NCBI RefSeq assembly: GCF_017377395.1
Contig: NZ_CP061800.1
Coordinates: forward strand, 3,679,633 to 3,743,632
DNA length: 64,000 nt
DNA from: Desulfonema magnum
Lineage (GTDB): Bacteria > Desulfobacterota > Desulfobacteria > Desulfobacterales > 4be13
Reading direction: 5' to 3'
The position numbers and the translations under genes were made by a program. Numbering within the stretch: the stretch's first letter is position 1; the number at the start of each line of letters is the position of its first letter. Below the pieces are notes generated by a model. That model made no database searches. It was given only the letters and a program-made list of their open reading frames with translations, and was not told where the DNA came from. Shown piece by piece: positions 1 to 64,000 of the stretch.

Positions 1-249
1 GTCGTCTCCGCCTGCGCTTTCTCTGAAGGTCAGCGCCATAATATAGGCCAACTCCCTGACTGTGGCTCCGGCTTCCAAAGCGCCCATGAAATGCTTTAAA
101 AGGCAGGGTTTGGACCGATTCTTGATGGAAAGCGCAAAACAGATAAACTGATAGGTCTTTTCATCAATACTTCGTTTTTCTTTGTAAAGTTCATCTATTT
201 TGTCAAATTCTTCTGCAAATTCCGGAAACCATTCAGCTAATAAACGCAT
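1..249 (-). CDS. Carboxymuconolactone-decarboxylase-like (AhpD fold) protein, 5' part only
   Basis: The gene starts at 249 behind an AGGAGG-like site and runs off the left edge of the window, so only 83 codons are seen. The segment around residues 47-75, with C-L-L-K-H followed by A-L-E-A-G-A-T and a hydrophobic helix, matches the AhpD/CMD helical fold. In redox-active members this segment carries C-x-x-C-x-x-x-H. Here the first cysteine position is serine (S-K-P-C), so a thiol-disulfide role is doubtful. It lies directly downstream of an arsR-permease pair on the same strand and may be the third gene of that unit. The substrate is unknown. Confidence 0.6.
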   Translation of the reverse strand, partial: MRLLAEWFPEFAEEFDKIDELYKEKRSIDEKTYQFICFALSIKNRSKPCLLKHFMGALEAGATVRELAYIMALTFRESAGGDD

Positions 250-263
250 ATTTTACCTCCTCT

Positions 264-300
264 TTTGAAACTTGAAACTTGAAACTTGAAATTTGAAACT
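264..300. repeat. Heptamer tandem repeat, unit CTTGAAA
   Basis: About five copies of a 7-bp unit (GAAACTT read in phase) lie between the permease stop and the ribosome binding site of the following gene. It is one of many 7-bp-period tracts in the window. Confidence 0.85.
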
Positions 301-324
301 GATATTTGGAAACATTTAGACATA

Positions 325-1497
325 TTATCCAACTATCCAACCGTAACTCATTCCGGCAATGGTTGACAATACTACAATAATGCCGGAAAAAGCAGCGGTC
401 TTTTTCACGCCCATAACGCCGCCAATGACCAGCATATTTGGCAGAGAGAGTGCCGGTCCTGCCAGAAGCAGGGCAAGGGCCGGTCCCTCTCCCATGCCTG
501 ATCCGATGAGACCCTGAAGAATCGGTACTTCGGTCAGGGTGGCAAAATACATCAGTGCGCCGGATATCGAGGCAAACAAATTCGCCCATAGTGAATTTCC
601 GCCGACCAGTGCCTGAATATAATGTTCCGGTATCAGCGCCGGGTGTCCGGGTCTCCCCAGTGTGAACCCCGCGACCAGAACGCCCGCTCCCAGGAGCGGA
701 AAAATTTGTTTCATAAACCCCCAGGTGGCCTGTACCCAGTTTGTACGCTCTTCTTTTACAAACCAGGCTTTCAGCATCACGCCAAGGATAACTAAAAGAA
801 CGGCAGTGAGGTACCATTTTGCGGCAAAAATAGCAGGCCAGATACCTGTCGAACCCTGGGCCGGTCTGGCAAAAGCTGCAAAAACCAGAATCAGCACCAT
901 GGTCAGGATGTAAAGCGTATCTTGCAGCAGCGTGCGCTCTTTTCCCTCCTCATCTGGAAAATAGATCTGACCGGTTGTACGGGCAGCATCGTCTTTACGA
1001 AAAATAAACGACATAAGAAGCCCGGTGATAATTGCAAAAAAGACCGCGCCAATGGCACGGGCAAGCCCTAACTGCCAGCCCAATATTTTTGCGGTGAGGG
1101 TAATTGCCAGAACATTGATGGCAGGGCCGGAATAAAGAAACGCGGTGGCAGGGCCGATACCCGCGCCGCGGGAATATATGCCTGCAAACAGGGGTAGCAC
1201 TGTACAGGAGCAAACTGCAAGGATAGTTCCTGAGACGGACGCGACCGAATAGGCAAGCATTTTTTTTGCCTGCGCGCCGAAATATTTAAGTACCGATGCC
1301 TGGGAAACAAACACGGCAATAGCGCCTGCAATAAAAAATGCCGGAATCAGGCAGGTCAGCACATGTTCTCTGGCATATTCCTGAAGCATCATAAAGGCTT
1401 CAAGCCCTGACTGACGGATTACGGGATGGTCCCAGGGAATATAGTAACATCCGAGAAAAATGGAAATAATGATCAGTAATTTGGTATGTTCTTTCAT
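325..1497 (-). CDS. ArsP/YraQ-type permease (DUF318 family)
   Basis: This 390-residue protein has about eight to ten hydrophobic segments. It carries the family hallmark C-S-C-T-V-L-P-L-F near residue 97, followed by a glycine-rich stretch with G-P-A-I-N-V. Members of PF03773 export trivalent organoarsenicals or other soft metals or metalloids across the inner membrane, and some are annotated as Cu/Zn efflux permeases. It follows the ArsR-type regulator at 1574-1918 with a 76-bp gap that holds an AT-rich palindrome. The context suggests metal(loid)-induced expression. The exact ion cannot be read from the sequence. Confidence 0.85.
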   Translation of the reverse strand: MKEHTKLLIIISIFLGCYYIPWDHPVIRQSGLEAFMMLQEYAREHVLTCLIPAFFIAGAIAVFVSQASVLKYFGAQAKKMLAYSVASVSGTILAVCSCTVLPLFAGIYSRGAGIGPATAFLYSGPAINVLAITLTAKILGWQLGLARAIGAVFFAIITGLLMSFIFRKDDAARTTGQIYFPDEEGKERTLLQDTLYILTMVLILVFAAFARPAQGSTGIWPAIFAAKWYLTAVLLVILGVMLKAWFVKEERTNWVQATWGFMKQIFPLLGAGVLVAGFTLGRPGHPALIPEHYIQALVGGNSLWANLFASISGALMYFATLTEVPILQGLIGSGMGEGPALALLLAGPALSLPNMLVIGGVMGVKKTAAFSGIIVVLSTIAGMSYGWIVG

Positions 1498-1531
1498 GCA
1501 ACATTCTCCTTTTACTTACAAATTCATAGCA

Positions 1532-1552
1532 TAGCTATATGCAAATATAGCT
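1532..1552. promoter_or_regulatory. AT-rich perfect palindrome, possible ArsR-type operator
   Basis: A 9-bp inverted repeat TAGCTATAT with a 3-bp centre lies between arsR and the permease gene. A similar core (ATATAGCTAC) overlaps the arsR promoter, so both may bind the regulator. This is inferred from likeness and position. Confidence 0.45.
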
Positions 1553-1573
1553 ATATATTGAAGGCAAAAAAAA

Positions 1574-1918
1574 TTATTTTTTACAAATATCCTCCCGATT
1601 ATAAAAAGGAAGCTTTTTCACCAGTTCAGAAATTTCCGGGTCGTCTTCCAGCCAGTGCCTGAGGTTTCCCAGAAGAGTAGCGGCATATGGACTGTTTTTT
1701 CCGTCTCCGAGGTAATAATTGACCCACAGACCATCTTTTTTAAAATAAACCAGACCCGCTTCTTCAAGGACTTTCAGATGTTTTGACACCGTAGGCTGGG
1801 CAATGCCTAACACGGCCTGCAATTCACACACACACATCACCTTATGCTGTAACAGCTTCACAATCCTTATCCGATTCGGGTCGGAAAGCGCTTTCATAAC
1901 TTTGACAAAGTCTTTCAT
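1574..1918 (-). CDS. arsR: ArsR-family winged-helix metal(loid)-responsive repressor
   Basis: The 114-residue protein is of usual ArsR length. It has the recognition helix region Q-P-T-V-S-K-H-L-K-V-L and a C-V-C-E-L motif just before it, the position of the alpha3 metal site of ArsR/CadC relatives. Metal binding would release the repressor from DNA. It is the first gene of a minus-strand unit with the permease and CMD-like genes, and its promoter carries an operator-like sequence, suggesting autoregulation. Confidence 0.88.
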   Translation of the reverse strand: MKDFVKVMKALSDPNRIRIVKLLQHKVMCVCELQAVLGIAQPTVSKHLKVLEEAGLVYFKKDGLWVNYYLGDGKNSPYAATLLGNLRHWLEDDPEISELVKKLPFYNREDICKK

Positions 1919-1945
1919 AAAAAACCTTTCATATTCTTGTATGGC

Positions 1946-1974
1946 AATATAGCTACTTATATTTTTGTTGTCAA
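1946..1974 (-). promoter_or_regulatory. Sigma70-type promoter of arsR with overlapping operator-like repeat
   Basis: On the minus strand TTGACA (1969-1974) and TATATT (1946-1951) are separated by exactly 17 bp, about 30 bp upstream of the arsR start. The spacer and -10 region contain an imperfect palindrome (ATATAAGTAGCTATAT) resembling the one at 1532-1552. Confidence 0.7.
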
Positions 1975-2014
1975 GTCTTTATTTTTAATATGTGTAATCC
2001 AGGATCACAAAAGT

Positions 2015-2700
2015 TTTTCCGGAGTGCAAAAATAGAGCGAAGCGGTTTTTTGCATCATCCCGCATCAAAAAGCTTTTCCGGAGTGCAAAAATAGAGCGAA
2101 GCGGTTTTTTGCATCATCCCGCATCAAAAAGCTTTTCCGGAGTGCAAAAATAGAGCGAAGCGGTTTTTTGCATCGTTCTGCAAAAAACTTTTCCGGAGTG
2201 CAAAAATAGAGCGAAGCGGTTTTTTGCATCATCCCGCATCATCATCAAATCTTTTCCGGAGTGCAAAAATAGAGCGAAGCGGTTTTTTGCATCGTTCTGC
2301 AAAAAACTTTTCCGGAGTGCAAAAATAGAGCGAAGCGGTTTTTTGCATCGTTCTGCAAAAAGCTTTTCCGGAGTGCAAAAATAGAGCGAAGCGGTTTTTT
2401 GCATCATCCCGCATCAAAAAGCTTTTCCGGAGTGCAAAAATAGAGCGAAGCGGTTTTTTGCATCATCCCGCATCAAAAAGCTTTTCCGGAGTGCAAAAAT
2501 AGAGCGAAGCGGTTTTTTGCATCGTTCTGCAAAAAACTTTTCCGGAGTGTTGTTTGCAAAAAAGCGCTTCGCTCTATTTTTGCACTCCTTTTAACACTTT
2601 TATTTTTGCAAAAAAACGCTTCGCTCTATTTTTGCACTCCTTTTAACACTTTTATTTTTGCAAAAAAACGCTTCGCTCTATTTTTGCACTCCTTTTACTG
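2015..2700. repeat. Array of GAGTGCAAAAATAGAGCG repeats, nine direct then three inverted
   Basis: Nine plus-strand units begin near 2021, 2080, 2139, 2194, 2258, 2313, 2370, 2429 and 2488. Three inverted units begin near 2555, 2608 and 2660. Each unit pairs TGCAAAA with TTTTTTGCA around a GCGAAGCG loop, a terminator-like hairpin with a T-run. The inverted units lie in the sense orientation just past the lgt stop. Open frames across the array encode only the repeat and are not genes. The array fills the space between lgt and arsR. Confidence 0.9.
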
Positions 2701-2717
2701 AGTTCAAAAAACAATCC

Positions 2718-3494
2718 CTAATTCCGAAAATCCGAAGATGTTTTTTTACTGAGAAATATGAGCATGACAATGGCGATAATCGCCATGATTATTCCGATGG
2801 TCTGGGAAACAGACAGGACGCCAAAGATAAAATCGCCTCTGTCATCCCCGCGGAACACTTCGATGACAGAACGCGTGATTCCGTAAATTAAAACATAAAT
2901 CCAGCACAACTGACCGTCAAACTTTTTTCGACGACGGAAAAGCCACAGGAATCCGAAAATCATCAGATTGTTCAGTGCGGAATAAAGCTGGGTGGGATGA
3001 AGCGGAATACCGGTCGGGGCCAGGCTGTCAGGATGCGAAAACGTAATGGCCCAGGGAAGATGACAGACTTTGCCGTAACAGCATCCCGCGAAAAAACACC
3101 CGATTCTGCCCAGAAAATGTCCGAGAGCAAGTGACGGTGCCAGAATATCCAGTGTTTTCCACAGGGGCATTCTGTGCTTTTTCAGATAAATAAACGCAGT
3201 CACTGCCGCACCGATGAAGCCGCCGTAAAACACAAGTCCCCCGTTCCATATTTTAAAGATATCCAAAGGGGCGGAAAGAAACATTTCAAGGTTCACCACA
3301 ACATAAAACAGGCGTGAGGCGATAATCGCGGAAATCAGGATATAAAAGCAAATATCCATCATTTTATCAGGGTCTTCGCCAACTCTTACCGCTTCTTTTT
3401 TGGCCACAGAAATCCCAGCAAGAAAGCCCAGTGCAATAAAAAGGCCATAAGTATAAATAGCTATTTGTCCGAATTTGAAGAGAACAGGATACAT
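2718..3494 (-). CDS. lgt: Prolipoprotein diacylglyceryl transferase
   Basis: Lgt moves a diacylglyceryl group from phosphatidylglycerol to the lipobox cysteine of prelipoproteins in the inner membrane. The 258-residue product has seven or so membrane segments. It has the family signature G-R-I-G-C-F-F-A-G-C-C-Y-G near residue 125, H-P-T-Q-L-Y, and R-S-V-I-E-V-F-R-G-D. I place the start at 3494 (M-Y-P-V-L-F). The 15 upstream in-frame codons are only a translated TTGATAA heptamer tract. Together with lspA it covers two steps of lipoprotein maturation. Confidence 0.93.
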   Translation of the reverse strand: MYPVLFKFGQIAIYTYGLFIALGFLAGISVAKKEAVRVGEDPDKMMDICFYILISAIIASRLFYVVVNLEMFLSAPLDIFKIWNGGLVFYGGFIGAAVTAFIYLKKHRMPLWKTLDILAPSLALGHFLGRIGCFFAGCCYGKVCHLPWAITFSHPDSLAPTGIPLHPTQLYSALNNLMIFGFLWLFRRRKKFDGQLCWIYVLIYGITRSVIEVFRGDDRGDFIFGVLSVSQTIGIIMAIIAIVMLIFLSKKTSSDFRN

Positions 3495-3534
3495 TTTTGA
3501 TAATTGATAATTGATAATTGATAATTGATAATTG
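3495..3534. repeat. Heptamer tandem repeat, unit TTGATAA (left half)
   Basis: Four to five copies of the 7-bp unit lie just upstream of the lgt start. The tract continues at 3842-3870 on the other side of a MITE, so the MITE appears to have inserted into it. Confidence 0.85.
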
Positions 3535-3841
3535 GGCATCCTTCATATTTGCCCAAAAGTACTTTACACTTTTGGTGATTTGAAAAAAAGTCCATTTTTT
3601 TTCAATCTACAAATTTTGTAGCTAAATAAAAGTAATATTTACAAATAGATATTGTAAAATCTACAAATTTTGTAGTTTTTTACACACTTCAAACATGATT
3701 AGCTAAAATTAACTACAAAATTTGTAGTTTTTTTTGTAATAGGTTGTTTATATTATAAAAATAATCAAAATTATCATGAATTAAAAAAAACATAAAAAAT
3801 TCATTTTAGCTGAAAGTGTAAACTACTAAATGAAGGATGCC
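3535..3841. mobile_element. 307-bp MITE related to the IS at 60814-62736
   Basis: The ends are GGCATCCTTCAT inverted repeats flanked by the 8-mer GATAATTG on both sides (3527-3534 and 3842-3849), although the target is itself repetitive. The left end matches the right end of the complete IS at 32 of 39 positions. The right end matches the IS left end at 27 of 29. The interior is AT-rich, non-coding and has three palindromes of the form CTACAAANTTTGTAG. This is a non-autonomous relative lying in reverse orientation to the IS. Confidence 0.85.
3608..3734. repeat. Three copies of palindrome CTACAAA-N-TTTGTAG
   Basis: Copies occur near 3608, 3660 and 3716 inside the MITE, spaced 50-60 bp apart. 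They could be transposase or host-protein binding sites, or promoter-like operators carried by the element. Confidence 0.7.
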
Positions 3842-3983
3842 GATAATTGATAATTGACAATTGATATTGTTATGGCAATCACAGAAGGAACGGATAATTG
3901 GCTGCGCAATCCTCAATCTATAAGGATTGTGCTTTCGACATCGGTTCCCTTTATGCCTGCCAACACAATAATCAATTCAGACA

Positions 3984-4481
3984 CTATTCCGGAATTTTAT
4001 TTAAAAAAATATGAATCACAAAAACAGCAACGCCGACAGAGATTGCGCTGTCAGCAACATTAAATGCGGGCCAATGCCAATTTCCTATATAAAAATCAAG
4101 GAAGTCAACGACTTTTCCAAAACGTATCCTGTCAATCAGATTACCGACCGCCCCTCCGAATATCAGGGCAAATCCGGTGGCAAGCAGAGGATGAGTTTTA
4201 GGGGTCTTATTATAAAAATACAGGACAACACATGCGGCAAATGACGAGACAAACAGGAAGAGTATTTTGCGCAACATGGGATTATGGTCAGCGAAAAAAC
4301 CAAAGGCCCCTCCTGGATTGTGGATATGCGTTATGTCAAAAAATCCTGATATTACCGTAACAGATTCGTAAATCGCCAGGGTGTTTAAAATGACAGCCTT
4401 TGTTATCTGGTCGAAGATAATAATCAAACCTGCAATAACCGCAAGTTTTATATACTTTTTTTCAAATATTGATAGGGTCAT
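3984..4481 (-). CDS. lspA: Lipoprotein signal peptidase II
   Basis: LspA cuts the signal peptide from diacylglyceryl-modified prolipoproteins. The 165-residue protein has four predicted membrane helices. It has the two catalytic aspartate motifs, G-N-L-I-D-R near residue 114 and F-N-V-A-D-S near 142. It lies between ileS and lgt on the same strand, but heptamer tracts separate all three genes, so co-transcription is uncertain. Confidence 0.95.
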   Translation of the reverse strand: MTLSIFEKKYIKLAVIAGLIIIFDQITKAVILNTLAIYESVTVISGFFDITHIHNPGGAFGFFADHNPMLRKILFLFVSSFAACVVLYFYNKTPKTHPLLATGFALIFGGAVGNLIDRIRFGKVVDFLDFYIGNWHWPAFNVADSAISVGVAVFVIHIFLNKIPE

Positions 4482-5268
4482 AATTTTTTTATGTGAAAGT
4501 GTCAGGTGTTAGGTGTTAGGTGTTAGGGTGTTAGGTGTTAGGTGTTAGGTGTTAGGTGTTAGGTGTTAGGTGTTAAGTGTTAGGAAAATGTCTCCGGCAT
4601 CCATAAATCAGGATAGTTCTGCCATAAATCCGGGTACAGGACAAAAAGCTGCGGCGAAGGAAAGATACCCGGCTTTTTCCCCGGATGAGGCCATTTCCCT
4701 GCCGGAAAAACCCGGGTTTCTTTGGCACTTATCTTTTTTATCTGTACACAGGCCATAAATATAAATTCGGAAGTACAGACAATTCACAACTGACTATAAA
4801 AGTTTTATATTTCTTCCTAACACTTCAATACTTCGGACAGTTTCTATAACATATTGTTTTCATAAGATTTATATATTTTGCAGTCAGAGATTTAAATTAT
4901 ATCTCAAGTTTCGCACCCCTATGAATACCCATATATCAAGGGTTTTCACAGATAATTGGTATCGAAAATTTGGCTTTTCCCGTTTTTTGGGCCACCTGAA
5001 ATCAGGTAGTTATGCCCCAATGCGAATAAAAGCTGAATCCGACAAATCCCTTTTTGACACAACTATCTATCTGTATTTATTTAATAAGTTAGGTTCGAAA
5101 CTTGAGTTATATGATTTCAATAAGTTAAAATTTCAGACGCTCTTGATCTTCAAAAACTGTCCGAAGTATTAACACTTAACACCTAACACCTAACACCTAA
5201 CACCTAACACTTAACACTTAACACTTAACACTTAACACCGAACACCTGACACTTTGAATAAAAAGAAA
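4482..5268. repeat. Repeat-filled spacer between ileS and lspA, bounded by inverted heptamer arrays
   Basis: A GTGTTAG array (about 4498-4586) and its inverse CTAACAC array (about 5172-5256) enclose roughly 590 bp. Inside is a GC hairpin element around 4640-4730 with paired CCGGGTTT/AAACCCGG-like arms, followed by AT-rich DNA. An 83-codon frame at 4921-5172 has no ribosome binding site and ends in the heptamer array, so it is not called a gene. Confidence 0.75.
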
Positions 5269-8082
5269 TTAACCTTTCAGAGCCTCAATTTCTTTAAGAG
5301 CCGCCTGACACCGGCTGCAAACACCCGGATGTTCAGGGTTTGTCCCGACAGAAGGATCATGTATCCAGCACCGCTCACACTTTTCTCCCGGGGCAGGCAC
5401 AACCAGAATTGACAAGCCTTCGATATCCTCACATTCATAGGCACCCTCGGGGGGAGCTTCTTCCTGAACCAGCGTGGCTTTGGAAACAATAAACAAAGAC
5501 CTCAGTTCCTCGGCATATGAACGAAGGATATTATAAGCATTGGCATTCGCCGAGACAATAACAGCCGCATCAAGAGGATGTCCCACCAGTTTCCTGGCTC
5601 TGGCTTCTTCCAATGCCTTTGTCACTTCCCCGCGCACTTCAAGCAGGTATTCCCATTTCTCAGCCAGTTCAGGATCATTCCATGCTGCATTCGCAACCGG
5701 TAAGGACGTGAGATGAATGCTTTCTTTTTTTCCTTCCCGCTCGGGCATAAACTTCCAAATTTCTTCGGCCGTAAACGGAAGTATCGGGGCCATAAGCCTC
5801 ACAATGGCGTCCAGAAGCGTATGAATGACGGTCTGGGCGCTTCTTCTTTCCAGCGGTTCAGGTGATGACGCGTATAATCTGTCTTTGAGAATATCCAGGT
5901 AGAACGAGGACAGGTCCACGGTGCAATAATTATAAAGCGAGTGATAGATCACATGGAACTCGTATCTGTCATATGCTTTGTGTGCTTTTTCAATCAGCCC
6001 GAGAAGTTTATAAAGTGCGAATCTGTCAACCTCCGGCATGGACGAATAGGGAATCGCATCTTTTGAAGGATCAAAATCATACAAATTTCCCAGGAGAAAC
6101 CGACAGGTGTTCCGGATTTTCCTGTATGCGTCGCTTAATTGTTTCAGAATATTTTCGGAAATGCGGATGTCATCCCTGTAATCGGTTGCAGACACCCACA
6201 GGCGGAGAATTTCAGCACCGTATTTGTCAATCACCTGCTTCGGAGCCACAACATTTCCCAAGGATTTGGACATCTTTTTGCCGCTTTCATCCACAACAAA
6301 ACCGTGAGTCAGCACAGCCTCATAAGGCGCTTTGCCGCGGGTGCCCACAGATGTCAGCAGCGCGCTGTGGAACCATCCCCTGTGCTGGTCGCTGCCTTCG
6401 AGGTAAAGATCCGCAGGCCATTTCAGATAGTCCCGCTGTTCAAGAACGGCCGCATGACTCACCCCTGAATCAAACCAGACATCCAGAATATCGGTTTCCT
6501 TTTTAAACGCCTTGCTTCCGCAGGTCTCGCACACAGCATCCTCGGGGATAAGCTCTTTTACGTCTTTTTCCAGCCAGATATCCGCTCCGTGCGCCTTAAA
6601 AAGCTCAAACACATGATCAATGATATACTGGTTCATAAACGCATTTCCGCAGTCTTCACAATAAAAAACGGTAATGGGAACGCCCCAGGCCCGCTGTCTG
6701 GAAACGCACCAGTCCGGGCGATTTTCGATCATGCCATAAATTCGCTCCCGTCCCCAATGGGGTATCCACTTTACTTTGTCAATCTCTTCAAGGGATTTTT
6801 TTCTTAACCCTGTTCTTTCCATGGAAATAAACCACTGGGGCGTGGCACGGAAGATCACCGGTCTTTTGCAGCGCCAGCAATGGGGATACTGATGGGTGAT
6901 ATCTTCTTCTGCAATGAGTGCGCCGACTTCCCTGAGTTTCGCGTTAATTTCCTTGTTTGCCTTAAATACGAACTGACCCTTGAAAAACTCAACATCATCA
7001 GTAAAGCATCCGTTATCATTTACGGGTGAATACACATCAAGATCATACTGAAGCCCGACCTCATAGTCCTCGCGTCCGTGTCCGGGGGCTGTATGAACGC
7101 ATCCGGTGCCTGTCTCCAATGTCACATGAGGGGCCAGGATGATAAGTGAGTCACGGTCATAAAGCGGATGAGCGCACCGTTTCCGCTCAAGTGTTTTTGC
7201 TTTGATATCGGCAAGGATTGAATAATCAGAAATCCCAAAAGTCTCCATACAGGTTTCAGCCAGATCCCGGGCCAAAATCAGCACTTCGTTGTTTCCTGTG
7301 TCCACGGCCGCGTAATCAAAATCAGGATGAAGCGCGATCCCCAGATTTGCAGGAATGGTCCAGGGGGTGGTGGTCCATATCACAACATAAACCTTTTTGC
7401 CGGCCAACGCGGGAATGTCTTCGCTTACATCGTCTTTTAACAGGAATTTTATAAAAACAGACGGTGACGTGTCATCATGATATTCAATTTCCGCTTCGGC
7501 AAGGGCAGTTTTGCAGTCACAGCACCAGTATATGGGTTTTTTGCTTCTGAAAAGACTCCCGTCCAGGGCAAATTTGCCGCATTCCCTCGCAATAATGGCT
7601 TCATATTCATAATTCATTGTGAGATAAGGGTTTTCCCATTCCCCCATCACCCCGAGCCGTTTGAATTCCCCGCGCTGAATATCAATATATTTTTCAGCAT
7701 ATGCCCGGCACAGTCTGCGGATATCTGACTGGGACATTTCTTTTTTTTTGCTGCCGAGTTCCTTGTCAACATTATGCTCAATGGGAAGTCCGTGACAATC
7801 CCATCCGGGCACATACACTGCGTCAAACCCTGTCATCTGACGTGAACGGACAATAATATCTTTTAAAATTTTGTTCAGGGCCGTGCCAATATGAATATGA
7901 CCGTTGGCATATGGGGGGCCGTCGTGCAAAATGAATCGTTCTTTGCCTTTTGATATATCTCTGATTTTATGATACAGTTCGTTTTCCTCCCAGGCTTTTA
8001 ACTGCTCAGGCTCACGTTTGGCCAGATTTGCCTTCATGGGAAACTTGGTTTTCGGAAGGTTGAGTGTCTTTTTATAATCCAT
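5269..8082 (-). CDS. ileS: Isoleucyl-tRNA synthetase
   Basis: This class I synthetase charges tRNA-Ile and edits Val-tRNA. The 937-residue product has the HIGH-type motif H-I-H-I-G-T-A near residue 63 and editing-domain sequence [11 protein letters not shown]. The KMSKS motif ([10 protein letters not shown]) lies near 605, and a C-terminal zinc-binding pair C-E-R-C-W and C-S-R-C sits near the end. Length and motif order agree with the zinc-containing bacterial type. It is followed by lspA on the same strand, a common order, but with a long repeat spacer. Confidence 0.97.
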
Positions 8083-8883
8083 TGAATCCTCGCTTCAGTC
8101 CTTAAAGAATGAAAACTAAATAACAGTCATGACCTTGCTGGTCACAACAAAACATGAAAGTTTCATTGCTTTTCCTAACAGCTAACACTTTCATATAAAT
8201 ATTTCCATCCTTCATGCCATTCCCGGGGACAGTCATAATGAAAGTTGAAAGAGGGGTCACAGAACATATAAGAACACGAATCTGTGTGACATTGGGACAG
8301 CAGATTCCCGCTTTCAACGGAATGACAGAGATGGGTAACTTATTTAGATATCAATTCTGAATTTTAGTGGATGTTGGTTCAAAATCAAAAAGTTTAGACT
8401 CAAAACTATTATGTGTCAAGGAAAAGGTAATAAAAATTAAGTTTGTGAAATAACATGAATGAAAACAAAACAGGACAAGGCGATTCTCCTCCTAGCCCCC
8501 TGATCCGGATCATCATCCGAGATGATAAGGTGAAACTCGGTCACCAAGTTTTAATTACAGAACTCGTCAGTCGCAAGTTGTCAGTTGTCAGTCATAAAAC
8601 ATCTGATAACTATATGAAATTATTAACTTCCAACATTACATACCTGTTTCAGAGGTGTTAATGATTTCATCAGGTTATGAGAACTTGCGACTGTCGAGTT
8701 ACAGAAAAAAGCCGAATTTTTTTGCCATTCACAGAAAAAAGTTAAATTTCTTGTTCAACTATCTGATTGTTCCGAGTGTCAAGTTTCACTCCTTCCAAAT
8801 CGAGGTCTCTCTGAAATTATAATTAACTGTTTTTAAAAGCTATTTTTATTTTAAAAAATAATGTTTCAATCCATTTTTAAGAG
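8083..8883. other. Gene-free stretch with degenerate repeats and a long inverted repeat
   Basis: Positions 8110-8215 hold a diverged copy of the TCATGACCTGCCGGTCACAACGA-type repeat seen at 18.7-19.4 kb. An inverted repeat with arms near 8555-8580 and 8682-8704 (CAGTCGCAAGTT against AACTTGCGACTG) could form a cruciform. No convincing coding sequence was seen. Confidence 0.6.
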
Positions 8884-8991
8884 ATAAGTACCCGGACAAA
8901 AGTTTTCCGGTATTTTTATTTGAATCTTATTCAAGCGGATTCAGGGAATTTTACGAAAATTCTACCCGAAAATATATGTCCGGGTACTTAT
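8884..8991. repeat. 108-bp mini-element with 15-bp perfect terminal inverted repeats
   Basis: The ends are ATAAGTACCCGGACA and its exact reverse complement. The interior is AT-rich and non-coding. A diverged relative, itself interrupted by a GC hairpin element, lies at about 53318-53472. Confidence 0.7.
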
Positions 8992-9235
8992 ATCCTGGGC
9001 TGATGAAAATCACCTAAAATTAAGGAATAATTAAGTAAAAAATATGATCCCGATTTTGTTCCGGGCACGGCCCGGCTTTCAGACCCGGATTCATGGCAGC
9101 ACTGTTGTTCCGGTTTATCAGACAGGCAGTTGCCGGAATAAAAATCGGACTGTTATGAAATTACTGTAAATTACTTATTTTCATCACCCCACTTATATCC
9201 TATTTTTAAACAGCAACCGGTTAATTTTTTTCTGA

Positions 9236-10714
9236 TTATAACGGATTTGGGGGAGGGTTGCGATACCCGCCCAGAGACGCTGAAATTAACAGATTTTGCA
9301 ACCAGTTTTCATGGTATCGGAATTTGTTGAGTCGTTCGGCCGGACTCTGAAATCCGTCGTCATATTTTTTCTGAGTGACCGGATTGGAGGGGGCAAAATT
9401 CTGAATAAGTGCCCACCCGCGAATACCCAGTTCGTCAGAAAATAAGGAACCGTGAAAAATATTCTGATTATAACGGATTCAGGGGAGGCTCCGATTTCGG
9501 GAGGCTGCGCGCGACCTTCCGTTTTCACAGGAAGCCGGACGGACATTCCCGGAAAACGTCGGTTTCCGGGGAAACAAATATCCTGAATTTCCGGTTCCCG
9601 GAACCCCGTGACGGACAGATTTTCCATTCTGACATATAGTAATTTCAGGATGTTGTGCCCTCCCCTAAATCCGTTATAATCAGAAAATATTGTGTGTTAA
9701 AAAGGGGTCTGTCCATTTTCCGCATCAGTCGGTCGAGCATATTGCTTGTTCTGAAAGCGCCCGGAAAATCATATGCGGCTGAAAAGGAAGCGAGATTCTT
9801 ATGCACCTTCTCAATTTTCTCACATATTACGGAAGGTACCGAAGTCCTGCGGGCCCATTCGCAAAGCCGTCTCACTCTCTGAGAAAACGATGCTTTGCTC
9901 CGAGCTCCATAACAGTTCCGCAATCTGGAGGACACCTCCTGAAAAACATCACCGAATTTTTTGCGGCCCCCGATTTCGGATACCGATAAAGACATGCGGA
10001 AAACACAGAATCAGAGTGATCATCGGGAAGATATTCAGAAGAGCCTTCCGGGTGGCTTTCCGGCGGTCTTCGGACTGTATTCCGGATCAATATTCCGGGC
10101 TTCTTCCCTGAAGACCTTGTAAGCCTCTTCCAAAGACTCCTCTCCCGCGTCGCCTGCGACGGAAACACCCATGACACATTCTTCGGCTACCGTGGCGGCG
10201 ACGTAACATTTGTCACCCCGAACCGAACTGTGTTTTTCGTCCGCGCCGATATGCCCGGGAAGATTTTCAGGGTATCTGACAGTGGTGCCGACAATGCTGT
10301 TGCGGCCAGGCGACCGCTCCGTTCTCTGCCAGTGCATATGATCTTTTCCGAAAACACGGGCAGGTGCCCGGAAAGGAATGTCGAATTTTCGGAGAAACAG
10401 GACAGGTTCGGTGTCGTCAGTCATGGCTGTCATACAGGGCATTACAAAGGACGGATGAATGGTATAACTGTGGTTTCCGATTTTTATCCGGCGTACGGTT
10501 ATCAGGAGTTTGCCCGAAAAACGACGATCTTTCATCTGATATTTTTCGAAGATTTCGGGGGGAAACAGTTCAGGCGCCCCTTTGCCACCATTTCATCAAC
10601 AAACAGCCTGAACTGAAAAGCGTCTTCCACAATTCTGCTGTAAGAATTCTGTTCAAAAGGAAGAGAAATTGTGCGGTTCGGGCGGGAGAGTTCCGATTTC
10701 AAATCTTTTTGCAT
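9236..10714 (-). pseudogene. Broken transposase gene of the CTGATTATAACGG element
   Basis: Reading starts at 10714 (M-Q-K-D-L-K-S-E-L) behind AGGAGG. It shifts frame near 10540 to E-L-F-P-P-E-I-F-E-K-Y-Q-M-K-D-R, and continues to G-A-D-E-K-H, a segment typical of a DDE catalytic core. A short deletion and frame shift follow near 10050, where the neighbouring frame resumes as K-A-T-R-K-A-L-L-N-I-F-P. After more shifts the MITE splits N-T-Q-Y-F from H-G-S-L. The C-terminus is intact in another frame (R-G-W-A-L-I-Q-N-F), and its stop codon lies inside the left terminal repeat. The family was not assigned. The gene cannot make a full protein. Confidence 0.8.
9464..9683. mobile_element. 220-bp MITE nested in the dead transposase gene
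   Basis: The MITE has CTGATTATAACGGATT ends and is flanked by a perfect 8-bp duplication AAAATATT (9456-9463 and 9684-9691). Removing the MITE and one duplication restores the reading N-T-Q-Y-F-H-G-S-L on the minus strand. This proves insertion after the parent IS had arrived. Confidence 0.9.
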
Positions 10715-10817
10715 AACAAACCTCCTATGAAACTTGAAATTATGATATATACTTACATAAAATCGGCAGCTTGTAAAGCTGTTAATTGGAGCCTCCCCCA
10801 AATCCGTTATAATCAGG

Positions 10818-11032
10818 ATTTTTTTTCAATGACATTGAAAGTTGAAGCGACAATATCATACGGCAGCCCTTCGGACACTCCGAAAATAGCCATAATCCGT
10901 TTCGCGCCCCGGAGGTCGCCTCTGTTTTCAGCCTGCCTCAGTATCTTTTCCAGCTCGCGGCGGGTCGTTTTTTCCAGAACAATGCGGATATTTCCCGTTT
11001 TTTTCTCTCCTTATGCGGTGTGTTTTTGTCAT
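10818..11032 (-). pseudogene. Remnant of an IS630-like transposase N-terminus
   Basis: From an ATG at 11032 the frame breaks at an A-run, then reads R-I-V-L-E-K-T-T-R-R-E-L and on to S-T-F-N-V-I-E. This is a helix-turn-helix N-terminal region resembling IS630-family proteins. It stops at the edge of the IS ending at 10816, and no continuation was found beyond that IS. Confidence 0.45.
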
Positions 11033-11147
11033 ACCTTATCACATCCCGCATTCCTGAAAAAGATGAAAATATTATGGAAAAATTTTTTCTTAAACTCTAT
11101 AGTATAGTCATTCAGGAGTAAAAAACTGTTTTCGGAGGAATGTTTCG

Positions 11148-11892
11148 ATGGCACTGATTCCTGTCCGCTGTCCGCTCTGCGGAGGTGGGAAAGTGAAAAA
11201 AGGAGGAAAGACAGATGACGGAAAGCAGCGTTACCTGTGTCAGAATGAGAATTGCGAGACAAAATCCTTTCTTCTCGACTATACATATAATGCAAGAAAA
11301 TCAGATATTAAGGACAAAATTATTGAAATGAGTCTCAGCGGCGGCGGTATCCGGGATATCGCCCGCGTGCCGGAAATCAGCACGGACACCGTGATAAGCG
11401 AATTAAAAAAAAGGAAAGTCTTCCCGGCCCGGTGAGTTCCGAACTCCTCAGATTTTTGGAAAATACTGAAAATATTGAGGCTGACATATTGAAAGTTGAA
11501 GAGGCAGAGGCGGATGGCGGAGTCTCGCAGGCAAAAAGGAGAACCGGAGGTGGCTCCGGCACGCCGTTGATCACAAAACCGGAAAAGTTCCCGCATATAT
11601 CTTCGGAACACATGAGGACAAAGTCTTCCCCGAATTGAAAAGGCTCTCCGAACGTTTCGGGATTGTAAGGTTTTATACTGACAACCTGGGTGCTTATGAA
11701 CAAAATCCCGATCCTGCGAATCAAGGGACAGGTAAAAGAAACACTCAGAAAACAGAAAGAAAACATCTGACTCTGAGGACGAGAATCAGACATCTTGCGA
11801 GAAAAACAATTTGTTTCTCAAAAATGGAGAAGATGCATGATATCGTCATCGGACTGTTCATCAACGTATATGAATTCGGGCCAGTAATATGA
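11148..11892 (+). pseudogene. IS1-like insA-insB transposase, frame-shifted remnant
   Basis: The first frame (11148-11435, good GGAGG site) has the InsA zinc-binding pattern C-P-L-C and Y-L-C with a helix-turn-helix. An A8 run at 11405-11412 is placed where IS1 elements use a programmed -1 shift, and the -1 frame continues into an InsB-like catalytic domain (E-E-A-E-A-D). A second, true frame shift near 11518 breaks it. The rest reads R-R-W-L-R-H-A-V-D-H-K-T-G-K-V, then F-Y-T-D-N-L-G-A-Y and K-T-I-C-F-S-K-M-E-K. The element is probably inactive. Confidence 0.8.
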
Positions 11893-12482
11893 GTAATAAA
11901 AAATGACTGGCTCCAGATTTAGAACACTACCGGATTATGACACCCGAAAAAGTGAGCCGCAGCCACGAATATGAACATTTCGAAGGCTTCGATGTCTGTC
12001 TGGCGAAACTTTTTGTCGAAAATTACAAAGAACCATTCGATATTATTCTTTAACATAATTGTCCTCCTTATAATTCGTCAGATTTTTATCGAAGGATAAC
12101 ACATAATTCCGAATCATTCAAGGCTTTGAAATTGCGGCTTGTCAGATGATCGGCAATTCCGGAGAATGAGCATTTTCATCATTTATTTTCAACTATTTAT
12201 ACAATAACAGGAAGATACACCGATCTTGGAATTATCAGTTTATCAATTTTTGCTCCAAAATGCCTGCTGAATAAAAACTCATGTTTCAGCACTGATATCT
12301 GTTATTGAAATGATTATAAAATTATGTTTTACTCGATGACCAGATTTTTTGGGGCTGACTGAATTTATTGCTAATTTTTGAACAGATAATGTCATAAACA
12401 GTTCAGTAAATTCAGTAGGTTAAAATTTTAAGGCATAAAAAGGCGGATATTTGTTATATGCTTCTAAACCTGTTGAAATTTT
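11893..12482. other. Gene-free AT-rich stretch
   Basis: A short open piece at about 11940-12054 (ends with F-V-E-N-Y-K-E-P-F-D-I-I-L) may be a gene remnant but has no start or recognised family. The rest shows nothing I can name. Confidence 0.5.
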
Positions 12483-13060
12483 ATTGTTTAAAGAATCAAT
12501 AACAAAAAAAACTTGATCATTGTGTTTTATAAGAGCAAAATTCGATTTAAAAAGTTCGAAAATCATATTTCACAATTTATTGTTTAAAGAATCAATAACA
12601 AAAAAACTTGATCATTGTATTTTATATGAAAAAGGTGTTAAGTGTCAGGTGTCAGGTGTTAGGAAAAATTACAAATTTTTCATGTTTCGTTGTGACCGGC
12701 AGATCATGGCCGTTTATATGAAAAAGGTGTTAAGTGTCAGGTGTCAGGTGTTAGGAAAAATTACAAATTTTTCATGTTTCGTTGTGACCGGCAGATCATG
12801 GCCGTTTATATGAAAAAGGTGTTAAGTGTCAGGTGTCAGGTGTTAGGAAAAATTACAAATTTTTCATGTTTCATTGTGACCGGCAGATCATGGCCGTTTA
12901 TATGAAAGTCCGGAGTGCAAAAACAGAGCGAAGCGGTTTTTTGCAGAGACTTTCATCATTCGTTGTGGGCGGCAGATCATGGCCGTTTATAAGAGCAAAA
13001 TTCGATTCAAAAAGTTCGGAAATCATGTTTCACAACAACTCTGAAAAATAATTTTCAGAG
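12483..13060. repeat. Direct repeats including a 93-bp unit in three tandem copies
   Basis: Two copies of a TGTTTAAAGAATCAATAACA block begin near 12483 and 12582. They are followed by three copies of a 93-bp unit starting near 12634, 12727 and 12819, each containing GTGACCGGCAGATCATGGCCG and heptamer-like GTGTCAG tracts. A single GAGTGCAAAAACAGAGCG hairpin unit lies at about 12908-12945. Open frames here are only translated repeat. Confidence 0.85.
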
Positions 13061-13417
13061 TGCGGATTTTATGATTTTCTACATAAAAGTTATGAACCCG
13101 CGGTCACAATGAGATGTGAAAGTTTCAGCGTTTTCCATGACACTTAAACACTTAAGCGCTTAACACCTGACATTTAATGTAAGTATCTGTTCATAAATTT
13201 TCCGGAATTTTTTTCAATCCGGAATGCTGAAATAGAATTTCAGCACTCCGGAAAAAATACCGGAAAACTTTTGTAGCTCGATGATCAAATTTTTTCCGGC
13301 AGGGATTTCCCCAAGTTCTTCCCCATAAGGATTTGGTATAACATACAGGATTCATAAAAAACTTCCGTGAAAAGCGATTGTCACCCCGGATGATGAAAAT
13401 GTGTTTTCATGGCAAGG

Positions 13418-13612
13418 GGGTCGTGTCTCCATATGCATCAGGCTAAGAATGAGGGACGGCTGCCGGACGGGGTTTGCAACCCCGTCCGAAACGTTTGCGG
13501 GCGGCGATCCGGAAAATACTCCGGACGGGGTTGCAAACCCCGTCCGGCAAAATCAGAGTTAATAAAAACAGTAGGTTGTAATCTTAGCCTGATGCGTATG
13601 GGTCGTGTCTCC
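13418..13612. mobile_element. Mini-element with ATATGCATCAGGCTAAG ends and 13-bp direct repeats
   Basis: The body runs from 13431 to 13599 with ends ATATGCATCAGGCTAAG and CTTAGCCTGATGCGTAT. It is flanked by perfect 13-bp direct repeats GGGTCGTGTCTCC (13418-13430 and 13600-13612). The interior carries two GGACGGGGTTTGCAACCCC-type palindromes. A second element with the same ends and its own 13-bp direct repeats lies at 63135-63257. Confidence 0.75.
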
Positions 13613-13745
13613 CCTTTTATCATCCTCTGTTTATATGAAATCCTTGTAGCGAAGGCGAGTTTTATGGTTTCCTATCTGCCTGTGCAAAGAAAAAAACTTG
13701 AACATCGAGTCTATAGATACTTACTGAAATGGGAAAAGAAGAATT

Positions 13746-14975
13746 ATGAACGGCAAGCACATACTTATCTGTGATGATGAGAAGGACTTCCTCGGTTTTT
13801 TATCCATTGCATTGGAAGGTAAAGGCTACATTGTTTCAAAAGCGTTGGACGGAAAATCGGCAACAGAAATAATACTCAGAGCGGAGAATAAAGATACGCC
13901 GATTGAGCTGCTGGTCACAGATCTTTATATGCCTGAAATGAACGGTCTTGAACTGATCAGACGCATTCGGGATTTGGGATTCTGCTTTCCGGTAATCGTG
14001 ATAACGGGTTATGGGAACAGAGAAATACTCAAAGAACTGATCAAAATAGGATGTGATGATTTTTTGGACAAACCTTTTAATTTGGATGAGTTATACAAAA
14101 AGGTCGCAGAGGTTTTTGAAAAACAGAGACTTATTAAAGGGACTTATGAAAAAGCACATGAAGACCTTCTTAAAAAACACAGCGATTTGTCACGTGAAGC
14201 AGAGGCATATAAAAGGAGTTTTGCAAATTTACGAAGAGAATTTGACGCTGCTGTTATCACATATAATGACCTGATAAGCATAAGGGAAGAAGGCTATAAT
14301 GTTCCCATTGCATATCGTATTAAGGCGTTAAGCCGGCTGGGGGGAGATTACGCGGATATTCACAATACGCCGACCGGATGTGATATTCTTATTGCCGATG
14401 TGGCAGGTCACGATCTGGCAGCGTCATATCATACTGTTTTAATAAAAGCTTTTTTTGATGAAAATTGCAGAACCGGCAAAGACGGCCAATCTTTTTTCCA
14501 TCTTCTGAATCATGCCCTTTTGGATAATGGCAGAAATGAGCGGATGGTCACAGCAATCTTTCTTCGTTTAAATTTGGAAACCATGCGAGGCGAGCTGGTT
14601 TCGGCAGGACATCCCAGGATGATTAAGTTTACAAAAGAATTGCCCATAGGTATCAGGGTCAGCTCCGGAGGCACGATACTGGGACTTTACAAAGATGTTT
14701 CTTTTGACAGGCTGGTGTTCAGCCTCACTCCCGGAGACCGTCTGTTTTTATATACTGACGGTGTCAGCAATGCGCGTTATATTGACGGTCCCACAGCAAA
14801 GAAACACACGCTTGGTGAGAATGGTCTGGAATATCTCATCAGCAAATATAGCGAGCTTTCCATCGGATCCCTTGTTGACCGAGTATGGAATGAAGTGCTG
14901 CAATTTTGCAGATACAAACCGTGTGATGATATGCTGCTGTTTGCATTAGAAATTCCCGGAAGAATGAAGAATTAA
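13746..14975 (+). CDS. Response regulator with PP2C/SpoIIE-type serine phosphatase output
   Basis: Residues 1-125 form a receiver with acidic pocket D10-D11, phosphoacceptor D59, threonine in V-I-T-G-Y-G and lysine in D-K-P-F. A coiled linker leads to a C-terminal RsbU/SpoIIE phosphatase domain with G-G-D-Y-A-D, D-V-A-G-H-D, A-G-H-P and Y-T-D-G motifs. Such proteins dephosphorylate an STAS-domain antagonist when the receiver is phosphorylated. It heads a plus-strand cluster with an ATPase-STAS protein, cheA, cheW and a receptor. I infer that CheA phosphorylates this receiver. Confidence 0.92.
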   Translation: MNGKHILICDDEKDFLGFLSIALEGKGYIVSKALDGKSATEIILRAENKDTPIELLVTDLYMPEMNGLELIRRIRDLGFCFPVIVITGYGNREILKELIKIGCDDFLDKPFNLDELYKKVAEVFEKQRLIKGTYEKAHEDLLKKHSDLSREAEAYKRSFANLRREFDAAVITYNDLISIREEGYNVPIAYRIKALSRLGGDYADIHNTPTGCDILIADVAGHDLAASYHTVLIKAFFDENCRTGKDGQSFFHLLNHALLDNGRNERMVTAIFLRLNLETMRGELVSAGHPRMIKFTKELPIGIRVSSGGTILGLYKDVSFDRLVFSLTPGDRLFLYTDGVSNARYIDGPTAKKHTLGENGLEYLISKYSELSIGSLVDRVWNEVLQFCRYKPCDDMLLFALEIPGRMKN

Positions 14976-15000
14976 AAATTGAAAATTGAAAATTGAAAAG
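14973..15000. repeat. Heptamer tract AAAATTG between two regulatory genes
   Basis: About three 7-bp units start at the stop of the phosphatase gene and run up to the next gene's ribosome binding region. Confidence 0.8.
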
Positions 15001-15007
15001 AGACGTT

Positions 15008-15736
15008 ATGCTTCATATTTTTCAAAATGAGGAGTTTATACAGTTTAAACTCTCTTCGGAAATTAAAATCGTAAATAATGTCATTCAAAATGTCAGAGGC
15101 TATTTAAAACAATATTCAATTGAAGACAATCAGGCATTCATATTAACACTAAGAGAATTGCTGAATAATGCCATTGAACACGGAAACAGTAAAATTCCCG
15201 AGTTAAATGTTACTGCGAGTATCGAACGTATCGGAGACATGCGTTTTAAAATCGTCGTTGAAGACGAAGGCAAGGGGTTTGATTACGAGGCCCTGGATCT
15301 GAATATGCCTGATGATCCCAGCCAGATTCGTAACAGAGGGCTGAGTCTGGTCAACACTTTTTCCGATCAGCTCGAATTCAGCAGCAAAGGCAACTGTGTC
15401 ACGTCTTACATTACGCTGACTCGGGAAACCCGTTTTGATGTTACTGACGACACATCCTGGAAAGTTATTAGACCTACAGGCGATATTACCGCGGAAACTG
15501 CTGAAGCCTTTCGTACACTTTTGTTAAACTTAATTAATGAAGGCCATTATAAATACCGGTTTGATTTGTCTGATGTGGAAGACATAGACTCAATTGTTCT
15601 AAGTATATTTGTCATATTTTCCAATATGGTTTCAGACAGATTCCCCGAGGCTGAATTGCAAATTGTTCATACGAGCAAAGACATTATTAACTTATTCCGT
15701 ATGACCCGTTTGGATAACAATTATACTATTTCATAA
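15008..15736 (+). CDS. HATPase (RsbW-like) fused to a STAS domain
   Basis: The N-terminal half is a GHKL ATPase of the anti-sigma/serine-kinase type, with N-box E-L-L-N-N-A-I-E-H-G, G1 D-E-G-K-G-F-D and G2 R-N-R-G-L-S-L-V. The C-terminal 100 residues read as a STAS domain ending in D-L-S-D-V-E-D-I-D-S. I chose the ATG at 15008. The earlier in-frame ATG at 14993 lies in the heptamer tract with no binding site. The STAS site that is usually D-S-S-G reads D-S-I-V, so the usual phosphoserine is absent. It sits between the PP2C regulator and cheA and probably forms a partner-switch module with the former. Confidence 0.85.
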   Translation: MLHIFQNEEFIQFKLSSEIKIVNNVIQNVRGYLKQYSIEDNQAFILTLRELLNNAIEHGNSKIPELNVTASIERIGDMRFKIVVEDEGKGFDYEALDLNMPDDPSQIRNRGLSLVNTFSDQLEFSSKGNCVTSYITLTRETRFDVTDDTSWKVIRPTGDITAETAEAFRTLLLNLINEGHYKYRFDLSDVEDIDSIVLSIFVIFSNMVSDRFPEAELQIVHTSKDIINLFRMTRLDNNYTIS

Positions 15737-15754
15737 ACAGGAGATTCGCGCGTA

Positions 15755-17962
15755 ATGGATTTCGGTCAGGATATTCTTGATGAGTTCGTTATTGAATCAC
15801 GAGAACACTTTGAACACATAGAAGACGAAATATTGGAACTTTCCCGGCAGAAAGAATCGCCGGACAGGGAACTCGTGGATAAGATATTCCGTTCAATACA
15901 TTCAGTTAAAGGAGCGGCCGGTTTTCTCGGATTGGACCAGATAGGGAGACTGACTCACGTTATGGAGACATTGCTTTCCATGGTGCGGTCAGATAAAATG
16001 AAGCCGGAGACATATTTTATCAACTCACTCCTTGCAGGTGTTGATATTCTCAATATTATGCTGGAAGACGTTGATCAAAGTAATGAGGTTGATATTTCAA
16101 GTGTTTATGACCGTCTGAATGATCTGCTCAAAGGTGCGGATTATCGGGAGGTCCGAAATGATCTGAAAACTGATATCTGTTTAGAAAACCCTGATGAATG
16201 GGAAGCAGGGCTAAAAATCAACCGGCTTGCCTTAAAGAATCTGCCTTCAGCTCACCGATTTCTCTATATTCTGAAATACGATCTTCTGGAACTGTCCAAA
16301 ACCCTTGGAAAAAGTCCGGTGCTGCTTATTCGGGAGCTTTTGGATATCGGTGAAATCGTGGATTCAAAAATTGAGGTCTGTTCCAGGGATTTAAGCGAAG
16401 GGCTGCCCGAGGGACCCCTGAAATATTTCGTGCTTTACTCCACCAGCCTGACACCGGATATCATTAAGAGTGCCCTCCAAGTGTCTGAAAATGATATTAT
16501 TCCTATTGATAAGGAAAAGCTGCTGGATACAGATGCCGGTTCTCTTAACATAAATTCTGTGATCATGCCATCAGTCTTACCAGAACAGGCCGTGTCTGAA
16601 CCCCATCCGTCTCCCATTCCGAAAGACAGGGATCAACAAGAAACAGCCCCGGCAGGAGATGCTTCTCACTCTGAAATCGCACCGTCAGTCTTACCAAAAC
16701 AGGCAGCGTCTGAACGTCATCGCTCATCCGTTCCAAAGGACAGGCATCAACAAAAAGCAGCTCCGGCAGGAGCGGCTTCTCAGTCTGAGGAGCGTCATGA
16801 TATCCGTGTTGATCTGGAAAAAGTTGATCTTCTGATAAATCTTGTCGGAGAACTGGTGATTGCGGAATCCATGGTAACAAATAATCCTGATCTGGCAGGT
16901 CTTGAATTGGAAAATTTCGAGCATTCAGCCCAGAATTTACGGCGGATTACTAGCGATCTTCAGGACGTGGCAATGTCAATGCGAATGATTCCGCTCTCAA
17001 AAACTTTCAGAAAAACAGTCCGTCTTGTGTATGATCTGTCAAACAAGGTGGGCAAGAAATGCAAAGTGGAACTCATCGGCGAAGAAACCGAAGTGGATAA
17101 AACGGTTATTGAGCATATCACTGATCCGATGCTTCATATTATCCGTAACTGCGTGGATCACGGCATTGAATCTCCTGAAGAAAGAAAAGCAGCGGGTAAG
17201 CCTCAGAGCGGTGTTATTACCATTGAAGCAAAACATGAAGGCGGTGAGGTTCTGATTCGCATATCAGATGACGGACGGGGCCTGAACCGGGAAAACATAT
17301 TGGAAAAAGCCATGAGAGTGGGGATGCTCAAGGGTAATAAAGATTATTGCAGTGACCAGGATATCTTCAGACTCATCTTTGAGCCTGGTTTTTCCACAGC
17401 CGGAAAGATAACTGATGTTTCCGGGCGGGGCGTAGGTCTGGACGTGGTCAAAAGAAACCTTGAAAAACTGAAAGGCAGGACAGATGTCAGAAGCGTACCG
17501 GGCAAAGGGACTTCCATGATTCTCAGAATACCTCTGACGCTCGCTATTATTGACGGAATGGTTGTTCGTGTGGGAACAGCCAGTTATACGATCCCCATGC
17601 TGTCCATACGCGAATCTTTCCGACCGGATTTTGCCCAGATCACAGCGCCCATGGACGAGCAGGAAGTCGTCAAGGTTCGGGACAAACTGATTTCTGTGGT
17701 GCGTTTGCATAAGTTGTATAACATTGTTCCCCGGCATACCGAACTGCACAAAGGAATTCTGATCAATGTCACATCAGGCAACCGAAGCGTCTGTCTTTTT
17801 GCTGATGAAATTATCGGACATCATCAGACAGTTATCAAAGGAATGCCAAGTTATGTGGCATCTGCCCGGGGAATTTCAGGCTGCACCATCATGGATAACG
17901 GTGATGTGAGTCTGATACTGGATGTGGGAAGTATTATAGATATGAGTGAGAGAGATATATGA
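15755..17962 (+). CDS. cheA: Chemotaxis-type histidine kinase CheA
   Basis: The 735-residue protein has the following order. An Hpt domain carries phospho-acceptor H49 (S-I-H-S-V-K-G-A-A-G). A central region precedes a linker at about 271-346 made of two 38-residue near-identical repeats rich in S, P, Q and A. The dimerisation and kinase core follows from about 348 with H-I-I-R-N-C-V-D-H-G and D-D-G-R-G-L-N, then F-E-P-G-F-S-T-A and G-R-G-V-G-L-D-V-V. A CheW-like domain runs from about 600. It receives receptor signals through CheW. With no cheY or cheB nearby, the receiver-phosphatase at 13746 is the best local target. Confidence 0.96.
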   Translation: MDFGQDILDEFVIESREHFEHIEDEILELSRQKESPDRELVDKIFRSIHSVKGAAGFLGLDQIGRLTHVMETLLSMVRSDKMKPETYFINSLLAGVDILNIMLEDVDQSNEVDISSVYDRLNDLLKGADYREVRNDLKTDICLENPDEWEAGLKINRLALKNLPSAHRFLYILKYDLLELSKTLGKSPVLLIRELLDIGEIVDSKIEVCSRDLSEGLPEGPLKYFVLYSTSLTPDIIKSALQVSENDIIPIDKEKLLDTDAGSLNINSVIMPSVLPEQAVSEPHPSPIPKDRDQQETAPAGDASHSEIAPSVLPKQAASERHRSSVPKDRHQQKAAPAGAASQSEERHDIRVDLEKVDLLINLVGELVIAESMVTNNPDLAGLELENFEHSAQNLRRITSDLQDVAMSMRMIPLSKTFRKTVRLVYDLSNKVGKKCKVELIGEETEVDKTVIEHITDPMLHIIRNCVDHGIESPEERKAAGKPQSGVITIEAKHEGGEVLIRISDDGRGLNRENILEKAMRVGMLKGNKDYCSDQDIFRLIFEPGFSTAGKITDVSGRGVGLDVVKRNLEKLKGRTDVRSVPGKGTSMILRIPLTLAIIDGMVVRVGTASYTIPMLSIRESFRPDFAQITAPMDEQEVVKVRDKLISVVRLHKLYNIVPRHTELHKGILINVTSGNRSVCLFADEIIGHHQTVIKGMPSYVASARGISGCTIMDNGDVSLILDVGSIIDMSERDI

Positions 17963-18004
17963 AACTTGAAATTGTTACATAAAAATATATGAAAAATCGC
18001 CGGA

Positions 18005-18052
18005 TTTCGAGTTTCGAGTTTCAAATCACAAATCACAAATCACAAATCACAA
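18005..18052. repeat. Heptamer tracts GAGTTTC and AAATCAC
   Basis: Two GAGTTTC units run directly into four AAATCAC units with the 7-bp phase kept. They fill the gap between cheA and cheW. Confidence 0.85.
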
Positions 18053-18068
18053 AGGAGAAAAAATTTAT

Positions 18069-18590
18069 ATGACAGACAGTCAGGACAAAGATTTCACAGA
18101 TGAGGATCTTTACGATGATGAGTTTGAAGACACACAGAAAGACAAGTATCTGACCTTTGACATCGGCAAAAGTGTTTATGGAATCGAAATTTATTATGTT
18201 ATTGAAATTGTCGGTATTCAGAAAATTACCGAGGTTCCGGATATGCCGGATTTCGTGAAAGGCGTGATCAACCTGCGCGGCCAAGTCATTCCGGTGATGG
18301 ATGTGCGGATCCGTTTTCGTATGAAGCAGCGAGAATATGATGACCGTACCTGCGTGATTGTGGTTCGTAACGATGACACCACCATCGGGCTGTTAGTAGA
18401 TACAGTAAAAGACGTCCTTGATATTCCCGAAAATGATGTCTCTCCTCCGCCAAAGGTGAGCGAGGGAAACAGCCGCCGTTTTATCAAAGGCATTGGCAAG
18501 AGCAACGATGAGGTAAAAATACTTTTAGATTTAAATAAGCTCCTTTTTGATGAGACGCTGGATTCCCTGCCGAATTCATCGCAGTCTTAA
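18069..18590 (+). CDS. cheW: CheW coupling protein
   Basis: The 173-residue protein has an acidic N-terminal extension of about 25 residues, then a complete CheW fold with G-V-I-N-L-R-G-Q-V-I-P-V-M-D. It bridges CheA and chemoreceptors at the membrane. It lies 106 bp after cheA behind an AAGGAG site. A second CheW is at 35079-35588. Confidence 0.94.
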   Translation: MTDSQDKDFTDEDLYDDEFEDTQKDKYLTFDIGKSVYGIEIYYVIEIVGIQKITEVPDMPDFVKGVINLRGQVIPVMDVRIRFRMKQREYDDRTCVIVVRNDDTTIGLLVDTVKDVLDIPENDVSPPPKVSEGNSRRFIKGIGKSNDEVKILLDLNKLLFDETLDSLPNSSQS

Positions 18591-19411
18591 ATTTTTGCAG
18601 CGCGGGTCCATGTTAACAGTGCATATCATAACGGAGGAATGAATTGTTTATATCTCCTTAAATAACAGAAATTTTTATAAATGTGACTTGTCATTCACAA
18701 CGGACAATAGAATTTTCATATTTTTTTCATAACACCTAACACTTTTTCATATAAACGGCCATGAACTGCCGGTCACAACGAAAAATGAAAGTTTTGCAGT
18801 TTTTCCTAACACTTAACACTTAACACTTAACACCTGACACTTTCATATAAACGGTCATGATCTGCCGGTCACAACGAGTGATGAAAATTTTACTGTTTTT
18901 TCTAACACTTAACACCTGACACTTTCATATAAACGGTCATGATCTGCCGGTCACAACGAAAAATGAAAGTTTTATAATTTTTCCTAACACTTAACACTTA
19001 ACACCTGACGCTTTCATATAAACGGCCATGACCTGCCGGTCACAACGAAGTATGAAAGTTTTGCAGTTTTTCCTAACACTTAACACCTAACACTTAACAC
19101 CTGACACTTTCATATAAACGGTCATGATCTGCCGGTCACAACGAGTGATGAAAATTTTACTGTTTTTTCTAACACTTAACACCTGACACTTTCATATAAA
19201 CGGTCATGATCTGCCGGTCACAACGAAAAATGAAAGTTTTATAATTTTTCCTAACACTTAACACTTAACACCTGACGCTTTCATATAAACGGCCATGACC
19301 TGCCGGTCACAACGAAGTATGAAAGTTTTGCAGTTTTTCCTAACACTTAACACCTAACACCTAACACTTTCATATAAAATATGAACAGATTATCCTGATA
19401 AGGAGAATATC
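18591..19411. repeat. Tandem 86-98-bp repeats organised as a duplicated 272-bp higher-order unit
   Basis: Seven copies of CATAAACGGTCATGATCTGC-like sequence (near 18754, 18849, 18935, 19023, 19121, 19207 and 19294) alternate with CTTAACACCTGACAC heptamer tracts. Copies 2-4 and 5-7 match each other in order, giving a 272-bp block present twice. The array separates cheW from the receptor gene. No gene lies in it. Confidence 0.88.
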
Positions 19412-21949
19412 GTGCTGAAAAAAATAAAAATAGGAATGAAGCTCTCTCTCGGATTCGGATTTGTGCTTGCACTAACCGCTTTGGTTGCTTTCGTGGGCAT
19501 TTATGATCTCAACAGCGTACAAAATGGGGTAGAAAAGGCTGACAGCGTCAATCTGATTGCCAGACTGCTTCTTGAGACAAGACGACAGGAAAAAAATTTC
19601 ATTATCATGAAAGATTCCGCTTATATTGAAGAAGTGCGGAAGGAAATTGAAACTATCTTAGAATATTCTGAAATAACAAAAAATAAATTCATCAAACAAA
19701 TAAATGCCGACCAAATGGACCAGGTGATAAAACTGACAAAAAATTATGAGAACGCGTTTAAAACATATGCGGAGGTGACAGAAGAAAAAAATGCCCTTAA
19801 AGAACAGATGGAAAGCCATGCCGCAGATGTCCTGACACAGGCCGAGGCCATTCAGATGGATCAGAGAGAACAGTTGGAAAAAATGAGATTATATCATGCG
19901 GAACAGATGAAAAATAAAAATGTCATGACAGATGACATATATGTACTCTTCAATTATGTTTTTGAAGCAAAAAATTATGAACTGCTTATGATGGATGATA
20001 AAAAACAGTTTTTGAATGAATGGAGGACTGTGAATCAGAAGATTTACGCGCTTGTAAATGATATGAAAACACGGTTAAAAAAAGAAAGCAAGAGGTTACA
20101 TGCGGATAAAATATTTGAAAAATATAAGGAACATGAAGCATCTGTGCTAAAATATTTAGACACAGAAAGTGAGATTGAAAAAAACAGACTGCTTAACACA
20201 GGCACGGCCGTGGTGCGGCAGATAAACGCCATAAGGGACAGTAAGGAAAAGGAACTTGCGAGATATCATACAGCATTTGAAGCCGAACTTAATGACAGGG
20301 CCAGCAAAATTTTTGATCTGAAAGATATTATCAAATCATTTATCGCATCTGAAAAAAATGAAAAAACATTTATTCTCTCAAATGATATCAAGTATCAGGA
20401 CATGGCGAAAAAAGACCTTGCAAAAGCAGTTGATCTTGCAAAAACGCTTTCCTCCGAATTTAAATCTGAGCTGAATGCAGAACTGGGACAGGCATTAATT
20501 AAATCGCTTGAAGATTACGGAACTGCCTTTGACCGTTTTGTTTCTCTTTTCCTGAGTCAATGGGAAACATACCCCATAATGGTGAAAAGTGCCCGTGAGG
20601 CCCAGAATGTGTGCGAAGAGGCGCATACAGATCATAAAAATAAAATGTTTCATGAAATCCGTTCTTCAAAGTGGATCATCTTCATTGCCGCAGTTGCTGC
20701 GATGGCTATTGGCTTTATTGCCGCATTCTTTATTACTCAGAGTATTGCCACCCCCATTCGTCAGATTACGGACTTTGTGATTAAATTGAACAAGGGAGAC
20801 CTCTCCGAGCGTCTTCCCATGGGCCGAGCTGTGAATTGTTCAGAAATCCTTGGCTGCGAGGATAAAGACTGTAGCTGTTTTGGCAAAGAAGCCGAGTGCT
20901 GGACAGAAGCCGGTTCATTTTCAATGTTTCCGACATGTTTCAGAGTCATCCAAGGCGAGCATTGCCATACATGCAAGGCATATAAAAAAGCTGCTCCGAA
21001 TCAGCTTGAGGAAATGGGTCTGACGCTGAATGCCATGGCACACACATTGAATATCAAGGCGAATGCGGCCATGGGTATTGCCGGAGGAGATCTGGATCAG
21101 ACGATCCGAGTCACTTCCAAAAAAGATATTATTGGTCAGGCACTCAGGGACATGATTGAGGGGCTGAATGACCTTATCCGTCAGGTGAATGAAGCCGGTA
21201 CAGAGGTGGCTTCGGAATCATCACAGGTCGCGGCTTCCAGTCAGTCTCTTTCCCAGGGGGCCGCGGAGCAGGCATCCTCGCTTGAACAAGCCAGCAGTTC
21301 CATGATTGAGATCGGGTCCCGGACCAAAGCCAACGCGGAAAACGCGTCCCGGGCCAATGAACTTGCAGGCCAGACCAAGAAATTGGCTGAACTGGGGATG
21401 CAGGAAATGAAAGACATGATTGCTGCCATGGCAAATATTAACAGCGCGAGTCAGGCCATCGCCAAAATTATAAAAGTCATTGATGAAATTGCTTTTCAAA
21501 CCAATCTGCTGTCACTGAACGCGGCTGTCGAGGCTGCCCGTGCCGGCCGTCACGGCAAAGGATTTGCTGTCGTAGCCGAGGAGGTGCGTAATCTTGCAGG
21601 CCGAAGCGCAAAAGCTGCAAAAGAAACTGCCGAAATCATCGAAGGTGCTGTAAAAAAGGCGGAAAAAGGAAATGAAATTGCCAGTCAGACTGATCAGTCG
21701 CTGAACAGAATCATGGAATCTGTAACCAAAGTGGCGGAACTCATTAATGAAATTGCCGCTTCATCTGATGAACAGGTTCAGGCAATTGCCCAGGTAAATC
21801 AGGGGCTTGGAGAAATTGACCAGGTGACACAGCAGAACGCTGCCAACGCCGAAGAAACTGCTTCGGCTGCCCATGAACTTGCGGAACAGGCGTCTTACCT
21901 GCAAGAGATTCTTGGGCAGTTTAAATTGAAAAAAACTGTTCAGGACTGA
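19412..21949 (+). CDS. Methyl-accepting chemotaxis protein with cysteine-rich insert
   Basis: The 845-residue protein has an N-terminal membrane helix (about 8-30) and a long helical periplasmic sensor of about 390 residues resembling paired helical bundles. A second membrane helix (about 420-443) leads into HAMP and a signalling domain with [12 protein letters not shown] and E-A-A-R-A-G near 695-715. Residues about 474-525, at the HAMP position, hold at least eight cysteines (C-S-E-I-L-G-C, C-S-C, E-C-W, T-C-F, H-C-H-T-C). Such a cluster may bind metal or sense redox state in the cytoplasm. No C-terminal CheR-binding pentapeptide is seen. It probably feeds the adjacent CheA. Confidence 0.93.
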
Positions 21950-21952
21950 TCT

Positions 21953-22064
21953 CATTCCCATGCTTGCGCGTGGGAACAGCATGAGCAAGACTGATCACTT
22001 CCATGCTTTCGCGTGGAAATGACATGAGCATGTCATCCTGCCTGTGAACAGGCAGACATGATGT
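21953..22064. repeat. Three consecutive hairpins after the receptor gene
   Basis: The inverted repeats TTCCCATGC/GCGTGGGAA and TTCCATGC/GCGTGGAA and a GCCTGTGAACAGGC hairpin follow the receptor stop. They may end transcription, though no strong T-run follows. Confidence 0.5.
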
Positions 22065-22093
22065 AAACCCGATAATTTAAGGAATAGAAAAAA

Positions 22094-23212
22094 ATGTCAA
22101 AACTTTTTGAAAAGACCACGATTAACGATATGACACTGGCAAACCGGTTTGTCCGTTCAGCCACATGGGAAGGGATGGCGGATGAGGATGGTTCATGTAC
22201 TTCCCGGCTGACTGATTTAATGGTGGAACTGGCCCGGGGCGAGGTGGGATTAATTATCACAGGCCATACTTATGTTCGCAGAGAAGGACAGGCCGGTATC
22301 CGTCAGTTGGGGGTATATGATGACAAACTGCTTCCGGGTCTCAGTAAGATGACCGAGGCTGTCCATAAATCAGGCGGTAAAATTGTCATGCAGCTGGCCC
22401 ATGCAGGATGTCATGCGGCAGCCCATCTGACAGAGCTGGAACCCTTAGGGCCTTCGGTCATGGAAAATAAAAAAGGGCCAATTTGCCGGGAAATCACCCT
22501 GAAAGAGATTCAGGAGATAGTAAACGCTTTCGGAGAAGGAGCCGTCCGCGCTCAGAAAGCCGGTTTTGACGGTGTTCAGATCCACGGGGCCCACGGATAT
22601 TTTCTGAGTCAGTTTCTGTCTCCTTTCTACAATAGAAGAGAAGATGAATATGGCGGAAGCATTGAAAACCGGGCGCGTATTGTTTTGGAGGTGTTCAGGA
22701 GCATCAGGGCGGCCGTGGGAGATCATTTTCCAATTCTGATCAAGATAAATTCTGAAGATTTTGTGGAAGGGGGCCAGACGCAGGAAGATATGCTTCAGGC
22801 AGTGGCAATGCTGGAAAAAGAAGGGATTGACGCCATAGAACTCAGCGGAGGAAGCCAGCGATCAAAACCTGCTCTGTCGCCGGTCAGAGTGGGGAAACTG
22901 GATTCTGAAGAAAAAGAGGCTTATTATCGGGAAGCAGCCAGACGTTATAAGAAAAAAACAGGGGTTCCTCTGATGCTTGTGGGCGGAATTCGTTCTTATG
23001 ATGTGGCTGAAAAATTGACGGATGAGGGGATTGCTGATTACATTTCTCTGTGCCGTCCCCTGATCCGTGAGCCTCATCTCATCCGCCGATGGAAAGCAGG
23101 CGATACCCGAAAATCTCCCTGTCTGTCAGATAATCTGTGCTTCAAACCGACTATGAAAGGGCAGGGATTATACTGCGTCACAGAAGAGAGAGAAAACAGC
23201 GCGTCAGCATAA
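22094..23212 (+). CDS. NADH:flavin oxidoreductase, old yellow enzyme family
   Basis: This is a 372-residue TIM-barrel FMN enzyme. It has the family catalytic and binding sequence H-G-A-H-G-Y-F-L-S-Q-F-L-S-P-F near residue 170, followed by N-R-R-E-D-E-Y-G-G-S. An M-L-V-G-G-I-R phosphate-binding loop lies near 295. Such enzymes reduce activated alkenes or similar substrates with NAD(P)H. The long variant with a C-terminal 4Fe-4S and second domain is not present, although cysteines occur at the end. The substrate is unknown. It is convergent with the MFS gene across a repeat array. Confidence 0.9.
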   Translation: MSKLFEKTTINDMTLANRFVRSATWEGMADEDGSCTSRLTDLMVELARGEVGLIITGHTYVRREGQAGIRQLGVYDDKLLPGLSKMTEAVHKSGGKIVMQLAHAGCHAAAHLTELEPLGPSVMENKKGPICREITLKEIQEIVNAFGEGAVRAQKAGFDGVQIHGAHGYFLSQFLSPFYNRREDEYGGSIENRARIVLEVFRSIRAAVGDHFPILIKINSEDFVEGGQTQEDMLQAVAMLEKEGIDAIELSGGSQRSKPALSPVRVGKLDSEEKEAYYREAARRYKKKTGVPLMLVGGIRSYDVAEKLTDEGIADYISLCRPLIREPHLIRRWKAGDTRKSPCLSDNLCFKPTMKGQGLYCVTEERENSASA

Positions 23213-23218
23213 CCCGAT

Positions 23219-23940
23219 GTGTGCTTTCCGGAGTGCAAAAATAGAGCGAAGCGGTTTTTTGCAACAGAGCGAAAATCTTTTCCGGAGTGCAAAAACAAAG
23301 CGAAGCGCTTTCCGGAGTGCAAAAATAGAGCGAAGCGCTTTTTTGCAACAGAGCGAAAATCTTTTCCGGAGTGCAAAAACAAAGCGAAGCGCTTTCCGGA
23401 GTGCAAAAATAGAGCGAAGCGGTTTTTTGCAACAGAGCGAAAATCTTTTCCGGAGTGCAAAAACAAAGCGAAGCGCTTTCCGGAGTGCAAAAATAGAGCG
23501 AAGCACTTTCCGGAGTACAAAAATAGAGCGAAGCACTTTCCGGAGTGCAAAAATAGAGCGAAGCGGTTTCCGGAGTGCAAAAATAGAGCGAAGCGGTTTT
23601 TTGCATCCTGTCGGAATTGGATTTCTGCAAAAAACCGCTTCGCTCTATTTTTGCACTCCGGATTTACAGATTTCCGCACTCCGGATTTATGTTATGCAAA
23701 AAACCGCTTCGCTCTATTTTTGCACTCCGGATTTACAGATTTCCGCACTCCGGATTTCTGGTTATGCAAAAAACCGCTTCGCTCTATTTTTGCACTCCGG
23801 TTTTACGGATTTATGCAAAAAACCGCTTCGCTCTATTTTTGCACTCCGGATTTACAGATTTCCGCACTCCGGATTTATGGTTATGCAAAAAACCGCTTCG
23901 CTCTATTTTTGCACTCCGGATTTATGATAAAATGCGCTCA
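23219..23940. repeat. Second GAGTGCAAAAATAGAGCG array, direct half then inverted half
   Basis: About ten plus-oriented units fill 23225-23615 and about five inverted units fill 23625-23930. The genes on either side converge, and in each half the hairpin-plus-T-run faces the way a terminator of the adjacent gene would. The inverted half also has an interspersed GATTTACAGATTTCCGCACTCC motif. Open frames of 100-255 codons in all directions are repeat only. Confidence 0.9.
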
Positions 23941-25072
23941 GAAGGACACCGCCGCCAAGAGCAATGAGAGAACTTATGGCAAATAAGACAAATGAACTCA
24001 GATGTTCGTATAAATAGCCGTTAAAAAAAAATCCGGCCATCATACCCAGGCCATAGCTGACAGCGTTATTTATCACCTGTCCTGTTGTCTTTGCCTCATC
24101 CGGCGAAAGCAGATCAATGTAAAGAATGCTGGCAATGTGAAATGTCCCGTATGTGACAGCGTGTAAAATTTGTGAGATAAGGATGACAGCAGGTGATTCA
24201 GCCCAGCAAAGCAGGAACCATCGTAATGCCGCAACCATAAATGAAAAAAGCAGAACATTCTGAATGGAGAATCGCCTGAATATCTTGTCTGAACTGATCA
24301 TGACAACAATTTCGGCAACAGACGCGAGCGCCCAGCTCATACCGATAAATACTTTTCCGTATCCCAGGGTTTCAAGATGTATGGAAAAGAAGCCATAATA
24401 TGTGCCATGACTCATCAGCATCAGAAAAGCACAGATCAGGAAAATGACCACACGCTTTTTAAAAAGCGATTTTGCCCCGGCAATGAAGGAATTCTTTCTG
24501 ACCATCGTGATATTGGGGATTCTGAGTGCAAAGAGAGCCTGCGCCAAAGAGCCGATAAAAATCGGCAAAAGAATGATTTTCACAGAATACAGGTCAATAA
24601 TCTTCCCAAATACGGTGACAATCATAATAAAGGCGATGGTTCCCCAGGCCCTTACCCTTCCGTAGCTTTTCTTCTCTCTGCCCAGAATATCCATGCTGAA
24701 AGCTTCCATAAAGGATATCACAGGCCCGTAAAATATTGTATAGCATACTGTAATAATCAGCATTAAATAAAAATTATCTGTAAAAAGATAAAATATCCAT
24801 ATGAGCGTACTGGTAAAAGTACATAAGATATAGATCGGTTTTCTGATCTGAAAACGGTCTGCCAGTCCCCCCCATATGAGAGAGAACAGAACCATCACGG
24901 CGGATCTGAGAGCGGAGAGAACACCGATCTGAAAACCGCTGAATCCGAGGTGGTAACAGTATAAATTAAAATAGGGCAAAAAAATCCCCAGCACTCCGAA
25001 ATATAGAAAGTACTGGGAACTTATGATAAATTTGAAAGCCCCCTTATTGTTTTTATCCATCAGCTTGTCCAA
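23903..25072 (-). CDS. MFS transporter (12-helix, HcaT/NupG-like)
   Basis: The 389-residue protein has about twelve hydrophobic helices. It has the G-G-L-A-D-R-F loop after helix 2 and a second-half pattern like sugar or nucleoside proton symporters and 3-phenylpropionate permeases (MFS_1-like). The last residues S-G-V-Q-K and the stop codon are encoded by the first unit of the repeat array, so the original C-terminus has been replaced or extended by the repeat. The substrate cannot be told. Confidence 0.85.
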   Translation of the reverse strand: MDKLMDKNNKGAFKFIISSQYFLYFGVLGIFLPYFNLYCYHLGFSGFQIGVLSALRSAVMVLFSLIWGGLADRFQIRKPIYILCTFTSTLIWIFYLFTDNFYLMLIITVCYTIFYGPVISFMEAFSMDILGREKKSYGRVRAWGTIAFIMIVTVFGKIIDLYSVKIILLPIFIGSLAQALFALRIPNITMVRKNSFIAGAKSLFKKRVVIFLICAFLMLMSHGTYYGFFSIHLETLGYGKVFIGMSWALASVAEIVVMISSDKIFRRFSIQNVLLFSFMVAALRWFLLCWAESPAVILISQILHAVTYGTFHIASILYIDLLSPDEAKTTGQVINNAVSYGLGMMAGFFFNGYLYEHLSSFVLFAISSLIALGGGVLLSAFYHKSGVQK

Positions 25073-25104
25073 TTTTTGTTTTGCGGAATATTCTTTTTTT
25101 GAGC

Positions 25105-25172
25105 GGGGTTGCAGCCCATATACATCAGGCTAAGTTGGCCGGACGGGGTTTGCAACCCCGTCCGGCAAATAA
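25105..25172. repeat. Half mini-element end plus GGACGGGGTTTGCAACCCCGTCC palindrome
   Basis: One ATATACATCAGGCTAAG end, preceded by GGGTTGCAGCCC, runs into a GC palindrome with TGC loop. It looks like a truncated relative of the elements at 13431 and 63135. Confidence 0.6.
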
Positions 25173-25440
25173 CTTGAAGCTTTTAACCCGGATGTACAAG
25201 GTTTGTCAAAAAGAAAAGCTGAGTCCCTGTAGTTTTTGTTCCCGGATATGAAATTATAAAAATCTGCAACAAGTGCAAGGAAGCAGGATAAGAAAAGGAA
25301 AAAAAAGTCCTTTGTTACCTGGCTGTTCCGTAGTTTTGTTCTTGCTCTGCCCGGACAGTTATGCTATGCAGATAAAAGCTTATTTCAATATAAACAAACA
25401 ATATAATCCAACCTTGTCAGTTCAAAGAAAGGAGTGTGAT

Positions 25441-26343
25441 GTGGTTATAAACAAACCCGGAAATGTTACAGACAGGATCATATTGCTGGGTCGCAACGAG
25501 TCAAGTGTCTATATTCTGAAAGGAAAAGATGAATATGCTCTCCTGGGAGGCGGCATGGTTCATATTGTTCCTGAGATGCTTGACCAGTTAAAAGAATTGA
25601 AAATCGAACCGGAAAAGATAAAACGGATCATTATTCTTCACTCTCATTTTGATCACTGCGGCGTTGTTCCCTTTTTTAAAAAACGCTGGCCCTGGGCAAC
25701 GATAACCGCATCGGCAAAAGCAAAAGAACTGTTATCCTCCCCCAAGGTTATCAAAGCAATTGAAAGCATGAATCAGTCGCTTATTGAAAAGCAGGGACGG
25801 CAGAAAGAAGCTGAGGAACTCGGACTTTCCTTTTCTGGTATCGCTGTTGAGGAGGTTATCAAAGGCGGCGACACCCTTTCCTGCGGGGAACTGACTCTGG
25901 AAGTGATTGATGTTCCGGGTCATTCCTCATGTTCCGTTGCCATCTATGTTCCGGAAGAAAAGGCCATGTTTGCTTCGGACGCAGGGGGGATTCCTTTCGG
26001 AGACGAGGTTTTCACAGCCGGAAACTCCAATTTTGATCAGTATCAGGAAAATCTGAACAAGATGGCCGCTTATGATATTGAGATTTATCTTCCCGAACAC
26101 TATGGGGCCAGGATTGGTGAAGATGCGCGTAATTTTCTGAAAAAATCAATCATCGCGGCCAAAGAAACCCGGAAAATACTGGAAGAATCTCTTCAGCGTA
26201 CCAAAGATTGGAAAAAAAGCGTTGGAGAAATGACTGACAAAGTGATGGAAAAGGCACCGGCTGACTTTCTTTCAAGGGATATTATCTCTATTGTTATGGG
26301 ACAGATGTTAAAATATCTTTCCAAACAAATGCCTAACACCTAA
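25441..26343 (+). CDS. Metallo-beta-lactamase-fold hydrolase
   Basis: The MBL fold has the metal motif H-S-H-F-D-H-C-G about 60 residues in, then G-H-S near residue 160 and an aspartate in F-A-S-D-A-G. It continues to a later histidine in P-E-H-Y-G. I chose the GTG start at 25441, six bases after GGAG. An upstream ATG at 25273 would add 56 residues with no family likeness. The C-terminal P-N-T and stop come from a CTAACAC heptamer array. The 300-residue product could be a thioesterase- or glyoxalase-like hydrolase, but the substrate is unknown. Confidence 0.82.
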   Translation: MVINKPGNVTDRIILLGRNESSVYILKGKDEYALLGGGMVHIVPEMLDQLKELKIEPEKIKRIIILHSHFDHCGVVPFFKKRWPWATITASAKAKELLSSPKVIKAIESMNQSLIEKQGRQKEAEELGLSFSGIAVEEVIKGGDTLSCGELTLEVIDVPGHSSCSVAIYVPEEKAMFASDAGGIPFGDEVFTAGNSNFDQYQENLNKMAAYDIEIYLPEHYGARIGEDARNFLKKSIIAAKETRKILEESLQRTKDWKKSVGEMTDKVMEKAPADFLSRDIISIVMGQMLKYLSKQMPNT

Positions 26344-26412
26344 CACCTGACACCTGACACCTAACACCTGACACCTAACACTTAACACCTGACACCTGAC
26401 ACCTGACACCTT
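26334..26412. repeat. Heptamer array, unit CTAACAC/CTGACAC
   Basis: About eleven 7-bp units separate the MBL-fold gene from the aminotransferase gene. The first unit holds the stop codon of the upstream gene. Confidence 0.9.
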
Positions 26413-26433
26413 AATATATAAGGGGAAAGAAAC

Positions 26434-27273
26434 ATGATTGTTTATTTCAATAACCGTTTTATTCCCAAGGAAGAGGTAAAAATATCCCCTGATGACCGAG
26501 GGTTTTTATTTGCCGACGGGGTTTATGAAGTTATTCGGTCATATGATGGAAAATTATTCAGGGTTGAAGATCATTTGAACCGATTGGAACGAAGCCTCCG
26601 GGAACTCCGAATCAAGGGGCCGGATACGAAAAATTTTAAGACGATTGCTGATAAGCTGATACAGGATAACCATATGGGGAATGGTGACGCCGCACTTTAT
26701 ATTCAAATCACACGGGGAGCCGCGACACCTCGGAAGCATGTTTTTCCGGATAAAGAAACTCCTCCCACAGTTTATGCGTATGCTTATCCTTTTCAGTCAC
26801 CTCATGAGGAATGGAAAAAGGGAATCAAAGTTATTCTTGTTCCTGATATACGATGGACCCGTTGTGATATTAAATCAGTGGGCCTGCTGCCAAATGCAAT
26901 GGCCTGTCAGCAGGCCAGGGAAAACGGAGCGGGAGAAGCTGTGTTTGTCCGTGACGGAGTGATTACCGAAGGGTCCCACACCAATTTCTGTGCAATATTT
27001 GACAAAGAACTTGTTACTTATCCTAAAAGCAATTATATCCTTGCCGGGATTACCAGAAAAGTGGTGTCAGAGATTTGCAGGGAACTGAATATTCCTGTCA
27101 GAGAATTTCCCATTTTTGAAAAGGATATTGAAAAAGCAGATGAGTGTATGGTTCTGGGCACCACCACTGAAGTCATGCCAGTTGTTCAAGTAAATGATCA
27201 TATCGTGGGAGATGGAAAACCAGGGCCTCTGACAATGAAATTACAGCAGGCATTCCGTGAGCGTGTAACGTAA
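26434..27273 (+). CDS. dat: Class IV aminotransferase, D-amino-acid transaminase-like
   Basis: The 279-residue PLP enzyme has the PLP lysine in R-C-D-I-K-S near residue 150, G-F-L-F-A-D-G-V-Y-E-V-I-R at the N-terminus and T-E-G-S-H-T-N near 188. T-T-T-E-V-M-P-V lies near 250. The R-W-x-R-C-D-I-K-S form is typical of D-alanine transaminases, which make D-Glu and D-Ala for the cell wall. Branched-chain or aminodeoxychorismate relatives cannot be fully excluded. It starts behind AAGGGGAAA after the heptamer array. Confidence 0.85.
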   Translation: MIVYFNNRFIPKEEVKISPDDRGFLFADGVYEVIRSYDGKLFRVEDHLNRLERSLRELRIKGPDTKNFKTIADKLIQDNHMGNGDAALYIQITRGAATPRKHVFPDKETPPTVYAYAYPFQSPHEEWKKGIKVILVPDIRWTRCDIKSVGLLPNAMACQQARENGAGEAVFVRDGVITEGSHTNFCAIFDKELVTYPKSNYILAGITRKVVSEICRELNIPVREFPIFEKDIEKADECMVLGTTTEVMPVVQVNDHIVGDGKPGPLTMKLQQAFRERVT

Positions 27274-27283
27274 CTTTTTTGAA

Positions 27284-27440
27284 CGCTTCCGGAGTGCTGA
27301 ACTTGCAGTTTGGCGATTTTTCGCATTTGCCACTTTGCCGTCCTTTGCCGGACGGGGGGTGCAAGCCCGTCCGCAATGTTTCACAGGATCACTGGCAAAG
27401 CACCCGTCGGACGGGATTGCAAATCCCGTCCGGCAAAACG
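27284..27440. repeat. GC palindromes between dat and the PBP1A gene
   Basis: A GGAGTGCTGAACTTGCAGTTTGGC-like piece and two diverged GGACGGG(G)TTGCAA(A/C)CCCGTCC palindromes occupy the convergent gap and may form strong hairpins at both gene ends. Confidence 0.75.
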
Positions 27441-27476
27441 CCCGCGGCCTTGTCAGAGGGGACAGATTTGCAGAAT

Positions 27477-29858
27477 TTACAAATCCGATTTAAAAAACTG
27501 CTCCGAGCTGGTAATTGAATCTGATCTTTTTGAATATTCGGTGGGTACGGTTCCTTCTTTAAAACATTCAAAAATCGTTTTTTTTGTCTCAGGAATGGCT
27601 AAAAGACCATTTTCCGCATCAATCTTGGAAAAGACAACCCCCCGGGGCACTTTAAAAACCCTGACCGGCTTGTCCGCAAGCACCCGCTTCATAAAACTGA
27701 GCCATATGGGACTCGCGGTTCTGCCTCCGTTTTCCTTCTTTCCCAAAGAGCGTTCCTCATCAAAGCCCACCCAGATGCCGGTAATATATTCAGGCGTATA
27801 TCCCATAAACCATGCGTCCCGATGATTATTTGTTGTTCCGGTCTTACCCGCGGCCGGCCGATTTAACGCCCGGACCCTGGTCGCGGTTCCCTCTTTGATC
27901 ACACTCTCAAGAAGACTGGTCATTACATAAGCAGTGCTTCTTTCAATAACCTGTTTTTTTTCAATATTCATTTGCTCAATCACATTTCCATCCCGATCAA
28001 TGATTTTTGTTATGAAAACAGGTTCGATCAGTTCTCCGAGGTTCGCAAAAACCGAATAGACTTTGACAAGTTCAAGCAGAGAAACGCCGGACGCTCCCAG
28101 AGCCAGCGAAAGATCGCCGTATAAATCAGACATGATACCGAGTTTTCTGGCATATCCTATGGTATAATCCACGCCGATATCTCTTAAAATCTGTATGGTT
28201 GCCAGATTACGTGACTTTGCCAGGGCTTTTCGGAGAAGAATAGGGCCGTAAAATTTTCTGCCGTAATTCTGAGGTTTCCACGTCTTGCTATGTCTTGAAG
28301 GTTTATAGACAATGGCATTATCAAGGATCTCGGTCGCAGGCGTGTATCCCTTGTCAATTGCCGCTGCATATACGATGGGCTTAAACGCGGACCCTGGCTG
28401 ACGTCTGGACTGAACCGCCCGGTTGAACTGGCTTTCCCTGAAATCCCGTCCTCCCATCATTGCTTTTATGAGTCCGGTCCCTGCTTCCACACATGCCAAG
28501 GCCCCCTGAACTTTGGGGGTTTGTTCCAAAGCAAGATTCCACAGGGATTCTTCCTTATTTTTTCCTTTAATTTTCACCCAGATGACATCACCGGATTTTA
28601 TCTTGGATATTTTTGCCCATCGCATATCAGCAGCACGGATCGTCCCCCGGTCATTTCCCATACGAACCGCTATGATTCTGTCCTTTTTGCTCACCCCGAT
28701 CACCACACCTTTTACGATCTTTCCTTTATACAAACCCGGGAAGGTGTCTTTGTTCAATTTTTCCTGGAGTTTTTTTGAAAATTCTTCAATTTCTTCTAAT
28801 TTAAGATGCTTAACCGGCCCCCGGTACCCGTGACGTTTGTCAATGACTCTTAAGCCTTTGTCAATTTCCTCCCGGGCCGCTTTCTGCATTTCAATATTTA
28901 CAGCCGTGTAAACTTTAAGTCCGTCCCTGTATAATGCTTCCCTGCCATATTTTTTTTCAATATAACGCCTGACATGCTCTGTATAAAAAGGAACCTGTTC
29001 AATGTACAAATTTCGCCTTGGTTTTATGTCAAGCGTTAAACTGCCAGCTTCCTTTGCCTGTTTATCGGTGATATATCCTTCAGTGACCATCCGATTTAAA
29101 ACATATAGTTGCCGTTCTTTTGCTTTTTTCGGATTTTTGAAAGGGGAATTTTTCCCGGGGGCCTTGGGAAGTCCTGCCAACATGGCGCATTCTGCAAGAT
29201 TCAGGTCTTTTGCAGATTTTCCAAAATAGTTTTCTGCCGCGGCACCCACTCCGTAGGCACCATGTCCCAGATAAATCTGGTTCAGATATAAAAAAAGGAT
29301 TTCCTCTTTGCTAAAGGCCTTTTCAATGCGGTATGCAAGAATAGCTTCCTTGAGTTTTCGTTCATACTTTTTTTCAGATGTCAGCAGGAAATATTTTATG
29401 ACCTGCTGGGTGATGGTACTGCCCCCCTGAACCACGGTTCCGGCTTCCACATTTTTTAAAAACGCTCTGATAATACTTGTTATATCAACGCCCTTATGTT
29501 CAAAAAATCTTGAATCTTCTGCCGCGACAAATGCGTTAATCAGCATTTTCGGCATCTGGGACGGTGAAAGTACAATTCTTCGTTCTTCATAAAATTCAGC
29601 GATTTTTCTGTTATCGTCCGAATATACGGTAGTAATTCCGGGGGGACGATAATTCTTTAAACAAGAGATTCGGGGAAGGTCTTCATTAATATGGGAATAA
29701 ATAAAATAGATAGCGACAGTCGTAGCAATGCCGCATATCATCATAAAAAAGGCTGTCCAAATGAACCATCGGGCAATTTTGGAGACATATCCTTTTTTTT
29801 TCTTTTTTTCATTTCGTTTTGATACCTGAAAAACGTGTCTGTCTTTTAACATAAACAA
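27477..29858 (-). CDS. mrcA: Penicillin-binding protein 1A (bifunctional transglycosylase/transpeptidase)
   Basis: The 793-residue class A PBP has a basic N-terminus and a membrane anchor at about 28-52. The GT51 transglycosylase carries E-D-S-R-F-F near 113 and G-G-S-T-I-T-Q-Q near 145. The transpeptidase has its catalytic serine in P-G-S-A-F-K near 488, an S-R-N triad and K-T-G-T-T near 672. An OB-like insert lies between them. It polymerises and cross-links peptidoglycan in the periplasm. The last ten residues approach repeat DNA. Confidence 0.95.
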   Translation of the reverse strand: MFMLKDRHVFQVSKRNEKKKKKGYVSKIARWFIWTAFFMMICGIATTVAIYFIYSHINEDLPRISCLKNYRPPGITTVYSDDNRKIAEFYEERRIVLSPSQMPKMLINAFVAAEDSRFFEHKGVDITSIIRAFLKNVEAGTVVQGGSTITQQVIKYFLLTSEKKYERKLKEAILAYRIEKAFSKEEILFLYLNQIYLGHGAYGVGAAAENYFGKSAKDLNLAECAMLAGLPKAPGKNSPFKNPKKAKERQLYVLNRMVTEGYITDKQAKEAGSLTLDIKPRRNLYIEQVPFYTEHVRRYIEKKYGREALYRDGLKVYTAVNIEMQKAAREEIDKGLRVIDKRHGYRGPVKHLKLEEIEEFSKKLQEKLNKDTFPGLYKGKIVKGVVIGVSKKDRIIAVRMGNDRGTIRAADMRWAKISKIKSGDVIWVKIKGKNKEESLWNLALEQTPKVQGALACVEAGTGLIKAMMGGRDFRESQFNRAVQSRRQPGSAFKPIVYAAAIDKGYTPATEILDNAIVYKPSRHSKTWKPQNYGRKFYGPILLRKALAKSRNLATIQILRDIGVDYTIGYARKLGIMSDLYGDLSLALGASGVSLLELVKVYSVFANLGELIEPVFITKIIDRDGNVIEQMNIEKKQVIERSTAYVMTSLLESVIKEGTATRVRALNRPAAGKTGTTNNHRDAWFMGYTPEYITGIWVGFDEERSLGKKENGGRTASPIWLSFMKRVLADKPVRVFKVPRGVVFSKIDAENGLLAIPETKKTIFECFKEGTVPTEYSKRSDSITSSEQFFKSDL

Positions 29859-30339
29859 ATATACCTGGCCAATTACTTTTTTTGTGATATATTATTAATA
29901 ATTATCAAATACTTAAATCTTAATTTTTTATGTTATCAAATCTTGGCCTGTTAAGCAAGAAACTTGCTTAATGAATGAAAAAAATTATGTAATTTTTTTT
30001 ACCCAATAAAAATCAGATGGTTAAATCCCAAAGAATCTTTTCTGGCCTGCGAAAAAGCATTTTTCGCACTCCGGAGAAAATATCGGAAAACCCGCTTTCT
30101 CTTAAATCAACAGCATTGGGGAAAATCCCGGCATATGTATCAGGATGAGATCATAACTCCTTATTTTTATTAATCCATAATTTGCCTTTGCCGGACTTTT
30201 GCCGGACGGGGTTTGGGTTGTTATCAATTATTCGCTTTCCTCCGCTGGAAATTCGGATCGGCTGAGTTCGGATTTGTATTGGCCTGTTTAACTAAAAAAG
30301 AATTTGACTTTGTGCCGTGTTATGGTTACTCAATTTAAT
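29859..30339. other. Gene-free AT-rich stretch with scattered repeat fragments
   Basis: A partial GCGAAAAAGCATTTTTCGC hairpin occurs at about 30049-30069, and a truncated GCCGGACGGGGTTTG piece near 30200. A promoter for the minus-strand PBP gene should lie at the left end, but I could not fix it. Confidence 0.5.
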
Positions 30340-30445
30340 GCAATAAACGCTTATGAAAAAGCCGGGTTTTTCGCCCCGGTTATGAAAATGTTTTCAGATA
30401 GAAAACCCGGGTTTTCAAAATGTATTTTCACGGTAAATGATAATA
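30340..30445. repeat. REP-like GC hairpin element, copy 1
   Basis: The roughly 105-bp element has AAAAAGCCGGGTTTTT and GAAAACCCGGGTTTTC hairpin arms and ends in GTATTTTCACGGTAAAT. A near-identical copy in the opposite orientation lies at 58445-58553. Shorter relatives are at 4640-4730 and 53370-53440. Confidence 0.8.
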
Positions 30446-30469
30446 AAATAACGATGAGGGATAATTGAA

Positions 30470-30856
30470 ATGATCAAACTTGACTTTGATAAGACGGGCG
30501 GTCTGTTGCCTGTCGTGGTTCAGGATTATGAAACCAATGAGGTTTTAATGCTTGCATTTATGAATGAGACAGCATGGGAGGCAACACTTTCCACTAACAA
30601 AGCCACATACTATAGCCGATCAAGAAAAAAATTATGGGTAAAAGGGGAATCATCCGGAAATGTACAGAACGTAAAAGAAATCAGAATTGATTGCGATGAT
30701 GACACCATTCTCCTGAAAGTTGAGCAGGTGGGCGGGGCAGCGTGCCACATGGGATATAAAAGCTGCTTTTTCAGAAAGGTTGAAGACGGCTCTCTTACGG
30801 TTATGGGAAAACCTGTGTTTGATCCCAAAGAAGTATATGGTGAGACAAGTCACTAG
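30470..30856 (+). CDS. hisI: Phosphoribosyl-AMP cyclohydrolase
   Basis: HisI opens the purine ring of PR-AMP in histidine synthesis. The 128-residue monofunctional form has no HisE part. It has the metal-binding [15 protein letters not shown] and W-V-K-G-E-S-S-G motifs. It stands alone here, with no other his genes in the window. Confidence 0.96.
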
Positions 30857-31063
30857 CGGAAACCCGGGCGCATGAAAATCAGCGGACTGAATCACTGACT
30901 GAAAGACGACGCGGCCGAAACACGGTAAAGCGCAGGCTAAAACCGTCTGATGGGCAATTTCGAGAATTGAAGGCCCTGGCTCGCGGTTCCGCGTTTACGC
31001 AATTTCTGTGAAATGGGAATGTCAAAAAATTAAGACAGAACTGCGAGAACCTTCATTATCAAG

Positions 31064-31727
31064 GTATCCGGAGTGCCAGACTTGCAGTTTGGCAGAGCTG
31101 TGAAAACTTTCAATCTGCTTAAAATCAGACATCGTCCAGGTATCCGGAATGCCAAACTTGCAGTTTGGCAATGTCATCAGATACTCAAGGTATCCGGAGT
31201 GGCAAACTTGCAGTTTGGCAATGTCCTCAGATACTCAAGGTATCCGGAGTGGCAAACTTGCAGTTTGGCAATGTCCTCAGATACTCAAGGTATCCGGAAC
31301 GCCAAACTTGCAGTTTGGCAATGTCCTCAGATACTCAAGGTATCCGGAGTGCCAAACTTGCAGTTTGGCAATGTCCTCAGATACTCAAGGTATCCGGAGT
31401 GGCAAACTTGCAGTTTGGCAATGTCCTCAGATACTCAAGGTATCCGGAGTGGCAAACTTGCAGTTTGGCAATGTCCTCAGATACTCAAGGTAGCCGGAGT
31501 GGCAAACTTGCAGTTTGGCAATGTCCTCAGATACTCAAGGTATCCGGAGTGGCAAACTTGCAGTTTGGCAATGTCCTCAGATACTCAAGGTATCCGGAGT
31601 GGCAAACTTGCAGTTTGGCAATATCCTCAGATACTCAAGGTATCCGGAGTGCCAAACTTGCAGTTTGGCAATGTCATCAGATACTCGGACCGGAGACAGC
31701 CCCTGCCAAACTGAAAGTTTGGCACTC
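31064..31727. repeat. 50-bp tandem repeat array, about eleven full copies
   Basis: Units begin near 31138 and then every 50 bp to about 31638. A diverged unit stands in front and an inverted half-unit closes the array near 31705-31727. Each unit holds the palindrome GCCAAACT-TGC-AGTTTGGC. Since 50 is not a multiple of 3 and no unit contains a stop in any phase, all three plus frames stay open. These frames are not genes. The spacing is fixed and there are no unique spacers, so this is not CRISPR. Confidence 0.92.
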
Positions 31728-31799
31728 CGGAAAGCGGGCTTATTCGGGATCCCCAACATGCAACTCATAAAAAATACTCATTTTCTGAAGGAGGAAAAA

Positions 31800-33335
31800 A
31801 TGAAAAAGGGAACATTCATCAGCTTAATTATTATCTTGACCTTGGTGACTGGAATAAGTTTTGTCACGCCGGCCTTGGCCGTTGTGGCCGGCGGGCACCT
31901 GGAAGTGACAGATATCACGGGCACAACAGCGGCCTTCAGTGCAAGTTACAACGAGATGATCAAGCCCATTGAGAAGGGGGCCTGCTGGGATACGACGGAT
32001 AATCCGAACCCGACGCGAGAAAACTGCTTTGGTCAGACTCCGGTCGCCAATAACGGAGGAATGATTGAGGGGCTGTCTCCCAATACCTCTTACAATTTTG
32101 TTATTTACTCAATACTGGCTGACGGTGACGTGCTATACTCAAGGTCGAGCGACATGGTGACTTTTACCACAACACCAGAGGAACCTACAACCACAACTAC
32201 AACCACAGAGACAACAACCACAACCACAGGGACAGCAACCACAACTACAACGACGGGGGGCACTACGACTACGACTTTAACTACAACCATAACTACAACC
32301 ACAACTGTTCCCAGTGGAAATAAATATACGATCTCAGCCACATCAGGAGAAAACGGAAGCATAGACCCGGCAGGCGATATCCCGTTAGATGAAGGGACAA
32401 ACTGGTATTTTCTGATGAATCCTCATCCCGGATATAAAGTCGCAGATGTGACAGTGGATGGAGAATCACAGGGAGCAAGAACCACCTATGCTTTTCAGAA
32501 TGTTTCTGACAACCATACCATTCATGTCACCTTTGAAACGAGTACAGAAACTCAATATACAATTAAAGCCACATCAGGTGAAAACGGAAGTATCAGCCCG
32601 CTTGGTGATATAGTGGTAAACAAGGGGGAAGACAGGACCTTTATAATGGCGCCTGATGTCGGATATAAAGTGGCGGATGTGACCATAGATGGAAAATCAG
32701 AAGGACCAAAAACCAGTCACACTTTTACAGATGTTATGAAAAACTATGAAATCCATGTCACCTTCGTCCCTCTGAGCGGAGGCACTCAATATACAATAAA
32801 TGCGACAGCAGGGGAAGGAGGAAGTATAGGCCCCCCGGGCAGCGTTTTGGTGAATGAGGGTGAAAGTAAGGCATTTTCAATGTATATGGAGACCGGATAT
32901 ATCGTGGAAAATGTCTTGGTGGACGAACAATCCATGGGGCCGATAGAGAATTATACTTTCCCAAATGTCACCGCTAACCATACCATTCATGTAACCTTTA
33001 AGAAAAGCGGGGTAACATATATAATCACAGCCACGTCAGAAGAAAACGGAAGTATCAGCCCGTCCGGTCAGATTCAGGTGCCCGAAGGAGAAAGCCAGAC
33101 CTTCACCATCTATCACAGTTGTGGATATATCGTGGATGATATTTTGGTAGATAATAAATCCGTAGGCTCCGTAAGCACTTACACGTTTCCGTCTGTCATT
33201 AAAAACCATAGCATCCATGCAACCTTTACGTTCCCCGGAGTATGCCTTCCCGGTGATGCCAACGATGATGGAAAAATAACGCTGGAAGATGTTATATATA
33301 ACCTTCAGGTCATAAGCGGGAAAATTGAGAATTGA
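31800..33335 (+). CDS. Secreted protein with Thr-rich linker, four InlB-type repeats and a dockerin-like end
   Basis: I place the start at 31800 behind AAGGAGG. The longer open frame only adds translated 50-bp repeats. A signal peptide (about 1-27, ending A-L-A) is followed by a fibronectin-III-like domain with S-P-N-T-S-Y-N-F. An almost pure threonine linker of about 45 residues comes next. Four InlB B-repeat-like modules of about 77 residues follow (each with Y-T-I-x-A-T, G-Y-K-V or G-Y-I-V, and H-x-T-F motifs). The C-terminus G-D-A-N-D-D-G-K-I-T-L-E-D-V-I resembles one calcium-binding half of a type I dockerin. It is probably a cell-surface or extracellular protein. Its partner is unknown. 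Confidence 0.85.
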   Translation: MKKGTFISLIIILTLVTGISFVTPALAVVAGGHLEVTDITGTTAAFSASYNEMIKPIEKGACWDTTDNPNPTRENCFGQTPVANNGGMIEGLSPNTSYNFVIYSILADGDVLYSRSSDMVTFTTTPEEPTTTTTTTETTTTTTGTATTTTTTGGTTTTTLTTTITTTTTVPSGNKYTISATSGENGSIDPAGDIPLDEGTNWYFLMNPHPGYKVADVTVDGESQGARTTYAFQNVSDNHTIHVTFETSTETQYTIKATSGENGSISPLGDIVVNKGEDRTFIMAPDVGYKVADVTIDGKSEGPKTSHTFTDVMKNYEIHVTFVPLSGGTQYTINATAGEGGSIGPPGSVLVNEGESKAFSMYMETGYIVENVLVDEQSMGPIENYTFPNVTANHTIHVTFKKSGVTYIITATSEENGSISPSGQIQVPEGESQTFTIYHSCGYIVDDILVDNKSVGSVSTYTFPSVIKNHSIHATFTFPGVCLPGDANDDGKITLEDVIYNLQVISGKIEN

Positions 33336-33366
33336 GAATTGAGAATTGAGAATTGAAAATTGAAAA
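33328..33366. repeat. Heptamer tract AATTGAG/AATTGAA
   Basis: About five 7-bp units start at the stop codon of the secreted protein (whose last residues I-E-N come from the first unit) and end before galE. Confidence 0.85.
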
Positions 33367-33417
33367 TTTTACACCGGAAGTGGTAAGCTTGGAACCCGAA
33401 ACATGAAAGATAAGCTG

Positions 33418-34395
33418 TCAGTTTCTATTCTCAATTCTCCAGGCGGTTCTGATAATTGTTTCCAGGTCTTCATATCGGGGCTTCCATCCGAGCTGTTTTC
33501 GGATTTTGTCGGAATTGGCCACCAGTACGGGGGGATCACCGGGTCTTCTTTCCGCTTCAATGACTGAAACGGGCCTGCCTGTCACCTTCCTGGCTAACTC
33601 AATGACTTCCCGAACTGAATATCCTCTGCTGTTGCCAAGATTGTAAACCGCACTTCTGCTTCCGTCAAGAAGCGCGTTCAGAGCCAGAAGATGTGCCTGT
33701 GCCAGATCGCTGACATGAACATAATCTCTGATACATGTGCCGTCGGCCGTGGGATAATCTGTGCCGAAAATTCTGATGTTTTCACGTTCTCCTGTTGCGG
33801 TTTTGAGAATCAGAGGGATCAGGTGGGTTTCAGGAGTGTGCCGTTCCCCGATTTTACCAGACTCATCTGCCCCGGCCGCGTTAAAATAACGCAGGCTCAC
33901 ATATCTGAGATTGTATGCAGAATCGCAATCTTTCAGGATTTGCTCCACGAAGTTCTTTGTTCTGCCGTAAGGATTGGTGGGATCACACGGATGATTTTCG
34001 GTGATCGGGATGTTTTCAGGTTTGCCATACACAGCAGCCGAAGATGAAAAAATGAAACATTTCACGTTATGGCGTAACATTGAATTTAGAAGATTTACTG
34101 TTCCGGCCACGTTATTTTGATAATATTTCAGCGGAAGTTCAACCGATTCCCCGACAAGGGAAACAGCCGCGAGGTGCATTACCGCGTCAATTTGGTATTC
34201 CGAGAATATATCATCAAGTAATGATTTATTCTCAAGGCTGCCTTTAATGAACAGCCCGCCTGTGACCATATCCCGATAACCTGTGGAAAGATTGTCCAGC
34301 GTAATCACATGATGCCCCGCATGAAGCAGTTCCTTAACAATATGACTGCCAATATAACCCGCGCCTCCCGGGACCAGTATTGAATATTTTTTCAT
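33418..34395 (-). CDS. galE: UDP-glucose 4-epimerase
   Basis: This 325-residue short-chain dehydrogenase-fold enzyme has the NAD loop G-G-A-G-Y-I-G-S at residue 10. The catalytic serine lies in F-S-S-S-A-A-V-Y-G, and the Y-x-x-x-K pair is Y-G-R-T-K near 145. It interconverts UDP-glucose and UDP-galactose for surface polysaccharides. It starts one base after the cheD stop and is likely co-transcribed with the chemosensory genes upstream. Confidence 0.93.
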   Translation of the reverse strand: MKKYSILVPGGAGYIGSHIVKELLHAGHHVITLDNLSTGYRDMVTGGLFIKGSLENKSLLDDIFSEYQIDAVMHLAAVSLVGESVELPLKYYQNNVAGTVNLLNSMLRHNVKCFIFSSSAAVYGKPENIPITENHPCDPTNPYGRTKNFVEQILKDCDSAYNLRYVSLRYFNAAGADESGKIGERHTPETHLIPLILKTATGERENIRIFGTDYPTADGTCIRDYVHVSDLAQAHLLALNALLDGSRSAVYNLGNSRGYSVREVIELARKVTGRPVSVIEAERRPGDPPVLVANSDKIRKQLGWKPRYEDLETIIRTAWRIENRN

Positions 34396-34396
34396 T

Positions 34397-35059
34397 TCAA
34401 ATAGTTTCCGATAAATGAATGGGTGTGTCCCACCTTTTACATAAAAAGATGCTTTTTAAGTTCTCTCTTTGGCGGCGGGATTGAACTGGTTTTTGTTTCC
34501 AGTTATCATAAAACAGGTCCACATCAGCCGGCTTCCGAGATTCTCTTCGCACATAGTTGAGCATTTTCAGTTCGTTGACAGTGATATTCGAATAATATCT
34601 GGAAGGGATACGTTTTAAAAACACGTCACTTGTATCTGTATGAAAATAAATCCTTCGGGATTCATGACCTTTCAAATCATAGCTGACCATTCTGATTGAC
34701 TCATTTTTCAAAAATTCAACAACAAATGATGTAATTTTTCTCCCCACTCCGTTTTCTTTGGAAATAGCCGGAAGCAGATGGGCACCGCCGAATGCCTTTG
34801 CAATCAGAGAATGGCGATTTCCCCCCAGATTCATAATCCGGTTGATCAGCAACTCCATTGCATTAATGCCATAACGGGCCGGTGCGTCAAAATGTTTCAT
34901 ATCTGCCTTTCCCGGCAGGAGAATATGATTCATCCCTCCGATTTGTGTCACGGGATCAAACAGACACACTGCCACACATGACCCTACCAGCGTTTCTATG
35001 ACTGCTGGGCGCTTGCTCGCATAATATTCACCGATGTAAATACTGGTTCTTTTCTTCAC
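34397..35059 (-). CDS. cheD: Chemoreceptor glutamine deamidase CheD
   Basis: CheD deamidates glutamines in chemoreceptors. The 220-residue protein has the catalytic G-S-C-V-A-V-C (C28) and histidine H45 in G-M-N-H-I-L-L-P. The core ends near residue 165. The extra tail is basic, and its last dozen residues (R-W-D-T-P-I-H) are read from a GTGTGTCCCACCTTTTAC repeat also found at 62813. It lies between cheW and galE. Confidence 0.92.
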   Translation of the reverse strand: MKKRTSIYIGEYYASKRPAVIETLVGSCVAVCLFDPVTQIGGMNHILLPGKADMKHFDAPARYGINAMELLINRIMNLGGNRHSLIAKAFGGAHLLPAISKENGVGRKITSFVVEFLKNESIRMVSYDLKGHESRRIYFHTDTSDVFLKRIPSRYYSNITVNELKMLNYVRRESRKPADVDLFYDNWKQKPVQSRRQRENLKSIFLCKRWDTPIHLSETI

Positions 35060-35078
35060 TTATTTTATATCTTCCATT

Positions 35079-35588
35079 TCAGTCTTTCGAGTCAGGTTTT
35101 AATTCTTCTCCCACGCTTCGCACTACGTCCAGTTCGTCCTCGGACAGCACTTTGTCCATATCGAGAATGATCAGAAAATTCTTATCCTGTTTTCCAATGC
35201 CTTTGATAAATTCGGTTCTGAGCCGGGTCCCAAGCCGGGGAGGCGGATTAATTTGGCCAATCTGAAGATTAATCACTTCCTCCACCGAATCTGCCAGCAG
35301 TCCCATTTGCGTCAGTTCACCGTCAATTTCAAGCTCCACGATCACGATGCAGGTGTCCGGTGTTTCCTGACTGGCCTTCATATCCAGGCTGAGTCTCAGG
35401 TCAATCACCGGGACCGCATCGCCGCGCAGGTTGATCACCCCTTTGAGAAGGTCCGGCATTCGGGGAACTTTGGTGATAACAGTAATATCCAGCACTTCCC
35501 GAACTTTATTAATTTCAAGGGCAAACATCTCTTCCCCAAGTCTGAAAGTAAGATACTGATTTGATTGAATTCCTTCGCATTGATCCAT
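35079..35588 (-). CDS. cheW: CheW coupling protein, second copy
   Basis: I set the start at 35588 (M-D-Q-C-E-G) behind an AGGAGA site seven bases away. The 72 codons upstream in the open frame are AT- and repeat-rich and not CheW-like. The 169-residue product has G-V-I-N-L-R-G-D-A-V-P-V-I-D. It probably couples the receptor encoded just upstream to a CheA elsewhere, since none lies in this unit. Confidence 0.93.
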   Translation of the reverse strand: MDQCEGIQSNQYLTFRLGEEMFALEINKVREVLDITVITKVPRMPDLLKGVINLRGDAVPVIDLRLSLDMKASQETPDTCIVIVELEIDGELTQMGLLADSVEEVINLQIGQINPPPRLGTRLRTEFIKGIGKQDKNFLIILDMDKVLSEDELDVVRSVGEELKPDSKD

Positions 35589-35778
35589 AATATTCTCTCC
35601 TGATAGGTCATTTGTCATTGCCGAGCTTGTGTTACGGAGCAGAAAAATTTTTTCGAATGAACTAAAAGGAGCGCTGAAATTACATGTTAGCAACAGATGA
35701 TTCCCGGTAGTCAGGAATACCCAAAGCGGGCTAAAATGTAATTTCAGCACTCCTTTTTCTGGCAACGACGTAAGATGC
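35589..35778. repeat. Inverted-repeat element between receptor and cheW
   Basis: An AGGAGCGCTGAAATTACATG arm (about 35669) and a TAATTTCAGCACTCCTTTTT arm (about 35735) form a stem around 50 bp of loop. It resembles the cheap hairpin repeats elsewhere. Confidence 0.6.
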
Positions 35779-38661
35779 TTAATATCGTTGAAACTCGCTG
35801 TCATTGGGTCCGTCTATATCTAAAACGAATCCTCCCTCTGCCCCTTCCTCTGTAAAAAGTCCGGGCAGATGCTTTTCCAGTTCAGCATGATTCATGTTCA
35901 TATTTGAAGACTTCTGAGATGTCGAGAGCCTCGGAATACTGGCATATGACAGTTTGGAAACTTTAAAAAATGAGGCAATGTGCAAAAGGTGTTCTGCCTG
36001 GGAGGAGAAGCTTTGACTGGTTGACGCCATTTGTTCTGTCCCAACAACATTCTGCTGGATGACCTGGTCCAGCTGCTGAACAGCGTTATTGACCTGTGCG
36101 ATGCCGCCAGCCTGCTCTTTGCCGGACGCGCTGATTTCCTGAACCAGTTCCGCTGTTTTCCGGATTCCGGGCGCTATTTCTTCAAAAAGCCTGCCAGCTT
36201 TTTCGGCAATTTCAACACTGGACACAGAGAGCAGACCAATTTCTTTGGCCGCGGTCTGACTGCGTTCAGCGAGTTTGCGAACTTCAGACGCGACCACTGC
36301 GAATCCTTTGCCGTTTTCACCGGCCCGGGCCGCTTCAATGGCTGCGTTCAGCGCCAGCATATTGGTCTGCCGGGCGATATCTTCAATAATGCTGATTTTG
36401 TCCGAAATATGCTTCATGGCCTGAACTGTCTCTGCGACTGCTTTCCCTCCTTCCTGAGCATCCAGAGCCGCTTTCATGGCAATTTGGGAGGTCTCCCGGG
36501 CATTATCGGCATTCTGCTCCACTGTGCTGTTCATTTCCTCCATGGAACCTGAAATCTCTTCAACGGTCGCGGCCTGCTGATTCGCGCCATGGGCCATTTC
36601 CTCAGCACTGGTACTCAGCTGTTCGCTGCCAGAACTCACTTGTTTTGCAGCGGTCTGAACACTGATGGCAAACTGGTTGAGATTTTTGATCATTATATTG
36701 ATATTATTTCTGATCTCGTTGAAATTTCCCTTGTATGCCTGGGTAATCTCCTCTGGAATATCTCCTCTGGAAATCTGATCCACATATCCGGCTGCCATTT
36801 TCAAAGGGCCGATCACCGCATCCAATGTATCGTTAATACCTTTGACGATACAGGCGTAGTCTCCGCCGAATTTTTCCGCATCTCCGCGGGTATCAAGTTT
36901 ACCCGCGACCGCGCTTTTTGTCAGCATGACAGTTTCCGCTACCAGACCGTTCACGACATCAATGAGATGATTGATATTCTGTCTGATTTCATTGAAATCT
37001 CCTTTGTATTGTTCGCTGATTTTATCAGGAATATTCCCTTTGGAAATCTGATTCACATATCCGGCCGCCATTTTCAGGGGGCTGATTACGGCATCCAGGG
37101 TTTTGTTCACCTCTCTGACAATTCTGGCATACTCGCCCTCAAATTTCTCCGCACTTCCCCGGTTATCAAGATCACCTTCCAGGGCTGCCTGCGTCAGACT
37201 GCTGATTTCCTCGAGAATGTTTCTGATGTTGCTTACCATTGTGGAAAGTGATTTTCCCAGGACATCCTTTTCTGACAAAACATTTACCTCCACCGACAGG
37301 TCCCCGCCTGCAACTTTTTCCGCCACGTCAACTGTTCCTCTGAGATTGGATATTAATATGTTGAGATTGTTTATGATCTCGTTGAAATCTCCCTTATATT
37401 CATCTGTGATCTTCTCAGGAAAGTCCCCTTTGGAGATACGGTTTACATAAGCTGCCGCGACATTTAACGGTCTGATGACCGAATCCAGCGTATTATTGAT
37501 GCCGCTGACAATTCTTGCATAGTCACCGCCAAATTTTTCAGGGTTTCCCCTTGTGCCAAGTCTTCCGTTCACAGCACTTTCCGTCAGCATGACGGTTTCG
37601 GCCACCAAGCCATTTACGACATCAATACATTGGTTCAGGTTTTTCCTGATTTTGTTAAAATCCCCCTTATATGCCTCGGTAATTTTTTCCGGAATATCCC
37701 CTTTGGATATCCGGTCAACATACTGAGCCGTGACATATATCGGAGAAACAAATGCCTCAATGAGATTGTTTATTCCGTGAATAAGTTCACGCCAGCCTCC
37801 GTCAAAAGCGTCTGATTTGCCCCGGGTATCAAGTCTGCCTTCCCGAATCTGAAGCGTCAGCGTATTTATCTCTTTGGCAACATCTTTTATCTGGTGTTGC
37901 ATGCCACGAAAAGCCTGTGCCAGCTTGCCGATTTCATCTTTCTGATCAATGGTTATCTCTTTATTCAGGTCACCGTCTGCAATGATTTTTGACACGTCTG
38001 TAAAATATTTTATGGATATGATGATCGGCATAAAAATAAAAATCAGCAGCAAACCTGATACGAATGATAAAACAATGTTTAATATAATCATCAAATCTCT
38101 GACAAAAAGGGCAGCTTCATTGACAATAGGGGCAAATCTTGAACTTCTTTCGTTAATCGAAGCAATACCATCCAAAAACTTTTTTTCAAATTTTTCAAGG
38201 GGAATTATTTTTCGATCCAACTGTTCCAGAAGCTTCTGTAAAGCATACATATCCGGAGGACCCGAGGCCGCAATATCAAATGCCATGCCAAAACCGAACC
38301 ACCTGAACAATGTCCTTTCTGTCTTACTTGTAACAATAAACACGCCCTGTTGGAGTTTCACCATTTCTTCTGTTAATTGAAGGATGCCCATTTCCTGGCT
38401 GTTGTCGGACCTTGCATTTAACATCTCATAAGCCAGGGATCGGGAATTGTCGCTCCCTTCTTTCATTAGCCGGACATATTTCCGGGCATGAAATTGAAGA
38501 AGAGTTGAAAATTCAATATGATCTCTTTCCATCTTTTGCAAATGGTTCGCTGTTGCAATTTCCGCCATTCCCCATATGGAAAATAAGGAAACCGTCAGAA
38601 AAACACCGAAGATAATTATGAATTTGGTTTTAATTGGTAAGTTATTTAATACAGATGACAT
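35779..38661 (-). CDS. Methyl-accepting chemotaxis protein with a poly-HAMP array
   Basis: The 960-residue receptor has a membrane helix at about 12-32 and a periplasmic helical sensor of about 160 residues. A second membrane helix lies at about 190-220. A long cytoplasmic chain follows in which a motif like Y-V[12 protein letters not shown] occurs four times, alternating with four copies like G-R-L-x-T-R-G-x-x-E-K-F-G-G-D-Y. This is a tandem HAMP ladder. The signalling domain has [12 protein letters not shown] and E-A-A-R-A-G-E-N-G near 780. The C-terminus lacks a CheR pentapeptide. It heads the unit with cheW, cheD and galE. Confidence 0.94.
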
Positions 38662-39480
38662 TGTTTAATATCCTTTTGTGAAAGCGTCCGAACCACTGAT
38701 TGACACTGATGAACACAGGTTGCACTGATATCTTTCACATTCCGTCGAATTCACGGGTAACATTTAAGCCTGTTGATATTTTTCTTGAAATTTTGAAATA
38801 TTACCTGCGTAATATAAGTTTTGTCAGAACTCGGGACGGGTTGATTTTAATATAAAATTTTTAAAAATCAGACGGTTACACTGAAGATGCCGGGAACCCG
38901 ACAATCCGCTGATTTTTCAAACAAATCCAGACTTTAAGGATAACCGAAGATCAGATATTGGCAAAGTTTCTCGTGGAAGAAGGTAAGATCACACCGGAAC
39001 AGATTTCCGCTATTCCCGGCATGTGCCGGATCAATGCGTGGGTTGCGGAATCTGCGAGCCGAAAACTGGCCGATTTGAAGTCAGTAACAATGAGCTGCAT
39101 ATCTGCCCGACCGACAGACTTCACAAAAAAGAATTACCGAAATCATAGCTTCTCTTGTGAACGCGCCGACCCGGCATTGGTTCAGACTGCCCTGAACGCT
39201 GACACTCGATGGTCAAGTTTTTTTCTGTCATTCCTGCGAAAGCAGGAATCCAATGCTTCCGGAACGCTGCGTCGGCCAAAAACGGATTCCTGCTTTCGCA
39301 GGAATGACAAGTTTTTTGTTCGAATCGGGTCAGAAAACTTGATCATCGAGTGACAAAAAATACATATTGTTCATCTGTTCTATGGCATAGCTATAGAAAA
39401 AAATCAAATGCAATTTGAAAAAAATAATCTTTTGTTTATAAATAATTTTTTTGTGTTATCGAGTTATTTATTGTATGAAG
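38662..39480. other. Gene-free stretch with one palindromic repeat and a possible remnant
   Basis: Inverted copies of CATTCCTGCGAAAGCAGGAATCC (39228-39312) form a long hairpin. A 131-codon plus frame at 38958-39353 begins with a plausible protein segment (E-E-G-K-I-T-P-E-Q-I) but runs through this hairpin and lacks a ribosome binding site. At most it is a gene fragment. Confidence 0.6.
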
Positions 39481-39489
39481 ATGGTTTGG

Positions 39490-39595
39490 TGGCCCTGCAA
39501 AGGTCGTGATGAATCCCGTTCAGTCCCCCGAATAATCAGCCCGCTGAATCTTATCACCACTACTTGCGCAGGACTGGCGATGGTTTTATGGTTGA
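39490..39595. repeat. Degenerate CCTGCAAAGG.GTGATGAATCCCG mini-element
   Basis: The element shares its body with the intact copy at 63271-63361, including CGTGATGAATCCCGTTCAGT and the matching inverted arm. The outer ends have decayed. Confidence 0.7.
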
Positions 39596-39686
39596 TTGTT
39601 GAACGAAAATCATATAGACTATTGGTTAGTTGAAAAGCATTAAAATAAAGAGAGCAAGTAATCCTTCTCATCAAAAAAATATAAAC

Positions 39687-39938
39687 ATGCAAGACATAAT
39701 CATTAATGGACAGGAAACTGAGTCTGACAGTGAGCTTGCCAGTTATGGGCGATCCGGTGTTTGGCTTCGCGTCACCCGCTTCCCAAATAACAACTCTGTC
39801 ACGCTCGGTCCGGATTGGCAAATCCGAACCGTTCCGAAGGAGCTGTCAATCCCCCGGAGCAGAGAAACGGATATGAGCGAAGAAGAATTAAACAAACAGG
39901 TCAGACAAGGCGAAAAACATAATGGCACACCGAGGTAA
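39687..39938 (+). CDS. Small hypothetical protein overlapping the DUF4129 gene start
   Basis: An 83-codon frame from an ATG at 39687 ends 17 bases inside the next gene. No family is recognised and no ribosome binding site is visible. The sequence is not low-complexity (ends S-E-E-E-L-N-K-Q-V-R-Q-G). It may be a chance frame or a remnant. Confidence 0.25.
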   Translation: MQDIIINGQETESDSELASYGRSGVWLRVTRFPNNNSVTLGPDWQIRTVPKELSIPRSRETDMSEEELNKQVRQGEKHNGTPR

Positions 39939-41604
39939 AAGAGCATTCGAAATCACAGATGAGGCCGTCCACCTGCTGCGCCTCTCACCATTCAGTCTCC
40001 TTTCTGTTTATTATATCGGGACCCTGCCTTTTATCCTCGGCCTGCTTTATTTCTGGGGAGATATGAGCCGAAACGCCTTTGCAAGAGAATATTGCGCTGT
40101 CTCCTCATTTGGCATCGCCATTCTGTTTGTGTGGATGAAATGCTGGCAGGCTGCTTTTCTGGTTCACGTCAGAAGTCAGATCAGCCGAAAGCCAATGCCT
40201 CACTGGTCTTTCCGTCGTATGATGAGCCTGGCCGTGACACAGACCATCATCCAGCCCACCGGATTTATTGTCCTGCCCGTGGCGCTTATGCTGACAATTC
40301 CTTTTGGCTGGTGTTATGCTTTTTATCAGAATGTTTCCGCGGAGGATGACGGTGAATTTCAGGATACAAAACAGATATGCAAAAAAGCGTGGGAACAGGC
40401 AAGACGCTGGCCCAGACAAAATCACATCCTGTTATTTGTTTTTTTTCTTTTTGGCAGCTTTATTTTTCTGAATCTGGCTGTCACTGTTTTTTTACTCCCG
40501 AGGATGCTGAAAACGCTTCTCGGTATTGAGACCTTGTTTACAATGAGCGGACTGAGTGTACTCAATACCACTTTTTTGGCAGCGATATTCAGTATCACTT
40601 ATTTATGTATGGATCCGCTGGTAAAAACAGTCTATGCGCTCCGGTGCTTTTACGGATCATCCCTTAAATCAGGAGAAGACCTGAAAGTGGAATTGAAAAA
40701 CTTTTCCCTTTATGGAAAAAAACTGGTTATGATACTGCTTTTTTTTTCCTGGATGCCAAATGCTGCCCTGGGAGGAATGGAGAATGGAGAATGGAGAATG
40801 GAGAATGGAAATTTGAATTCTCAATTCTCAATTCTCCATTCTCAATTCTCAAAAACGATTTCTTCAAAGGAGCTGGACCAATCCATAAATAAAATCATGA
40901 GTCAGCGGAAATTCACCTGGCGTATGCCGCGTGAGGAAATTCGGGAAGCATATGAGCCTCCGGGACCTTTTGAATCATTAATGAATTGGATTATAAAAAA
41001 AATTAAAAGCTTTGGAAAAACTGTCAAACGATTAATAAACAGTGTGCTGAAACGGCTGGACCAGCTTTTACCTGACAATCACCGAATCAGAGAACTTCGG
41101 GCGGCTTCAGATTGGATGCCCTCGGTGCGGAATATCTTCCTCACACTCCTTGTTCTCCTGACATGTATCTTAGCCATTTTCTTCTGGCTGACACGGCGCA
41201 AGCGTAAAAAAACTGAGGTGAAAACTGTCAGTAAAGCGATCCCTTCCGCGCCTGATTTAACAGATGATGAAATCAGAGCTGATGATCTTCCGGCAGACCG
41301 CTGGCTGCTGATGGCAAAAGAATTGTTGGAAAAAGGTGAACTGCGAATGGCTGTCCGGGCGTTCTATCTGGCGACACTCGCACATTTGGCGGAACATGAA
41401 ATGATTACCATCGCCAAATACAAATCCAACCGGGATTACCAACAGGAACTTTACAGACGAGCGCATGAAAAGCAAGCCCTTTTGTCTCTTTTCTTAACAT
41501 GCGTACAGGTTTTTGACAAAGTGTGGTATGGGATGTACGAAGTGAATCAGAAAGATGTGAGCCTGTTCGCCGAGAATTATGAAAAATTGAAACTGGAAAT
41601 TTGA
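39922..41604 (+). CDS. Membrane protein with C-terminal DUF4129 domain
   Basis: The 560-residue protein has about six N-terminal membrane helices, a further helix near 400-420, and a cytoplasmic DUF4129 region. That region has R-M-A-V-R-A-F-Y-L-A-T-L-A-H-L and S-N-R-D-Y-Q-Q-E-L. Residues about 285-310 are an in-frame translated heptamer tract (GAGAATG units followed by AATTCTC units), which should form a hairpin in the mRNA. DUF4129 proteins often belong to MoxR-ATPase/DUF58 modules of unknown envelope function. Its stop overlaps the next gene. Confidence 0.8.
   Translation: MAHRGKRAFEITDEAVHLLRLSPFSLLSVYYIGTLPFILGLLYFWGDMSRNAFAREYCAVSSFGIAILFVWMKCWQAAFLVHVRSQISRKPMPHWSFRRMMSLAVTQTIIQPTGFIVLPVALMLTIPFGWCYAFYQNVSAEDDGEFQDTKQICKKAWEQARRWPRQNHILLFVFFLFGSFIFLNLAVTVFLLPRMLKTLLGIETLFTMSGLSVLNTTFLAAIFSITYLCMDPLVKTVYALRCFYGSSLKSGEDLKVELKNFSLYGKKLVMILLFFSWMPNAALGGMENGEWRMENGNLNSQFSILHSQFSKTISSKELDQSINKIMSQRKFTWRMPREEIREAYEPPGPFESLMNWIIKKIKSFGKTVKRLINSVLKRLDQLLPDNHRIRELRAASDWMPSVRNIFLTLLVLLTCILAIFFWLTRRKRKKTEVKTVSKAIPSAPDLTDDEIRADDLPADRWLLMAKELLEKGELRMAVRAFYLATLAHLAEHEMITIAKYKSNRDYQQELYRRAHEKQALLSLFLTCVQVFDKVWYGMYEVNQKDVSLFAENYEKLKLEI
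40777..40856. repeat. Intragenic inverted heptamer tract
   Basis: Four GAGAATG units and five mostly inverse AATTCTC units lie inside the DUF4129 gene without breaking the frame. Confidence 0.88.
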
Positions 41605-42800
41605 ATCAAACCACAAATCACAAATCACAAATGACAAATCACGAATCACAAATCACAAATCACGAATCACAAATCACAAATCACAAAATACTTATTCTTT
41701 TTTTGCTCATTATTTTCAGCGTGTTTATGATCGGGATGGTCAGGCTGTTCGCGCTGCGCTTCGAGACGGGAGATGTTTATCCCAAGTATTCATCCCTTCG
41801 CTCGGATCCGCTGGGAACAAGGGGTTTTTATGAAAGCCTCGAAAATTTGGAATATGTGTCGGTCGGCCGCAATTTTCTCCGCCTGTCCGATATGCGCCCT
41901 GAGCAGGATACCACCATTTTTTACTTGGGAATCAATGTATATCAGATGAAATCTGCGGATGAACTGTCCCTCAGACATTTTGAGGAGATAGCGGCTGAGG
42001 GAGGACGCGTGATCTTTTCCTTCTTTCCTGTAAAAAGGAGGGGGTTTACAAAAAAATTGAAAAAAATTTCTTCTCTTCCTCTTGCAGATCGCTGGGGAAT
42101 AAATTTTTCTCGTTTTGAACCCGATGAAAAGCCTGACACCATAAAAAAAGCTCAGAAAGTTTTACCTGAAAAAGACCTTCCGTACTCCCTTTCCTGGCAT
42201 ACCGCACTTTATTTTGAAGAACTGGCGAACCCCTGGAAGGTGATTTATGAGTGTGACGGCCATCCGGTCATTATTGAAAAACAATTTGGCAGGGGAAGCA
42301 TTGTCTTTTCTGCGGACTCATATTTGTTCAGCAACGAAGCATTGCAAAAGGAACGTTATCCTGCATTGCTTCTCTGGTTCATGGGAAAAAATACCCGTGT
42401 GATTTTTGATGAATCACATCTGGGACTTCGGGAACAACCGGGCGTCGCAGGTCTTGCCCGAAAATACGGTCTTCAGGGGCTTTTCTGGGGAATTCTCCTG
42501 CTTGCCGGGTTGTTTGTCTGGAAAAATTCCACATATTTTGTTCCGCCTCCTGACGATGACGCGTTGACAGATGACTATGATTTTGCTTCGGAAAAAGACA
42601 CCACCGAAGGCATGGTCAGCCTGCTTCGGCGGAATATTCCCCCTGCTGAAATTCTGGGCGTGTGTGTGAAAGAATGGGAAAAGTCACTGAATCCCGGCAG
42701 GGAATTGCCGAATGAGAAATTGGAACAGATAAAGGCTTTGACGGATAAAGACCCGGTCAGAGGATATCAGGATATCTGTCAGATTCTTTCAAAAAAGTAA
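41601..42800 (+). CDS. DUF4350-type membrane-anchored protein
   Basis: The 399-codon frame begins with TTG at 41601 overlapping the upstream stop. An ATG at 41631 is an equally good start. In both cases the first 20-30 residues (T-N-H-E-S-Q-I pattern) are translated AAATCAC heptamers. A membrane helix follows, then an extracytoplasmic domain with G-T-R-G-F-Y-E-S-L and a G-R-G-S-I-V-F-S-A-D strand. A second helix lies near 300 and a cytoplasmic tail ends the protein. This arrangement matches DUF4350 partners of DUF4129 proteins. No MoxR or DUF58 gene is adjacent. Confidence 0.75.
   Translation: MNQTTNHKSQMTNHESQITNHESQITNHKILILFLLIIFSVFMIGMVRLFALRFETGDVYPKYSSLRSDPLGTRGFYESLENLEYVSVGRNFLRLSDMRPEQDTTIFYLGINVYQMKSADELSLRHFEEIAAEGGRVIFSFFPVKRRGFTKKLKKISSLPLADRWGINFSRFEPDEKPDTIKKAQKVLPEKDLPYSLSWHTALYFEELANPWKVIYECDGHPVIIEKQFGRGSIVFSADSYLFSNEALQKERYPALLLWFMGKNTRVIFDESHLGLREQPGVAGLARKYGLQGLFWGILLLAGLFVWKNSTYFVPPPDDDALTDDYDFASEKDTTEGMVSLLRRNIPPAEILGVCVKEWEKSLNPGRELPNEKLEQIKALTDKDPVRGYQDICQILSKK
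41606..41690. repeat. Heptamer array AAATCAC at the start of the DUF4350 gene
   Basis: About eleven 7-bp units (AAATCAC, AAATGAC, GAATCAC) are translated as the N-terminus. The variant AAATGAC supplies an ATG. Confidence 0.88.
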
Positions 42801-42972
42801 GGCGTGCAATTCAGATCCCGACAATGTTCCGGAAACTTGCTATTTGCACATTCGGGACTGTCGCTCCCAACTACTTATTCACAGTTCTCGTAGTTCCCGG
42901 GGGACCACCCGCCGGACGGCCTTATCGAATTTCACGGGCTATGCATGTCCCCCGATCCTAACGACCCCGATA
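42801..42972. other. Short gene-free segment
   Basis: The base composition differs from the AT-rich spacers elsewhere, with several CCCGGGGG-like runs. Nothing recognised. Confidence 0.4.
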
Positions 42973-43221
42973 TTATCTTGGCACGAGCAGCGACGGGTTA
43001 TGCTGTTTTTGTTCAGGCAGCAACTTTCTGGAGATTTCTATATCTTTCTTAATTAGCGAATTGATAATCTCATTTAAGGAAAAATTGCTGTCTTTATATC
43101 GGATATTTTCAAAGAAAAATTTTTTAACTTCTTTATCCAGATAGATCGGAATATCCAATTCCTCAAGCGGTCTGTAGAATCTGCCCTGCTCCGCATTTGT
43201 AAAATCATATTCTTTCTTCAT
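42973..43221 (-). CDS. brnA: BrnA/CopG-type antitoxin
   Basis: I place the start at 43221 (M-K-K-E-Y-D), giving an ATGA overlap with the toxin stop and AAGG eight bases upstream. A GTG nine bases earlier is possible. The 82-residue protein ends in a ribbon-helix-helix-like segment (F-S-L-N-E-I-I-N-S-L-I-K-K-D). It should bind its promoter and neutralise BrnT. Confidence 0.8.
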   Translation of the reverse strand: MKKEYDFTNAEQGRFYRPLEELDIPIYLDKEVKKFFFENIRYKDSNFSLNEIINSLIKKDIEISRKLLPEQKQHNPSLLVPR

Positions 43222-43511
43222 TTCGGACACCTTTCATGATATGCCTGTTTTTCTTTTTTTGTAGCTCTTCTGGCACTGATAATTCTCACAGACTCTGTGC
43301 CGTCATCATCTCTGAAAGTATGAACAACAACAAGAACAGCCTCGCCTAACGATTTCCCCAGCAGTATCCATCTGTCCTCGTTTTCCGAGTGATCGCCGTC
43401 GTATTTGTTCAACGCGAACGGATCTGCAAACACATATGACGCCTGTTCAAATGTTATCCCATGTTCCCGTATATTGATTTTCTCTTTATTCGGATCCCAT
43501 TCAAATTTCAT
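43218..43511 (-). CDS. brnT: BrnT family type II toxin (RelE-like fold)
   Basis: The 97-residue protein has the family opening F-E-W-D-P-N-K and H-G-I-T-F-E-Q-A. It also has R-W-I-L-L-G and the C-terminal I-S-A-R-R-A-T-K-K-E-K. BrnT is a ribosome-dependent or free RNase that stops growth when its antitoxin is lost. Order toxin-antitoxin with 4-base overlap is the usual brnTA layout. Confidence 0.92.
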   Translation of the reverse strand: MKFEWDPNKEKINIREHGITFEQASYVFADPFALNKYDGDHSENEDRWILLGKSLGEAVLVVVHTFRDDDGTESVRIISARRATKKEKQAYHERCPK

Positions 43512-43866
43512 ATCTGCCCTGTTCTACGCCTATCTTCCTGTTCCGCCATCTGTCCAATTAAATGCGAAGTTGGTATAAGCATTAATCCAATTAACCGAAT
43601 CCGCAAAACACACTGACATTAAATACATATTTCAATTTATCGTCTTTCCACCCTGTTAGCCACTGTACCGCTGTTGCCCGTTGCTTTATTTTGTACAGAT
43701 ATTAAAAAGCATAGGAAAAAAAAGTTATTGTTCATCTTCAGCAAGATTGGCAACTTTGATATGCTTATGCGAAAATAAAATTTCCGCACTCCTTGATATG
43801 CTTATGCGAAAATAAAATTTTCGCACTCCTTGATATGCTTATGCGAAAATAAAATTTTCGCACTCC
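43512..43866. repeat. Spacer with three tandem 37-bp units
   Basis: From about 43757, three copies of a unit with GCTTATGCGAAAATAAAATT and TTCGCACTCCTTGATAT each hold a GCGAAAATaaaATTTTCGC palindrome. They end at the helicase stop codon. The first 245 bp show nothing clear. Confidence 0.8.
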
Positions 43867-45234
43867 TCAAGAAAGCCGGTCCCGCTGATACACGAACTGT
43901 CTTGCTTTCGCGGCTGCTTTCAACGGGCCCACATGACTGTCCACATAATCAAAAACCCTGGCCTTTTTCTTACCCGGAGCTGCCCTTAAAATCCTTCCGA
44001 GATACTGCACCACCCGCCCGCTGAACCTGATGGGCGTTGCAATGAACAATGTGGACAAATCTTTGCAGTCAAACCCTTCGCCCACCAACTGACCCGTGGC
44101 AATCAGCACTTTGACCTCTCCCTTATTCAGCCGGTCAAGCACAGCCCGCCGCTGACTGTTGCTCAAATCTCCTGTCAGCAGATCCGCGGATACTTTGAAC
44201 TTGTATTTTAAAAGTGATTGCAGCGTCTCACAATGTTTTTTTCTGTCAGACAACACCAGCAAAACCCCCTGGCTCTGTTTCGCCTCCCGGGCCACATCCG
44301 AGGCGATGAGCTGATTTCTCTGATCATCAGCAGTCAGTTCGGAAAGCATCTTGCTGTATTCTCTGACCGGATCATAATACGGCCTGAAATCTGTTTCCCT
44401 GATAATGGCCTCAGCCTGAAGGATGTCTCCTTTTTCAACCAGTGAAGAATTGTCAACTTCATGGTGAACATCTCCCAGATGCCAGAATATCAGCACAGAT
44501 AACTTGTCCCGACGCCAGGGGGTGGCGGACAGGCCAAGCATATATTTTGAATCAAAAGCGGTCACAGCTTCTGTAAAAGTCCGGCTGGGCGCTCTGTGGC
44601 ATTCGTCAACAATCAGATATCCAATGTGTTTGGCGACCTCATTCGCACATTTATAAAGGGTTTGCACCAGTGCGACCGTTATCTTTTCACCGATATTCTT
44701 CTTTCCGCCGCCAATGAATCCCACATCTTTTTCCGGGATTCCCAGGAAGTCTCCGATCCGGTTCACCCATTGGAAAGCCAGTTCTTTTGTATGCGTCACG
44801 ATTAAGGCAGGCTGCCTGCGCTGTGCGATCATGTACAGAGCCATGACGGTTTTTCCGCTTGCAGTGGGCGCGGTCAGTGTGCCAAACTCTTTTGAAAGCA
44901 TCACTCTGACCGCTTTTTCCTGGAAAGACTTTAGCTCTCCGTTAAACTTGAAATCAGCTTCCGCAAGGACGCGTCTTCGGTCTTCAATCTCATATGAAAC
45001 ATCATGATGCCTGCACAAAAGAATCAGCTGTCGGGCATATCCCCTCGGAATAACAAGCCCCTGTCTGACTTCTGTATAAAACTTCAGCAGTTTCGGAGTG
45101 TCATCGTTCCATCGGTGCATACGCTGATTTTCAAGCCATTTGGGATTTGAAAATTTCAGTCTTTCAGTGAGAATCTCTTTTATGTTCTCAGGAATGTCAG
45201 AAAGTAAGAGATGATTTGTTATAGTGATTTTCAT
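43867..45234 (-). CDS. SF2 DEAD/DEAH-box helicase
   Basis: The 455-residue SF2 ATPase has an N-terminal domain of about 90 residues, Walker A P-T-A-S-G-K-T, motif II D-E-C-H, motif III S-A-T-P-W-R and motif V V-G-E-G-F-D. Motif VI is Q-Y-L-G-R-I-L-R. The compact layout resembles XPB/RadD-type or type III restriction-like DNA helicases. Its job may be DNA repair or defence. It stands alone between repeats, so context does not help. Confidence 0.85.
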   Translation of the reverse strand: MKITITNHLLLSDIPENIKEILTERLKFSNPKWLENQRMHRWNDDTPKLLKFYTEVRQGLVIPRGYARQLILLCRHHDVSYEIEDRRRVLAEADFKFNGELKSFQEKAVRVMLSKEFGTLTAPTASGKTVMALYMIAQRRQPALIVTHTKELAFQWVNRIGDFLGIPEKDVGFIGGGKKNIGEKITVALVQTLYKCANEVAKHIGYLIVDECHRAPSRTFTEAVTAFDSKYMLGLSATPWRRDKLSVLIFWHLGDVHHEVDNSSLVEKGDILQAEAIIRETDFRPYYDPVREYSKMLSELTADDQRNQLIASDVAREAKQSQGVLLVLSDRKKHCETLQSLLKYKFKVSADLLTGDLSNSQRRAVLDRLNKGEVKVLIATGQLVGEGFDCKDLSTLFIATPIRFSGRVVQYLGRILRAAPGKKKARVFDYVDSHVGPLKAAAKARQFVYQRDRLS

Positions 45235-45290
45235 TGGCGATGAGTCACTGAGTTATTTGAATGTCTGAATGTTAAATTAAGATTTTTTTG

Positions 45291-45585
45291 CCGGACTTTT
45301 TGCCGGACTTGCAACTCCTTTTTGCCGGACGGGGTTTGCAACTCCTTTTTGCCGGACGGGGTTTGCAACTCCTTTTTGCCGGACGGGGTTTGCAACCCCT
45401 TTTTGCCGGACGGGGTTTGCAACCCCGTCCGAAATGTTTGCAACCCCGTCCGACAAAGCTTGCAACTCCGTCTGAAATGTTTGCAACCCCGTCCAACAAA
45501 GCTTGCAACTCCGTCTGAAATGTTTTACCGGATCACCAGCAATGAAACGTTTCGGACGGGGTTGCAAACCCCGTCCGGCAAACAA
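45291..45585. repeat. Array of GCCGGACGGGGTTTGCAAC units, then inverted units
   Basis: Five 27-bp direct units (GCCGGACGGGGTTTGCAACTC and variants) are followed by three to four inverted GCAACCCCGTCCGA units and a closing palindrome. Frames across it translate only the repeat. A TTATCAA heptamer tract (45585-45604) leads to the next gene's stop. Confidence 0.85.
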
Positions 45586-45602
45586 TTATCAATTATCAAT
45601 TA

Positions 45603-46904
45603 TTACTCTGGCAAAAGATCATAAAAGTAGTTCATGGCATCGGAGCGGGTGACAATGCCGATAATGCGCCCGTTTTCCACCACCGGAAGACGGCCGATAT
45701 CATGTTTTACCATCAGTCGGGCCGCATAAACAGGACTTTTTCCCGGTTCTATGGTCATTACATTTGTGGTCATAAAGGCTTTGACCGGCGCATCCAGGGC
45801 AGAGTCTTTCCTCAATTTTTGAAAATCCCTTCTGGAGATAATTCCCACTATCTTTTCATCTGCCACCACTGGAACGCCTGTGCAGCCTTTTTCCCTCAGC
45901 ATGATTGCCACCTCTTTCATACTAGTATCCGGTGATACGGTAAAGACCGGAAAAGACATCATGTCACCGAGCTGTGCTGATAACTGCTGATGGCCTTCGA
46001 TCATGTCCTTTATTGTTTCTTCCACAGTATCCGGGTCCACAGATTTCAGAATAGCAGACCCCGCTCCTATATGTCCTCCGCCGCCCAGGTTCCGCATGAT
46101 TGCCCCGATATTGAGGCTGTCGGCATTGGCCCGGCCGATGACCATACATTTTTTCTTATTTTTGCTGGTGAATATGCCAAAGGCCGCATCAACATTTACA
46201 ATTTCTCTGTACATCTGAACAACCACGGAAAGGCTGCTCACATGCCCTTTGATCTGCAATTTGTTTATGCTGATTTTATATCCGTTTACCTGAGTCCTTT
46301 CTGCGGATTTCAGCATTTCAAACAAAATATTTTTTTGTTTTTCCCCGTAAGGATGGCGCAGAAAGGAGTTGAGAATATTTAAATCCGCGTTACGTTCCAG
46401 CAAATACGCAGCAGCATAAGCATCTTCGGATTTTGTGGAAGGGAATCTCAGGTTGCCTGTGTCTTCATACAGCCCGGTCAGAAAAAGCGTGGCCTGTATG
46501 GGCGTCAGTGCCATTTTTTTCTTTCTTAGCTGTCGTACCATCAATGTAATATTCGCGCCCATTTCCTCTCTGCACTTCCAGGCCGGATTTATATCTCCTT
46601 TAATAGTATGATGGTCCCACAGGATCACTTCAAGATCGTCTTTTTGCTTCAGTATGTCCATTTGTTTGTCAAGACGGTCCCATCTGTTGATATCAACAAC
46701 GACCAGTCTGCTGATGTCGTTTAAATCAATTTCATCGGGTGTACGGATACCGAAAATATCTTTATGGATTGATAAAAAAGCTTTGACATTCGGGTTTATA
46801 TTCTTCGGAAGCACCGGAATCGTACCCGGATACAGAAGAGTAGCGGCAATGGTGGAAGCCAGAGCGTCAAAATCAGTGTTTTTGTGCGTTGTTACAATTT
46901 CCAT
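45603..46904 (-). CDS. DHH-family phosphoesterase with paired CBS domains
   Basis: I chose the start at 46904 (M-E-I-V-T-T-H) behind AGGGAA. The upstream extension is not conserved-looking. The protein has D-F-D-A-L-A, V-V-D-I-N and the W-D-H-H motif of the DHH domain, then DHHA1 with G-G-G-G-H-I-G-A-G-S. Two CBS modules follow (about 310-430). Homologues in related bacteria often continue into a CCA/poly(A) polymerase domain. Here the gene stops after the CBS pair, next to repeat DNA, so C-terminal truncation is possible. A role in oligoribonucleotide or cyclic dinucleotide hydrolysis is inferred. Confidence 0.85.
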   Translation of the reverse strand: MEIVTTHKNTDFDALASTIAATLLYPGTIPVLPKNINPNVKAFLSIHKDIFGIRTPDEIDLNDISRLVVVDINRWDRLDKQMDILKQKDDLEVILWDHHTIKGDINPAWKCREEMGANITLMVRQLRKKKMALTPIQATLFLTGLYEDTGNLRFPSTKSEDAYAAAYLLERNADLNILNSFLRHPYGEKQKNILFEMLKSAERTQVNGYKISINKLQIKGHVSSLSVVVQMYREIVNVDAAFGIFTSKNKKKCMVIGRANADSLNIGAIMRNLGGGGHIGAGSAILKSVDPDTVEETIKDMIEGHQQLSAQLGDMMSFPVFTVSPDTSMKEVAIMLREKGCTGVPVVADEKIVGIISRRDFQKLRKDSALDAPVKAFMTTNVMTIEPGKSPVYAARLMVKHDIGRLPVVENGRIIGIVTRSDAMNYFYDLLPE

Positions 46905-47132
46905 AACATATTTCCCTGATAAATTGAGTGGAAAGTCTGCGTTGCATTTTTTGCATTGTTTTCGGACCTGTTTTGCAGAAAATCTCTCAGACGTCACACT
47001 CAGCAACGATTTTTTTAAACACACTCATGCTATTGGAACCGCTACAAAGCATGAATGACTTTATTATATATTTTATTATACAAAAAAATTATAGCATCAA
47101 TGACAGTTTGTCCACTCTCCGAGAGATAAAAA

Positions 47133-48005
47133 TCAATTTTTTTTAAAAAATCTGCTTTTCTTAGGTTTTTCAGATTTTGAAGGCGGTGTATCGCCGTTGC
47201 CGGTAATATTGTTTTTTTTATCATCCCACCCGAGAAGCGGTTTGTCATTTATTTCATTATGATCATATTCCAACTGAAGCGGAAGACCGCCGGTCTGCTT
47301 AAATTCAAGCTGCATACGAAATTTATCCACTTCTGTCTGACTGTCAATGGTTTTTTTGGCAAGAAGATATCTCAGATAAGTGATCCATACGAGAATGCCA
47401 AAAGCTGCTAAGAGAACAGCCAGAAAAAACCATTTATACTTGAGTATGGTATCCTCTCCCAATTTCCCAAGATAGATGACCACCTCCGGTATGATCCAAT
47501 AAGATATGATCACAAGAAAGACAAGAAAACCAATGGCAAAGATGTTGAAACCGCTGACGCTGGCAATGATTTTTTCAAGACGCGTCCCATAGTTCTCTTT
47601 GCGCAGATCTGCTTCTTCTTCTTTTTCTTCTCCATAAAAAAGTGCGATATACGCTCTTACAACAAAAGCGAACAGGAGAATGACACCCACGGGAATGCCC
47701 ACGGCCGCGACAAACCATGCTCTGAACGGAAAGGGAACATAGTTTTTTACAAGTTTCCGCTGATACTGTTCAAAGGGGCCGTGGGTTTTTTCAAAATAAT
47801 ATTTATTGAAATCACTCAGATTTTTTCCGTCTGTCTCATGTATCAGATTTCCTTTGTCATCCAGAATCTGCATTTTATAGTCCCAGCCGGATTTCATGGC
47901 GGCAACAGCAAAGATTTCCAATTCGATCAGAAAAAGAGCGATGGCAATCACGATAAAAACAGTCTTATTTTCGACGACCATAGACGCAATACTTTTTTTT
48001 GACAT
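47133..48005 (-). CDS. Hypothetical membrane protein
   Basis: The 290-residue protein has a membrane helix near 15-37, a soluble loop of about 55 residues and helices near 97-120, 152-175 and 190-210. The C-terminal tail is lysine-rich (S-R-F-F-K-K-N). It starts behind AAGGAAG. I do not recognise a family. It lies upstream of the DHH-CBS gene on the same strand with a 228-bp gap. Confidence 0.75.
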   Translation of the reverse strand: MSKKSIASMVVENKTVFIVIAIALFLIELEIFAVAAMKSGWDYKMQILDDKGNLIHETDGKNLSDFNKYYFEKTHGPFEQYQRKLVKNYVPFPFRAWFVAAVGIPVGVILLFAFVVRAYIALFYGEEKEEEADLRKENYGTRLEKIIASVSGFNIFAIGFLVFLVIISYWIIPEVVIYLGKLGEDTILKYKWFFLAVLLAAFGILVWITYLRYLLAKKTIDSQTEVDKFRMQLEFKQTGGLPLQLEYDHNEINDKPLLGWDDKKNNITGNGDTPPSKSEKPKKSRFFKKN

Positions 48006-49109
48006 ATTTTTACTTCCTTTTGGTTTTATATTGTAGAGAAAATTATAACATCCGGAGTCCGAAAATAATTTTTCGGAGTCAGCGCAAAAAAAAATAATTT
48101 TCGCACTCTCAGATCAGGTCTTATTTTTTCTATAGATATTTTTAATAAGTGAAACAGTGGCTTACTCTCCTTTCATAAAATTATACAGATCAGGGAATGA
48201 ACACATATGAGGCTGAAAAAATCTCGACAACATGACACTTTAAATTTCTGACACTCGGAGAACTTCTCTGACTAAGACAGAATTAACAATCAGTCAGCGA
48301 CCCCCTACCATCCCCCATCGCCAGATTAAGTGAATGTATCTTCAATATGTAACTGATTCTTCACAAAACTTCTTAAAACAACTGCATCTTTCATTTTCAG
48401 TTGCTTTACATATCAGAATAAAATAATAACACTTTCCATTAAAAATTGACAAGCTACACCCTCGCATCTTGTAACCCCCCGGATAATTCCTTCCATTTCA
48501 CGGTTCAGAATATTACATGTTTCCCTTTGGATATTCAGATAATTTTTCAGGTACTTTCCCAACTCCGGATGCTGAATGAATATCTGTTAAGCTAAGATTT
48601 TATAAAAAGGAAGCGTCTGAGTGCTTTTTGTCAGCCTGTTGCAACGCGTATCATGCCTTGATGCAGGCGGTCAAGAATGTTTTTTTCGTTTATTTGTCTG
48701 CCCAGGTGACAACCACAGGACATTAACCCTATGATCCGATGATTAAATTTTTTTGAACGGGTTCGGATAAAAAATCTGTTATTTTTGCAAAAGCAGGTAT
48801 CTGTTTCCGGCCGATGCCGCACTTCGGGATGCTGCGAATTAATGCTTGCTATTTTCAAATAAAAATGTATAGTTAGTTCAATAATTGGAATTTTTTAAAA
48901 AAAGTATATTAAAATAAGGAGGGTTATATGATTTTATCAAAAAAAACCGCTACAAATATGCCGTCCTTACAGGGCTTGATGGCCCTCCCCTATATCCGTT
49001 AATCAGATTTTTTTTTGACCATGACTGTAAAGCCGCAAACCAAAAAAAATTACAGGTAGTTTGCTGACATCTGACACTTACACTTTTTATTTTTTAAGGA
49101 TATAACTCA
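48006..49109. other. 1.1-kb gene-free stretch with hairpins and a solo IS end
   Basis: Near 48050-48115 are GAAAATAATTTTTCGGAGTC-type repeats. The block at 48630-48850 is part of a decayed repeat. At 48986-49006 CTCCCCTATATCCGTTAATCAG is a diverged end of the CTGATTATAACGG element. A 24-codon frame with a strong AGGAGG at about 48927 overlaps this region and is probably part of the remnant. No cobalamin riboswitch was recognised before the cobalamin genes. Confidence 0.55.
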
Positions 49110-50348
49110 GTGATTATGAAACCGGTATCTGTCATCGGAATGGGGCTTTCTCCCCGGGACCTTACAGAAACACATCTAAAGCAAATCAGACAGGCGGATA
49201 TCCTGATCGGAGGAAAACGGCTGCTTCAGTTTTTTGAGGATTATCAAGTAATTAAAAAAGAAATCAAGGGAAATATAAAAGATATCATACAATATATAAA
49301 AGATAAAATGGAGAAGGATACGATTGTCGTTCTCGCATCCGGAGACCCGCTCTTTTTTGGTATCGGTTCTTTGTTGGTAAATGCCATCGGAGCTGAAAAT
49401 GTTTCTATATATCCTAATATTTCTTCAGTTTCCGCTGCATTTTCCCGTATCAGGGAATCGTGGAGCGATGCCCATGTTATCAGTATGCATGGCCGAAATG
49501 ATGACGCTGTATTTTTCCATGCGCTTTCTGAAAAGAATAAAATCGCCGTGTTTACGGACCCTGTAAGAAATCCCGCATGGCTTGCAAATACCCTTCTTGA
49601 GAACGAGATAACAGATTTTCGTTTATGTGTTCTTGAACAACTTGGCACGCCTTCGGAACGGGTCGGATGGTATGATCCCGCACAAGCCGCGGATATGCAG
49701 TTTTCAGAACCCAATATTTTGATTTTAAAGCGAATATCTTCCCAATCCGAAGAGAAAAAAAATCTTTGCTTCGGAATGCCGGACCAAAGCTTTGAACACC
49801 AGAAAGGGCTTATTACAAAAGCGGAAGTAAGAGCGGTCACGCTGTCCAAACTTTGTCTCATGCCCGGACATATCGTATGGGACCTCGGAGCCGGAAGCGG
49901 TTCTGTCTCCATTGAAGCGGCGTTGTTTGTAAAACATGGAAAAATATTTGCTGTTGAACAGCGAGCCGACAGGAGAGAGTTGATCAGAACGAATCAGAAA
50001 CGCTTTGGTGTGAAAAATTTGGAAATCATTGAGGCCGTGCTTCCTAAGGGTCTGAAAGATTTGCCCCGGCCTGACCGAATATTTATTGGCGGCGGAGGCA
50101 GGGACCTTGAAAAAATCATAGAGGTCGTTTCCTCCTGTCTCATGAACCATGGTATTATTGTTATTAATACGGTTCTTCTGTCCAATATTGAAACTGCCCT
50201 CAGCACACTCAGGCGTATCGGCTTTAAAACGGATATCGTCCAGATTCAGATCAGCCGGGGCCAGGACATGCCTTGGAGCGAAAGGCTTGAGGCTCAGAAT
50301 CCTGTCTGGATCATTTCCGGGCTGAAGAACGGAGAAAACGAAGATTAA
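49110..50348 (+). CDS. cbiET: Precorrin-6Y / cobalt-precorrin C5,C15-methyltransferase (CbiE-CbiT fusion)
   Basis: The 412-residue bifunctional enzyme has an N-terminal CbiE tetrapyrrole methylase (V-I-G-M-G-L-S-P and S-G-D-P-L-F-F-G) and a C-terminal CbiT methylase/decarboxylase (W-D-L-G-A-G-S-G-S-V-S-I-E near 257). Together they add methyls at C5 and C15 and remove the C12 acetate carboxyl. The GTG at 49110 lies at good distance from AAGGA. The ATG at 49116 is an alternative. It leads the cobalamin gene group. Confidence 0.94.
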   Translation: MIMKPVSVIGMGLSPRDLTETHLKQIRQADILIGGKRLLQFFEDYQVIKKEIKGNIKDIIQYIKDKMEKDTIVVLASGDPLFFGIGSLLVNAIGAENVSIYPNISSVSAAFSRIRESWSDAHVISMHGRNDDAVFFHALSEKNKIAVFTDPVRNPAWLANTLLENEITDFRLCVLEQLGTPSERVGWYDPAQAADMQFSEPNILILKRISSQSEEKKNLCFGMPDQSFEHQKGLITKAEVRAVTLSKLCLMPGHIVWDLGAGSGSVSIEAALFVKHGKIFAVEQRADRRELIRTNQKRFGVKNLEIIEAVLPKGLKDLPRPDRIFIGGGGRDLEKIIEVVSSCLMNHGIIVINTVLLSNIETALSTLRRIGFKTDIVQIQISRGQDMPWSERLEAQNPVWIISGLKNGENED

Positions 50349-50638
50349 AGCAGAGACTCGCTGAACTTTGCCGGACAGAGTACAAATCCTCTTTGGCAAA
50401 GTTTGCAACCCCGTCAGCAACAAATCATAACTGACTTTCATGTAAACGGGCATGACTTGCCGGTCATAACGAATAATGAAATTTTTGTAGTTTTTATTAA
50501 CACCTAACATCTAACACTTAACACCTAACACCTAACACCTAACACCTAACACCTAACACCTAACACCTAACACTTAACACCTAACACCTAACACCTAACA
50601 CCTAACACCTAACACCTTTTTCATATAAAGGAGATATT
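50349..50638. repeat. Repeat spacer with a CTAACAC heptamer array of about seventeen units
   Basis: A diverged GC palindrome (50376-50415) and one CATGACTTGCCGGTCATAACGA unit precede a long CTAACAC/CTTAACAC array (about 50497-50620). They lie between cbiET and cbiF. Confidence 0.88.
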
Positions 50639-51433
50639 ATGACCGCTGAAAACCATCCGGTTACATTTGTCGGCGCAGGCCCGGGTGATCCCGAATTAAT
50701 TACGGTAAAAGGACAGCGAACCCTTATGGACGCTGATATAATTATTTACGCGGGCTCTCTGGTTCCCGAGGCTGTATTAAAATGGGCATCGCCCGAAACA
50801 GCCATTTTAAACAGCGCCGCCATGCACCTCGGAGAAATTGTAGAAAGCATTGAAAAAGCTTACACAGAAGGCAAACGGGTTGTACGTCTGCATACGGGGG
50901 ACCCGAGTCTTTACGGGGCAATTTTTGAGCAGATCGCGGAACTTCAGAAAAGAGAAATACCGTACAATGTTATACCGGGCGTGACCGCCGCTTTTGCCGC
51001 GGCCGCGGCAATGGGTATGGAATACACGCTTCCCGAAATTTCTCAGACGCTGATTTTAACCCGAATGGCAGGCAGAACCCCGGTTCCTGAAACAGAGAAT
51101 CTCGCGTCACTGGCAAGCCATAAGGCTTCTCTGGTGATCTATCTCAGCATATCACTTATTGACAAAGTGGCTGAGATACTCAGAGCAGCATATGGAGAAG
51201 ATGCCGCGTGTGCTGTCGCGTTTCGTGTAAGTCAGCCTGAAGAAAAAATCATATACACAACACTGAATGAACTCTCAGACGTGGTAAAAGAGCAGGAAAT
51301 CACGCATCAGGCCCTGATCATCGTGGGGAAAGTTCTGGACATCAGTACAGATACATTAATCCATAAATCAAAACTTTACGATAAAAATTTTTCCCACGGA
51401 TTCAGAGGCGGCGATATCACAAGTGACAAATGA
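50639..51433 (+). CDS. cbiF: Precorrin-4 / cobalt-precorrin-4 C11-methyltransferase
   Basis: This 264-residue SAM-dependent tetrapyrrole methylase has G-A-G-P-G-D-P-E-L-I-T at the N-terminus, then L-H-T-G-D-P-S-L-Y-G-A near 85 and P-G-V-T-A near 115. It methylates C11 in corrin synthesis. It starts behind AAAGGAGAT. A heptamer array borders the gene on each side. Confidence 0.95.
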   Translation: MTAENHPVTFVGAGPGDPELITVKGQRTLMDADIIIYAGSLVPEAVLKWASPETAILNSAAMHLGEIVESIEKAYTEGKRVVRLHTGDPSLYGAIFEQIAELQKREIPYNVIPGVTAAFAAAAAMGMEYTLPEISQTLILTRMAGRTPVPETENLASLASHKASLVIYLSISLIDKVAEILRAAYGEDAACAVAFRVSQPEEKIIYTTLNELSDVVKEQEITHQALIIVGKVLDISTDTLIHKSKLYDKNFSHGFRGGDITSDK

Positions 51434-51485
51434 CGAATTACGAATTACCAATCACCAATCACAAATCACAAATCACAAATGACAA
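51422..51485. repeat. Mixed heptamer tract AAATGAC/GAATTAC/CAATCAC/AAATCAC
   Basis: About nine 7-bp units with changing sequence but constant period start inside the cbiF end and lead into the cbiG start codon. Confidence 0.88.
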
Positions 51486-52507
51486 CTCACAAACTTGCCA
51501 TATGGGCGGTGACACCAAACGGGGCAAAGCTGGCCCGGAGAATTTCAGCGGGTCTGTCCGGGGCTGATTTGCATTTTTCCGCTTCGCTGGAAAATGAGGG
51601 AGATTCATCCGCCACATTTGAAACTCTGTCCGGTGCGTTATCACAAGCTTTTGATAAATACAACGCTCATATTTTTATTATGTCCGCCGGTATCGTGGTC
51701 CGGCTGGTTGCGCCGCATATCCGCCACAAAACTTCGGATCCCGCGGTTGTGGTTGCAGATGAAAAGGGATATCATGTCATAAGTCTTCTGTCGGGTCATA
51801 TCGGCGGAGCCAATGCACTGGCGAAACAGATTGCGGAAATAATTGACGCGACACCTGTTATCACAACAGCCACGGACTTAAACAAGGTTCCGGCCATTGA
51901 TCTGCTGGCAAAAGAAAAAGGACTTTTCATTGAAAATCCGGATGCCATAAAATACGTCAGCATGGCTTTTCTCAAAGGAAAAAAAATTTGTTGCCATGAT
52001 CCCTTTCAGTTGATGAGCAACACAATTCTCAGTGCCTGGTTCTCGGTTCTTAATTCTCAGTTCTCGATTTTTATTGATGATGTCGTGGCTGATTTGCCCC
52101 CGCATACACTGATACTGAGGCCCAAATCTCTGGTCGCGGGTATCGGGTGCAACCGAAATACGGACAAAAAAGAAATAAAGGAACTTCTTTATGAAGTACT
52201 CGAAAAGAACGCACTTGCACGGGGCAGCCTGAAATGTATTGCCACAGTGGATTTAAAAGCAGATGAGCAGGGACTTTTAGCCCTCGGACAGGACCTGAAT
52301 CTTCCGCTGGAATTTTTCACCAGGGAAGAACTTGAAAAAGTTAAAGACATAAAGACGCCATCCGCGATGGTGGAAAAACATATAGGAGTAAAAAGCGTAT
52401 GCGAAGCATCAGCAATTCTTGCGACAAAAAAGGGAAAACTGATTGTTCCCAAACACTCAACCCGGAATGTCACGGTAGCCATTGCCAGAATTCCCTTTAC
52501 ATCGTAG
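51479..52507 (+). CDS. cbiG: Cobalt-precorrin 5A hydrolase
   Basis: CbiG opens the delta-lactone of cobalt-precorrin-5A. The 342-residue protein has the N-domain signature M-S-A-G-I-V-V-R, L-L-S-G-H-I-G-G-A-N, and the C-domain V-A-G-I-G-C-N-R. The start codon lies in the last AAATGAC heptamer and no ribosome binding site is seen. Residues about 181-197 (ending V-L-N-S-Q-F-S-I) are an in-frame AATTCTC-like heptamer insert between the two domains. The anaerobic-route hydrolase supports a cobalt-early pathway. Confidence 0.93.
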   Translation: MTTHKLAIWAVTPNGAKLARRISAGLSGADLHFSASLENEGDSSATFETLSGALSQAFDKYNAHIFIMSAGIVVRLVAPHIRHKTSDPAVVVADEKGYHVISLLSGHIGGANALAKQIAEIIDATPVITTATDLNKVPAIDLLAKEKGLFIENPDAIKYVSMAFLKGKKICCHDPFQLMSNTILSAWFSVLNSQFSIFIDDVVADLPPHTLILRPKSLVAGIGCNRNTDKKEIKELLYEVLEKNALARGSLKCIATVDLKADEQGLLALGQDLNLPLEFFTREELEKVKDIKTPSAMVEKHIGVKSVCEASAILATKKGKLIVPKHSTRNVTVAIARIPFTS

Positions 52508-53289
52508 GCATTGGCCCCGGAAGTACGGAATATTTGTCCAAACGGGCGCATGATGTGCTTGAAACCGTTGACACAGTTGTGGGATATACCACTTACGTTA
52601 ATCTGATACGTTCTCTGATAAAAGATAAGCACATTGTCAGCACCACAATGAAAAAAGAGATTGAGCGGGTTGAGGCAGCCATTGACATCGCGCTGGAGGG
52701 CAAGTCATGCGCAATTGTCTCAAGCGGAGATCCGGGAATATACGCCATGTCCAGTCTTGTTTTTGAAATGTGCAAGGCAAAAGATATTGTTATCATTCCC
52801 CCGGTCAGTGCCGGAAAAATGAAAAATGAAGACTCAGGGACTCTGCTTCAGGTGGAAGTTGTGCCCGGCATACCTGCCCTCTGCTCAGGGGCTTCGCTTC
52901 TGGGCGCGCCGCTGAGTCATGATTTTGCGGTCATTAGCCTCAGCGATCTTCTGACACCCTGGGAACTTATCGAACGACGCATTGAGGCGGCCGCCGAGGC
53001 TGACTTTGTCATTGTGCTGTATAATCCCAAAAGCAAAAAGCGGAACTGGCAGCTTGAAAGCGCACAGAAAATTATTCTGAATCACAGAGACAGAAACACA
53101 CCTGTGGGGATTGTCACCAGTGCGATGAGGGAAGAGCAGAAGGTTAAGATTTTTCCCCTCGGTAATCTTCACACCGCACCGGTAAACATGCAGACAACCG
53201 TGTTTATCGGAAGCAGCGCATCTGCGCAATATCTTGATTTTATGGTTACCCCGAGAGGGTATTCAAAAAAATATTCAGTTGTTTCCTGA
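52399..53289 (+). CDS. cbiH: Precorrin-3B / cobalt-precorrin-3 C17-methyltransferase
   Basis: The tetrapyrrole methylase has I-V-G-I-G-P-G-S near residue 34, then S-S-G-D-P-G-I-Y and P-G-I-P-A. It contracts the ring after C17 methylation. The only in-frame ATG before the conserved start is at 52399, which overlaps cbiG by 109 bp. The first 30 residues are unlike the family. Either the real start is a rare codon near 52490, or an indel has split an ancestral CbiG-CbiH fusion. Confidence 0.9.
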   Translation: MRSISNSCDKKGKTDCSQTLNPECHGSHCQNSLYIVGIGPGSTEYLSKRAHDVLETVDTVVGYTTYVNLIRSLIKDKHIVSTTMKKEIERVEAAIDIALEGKSCAIVSSGDPGIYAMSSLVFEMCKAKDIVIIPPVSAGKMKNEDSGTLLQVEVVPGIPALCSGASLLGAPLSHDFAVISLSDLLTPWELIERRIEAAAEADFVIVLYNPKSKKRNWQLESAQKIILNHRDRNTPVGIVTSAMREEQKVKIFPLGNLHTAPVNMQTTVFIGSSASAQYLDFMVTPRGYSKKYSVVS

Positions 53290-53994
53290 AAAAACTCGCA
53301 CCTGAAAAAATTGACACATAAGTACCCGATCAAAATTTTTTTATACATCTTTTTTTCTGTGAACGGCTGAGAAACCCGGCTTTTTCCCTCACGGGAGGCG
53401 GATCATTCCGGAGAAAAAAGCCGGGTTTCTTTCCCGATCAAATATCGAAAACTTATGGTTAGGTACTTATAATGCAGTGTGTCGTACGCAAAAACACCTG
53501 AACATCAGAATCGTCTGTATGTCGGATGTAAGTACCTATCCACTCGATGATCAAGTGTTTTGATCCGATTTGAACAAAAAGCCTGTCATTCCTGTCCGAA
53601 CAAAAAGCCTCTCATTCCTGCTTTCGCAGGCTTGGGCGTGAGCGTCCGACTGAACTCAGTCAGACGCTCACGCCAATGTCTCGGTCGGACGGAATGGAAT
53701 GACAGAAAAAAACCTGATCATCAAGTATCCCTATATTTTTTCAGCGTCAGATCCTGAATTATCAGGGAATAGTGCCGATAAGAGGGGAAAAAACTTTTGA
53801 CCGGTCACCGGGGGGGCAGGACAAAAGTTTTTCGGTATTTTTTCCGGATCGCTTAAATTTTATTATAAATGTTGAGGGTGAAGATCCGCGAGGTCTTCAA
53901 AACCTCATCCGAGTACTGAACCAGCAAATCGAAAAATTATAAAAAACATACTCCCGCTATCACTCGTGCCGAATGGGTAAAAAAGAGGTTGCCG
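53290..53994. repeat. Gene-free stretch with nested palindromic elements
   Basis: A diverged ATAAGTACCCG element (about 53318-53472) is interrupted by a GC hairpin (AAACCCGGCTTTTTC with GAAAAAAGCCGGGTTT, 53370-53440). Next comes a TCATTCCTG/CAGGAATGA-type block (53583-53705) that contains a strong hairpin GAGCGTCCGACTGAACTCAG / CTGAGTTCAGTCGGACGCTC-like stem. No gene is seen. Confidence 0.7.
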
Positions 53995-55107
53995 ATGAAT
54001 TTGAAAAAATCAGTTTCAGAAGAAAAACCTTTCATCCTCATCGTGGATGATGTTCCGAAAAATCTTCAGATTATAGGAAATATTCTGAGTTCCGAAGGAT
54101 ATCTTTTCACCCCCGCGACAAACGGAAATCAGGCACTTAAAATAATTGAAAAAAGACATCCTGATTTAATTCTGCTGGATATTATGATGCCTGAAATGGA
54201 TGGTTATGAGGTTTGCAAAATTCTTAAAAATTCTCCGAGAACAAAAGATATTCCGGTGATTTTTCTCACCGCCAGAACTGAAACAGAGGATATTGTCAGA
54301 GGATTTGAATCGGGAGGGGTTGATTATATAACCAAGCCATTCAACTCAACAGAATTGCTGGCGAGAATTAAAACTCATCTGGAAATACTGAGCATCAGCA
54401 ATGAACGTAAGGAATTACTTCATGTTCTGTGTCACGACCTGGCAAATCCTTTTGCGTCAATTGTTTCCGCACTGGAGATAATTAAAGATTATGACACGTT
54501 CAAACGCCTGAAAAAATATCTCAGCACAGCGGCCGGTAACGGTCTGAAGGTGATTGATCTTGTCCGTAAGATACGGGCATTGGAGGATAAAAAGATCAAC
54601 TTGGAACTGGAACCTGTCAATCTGAAAAAAGCCATAGATGAATCTCTGCTTATGCTTGAACAAAAATTTGCTGAAAAACATATTGAAATTATAAAGAATA
54701 TTGATCCGGCTCTGATAGTTTGCACTGAAAAAATATCATTGCTGAATTCTGTTATAAATAATCTTTTTACCAATGCCATAAAATTCTCTTTCCCTGATTC
54801 GAAGATAATTATCGGAGCCTCGCAGGCTGACGATATGGTGACAATTTCCATCAGAGATTTTGGCGTGGGAATGTCACAGGAATTGCAAAAAGATATCTTT
54901 GATATGAAAAAAACAACCTCCAGAATAGGAACAGGCGGAGAAGTGGGGACAGGATTCGGAATGCCGCTTGTAAAGAAGTTTGTTCATACTTATGGCGGAA
55001 AAATTGAGATATTCTCAAAAGAGGAAAAAGATGACCCGCAGGATCACGGCACTGAAATAAGGCTGACATTAAAAGCAGGAAACGCGAATGTCAGCAGTGA
55101 GAACTGA
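53995..55107 (+). CDS. Receiver domain-histidine kinase hybrid (REC-HisKA-HATPase)
   Basis: The ATG at 53995 has GAGG six bases upstream. A TTG two codons earlier is less likely. The 370-residue soluble protein has an N-terminal receiver (D18-D19, phosphoacceptor D62, K in T-K-P-F). A phospho-acceptor histidine lies in L-C-H-D-L-A-N-P (about H147). The HATPase has N-box N-N-L-F-T-N-A-I-K-F-S, D-F-G-V-G-M and G-T-G-F-G-M-P-L-V. With no sensor domain, it probably relays a signal from another kinase. It ends 10 bp before the DNA methyltransferase gene. Confidence 0.92.
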   Translation: MNLKKSVSEEKPFILIVDDVPKNLQIIGNILSSEGYLFTPATNGNQALKIIEKRHPDLILLDIMMPEMDGYEVCKILKNSPRTKDIPVIFLTARTETEDIVRGFESGGVDYITKPFNSTELLARIKTHLEILSISNERKELLHVLCHDLANPFASIVSALEIIKDYDTFKRLKKYLSTAAGNGLKVIDLVRKIRALEDKKINLELEPVNLKKAIDESLLMLEQKFAEKHIEIIKNIDPALIVCTEKISLLNSVINNLFTNAIKFSFPDSKIIIGASQADDMVTISIRDFGVGMSQELQKDIFDMKKTTSRIGTGGEVGTGFGMPLVKKFVHTYGGKIEIFSKEEKDDPQDHGTEIRLTLKAGNANVSSEN

Positions 55108-55117
55108 GACCTAAGAA

Positions 55118-58100
55118 ATGCGAAATAGCGACAAACGCCTTATTGAACAAGGTTTTTTTTGCCATCAGGTGGGTGCGGAAACACAGCGAGAGCGGGATAC
55201 GGGGAAAGCGCCTCCGATTAACCGGCTGCATGTCTGGTGGGCCAGACGTCCGCTCACGCCAAGCCGCGCGGCGGTTTTCAGTTCTCTTGTTTCCGCGGAT
55301 ACTGACCCGGAACGCTTTATTCGCAGCCTGGGAATCGAGAAAGTTCAGGCTATGATAGATGGGGTTCCCCGGACACTGACAGGCAAGCTGTTGGAAAGAG
55401 TGAAATCTGTTGAACCCGAACGAGAGATACTGATTGCGGACGGCGTTGTCATTCGGGCGTTGATTGCCGAGGAAAAGCGGCGGGCGGAAAATCGTGAGTT
55501 AATTGAAAAGCTCAGGGTAAAAGATTCCGCACTCTCCGATGATCCGGTGATCCTGCGCTGGGAAGCGGAGAGCCTGCCCCTGGCAGATCCCTGGCCCCAG
55601 GAGGGCGATACATTGCCAGTGCAAAGAGTGATGGGCGATCCTGCCTGGGCCAAGGAAAAGATGGCTTTTAGCAGGAAACACGGAATTCGGTTTTCAGGCG
55701 ATGGTTACGGATATGACAGAGCATTTCAGAAATCAGCAATGTCTCCGAAATCTGGCCTGACAGTTCTGGACCCCACGTCAGGCGGCGGATCAATTCCCTT
55801 TGAAGCCCTGCGCCTCGGTTACAATGTGATTGCAAATGATCTGAATCCGGTGGCAACAGTCATTCTTTATGCAACACTGGATTATCCCTTACGCTTTGGT
55901 TCTGATCTCGGGGATGAGATACAACACTGGGGAGAAAGGCTTTTATCTTATGCCCACGAAAGATTGTATGATGTTTTTCCTGATGGCCAGATATTACCCA
56001 TTGAGGAGCAGGGACGTCTGAGAAAGACGCTTTCATCATGTCCTGGATACTTTGACGAGTTTAACAAAGAACAAATCGCTGATTTTATTTATGCCCGTCA
56101 GGTCAGATGCCCCCACTGCGGTGGCGATGCGCCGCTTCTCAACACCTGCTGGTTATCCAAACAAGCCGCGGACGCCTGGGGTGTGCGAATCATTCCTGAT
56201 GGCAAATCACGAAACGGAAAGGTGCGTTTTGAAACTTATCGGGTGAGCAAAGGCAAAGGCCCCGGAGGTGAAGACCCCGGTTTTGCCACCGTCACCCGAG
56301 GCGTGGGGTTCTGTGTTCACTGCAAACAGGCGATTTCCGGTGATGAAATCAAGGCCCAGGCAAGGGGGGAAGGTTTGCCGGGCGAGGGGCGAGGGGCGAG
56401 GGGCGTGGGAGAATCCTCATATGGGAAATGGGAAGACCGTCTTTATTGTGTGGTCGCCAATCGTTCTGAACCTGAGACAGATGGAAACGGGAACCTGAAA
56501 CGATTCAAATCCGGTACCAGGAAAGGGAAGATAAAAACCCGTAAAATCCGTTTTTTTCGTCCTCCCCGTGAATGTGATCTCAGCGCGTTGGAGGATGCGG
56601 AAAAAAAGCTTGCTGAGAAATGGGATGAATGGGAGAGGATGGGGCTGATTCCTACGGAAAAATTCCCAAAAGGTAATGACAAACGACCGGTCATCTATGG
56701 TATGCCCCGATGGTGCGACATGTTTACCCCGCGCCAGCTCTTTGCTCATCTGACACTTGTTGAGGGACTGAACAAACTCAGAGCGGAGATTATTGAATTG
56801 CTGGGTCAGGAAAAAGCCCGGGCCGTGGTGACATATTTGCAGTTCGCCATTGACAAAGGTCTGGATTACAACAGCAGGCAGACCCGGTGGGAATACACAA
56901 GAGGAATTGTCAAGGGAAATTTCGGACGCCATGATTTTTCTCTGAAATGGACTTTCGGAGAAATGATCTTCACAGGCCCCCGTTCCGGAGCAGCTTGGGC
57001 ACTGGCCCAGGTGACGGACGCATATAAGGGGATAGCCTCTCTTGTGTGTCCGCTCCGTTCAGGAGGAGCAAAAAACAGTCTCCCGTGTCTTACCATTTAT
57101 AATGGTACTGCCGCGCATATCCCCGGGGTCCCGGATCATTCAGTTGATCTTGTGTGCATGGATCCGCCATATTATGATAATGTGCAGTATGCGGGGCTTT
57201 CTGATTTTTTTTATGTCTGGCAGAAGCGAACCCTGAAGGATTTTTATCCTGATATTTTTTCCCGGCGACTCACCAATAAAAAAGAGGAGGCCGTTGCCAA
57301 TCCGGCCAGGGACGGTTCTGCAAAAGAAGCCAAAAAAGCTTACGAAAAAGTCATGGGAGATATCTTTGCGGAATGTAACAGGGTACTCAGACACGATGGT
57401 ATCATGACTCTCATGTTCACCCACAAACGCCAGGATGCATGGGAAACCCTGACCCGTTCCCTTATTGAATCCGGGTGGATCATTACCGCGGCGGTTCCGG
57501 TTGAATCCGAGGCCGCGGAGTCCATGCATCAGAAAAACATGGCAGCCGCGGCAAGCTCCATTTTCATCTCCTGCCGAAAGCGGAAAGGAGAAAACGCATT
57601 TCCCGCGGTGTGGACAGGGATCGGCGGGTCAGGGGTGCAGCGCGGCATTCAGGACGCGGTTGAAGAGGGCCTGAAAGAATTTGAACCGCTCCGACTCAGC
57701 CCCGTGGATCAGATGGTCGCGTGCTACGGACGCGCCCTCGGAGTTCTCTCGGAACACTGGCCTGTGACAGACGGAGATGAACTGGTCAGCCCGGTCCTGG
57801 CCATGAACGAGGCCAGCCGGATTGTTTCAGCGTATCAGATCAGGCGCATTACGGCAAATCGCCTGACAGTGGATGATCTTGATTCTGAAACAGCAATGGC
57901 GCTGACCCTTTTTGGCATCCGGGGGCTTGGCGAATTTTCCTTTGACGAGGCCCTCAGTCTGTCCAAATCCCTGAATATTCCTATTGTGTCAAAAAATTCC
58001 GGATACCGCGTCCGGGGCCGGATGATCGGCATGAATAAACAAACCCCGGGCCGCCGCTCCCGGGGTGCGGCAGAGGAGACATCAGGCTTTCACGCACCGC

Positions 58101-58369
58101 TGATTTGCAGGGGGGCCAAACTCCGAGTTGCCAGACCAGAAGAACGCAGCCCTGCCAGACTCTCTGATCCGCAGACCCAGTGGGATGTTTTCCAGGGATT
58201 TATACAGGAATACCGAAAAGGTGATATTCCCCTTGCCCGGCCCTATCTGGAAAAACATGTCCCGGAACATCAGCGGATTATTCTTGATATTCTCCGTGTA
58301 TGGGCATCTGAAACCGATGATCCTGAATTGAAAAAGGAAGCGGAGAGTCTTCTTTTCAGTTTCAGATGA
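55118..58369 (+). CDS. DUF1156-containing DNA methyltransferase
   Basis: The 1083-residue protein opens with the DUF1156 pattern (H-V-W-W-A-R-R-P-L near residue 40). It has a SAM motif D-P-T-S-G-G-G-S-I-P-F near 217, zinc-knuckle-like C-P-H-C-G-G and C-V-H-C-K near 330 and 398, and the amino-methylase motif D-P-P-Y-Y-D-N near 682. These large adenine or cytosine-N4 methylases are often linked with DUF3780, DUF499 and helicase genes in antiphage loci. None of those partners is adjacent here. Residues about 421-430 come from a short GCGAGGG heptamer tract inserted in frame. Translation may be coupled to the REC-kinase gene. Confidence 0.88.
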   Translation: MRNSDKRLIEQGFFCHQVGAETQRERDTGKAPPINRLHVWWARRPLTPSRAAVFSSLVSADTDPERFIRSLGIEKVQAMIDGVPRTLTGKLLERVKSVEPEREILIADGVVIRALIAEEKRRAENRELIEKLRVKDSALSDDPVILRWEAESLPLADPWPQEGDTLPVQRVMGDPAWAKEKMAFSRKHGIRFSGDGYGYDRAFQKSAMSPKSGLTVLDPTSGGGSIPFEALRLGYNVIANDLNPVATVILYATLDYPLRFGSDLGDEIQHWGERLLSYAHERLYDVFPDGQILPIEEQGRLRKTLSSCPGYFDEFNKEQIADFIYARQVRCPHCGGDAPLLNTCWLSKQAADAWGVRIIPDGKSRNGKVRFETYRVSKGKGPGGEDPGFATVTRGVGFCVHCKQAISGDEIKAQARGEGLPGEGRGARGVGESSYGKWEDRLYCVVANRSEPETDGNGNLKRFKSGTRKGKIKTRKIRFFRPPRECDLSALEDAEKKLAEKWDEWERMGLIPTEKFPKGNDKRPVIYGMPRWCDMFTPRQLFAHLTLVEGLNKLRAEIIELLGQEKARAVVTYLQFAIDKGLDYNSRQTRWEYTRGIVKGNFGRHDFSLKWTFGEMIFTGPRSGAAWALAQVTDAYKGIASLVCPLRSGGAKNSLPCLTIYNGTAAHIPGVPDHSVDLVCMDPPYYDNVQYAGLSDFFYVWQKRTLKDFYPDIFSRRLTNKKEEAVANPARDGSAKEAKKAYEKVMGDIFAECNRVLRHDGIMTLMFTHKRQDAWETLTRSLIESGWIITAAVPVESEAAESMHQKNMAAAASSIFISCRKRKGENAFPAVWTGIGGSGVQRGIQDAVEEGLKEFEPLRLSPVDQMVACYGRALGVLSEHWPVTDGDELVSPVLAMNEASRIVSAYQIRRITANRLTVDDLDSETAMALTLFGIRGLGEFSFDEALSLSKSLNIPIVSKNSGYRVRGRMIGMNKQTPGRRSRGAAEETSGFHAPLICRGAKLRVARPEERSPARLSDPQTQWDVFQGFIQEYRKGDIPLARPYLEKHVPEHQRIILDILRVWASETDDPELKKEAESLLFSFR
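56386..56407. repeat. Intragenic heptamer tract GCGAGGG
   Basis: Three 7-bp units lie within the methyltransferase gene, coding G-E-G-R-G-A-R-G. Three units keep the frame. Confidence 0.85.
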
Positions 58370-58385
58370 CAGCAATAATGCAGCA

Positions 58386-58429
58386 ATGCAGGGTGGGTGG
58401 AGCGAAGCGGAACCCACCCTGCATTTTTT
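58386..58429 (+). terminator. Rho-independent terminator of the methyltransferase gene
   Basis: The 13-bp stem ATGCAGGGTGGGT / ACCCACCCTGCAT around a GGAGCGAAGCGGA loop is followed by six T. It starts 17 bp after the stop codon. Confidence 0.88.
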
Positions 58430-58444
58430 GTATCGGGTATATTA

Positions 58445-58553
58445 TTTACCGTGAAAATACATTCTGAAAAGCCGGGTTTTTTATCTGTTTTCATTGAAAA
58501 TATTTTCATAACCGGGGATGAAAAACCCGGCTTTTTCATGAGCGTTTATTTCG
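58445..58553. repeat. REP-like GC hairpin element, copy 2 (inverted)
   Basis: It is the reverse complement of the element at 30340-30445, differing at few positions. Its outer edge, AATAAACGCTCATGA on the minus strand, supplies the last codons and stop of the sugar-kinase/nucleotidyltransferase gene. Confidence 0.85.
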
Positions 58554-60311
58554 AGTTCCTTTAACGTTGTCCGACCCCTTAGCGCAGATTTTTGAAATCT
58601 CCTTTAACTTGGGAAAATCAGCATTGCCAAACCTGGAAAGATTATATTTCAACGTGTTCACAGCAACCGGAATATATTTTTCAAAATACGTCTTTCCTTT
58701 CACACGGCTCAGATAACCAAACGCCCCCAGCATCTGGAGATTTCTGGCGACGGAACAGTATTTATAGCCTGTGCGGAACCGGCCCGGATCAACCCGGATA
58801 AACGACGAAAGTTTTTTAATGCAGTATTCCGACAAGTCAGCCTGCACAGAACAGGGCAGCTCAACATATGGATCAATCAGCAACGAAGCAAGATCATACT
58901 GAATCGGGCCTATGCGTCCGCCTTGAAAATCAATGAGATAAAACTCGTTTCGTTTTTGGGAATCAGAGCAGGAGCGAACCATAATATTCCGTGACTGCAT
59001 GTCCCTGTGCATAAAACCGGTCACTGAAAATTCAATTGCTCTGTCCGCCAGGGCTGAAAATTCATCCTCAAAATCTTCAAAGCAGGAATTTGTGCCAAGA
59101 TATCCCTTTAAAAAAGCATCAACAAAATAGCGGCATTCCTTTTCAAGAATAAGTTCCCTGTCATAATACGCTGTCTGATATGTCCGGGAAAGATCAAAAT
59201 CCCTGCCCCCGAAAACAGACATTCTTACCAGGATATCAATAACCGATTGGTAATAAGAGATGATTTCTTCAGTCGTCTCAGCATCCCGGACAACGGTCTG
59301 AAGATGCACATCTCCCAAATCCTCCAGAAAAACCAGACCTGAAAACATATCATAAAGACGAATTTCCGGCACAGGTATTCCTTTGCCGCGGAGATGGTGT
59401 CCGATATTTATAAAAGAATCTGTTTCAGACGTTTCCCCCTGTTTTCTGATGCCATGATCCACCATCACAAGGGACTGGTTATCTCTCGTCAGGCGAAACC
59501 ATTTTCTGTCTGACCCATCCCCCTTGAGCTGAACATAGCTAATTTCAGGTTGCGAGTTTCCAGTTTCAAGTTTCAAGTTTCCAGTTTTAAAGGCTTTGGC
59601 GGCCATTTTTTCAATAACGGCATTCCTAAACCTTTCCAAGTCTCCCACGTCTTGCCAGTCGTACTGTTCCGAAGAAATAAAAGCTTTTATCTTTTTTCCC
59701 TCTGATATTAATTTTCTGTATGCGTCTATGCTGCCTGAGAACACACCCGCGGGTATAAGATCAAGAATTTCAGGATCAATAACCTGTATCCCGGTAAAAG
59801 CGAGTTTTTGGAAAACTGGGAACCGGGAATCAGAAAAGTCTTTTATTTCCTGAACACGGAAGCCTTTTATAAAATTGTCCTCATCTGCTATCACAGTGTT
59901 AAATTCGCTGTCATCATGGAGGACCATTGTCACAGGATGCGTGTGATTCAGATGAAATTCATACACTTCTCGCAGGTCAATATTCGTGACAATATCGCTG
60001 TTTATGACCATAAAAGGCTGATCATCCCAGAAATCCGCCACATTTTTTATGCCTCCGCCTGTGCCAAGTATCATTGGCTCATATCGGGTCTGAACAGGAA
60101 TTTTATAATTTTGTCCGGAAATAAAATCATCTATTTTTTCATGGAGATGATGGGTGTTTACGATGGCAACCTCACAGCCTGCATCTTGCAGACTGCGAAT
60201 AATAATGTCCAGCAGGGGCCTGCCTGCAAACGGAAATAAAGGTTTGGGCAGCGTTTCGGTAAAGGGAAGAAGCCGTGTGCCGAAACCTGCCGCGAGTATC
60301 ATTGCTTTCAT
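58536..60311 (-). CDS. Fused sugar-1-phosphate nucleotidyltransferase and aminoglycoside-phosphotransferase-like kinase (MurU-AmgK type)
   Basis: Residues 1-235 form a nucleotidyltransferase with A-A-G-F-G-T-R and N-S-D-I-V-T-N. Residues about 255-580 form an APH-type kinase with M-H-R-D-M-Q-S-R-N near 433 and L-I-D-F-Q-G-G. Separate AmgK and MurU proteins phosphorylate N-acetylmuramate at C1 and then make UDP-MurNAc in cell-wall recycling. This protein has both activities on one chain. The linker (about 241-254, T-G-N-L-K-L-E-T-G-N) is a translated AGTTTC-type heptamer tract. Function is inferred from the domain pair. Confidence 0.85.
   Translation of the reverse strand: MKAMILAAGFGTRLLPFTETLPKPLFPFAGRPLLDIIIRSLQDAGCEVAIVNTHHLHEKIDDFISGQNYKIPVQTRYEPMILGTGGGIKNVADFWDDQPFMVINSDIVTNIDLREVYEFHLNHTHPVTMVLHDDSEFNTVIADEDNFIKGFRVQEIKDFSDSRFPVFQKLAFTGIQVIDPEILDLIPAGVFSGSIDAYRKLISEGKKIKAFISSEQYDWQDVGDLERFRNAVIEKMAAKAFKTGNLKLETGNSQPEISYVQLKGDGSDRKWFRLTRDNQSLVMVDHGIRKQGETSETDSFINIGHHLRGKGIPVPEIRLYDMFSGLVFLEDLGDVHLQTVVRDAETTEEIISYYQSVIDILVRMSVFGGRDFDLSRTYQTAYYDRELILEKECRYFVDAFLKGYLGTNSCFEDFEDEFSALADRAIEFSVTGFMHRDMQSRNIMVRSCSDSQKRNEFYLIDFQGGRIGPIQYDLASLLIDPYVELPCSVQADLSEYCIKKLSSFIRVDPGRFRTGYKYCSVARNLQMLGAFGYLSRVKGKTYFEKYIPVAVNTLKYNLSRFGNADFPKLKEISKICAKGSDNVKGTRNKRS
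59550..59592. repeat. Intragenic heptamer tract AGTTTCA/AGTTTCC
   Basis: Five to six 7-bp units lie exactly at the border of the two catalytic domains of the fused enzyme. Confidence 0.85.
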
Positions 60312-60339
60312 GTCAGTTATCAGTATTTATATTATAGTA

Positions 60340-60515
60340 TTTGTAGGATTGGCAGGGTGGATGGAGCGATAGTGAAACCTACCATCATTGTTGCATATGT
60401 TTCTGATTGATTGCCGGATGGCGTAGTGGCGGGCTGCGTTTCGCTTCGTCCGTCCCCCACACTCTGTAAATGACGGAATGGTGGGTTGCGCTTCGCTTCA
60501 CCACCCGGCTATTGC
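60340..60515. repeat. Diverged GGGTGGAGCGAAGCG-type hairpins
   Basis: Pieces resembling the terminator hairpin at 58386 recur (GGCAGGGTGGATGGAGCGAT; TGGTGGGTTGCGCTTCGCTTC). They occupy the gap between the hicB remnant and the fused enzyme gene. Confidence 0.6.
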
Positions 60516-60526
60516 TCAGGCAGCGT

Positions 60527-60813
60527 CTAAAGTGCGAGGGCTGAATACTCAGGTTTTCCAATCTCATTGTTTATAGCTGTTTCAACCAGTTTATTGAGCG
60601 AAATATTTTTTTTGAATGCAACTAACGAGGCTTTTCTGTGCAGTTCGGGTTTTATTCTGACATTAAACTTTCCTCTGAAAGTTTTTTGTGGGTCTCTGGC
60701 AAGTTTTTCGCATACACTCACATAATGATCAACGGCCTCCTCAAACGCTTTTTTCAAATCTGCAACATTATCGCCTTCAAATGTTACAAAGTCGTTCACC
60801 AGCAGAATTTCTC
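60527..60813 (-). pseudogene. hicB-like antitoxin gene, 3' part, cut by an IS
   Basis: The remaining 95 codons read G-E-I-L-L-V-N-D-F-V-T-F-E-G-D and end in a ribbon-helix-helix (R-I-K-P-E-L-H-R-K-A, then S-L-N-K-L-V-E-T-A-I). This is the HicB family. The 5' part lies beyond the IS at 62737-62805. The open frame continues into the IS end and gains a chance ATG at 60913, so a chimeric protein could in theory be made. No hicA toxin was found. Confidence 0.85.
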
Positions 60814-62736
60814 GGCATCCTTCATTTATCAGTTTACACTTTATAAAAACAAAAGTCGGATATGAATCGGATGTCAGGGGGTGACATAATTTTTTTAACA
60901 TGGTATATGACACAGGGAAAACGATTTTGCAAACGAAAATCTTTATAACGGAAAGGAGGAATTATGTGCGCACCTGTTGTCATAAAAAATGAAAGTCTGT
61001 CAGAGCGGGGAAATATAAAACTGACTCCGAAAAAATTCGTACGGCGCGGTGATCTGTCTCCTGTTACAAGGCTGCATATTGCATGTGCTGCTCTCACGGC
61101 AATGGTTACCGGAGCGTGGGGAACAGTGACGGCTCTTTCAAAGCAGTTTATGATTTCCCGCACCTTTGTTTATATGCTGGCAGCGACATTGAAAGAGACG
61201 GGTGAGGCCGCTTTCGGATATGATTCCTGTGAGCCGTCTGTGACCGGACAGAGATCGGTATTCAGCCACATACTGTCTCTGAGACTTGAAGGCCGGTGTT
61301 CTCTGGAAGCCGTATCAACGATTATGAGGCGTTTCGGTATTGACAACGCATCTGTCGGTTTCATCAGTCAGACTCTGAAATATTTCGGTTCCCTGCTGCC
61401 TGACACTCTTAAAACTGACAATGGCGAGATACGGCTGCTCGTTTATCTGAGTGATGAGATATTTTCCAAAAGGGTGCCGATACTGGTCACGGCTGACCCG
61501 GTCAGTTCGGCAATACTGAAAATCGGGCTGAACGACACGCGGAAGGCCGAAGACTGGAAGAATCACTGGAACTGCCTGGAAAATAACGGATATATGGCAG
61601 TTTATGTGGTCAGTGACGAAGGCAGAGGTCTGTGCAAAGCTCAGAAAGAATCCCTGGCCCATATTTTCAGGCAGCCGGACACTTATCACGCTGTGGCACA
61701 CCGGCTTGGCAGACGGGTCGGAATCCTTGAAAATGCCGCATACAAAGCCATTGGGAAAGAGGAGGAACGCTGGCGTAAGCTCGATTCCGCCAGAAGTGAC
61801 GCTGTCATTTCGCGGAGAATCAAAGAATACGAGGAGGCAAAAAGGATTGCCGATGAAAAAATCGAACTGTACGACAACTTCAGTTATCTTTATCTTTCTG
61901 TCATAAATGAACTCAGACTGTTCGACAATAACGGCAATCTCAGGGAACGTGAGGAGGCGGAAGCCAATATCGGAGAGGGGCTGAATCTTCTGGAATCACT
62001 GGGAAAACCCGACATTGCCAAAGCTGTCGGAAAGGTCCGCCGCACTCTGCCTGACCTGCTCGGGTATTTCGATGTGGCAGCTCCGATTGTCTCAGAACTC
62101 AGGGGACTGCCGGTCAGTCAGGAGGCATTGCGGGCGCTTTGTCTGGCATGGCAATGGAGAAAAGAGATGATTAAGGCGAAAACCCCCGAAGCACGGAAGC
62201 ACTGTGAAATGAACGAGGAATTCTGTCTCGAAACCGCGACAGGTCATCTTCAGGCCGATTATGAATATGTCAGAGAGCAGGTTTACAACGAACTGGACCG
62301 AATAGTTCGGAGTTCGTCTCTGGTCGAATGCATAAATTCGATAATCCGTCCCTACCTGAACAGTTCAAAAAACAATATAAATCAGGAGACTCTGAACCTG
62401 ATCATGTTTTACCATAATCACCGCCGTTACAGGGCTGGTAAGAGAAAAGGCAGGACTCCCTATGAACTTCTGACCGGAAGGAAACAGGAAAAAGACTGGA
62501 TCGAACTTCTGTTTGATACTGTGGAAAAAACGGATCCGTCTTTTGCGGTCACTGTGAATTCGTAAAAAGGAACCGGTTTTTTCAGAAAAATCCGTTTCCG
62601 GCCGCCAATTCACAAAATCGTAATATCATATCACCATAACTGAAGGTTCGTCCGCCAGCCTTCTGACACCGGAAGTGTGCCCGAAAACAAGCTTTTAAAA
62701 AGTGTCAACTACTTTTATATTAATATGAAGGATGCC
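60814..62736 (+). mobile_element. Complete 1923-bp insertion sequence
   Basis: The element has terminal inverted repeats GGCATCCTTCAT with subterminal ACACTTT boxes, and a perfect 8-bp target duplication AATTTCTC (60806-60813 and 62737-62744). It has one intact transposase gene. The two ends differ in detail (GTTTACACTTT close to the left end, AAAAGTAGTTGACACTTTT at the right), and both forms recur in the MITE at 3535-3841. Insertion split a hicB-like gene. Confidence 0.95.
60964..62565 (+). CDS. DDE-type transposase, family not assigned
   Basis: The 533-residue protein starts behind AAAGGAGG. Likely catalytic residues are D164 (S-D-E-I-F), D218 (V-V-S-D-E-G) and E455 (S-L-V-E-C-I-N-S-I-I-R-P-Y-L). 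A mostly helical insert of about 235 residues lies between the second D and E. An N-terminal helix-turn-helix (about 50-80) should bind the ends. The 8-bp target duplication is similar to IS66 and some others, but the ends are not IS66-like. The reading frame is intact, so the element may be active. Confidence 0.88.
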   Translation: MCAPVVIKNESLSERGNIKLTPKKFVRRGDLSPVTRLHIACAALTAMVTGAWGTVTALSKQFMISRTFVYMLAATLKETGEAAFGYDSCEPSVTGQRSVFSHILSLRLEGRCSLEAVSTIMRRFGIDNASVGFISQTLKYFGSLLPDTLKTDNGEIRLLVYLSDEIFSKRVPILVTADPVSSAILKIGLNDTRKAEDWKNHWNCLENNGYMAVYVVSDEGRGLCKAQKESLAHIFRQPDTYHAVAHRLGRRVGILENAAYKAIGKEEERWRKLDSARSDAVISRRIKEYEEAKRIADEKIELYDNFSYLYLSVINELRLFDNNGNLREREEAEANIGEGLNLLESLGKPDIAKAVGKVRRTLPDLLGYFDVAAPIVSELRGLPVSQEALRALCLAWQWRKEMIKAKTPEARKHCEMNEEFCLETATGHLQADYEYVREQVYNELDRIVRSSSLVECINSIIRPYLNSSKNNINQETLNLIMFYHNHRRYRAGKRKGRTPYELLTGRKQEKDWIELLFDTVEKTDPSFAVTVNS

Positions 62737-62805
62737 AATTTCTCCCTAAAAAATCTCATCTTCCGCCGAATAAACAAGTTTTCCATAATAGCCCTTATAT
62801 TCAAG
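62737..62805 (-). pseudogene. hicB-like antitoxin gene, 5' part
   Basis: On the minus strand 62805-62746 reads L-E-Y-K-G-Y-Y-G-K-L-V-Y-S-A-E-D-E-I-F then TAG, directly followed by G-E-I at the target duplication. This is the normal N-terminus of HicB proteins. The TAG replaces a codon usually for Y or H. No ATG is found at the expected start, so the gene was probably already decaying. Confidence 0.82.
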
Positions 62806-63121
62806 TAAATTTGGGTGTGTCCCACCTTTTACACATCCGAAAAAATCAGCCACAAATACACAGAGGAACCGCGGAGAGACTTCGTGAGACTTTGTGTCTT
62901 CGCGGCAAAAAAACGGATGCGTCCCGCCTTTTATCCGAAAAAATCAGCCACAAAGACACAAAGACACAAAGGAACCGCAAAAATACGTTCCGAGTCAGGT
63001 CCCGGCTCCGAAACTTTGTCGTATTGAATAATCCGTAACTGTCCGCGTCTGTCCCATTTCCCTCCGGCTTGTCTCAATGTCCTTGCAAGTTCTCTCTGCC
63101 CCCATTCGCCTTTGCCGGACG
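62806..63121. repeat. Tandem GTCCCACCTTTTA / CACAAAGACACAAAG repeats
   Basis: Two related blocks, each starting with TGTCCCACCTTTTAC or CGTCCCGCCTTTTAT, lead into AAAAAATCAGCCACAAAGACAC and AGGAACCGC. The first motif also forms the cheD tail at 34425. No gene is seen. Confidence 0.7.
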
Positions 63122-63270
63122 GGGTTTGCAACCCATATGCATCAGGCTAAGGATTTTTGTGATTCCGGAACGCCTGAAAATAAAGGTTTTGCCTTTCGGC
63201 CGTCGGCCGGTCAGTTTCAATGAAATCAGAATGTTCTGTCCTTAGCCTGATGCGTATGGGTTTGCAACCC
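63122..63270. mobile_element. Mini-element with ATATGCATCAGGCTAAG ends and 13-bp direct repeats, second copy
   Basis: The body is 63135-63257. Perfect 13-bp direct repeats GGGTTTGCAACCC flank it (63122-63134 and 63258-63270). The target is a GGACGGGGTTTGCAACCCC palindrome. The interior differs from the copy at 13431. Confidence 0.78.
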
Positions 63271-63361
63271 GGTAGTCCTGCAAAGGTAGTGATGAATCCC
63301 GTTCAGTCCCCCGATTATCAGGACACTGAATCTCATTCATCACTGCTTGTGCAGGACTACC
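63271..63361. mobile_element. 91-bp mini-element with GGTAGTCCTGCA ends and 8-bp duplication
   Basis: Perfect 12-bp terminal repeats GGTAGTCCTGCA / TGCAGGACTACC are flanked by TGCAACCC on both sides (63263-63270 and 63362-63369). It sits in the same palindrome that received the previous element. A degenerate copy is at 39490-39595. Confidence 0.78.
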
Positions 63362-63369
63362 TGCAACCC

Positions 63370-63512
63370 CGTCCGGAACATTAATTGTTCAGCCGTCGGC
63401 AGACGTTTCAGACGGAGCTGCAAACCCCGTCCGGCAAATAAAATGGAAACTTCTTTAGTAGAATTATTTTACCGCTTACTCGTGGACAGACACCAAATAA
63501 GAAGGAACGATC
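63370..63512. repeat. Remains of GC palindromes before the epimerase gene end
   Basis: The other halves of GGACGGGGTTTGCAACCCCGTCC-type palindromes (63362-63440) lie here, followed by AT-rich DNA without a gene. Confidence 0.65.
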
Positions 63513-63914
63513 TTATCGTTCACACAACTCCACCAAAACCCCTTTGGTTGCCTTGGGATGCAGAAAAGCGATTTTTGCCCCGCCAGCCCCTATCCTGGGA
63601 GTTTCGTCAATCAGTTTCACTCCTCTTTCCTTCAGCTCTGCCAATGCCTCTTCAATGTTTTCCACACGAAACGCGACATGCTGTATACCCTCGCCTTTTT
63701 TTTCTATGTACTTGGCAACAGGCCCGTCAGGTGACGTGGATTCCAGCAGTTCCACTTCGCTCTCTCCCACGGGGAAAAAACCGGTGGTGACTTTCTGCTC
63801 CTGAACAGTTTCAGCCCCTTCAAATTTCAGCCCCAGAATATCTGACCAGAAATTTTTTCCTTCATCCATACTTTTTACGGCAATTCCGAGATGATCAATC
63901 TTGAGTATTTTCAT
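63513..63914 (-). CDS. mce: Methylmalonyl-CoA epimerase
   Basis: The 133-residue vicinal-oxygen-chelate protein has H8 in I-D-H-L-G-I-A-V. It has the matching second half [10 protein letters not shown] near residue 78 and a glutamate in V-L-V-E-L at the end. It interconverts (R)- and (S)-methylmalonyl-CoA in propionate metabolism. AGGAGG lies eight bases before the start. The partner mutase genes are not in the window but may lie to the right. Confidence 0.93.
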
Positions 63915-63929
63915 TAGTCATTTCCTCCT

Positions 63930-63960
63930 GATATAAAAGTGTTAGGTGTTAGGTGTTAAG
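63930..63960. repeat. Heptamer tract GTGTTAG near the right edge
   Basis: Three to four 7-bp units lie upstream of the epimerase gene. Confidence 0.8.
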
Positions 63961-64000
63961 GAAAAACCCTGAAACTTTCATGCTGGTTGCAAACGTTGCT

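Follow-up and report, generated by a model that had tools for sequence, protein, structure and literature searches.

The genome of Desulfonema magnum is a single contig of 8.03 Mb that includes the window, the stretch of 64,000 nucleotides analysed here. A non-coding insertion locus lies at 63113-63436, flanked on one side by a 533-aa ORF without an NCBIfam match and on the other by a methylmalonyl-CoA epimerase gene. Two short mobile elements, here called A and B, have split a host module that is recognisable from its reconstructed empty site and from its copies elsewhere. The features of the locus are as follows.

63113..63436, no strand assigned: REP-like two-palindrome module, split by the two insertions
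63123..63133, no strand assigned: left target duplication of element A, GGTTTGCAACC, from locus reconstruction
63134..63258, plus strand: element A, a gene-less MITE of 125 bp; inverted repeats CATATGCATCAGGCTAAGGA / TCCTTAGCCTGATGCGTATG, ends of the IS4-family IS231 type
63259..63269, no strand assigned: right target duplication of element A, GGTTTGCAACC, from locus reconstruction
63263..63270, no strand assigned: left target duplication of element B, TGCAACCC, overlapping the right duplication of element A
63271..63361, plus strand: element B, a 91-bp near-palindromic MITE with ends GGTAGTCCTGCA / TGCAGGACTACC and no gene
63362..63369, no strand assigned: right target duplication of element B, TGCAACCC, from locus reconstruction

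Removal of element A with one 11-bp copy of its target, and of element B with one 8-bp copy, restores an empty host module of 89 bp, TGCCGGACGGGGTTTGCAACCCCGTCCGG...CTGCAAACCCCGTCCGGCA, which consists of two inverted palindromes. The observed order is TGCCGGACGGGGTTTGCAACC, element A, GGTTTGCAACCC, element B, TGCAACCCCGTCCGG..., and CTGCAAACCCCGTCCGGCA. One arm of the module is a 23-bp palindrome; the second, inverted palindrome ends at 63436. An earlier note on this DNA had described two different mini-elements in one palindrome, each with direct repeats, and both insertions and their duplications are indeed present. The 8-bp repeat of element B was read correctly. For element A the note gave a repeat of 13 bp: the repeat exists, but its length is 11 bp, since the longer count took in the terminal C and G of the element's own inverted repeats and the family-wide value is 10-11 bp. 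Both targets had been placed at the palindrome centre; element A is exactly centred, but element B lies 2.5 bp off. The proposed succession, A first and B later, is one of two that fit: simulated A-then-B and B-then-A insertions both reproduce the observed sequence exactly, and the order is therefore unreadable from the product.

The host module belongs to a family that is represented dozens of times in the genome. The window module has diverged, with 83-85% identity to the other copies when its own right arm serves as the query, and 84-85% to the common form. Many of the copies that we read sit within 159- and 171-bp MITEs of the same type as element A (A-type MITEs), one of which, of 171 bp, lies in the window itself at 13430-13600 with the module inside and an 11-bp duplication, GGTCGTGTCTC. 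The window module, in contrast, has no A-type ends around it. With two GC-rich palindromes as paired inverted units, an intergenic position, and a high copy number, the module resembles REP and BIME repeats; it differs in that its copies are seen mostly inside A-type MITEs. The Y1 transposase (PF01797), the RAYT type that may mobilise such repeats, has eight matches in the genome. Tandem repetition also occurs: 27-bp repeats of the GGACGGGGTT half-palindrome occupy 45327-45442 of the window, as they do at locus L063, and loci L050 and L059 hold tandem duplications of ~185 and ~230 bp with the REP-like module included. The latter suggest that the host module also expands through tandem duplication.

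Element A combines the features of a MITE: a length of 125 bp, 20-bp inverted repeats, multiple copies, target duplications, and no transposase gene. Its 125-bp type has ~15 matches in the genome, and its end sequence, CATAYGCATCARGCTWAG, occurs 115 + 117 times at no more than 1 mismatch, where a control has no hits. Copy statistics were drawn from sampled loci of the genome. Among 64 sampled pairs of A-type ends, several length classes share these ends (among them 26 pairs of 171 bp, 20 of 159 bp, and 8 of 125 bp), and exact duplications of 10-11 bp flank 54 of the 64 pairs, with 10 bp in 15 and 11 bp in 39.

The termini of element A place it close to the IS231 subgroup, whose published ends read CAT-------AA--TAA--- and whose direct repeats measure 10-12 bp (PMC2266710). 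The A ends, CATAYGCATCARGCTAAG, likewise start with CAT and hold the conserved AA/AG and TAA positions; in CATATGCATCAGGCTAAG one listed IS231 position differs (AG for AA), and relatives with CATAYGCATCAAGCTAAG match in full. The duplications of element A, at 10-11 bp, fall within the range of the subgroup, and its target is GC-flanked and of the GGG(N)5CCC type, as is the target motif of IS231A. There are also differences. Element A has no gene in its 125 bp, and a cognate autonomous copy was not found among the loci examined in the genome. MIC231 cassettes, which are non-autonomous derivatives of IS231, carry passenger genes, whereas element A is without any gene. A search of the literature on the host genus returned nothing on elements A or B.

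We infer that an IS231-type transposase of the IS4 family mobilises element A in trans. An autonomous element with the exact ends of A was not found among the PF01609 loci examined in the genome, where, in the later groups, a single copy stood for each multicopy type. The genome has a resident IS4-family element in 14 copies (491 aa, ends CATAGGTGTAAAGTTAAGGA); 14 of the first 20 bases of its ends are like those of A, and it is flanked by targets of a similar type. This resident element could be the source of the enzyme for A. At L111, three of its left ends, CATAGGTGTAAAGTTAAG, lie within ~1.7 kb in a nested or tandem IS cluster.

A scan of the collection recovered A-type ends in Desulfobacterales, Chlamydiae, Chloroflexi, Methylococcales, and others. 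The copies in other genomes often have 9-11 bp duplications at GGG...CCC-like sites, and their targets mostly show no palindrome beyond the motif. In L220, a Ktedonobacteraceae contig from a remote phylum, A-type ends enclose a stretch of 1418 bp that includes a transposase gene of the IS4 family (NF033592 / IS4_1, PF01609); the gene is decayed, with premature stops, and a clear duplication is absent around the element. Two further candidates for the parent of A were rejected. In L189 (5116-7292, Desulfobacterales bacterium HSG16), the 2177 bp enclosed by A-type ends include an IS110-family transposase gene and are flanked by an 11-12 bp duplication; an A-type MITE has probably been interrupted here by an IS110 element. 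L248, with 1729 bp, holds a HAD-like ORF judged by eye to be unrelated.

Targets of the sampled A-type pairs mostly follow the consensus GGG.....CCC, starting in G and finishing in C; the commonest are GGGAGAAACCC (10 cases) and then GGTTGCAAACC (5 cases). The window copy obeys this GGG(N)5CCC-like rule exactly, with its 11-bp target centred on the 23-bp palindrome. By family precedent, A would transpose by cut-and-paste into sites close to GGG(N)5CCC, generating the 10-11 bp duplication. A-type elements would land at the palindrome centre, as at GGGAGAAACCC and similar sites, because GGGTTTGCAACCC fits this motif.

A different account of the same position is structural. The earlier note had proposed that the palindrome behaves as an insertion hotspot, which could mean that transposases recognise an extruded hairpin, whose tip would then collect elements of unrelated kinds. 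In keeping with this, A sits at the exact palindrome centre, as do several A-type copies (L043, L065, L134, and L286), and other A-type copies do occupy the same palindrome, as the TTGCAA palindrome in 9 of 54 targets shows. There is also a precedent within the IS4 family: ISRm22 inserts at the palindromy axis of the REPs of Sinorhizobium meliloti, where all nine of its copies lie and a 6-bp repeat is reported (PMC1525189). Element A is similarly an IS4-type element that occupies the middle of such a repeat. Nonetheless, ISRm22 is a full IS with every one of these copies in REPs, whereas A is a MITE whose targets are mostly non-REP and whose repeats are 10-11 bp.

DNA folding energies were compared between the 54 reconstructed empty sites and 50 motif-matched GGG(N)5CCC control sites. 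Mean hairpin energy at A-type insertion sites is below that of loose GG.......CC controls, which favours a structural role; against the GGG(N)5CCC controls, however, the difference (-7.8 versus -6.2 kcal/mol) is not significant (p = 0.08), in a comparison of limited power given the few controls (12 in the window, 50 with other loci added). Most of this difference comes from the nine TTGCAA sites; when they are left out, p = 0.25. The GGG(N)5CCC-like sites used by A are mostly not in strong hairpins, and most A targets, those in other genomes included, are not palindromes beyond the motif. Element A is drawn to the module by an ordinary short target sequence, and attraction by a hairpin is not supported.

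Element B too has the character of a MITE: 91 bp, terminal inverted repeats, multiple copies, and a constant 8-bp duplication. We examined 42 copies, of which 30 were aligned and are 93-99% identical to the window copy; the 8-bp duplication is exact in 21 of the 42 and has at most 1 mismatch in 27. Among these 27, 21 have targets with no more than 2 G/C of 8. The window target, TGCAACCC, is an outlier with five G/C, a composition common to only two others. Short, near-palindromic, gene-less, and multicopy, B is like other bacterial MITEs with 8-bp AT-rich duplications. Exact pairs of its ends 1-3 kb apart, as a parent might have, were not found in the genome; a profile search of the genome for DDE_Tnp_IS240 (PF13610), which would point to the IS6 family, gave no match, and neither did a search of plasmids with B. 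A B-like element is present from 593 in L329, a 61-kb viral contig (IMG/VR).

B would be mobilised by a different transposase, one whose 8-bp duplications fall chiefly where the DNA is AT-rich, and it probably entered the module, once among ~40 copies, through an occasional off-preference insertion. The hotspot reading fails for B, which inserts mainly into AT-rich 8-mers and whose window copy is exceptional and off the palindrome centre; for A it comes down to a sequence motif. A hairpin hotspot common to both elements is therefore not supported. The expectation that copies elsewhere would also lie in palindromes fails for B and for most copies of A, and we regard recognition of an extruded hairpin as improbable.

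The A-type family itself offers another route to this locus. Its 159- and 171-bp relatives with the module inside carry their own GGTTTGCAACC target, so that the family might supply its own landing sites, with the window recording one such event in a relic module. The presence of the module in many 171-bp and 159-bp copies is consistent with this, as are nested or adjacent A-type insertions at L044, L064, L065, L134, L293, and L295. The window module, however, stands without A-type ends. Furthermore, the genome has 343 GGTTTGCAACC sites (both strands) and 1906 GGG(N)5CCC sites, and the GGTTTGCAACC 11-mer is the target in just a few of the 64 sampled insertions, which argues that the carried site is a generic target. 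We therefore consider this origin of the window insertion unlikely. The broader scenario, in which A-type MITEs captured a module containing the target that they prefer and multiplied by inserting into one another, forming nested arrays away from genes, is similarly doubtful; if true, the captured module would be a self-provided safe landing site for these elements.

The locus is very probably the product of two unrelated MITEs that inserted independently into one non-coding REP-like module, A by an IS231-type target rule and B off its preference. Multicopy families, inverted repeats, duplications, target profiles, and the reconstruction of the empty site form the observed basis of this reading; the type of transposase and mobilisation in trans are the parts that we infer. 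The stack is not a chance resemblance, given ~15 genome copies of the 125-bp type of A and ~40 of B. It is a tidy case of known transposon behaviour, with new copies of a known kind, rather than a special hairpin hotspot. As such, it is a clear and well-preserved instance of a single repeat entered by two MITE families that differ in their target rules. It also illustrates how a motif in the sequence, GGG(N)5CCC, can mimic a palindrome hotspot. The occurrence of the A-type end sequence in several bacterial phyla indicates that the family is wider than the Desulfonema magnum genome.
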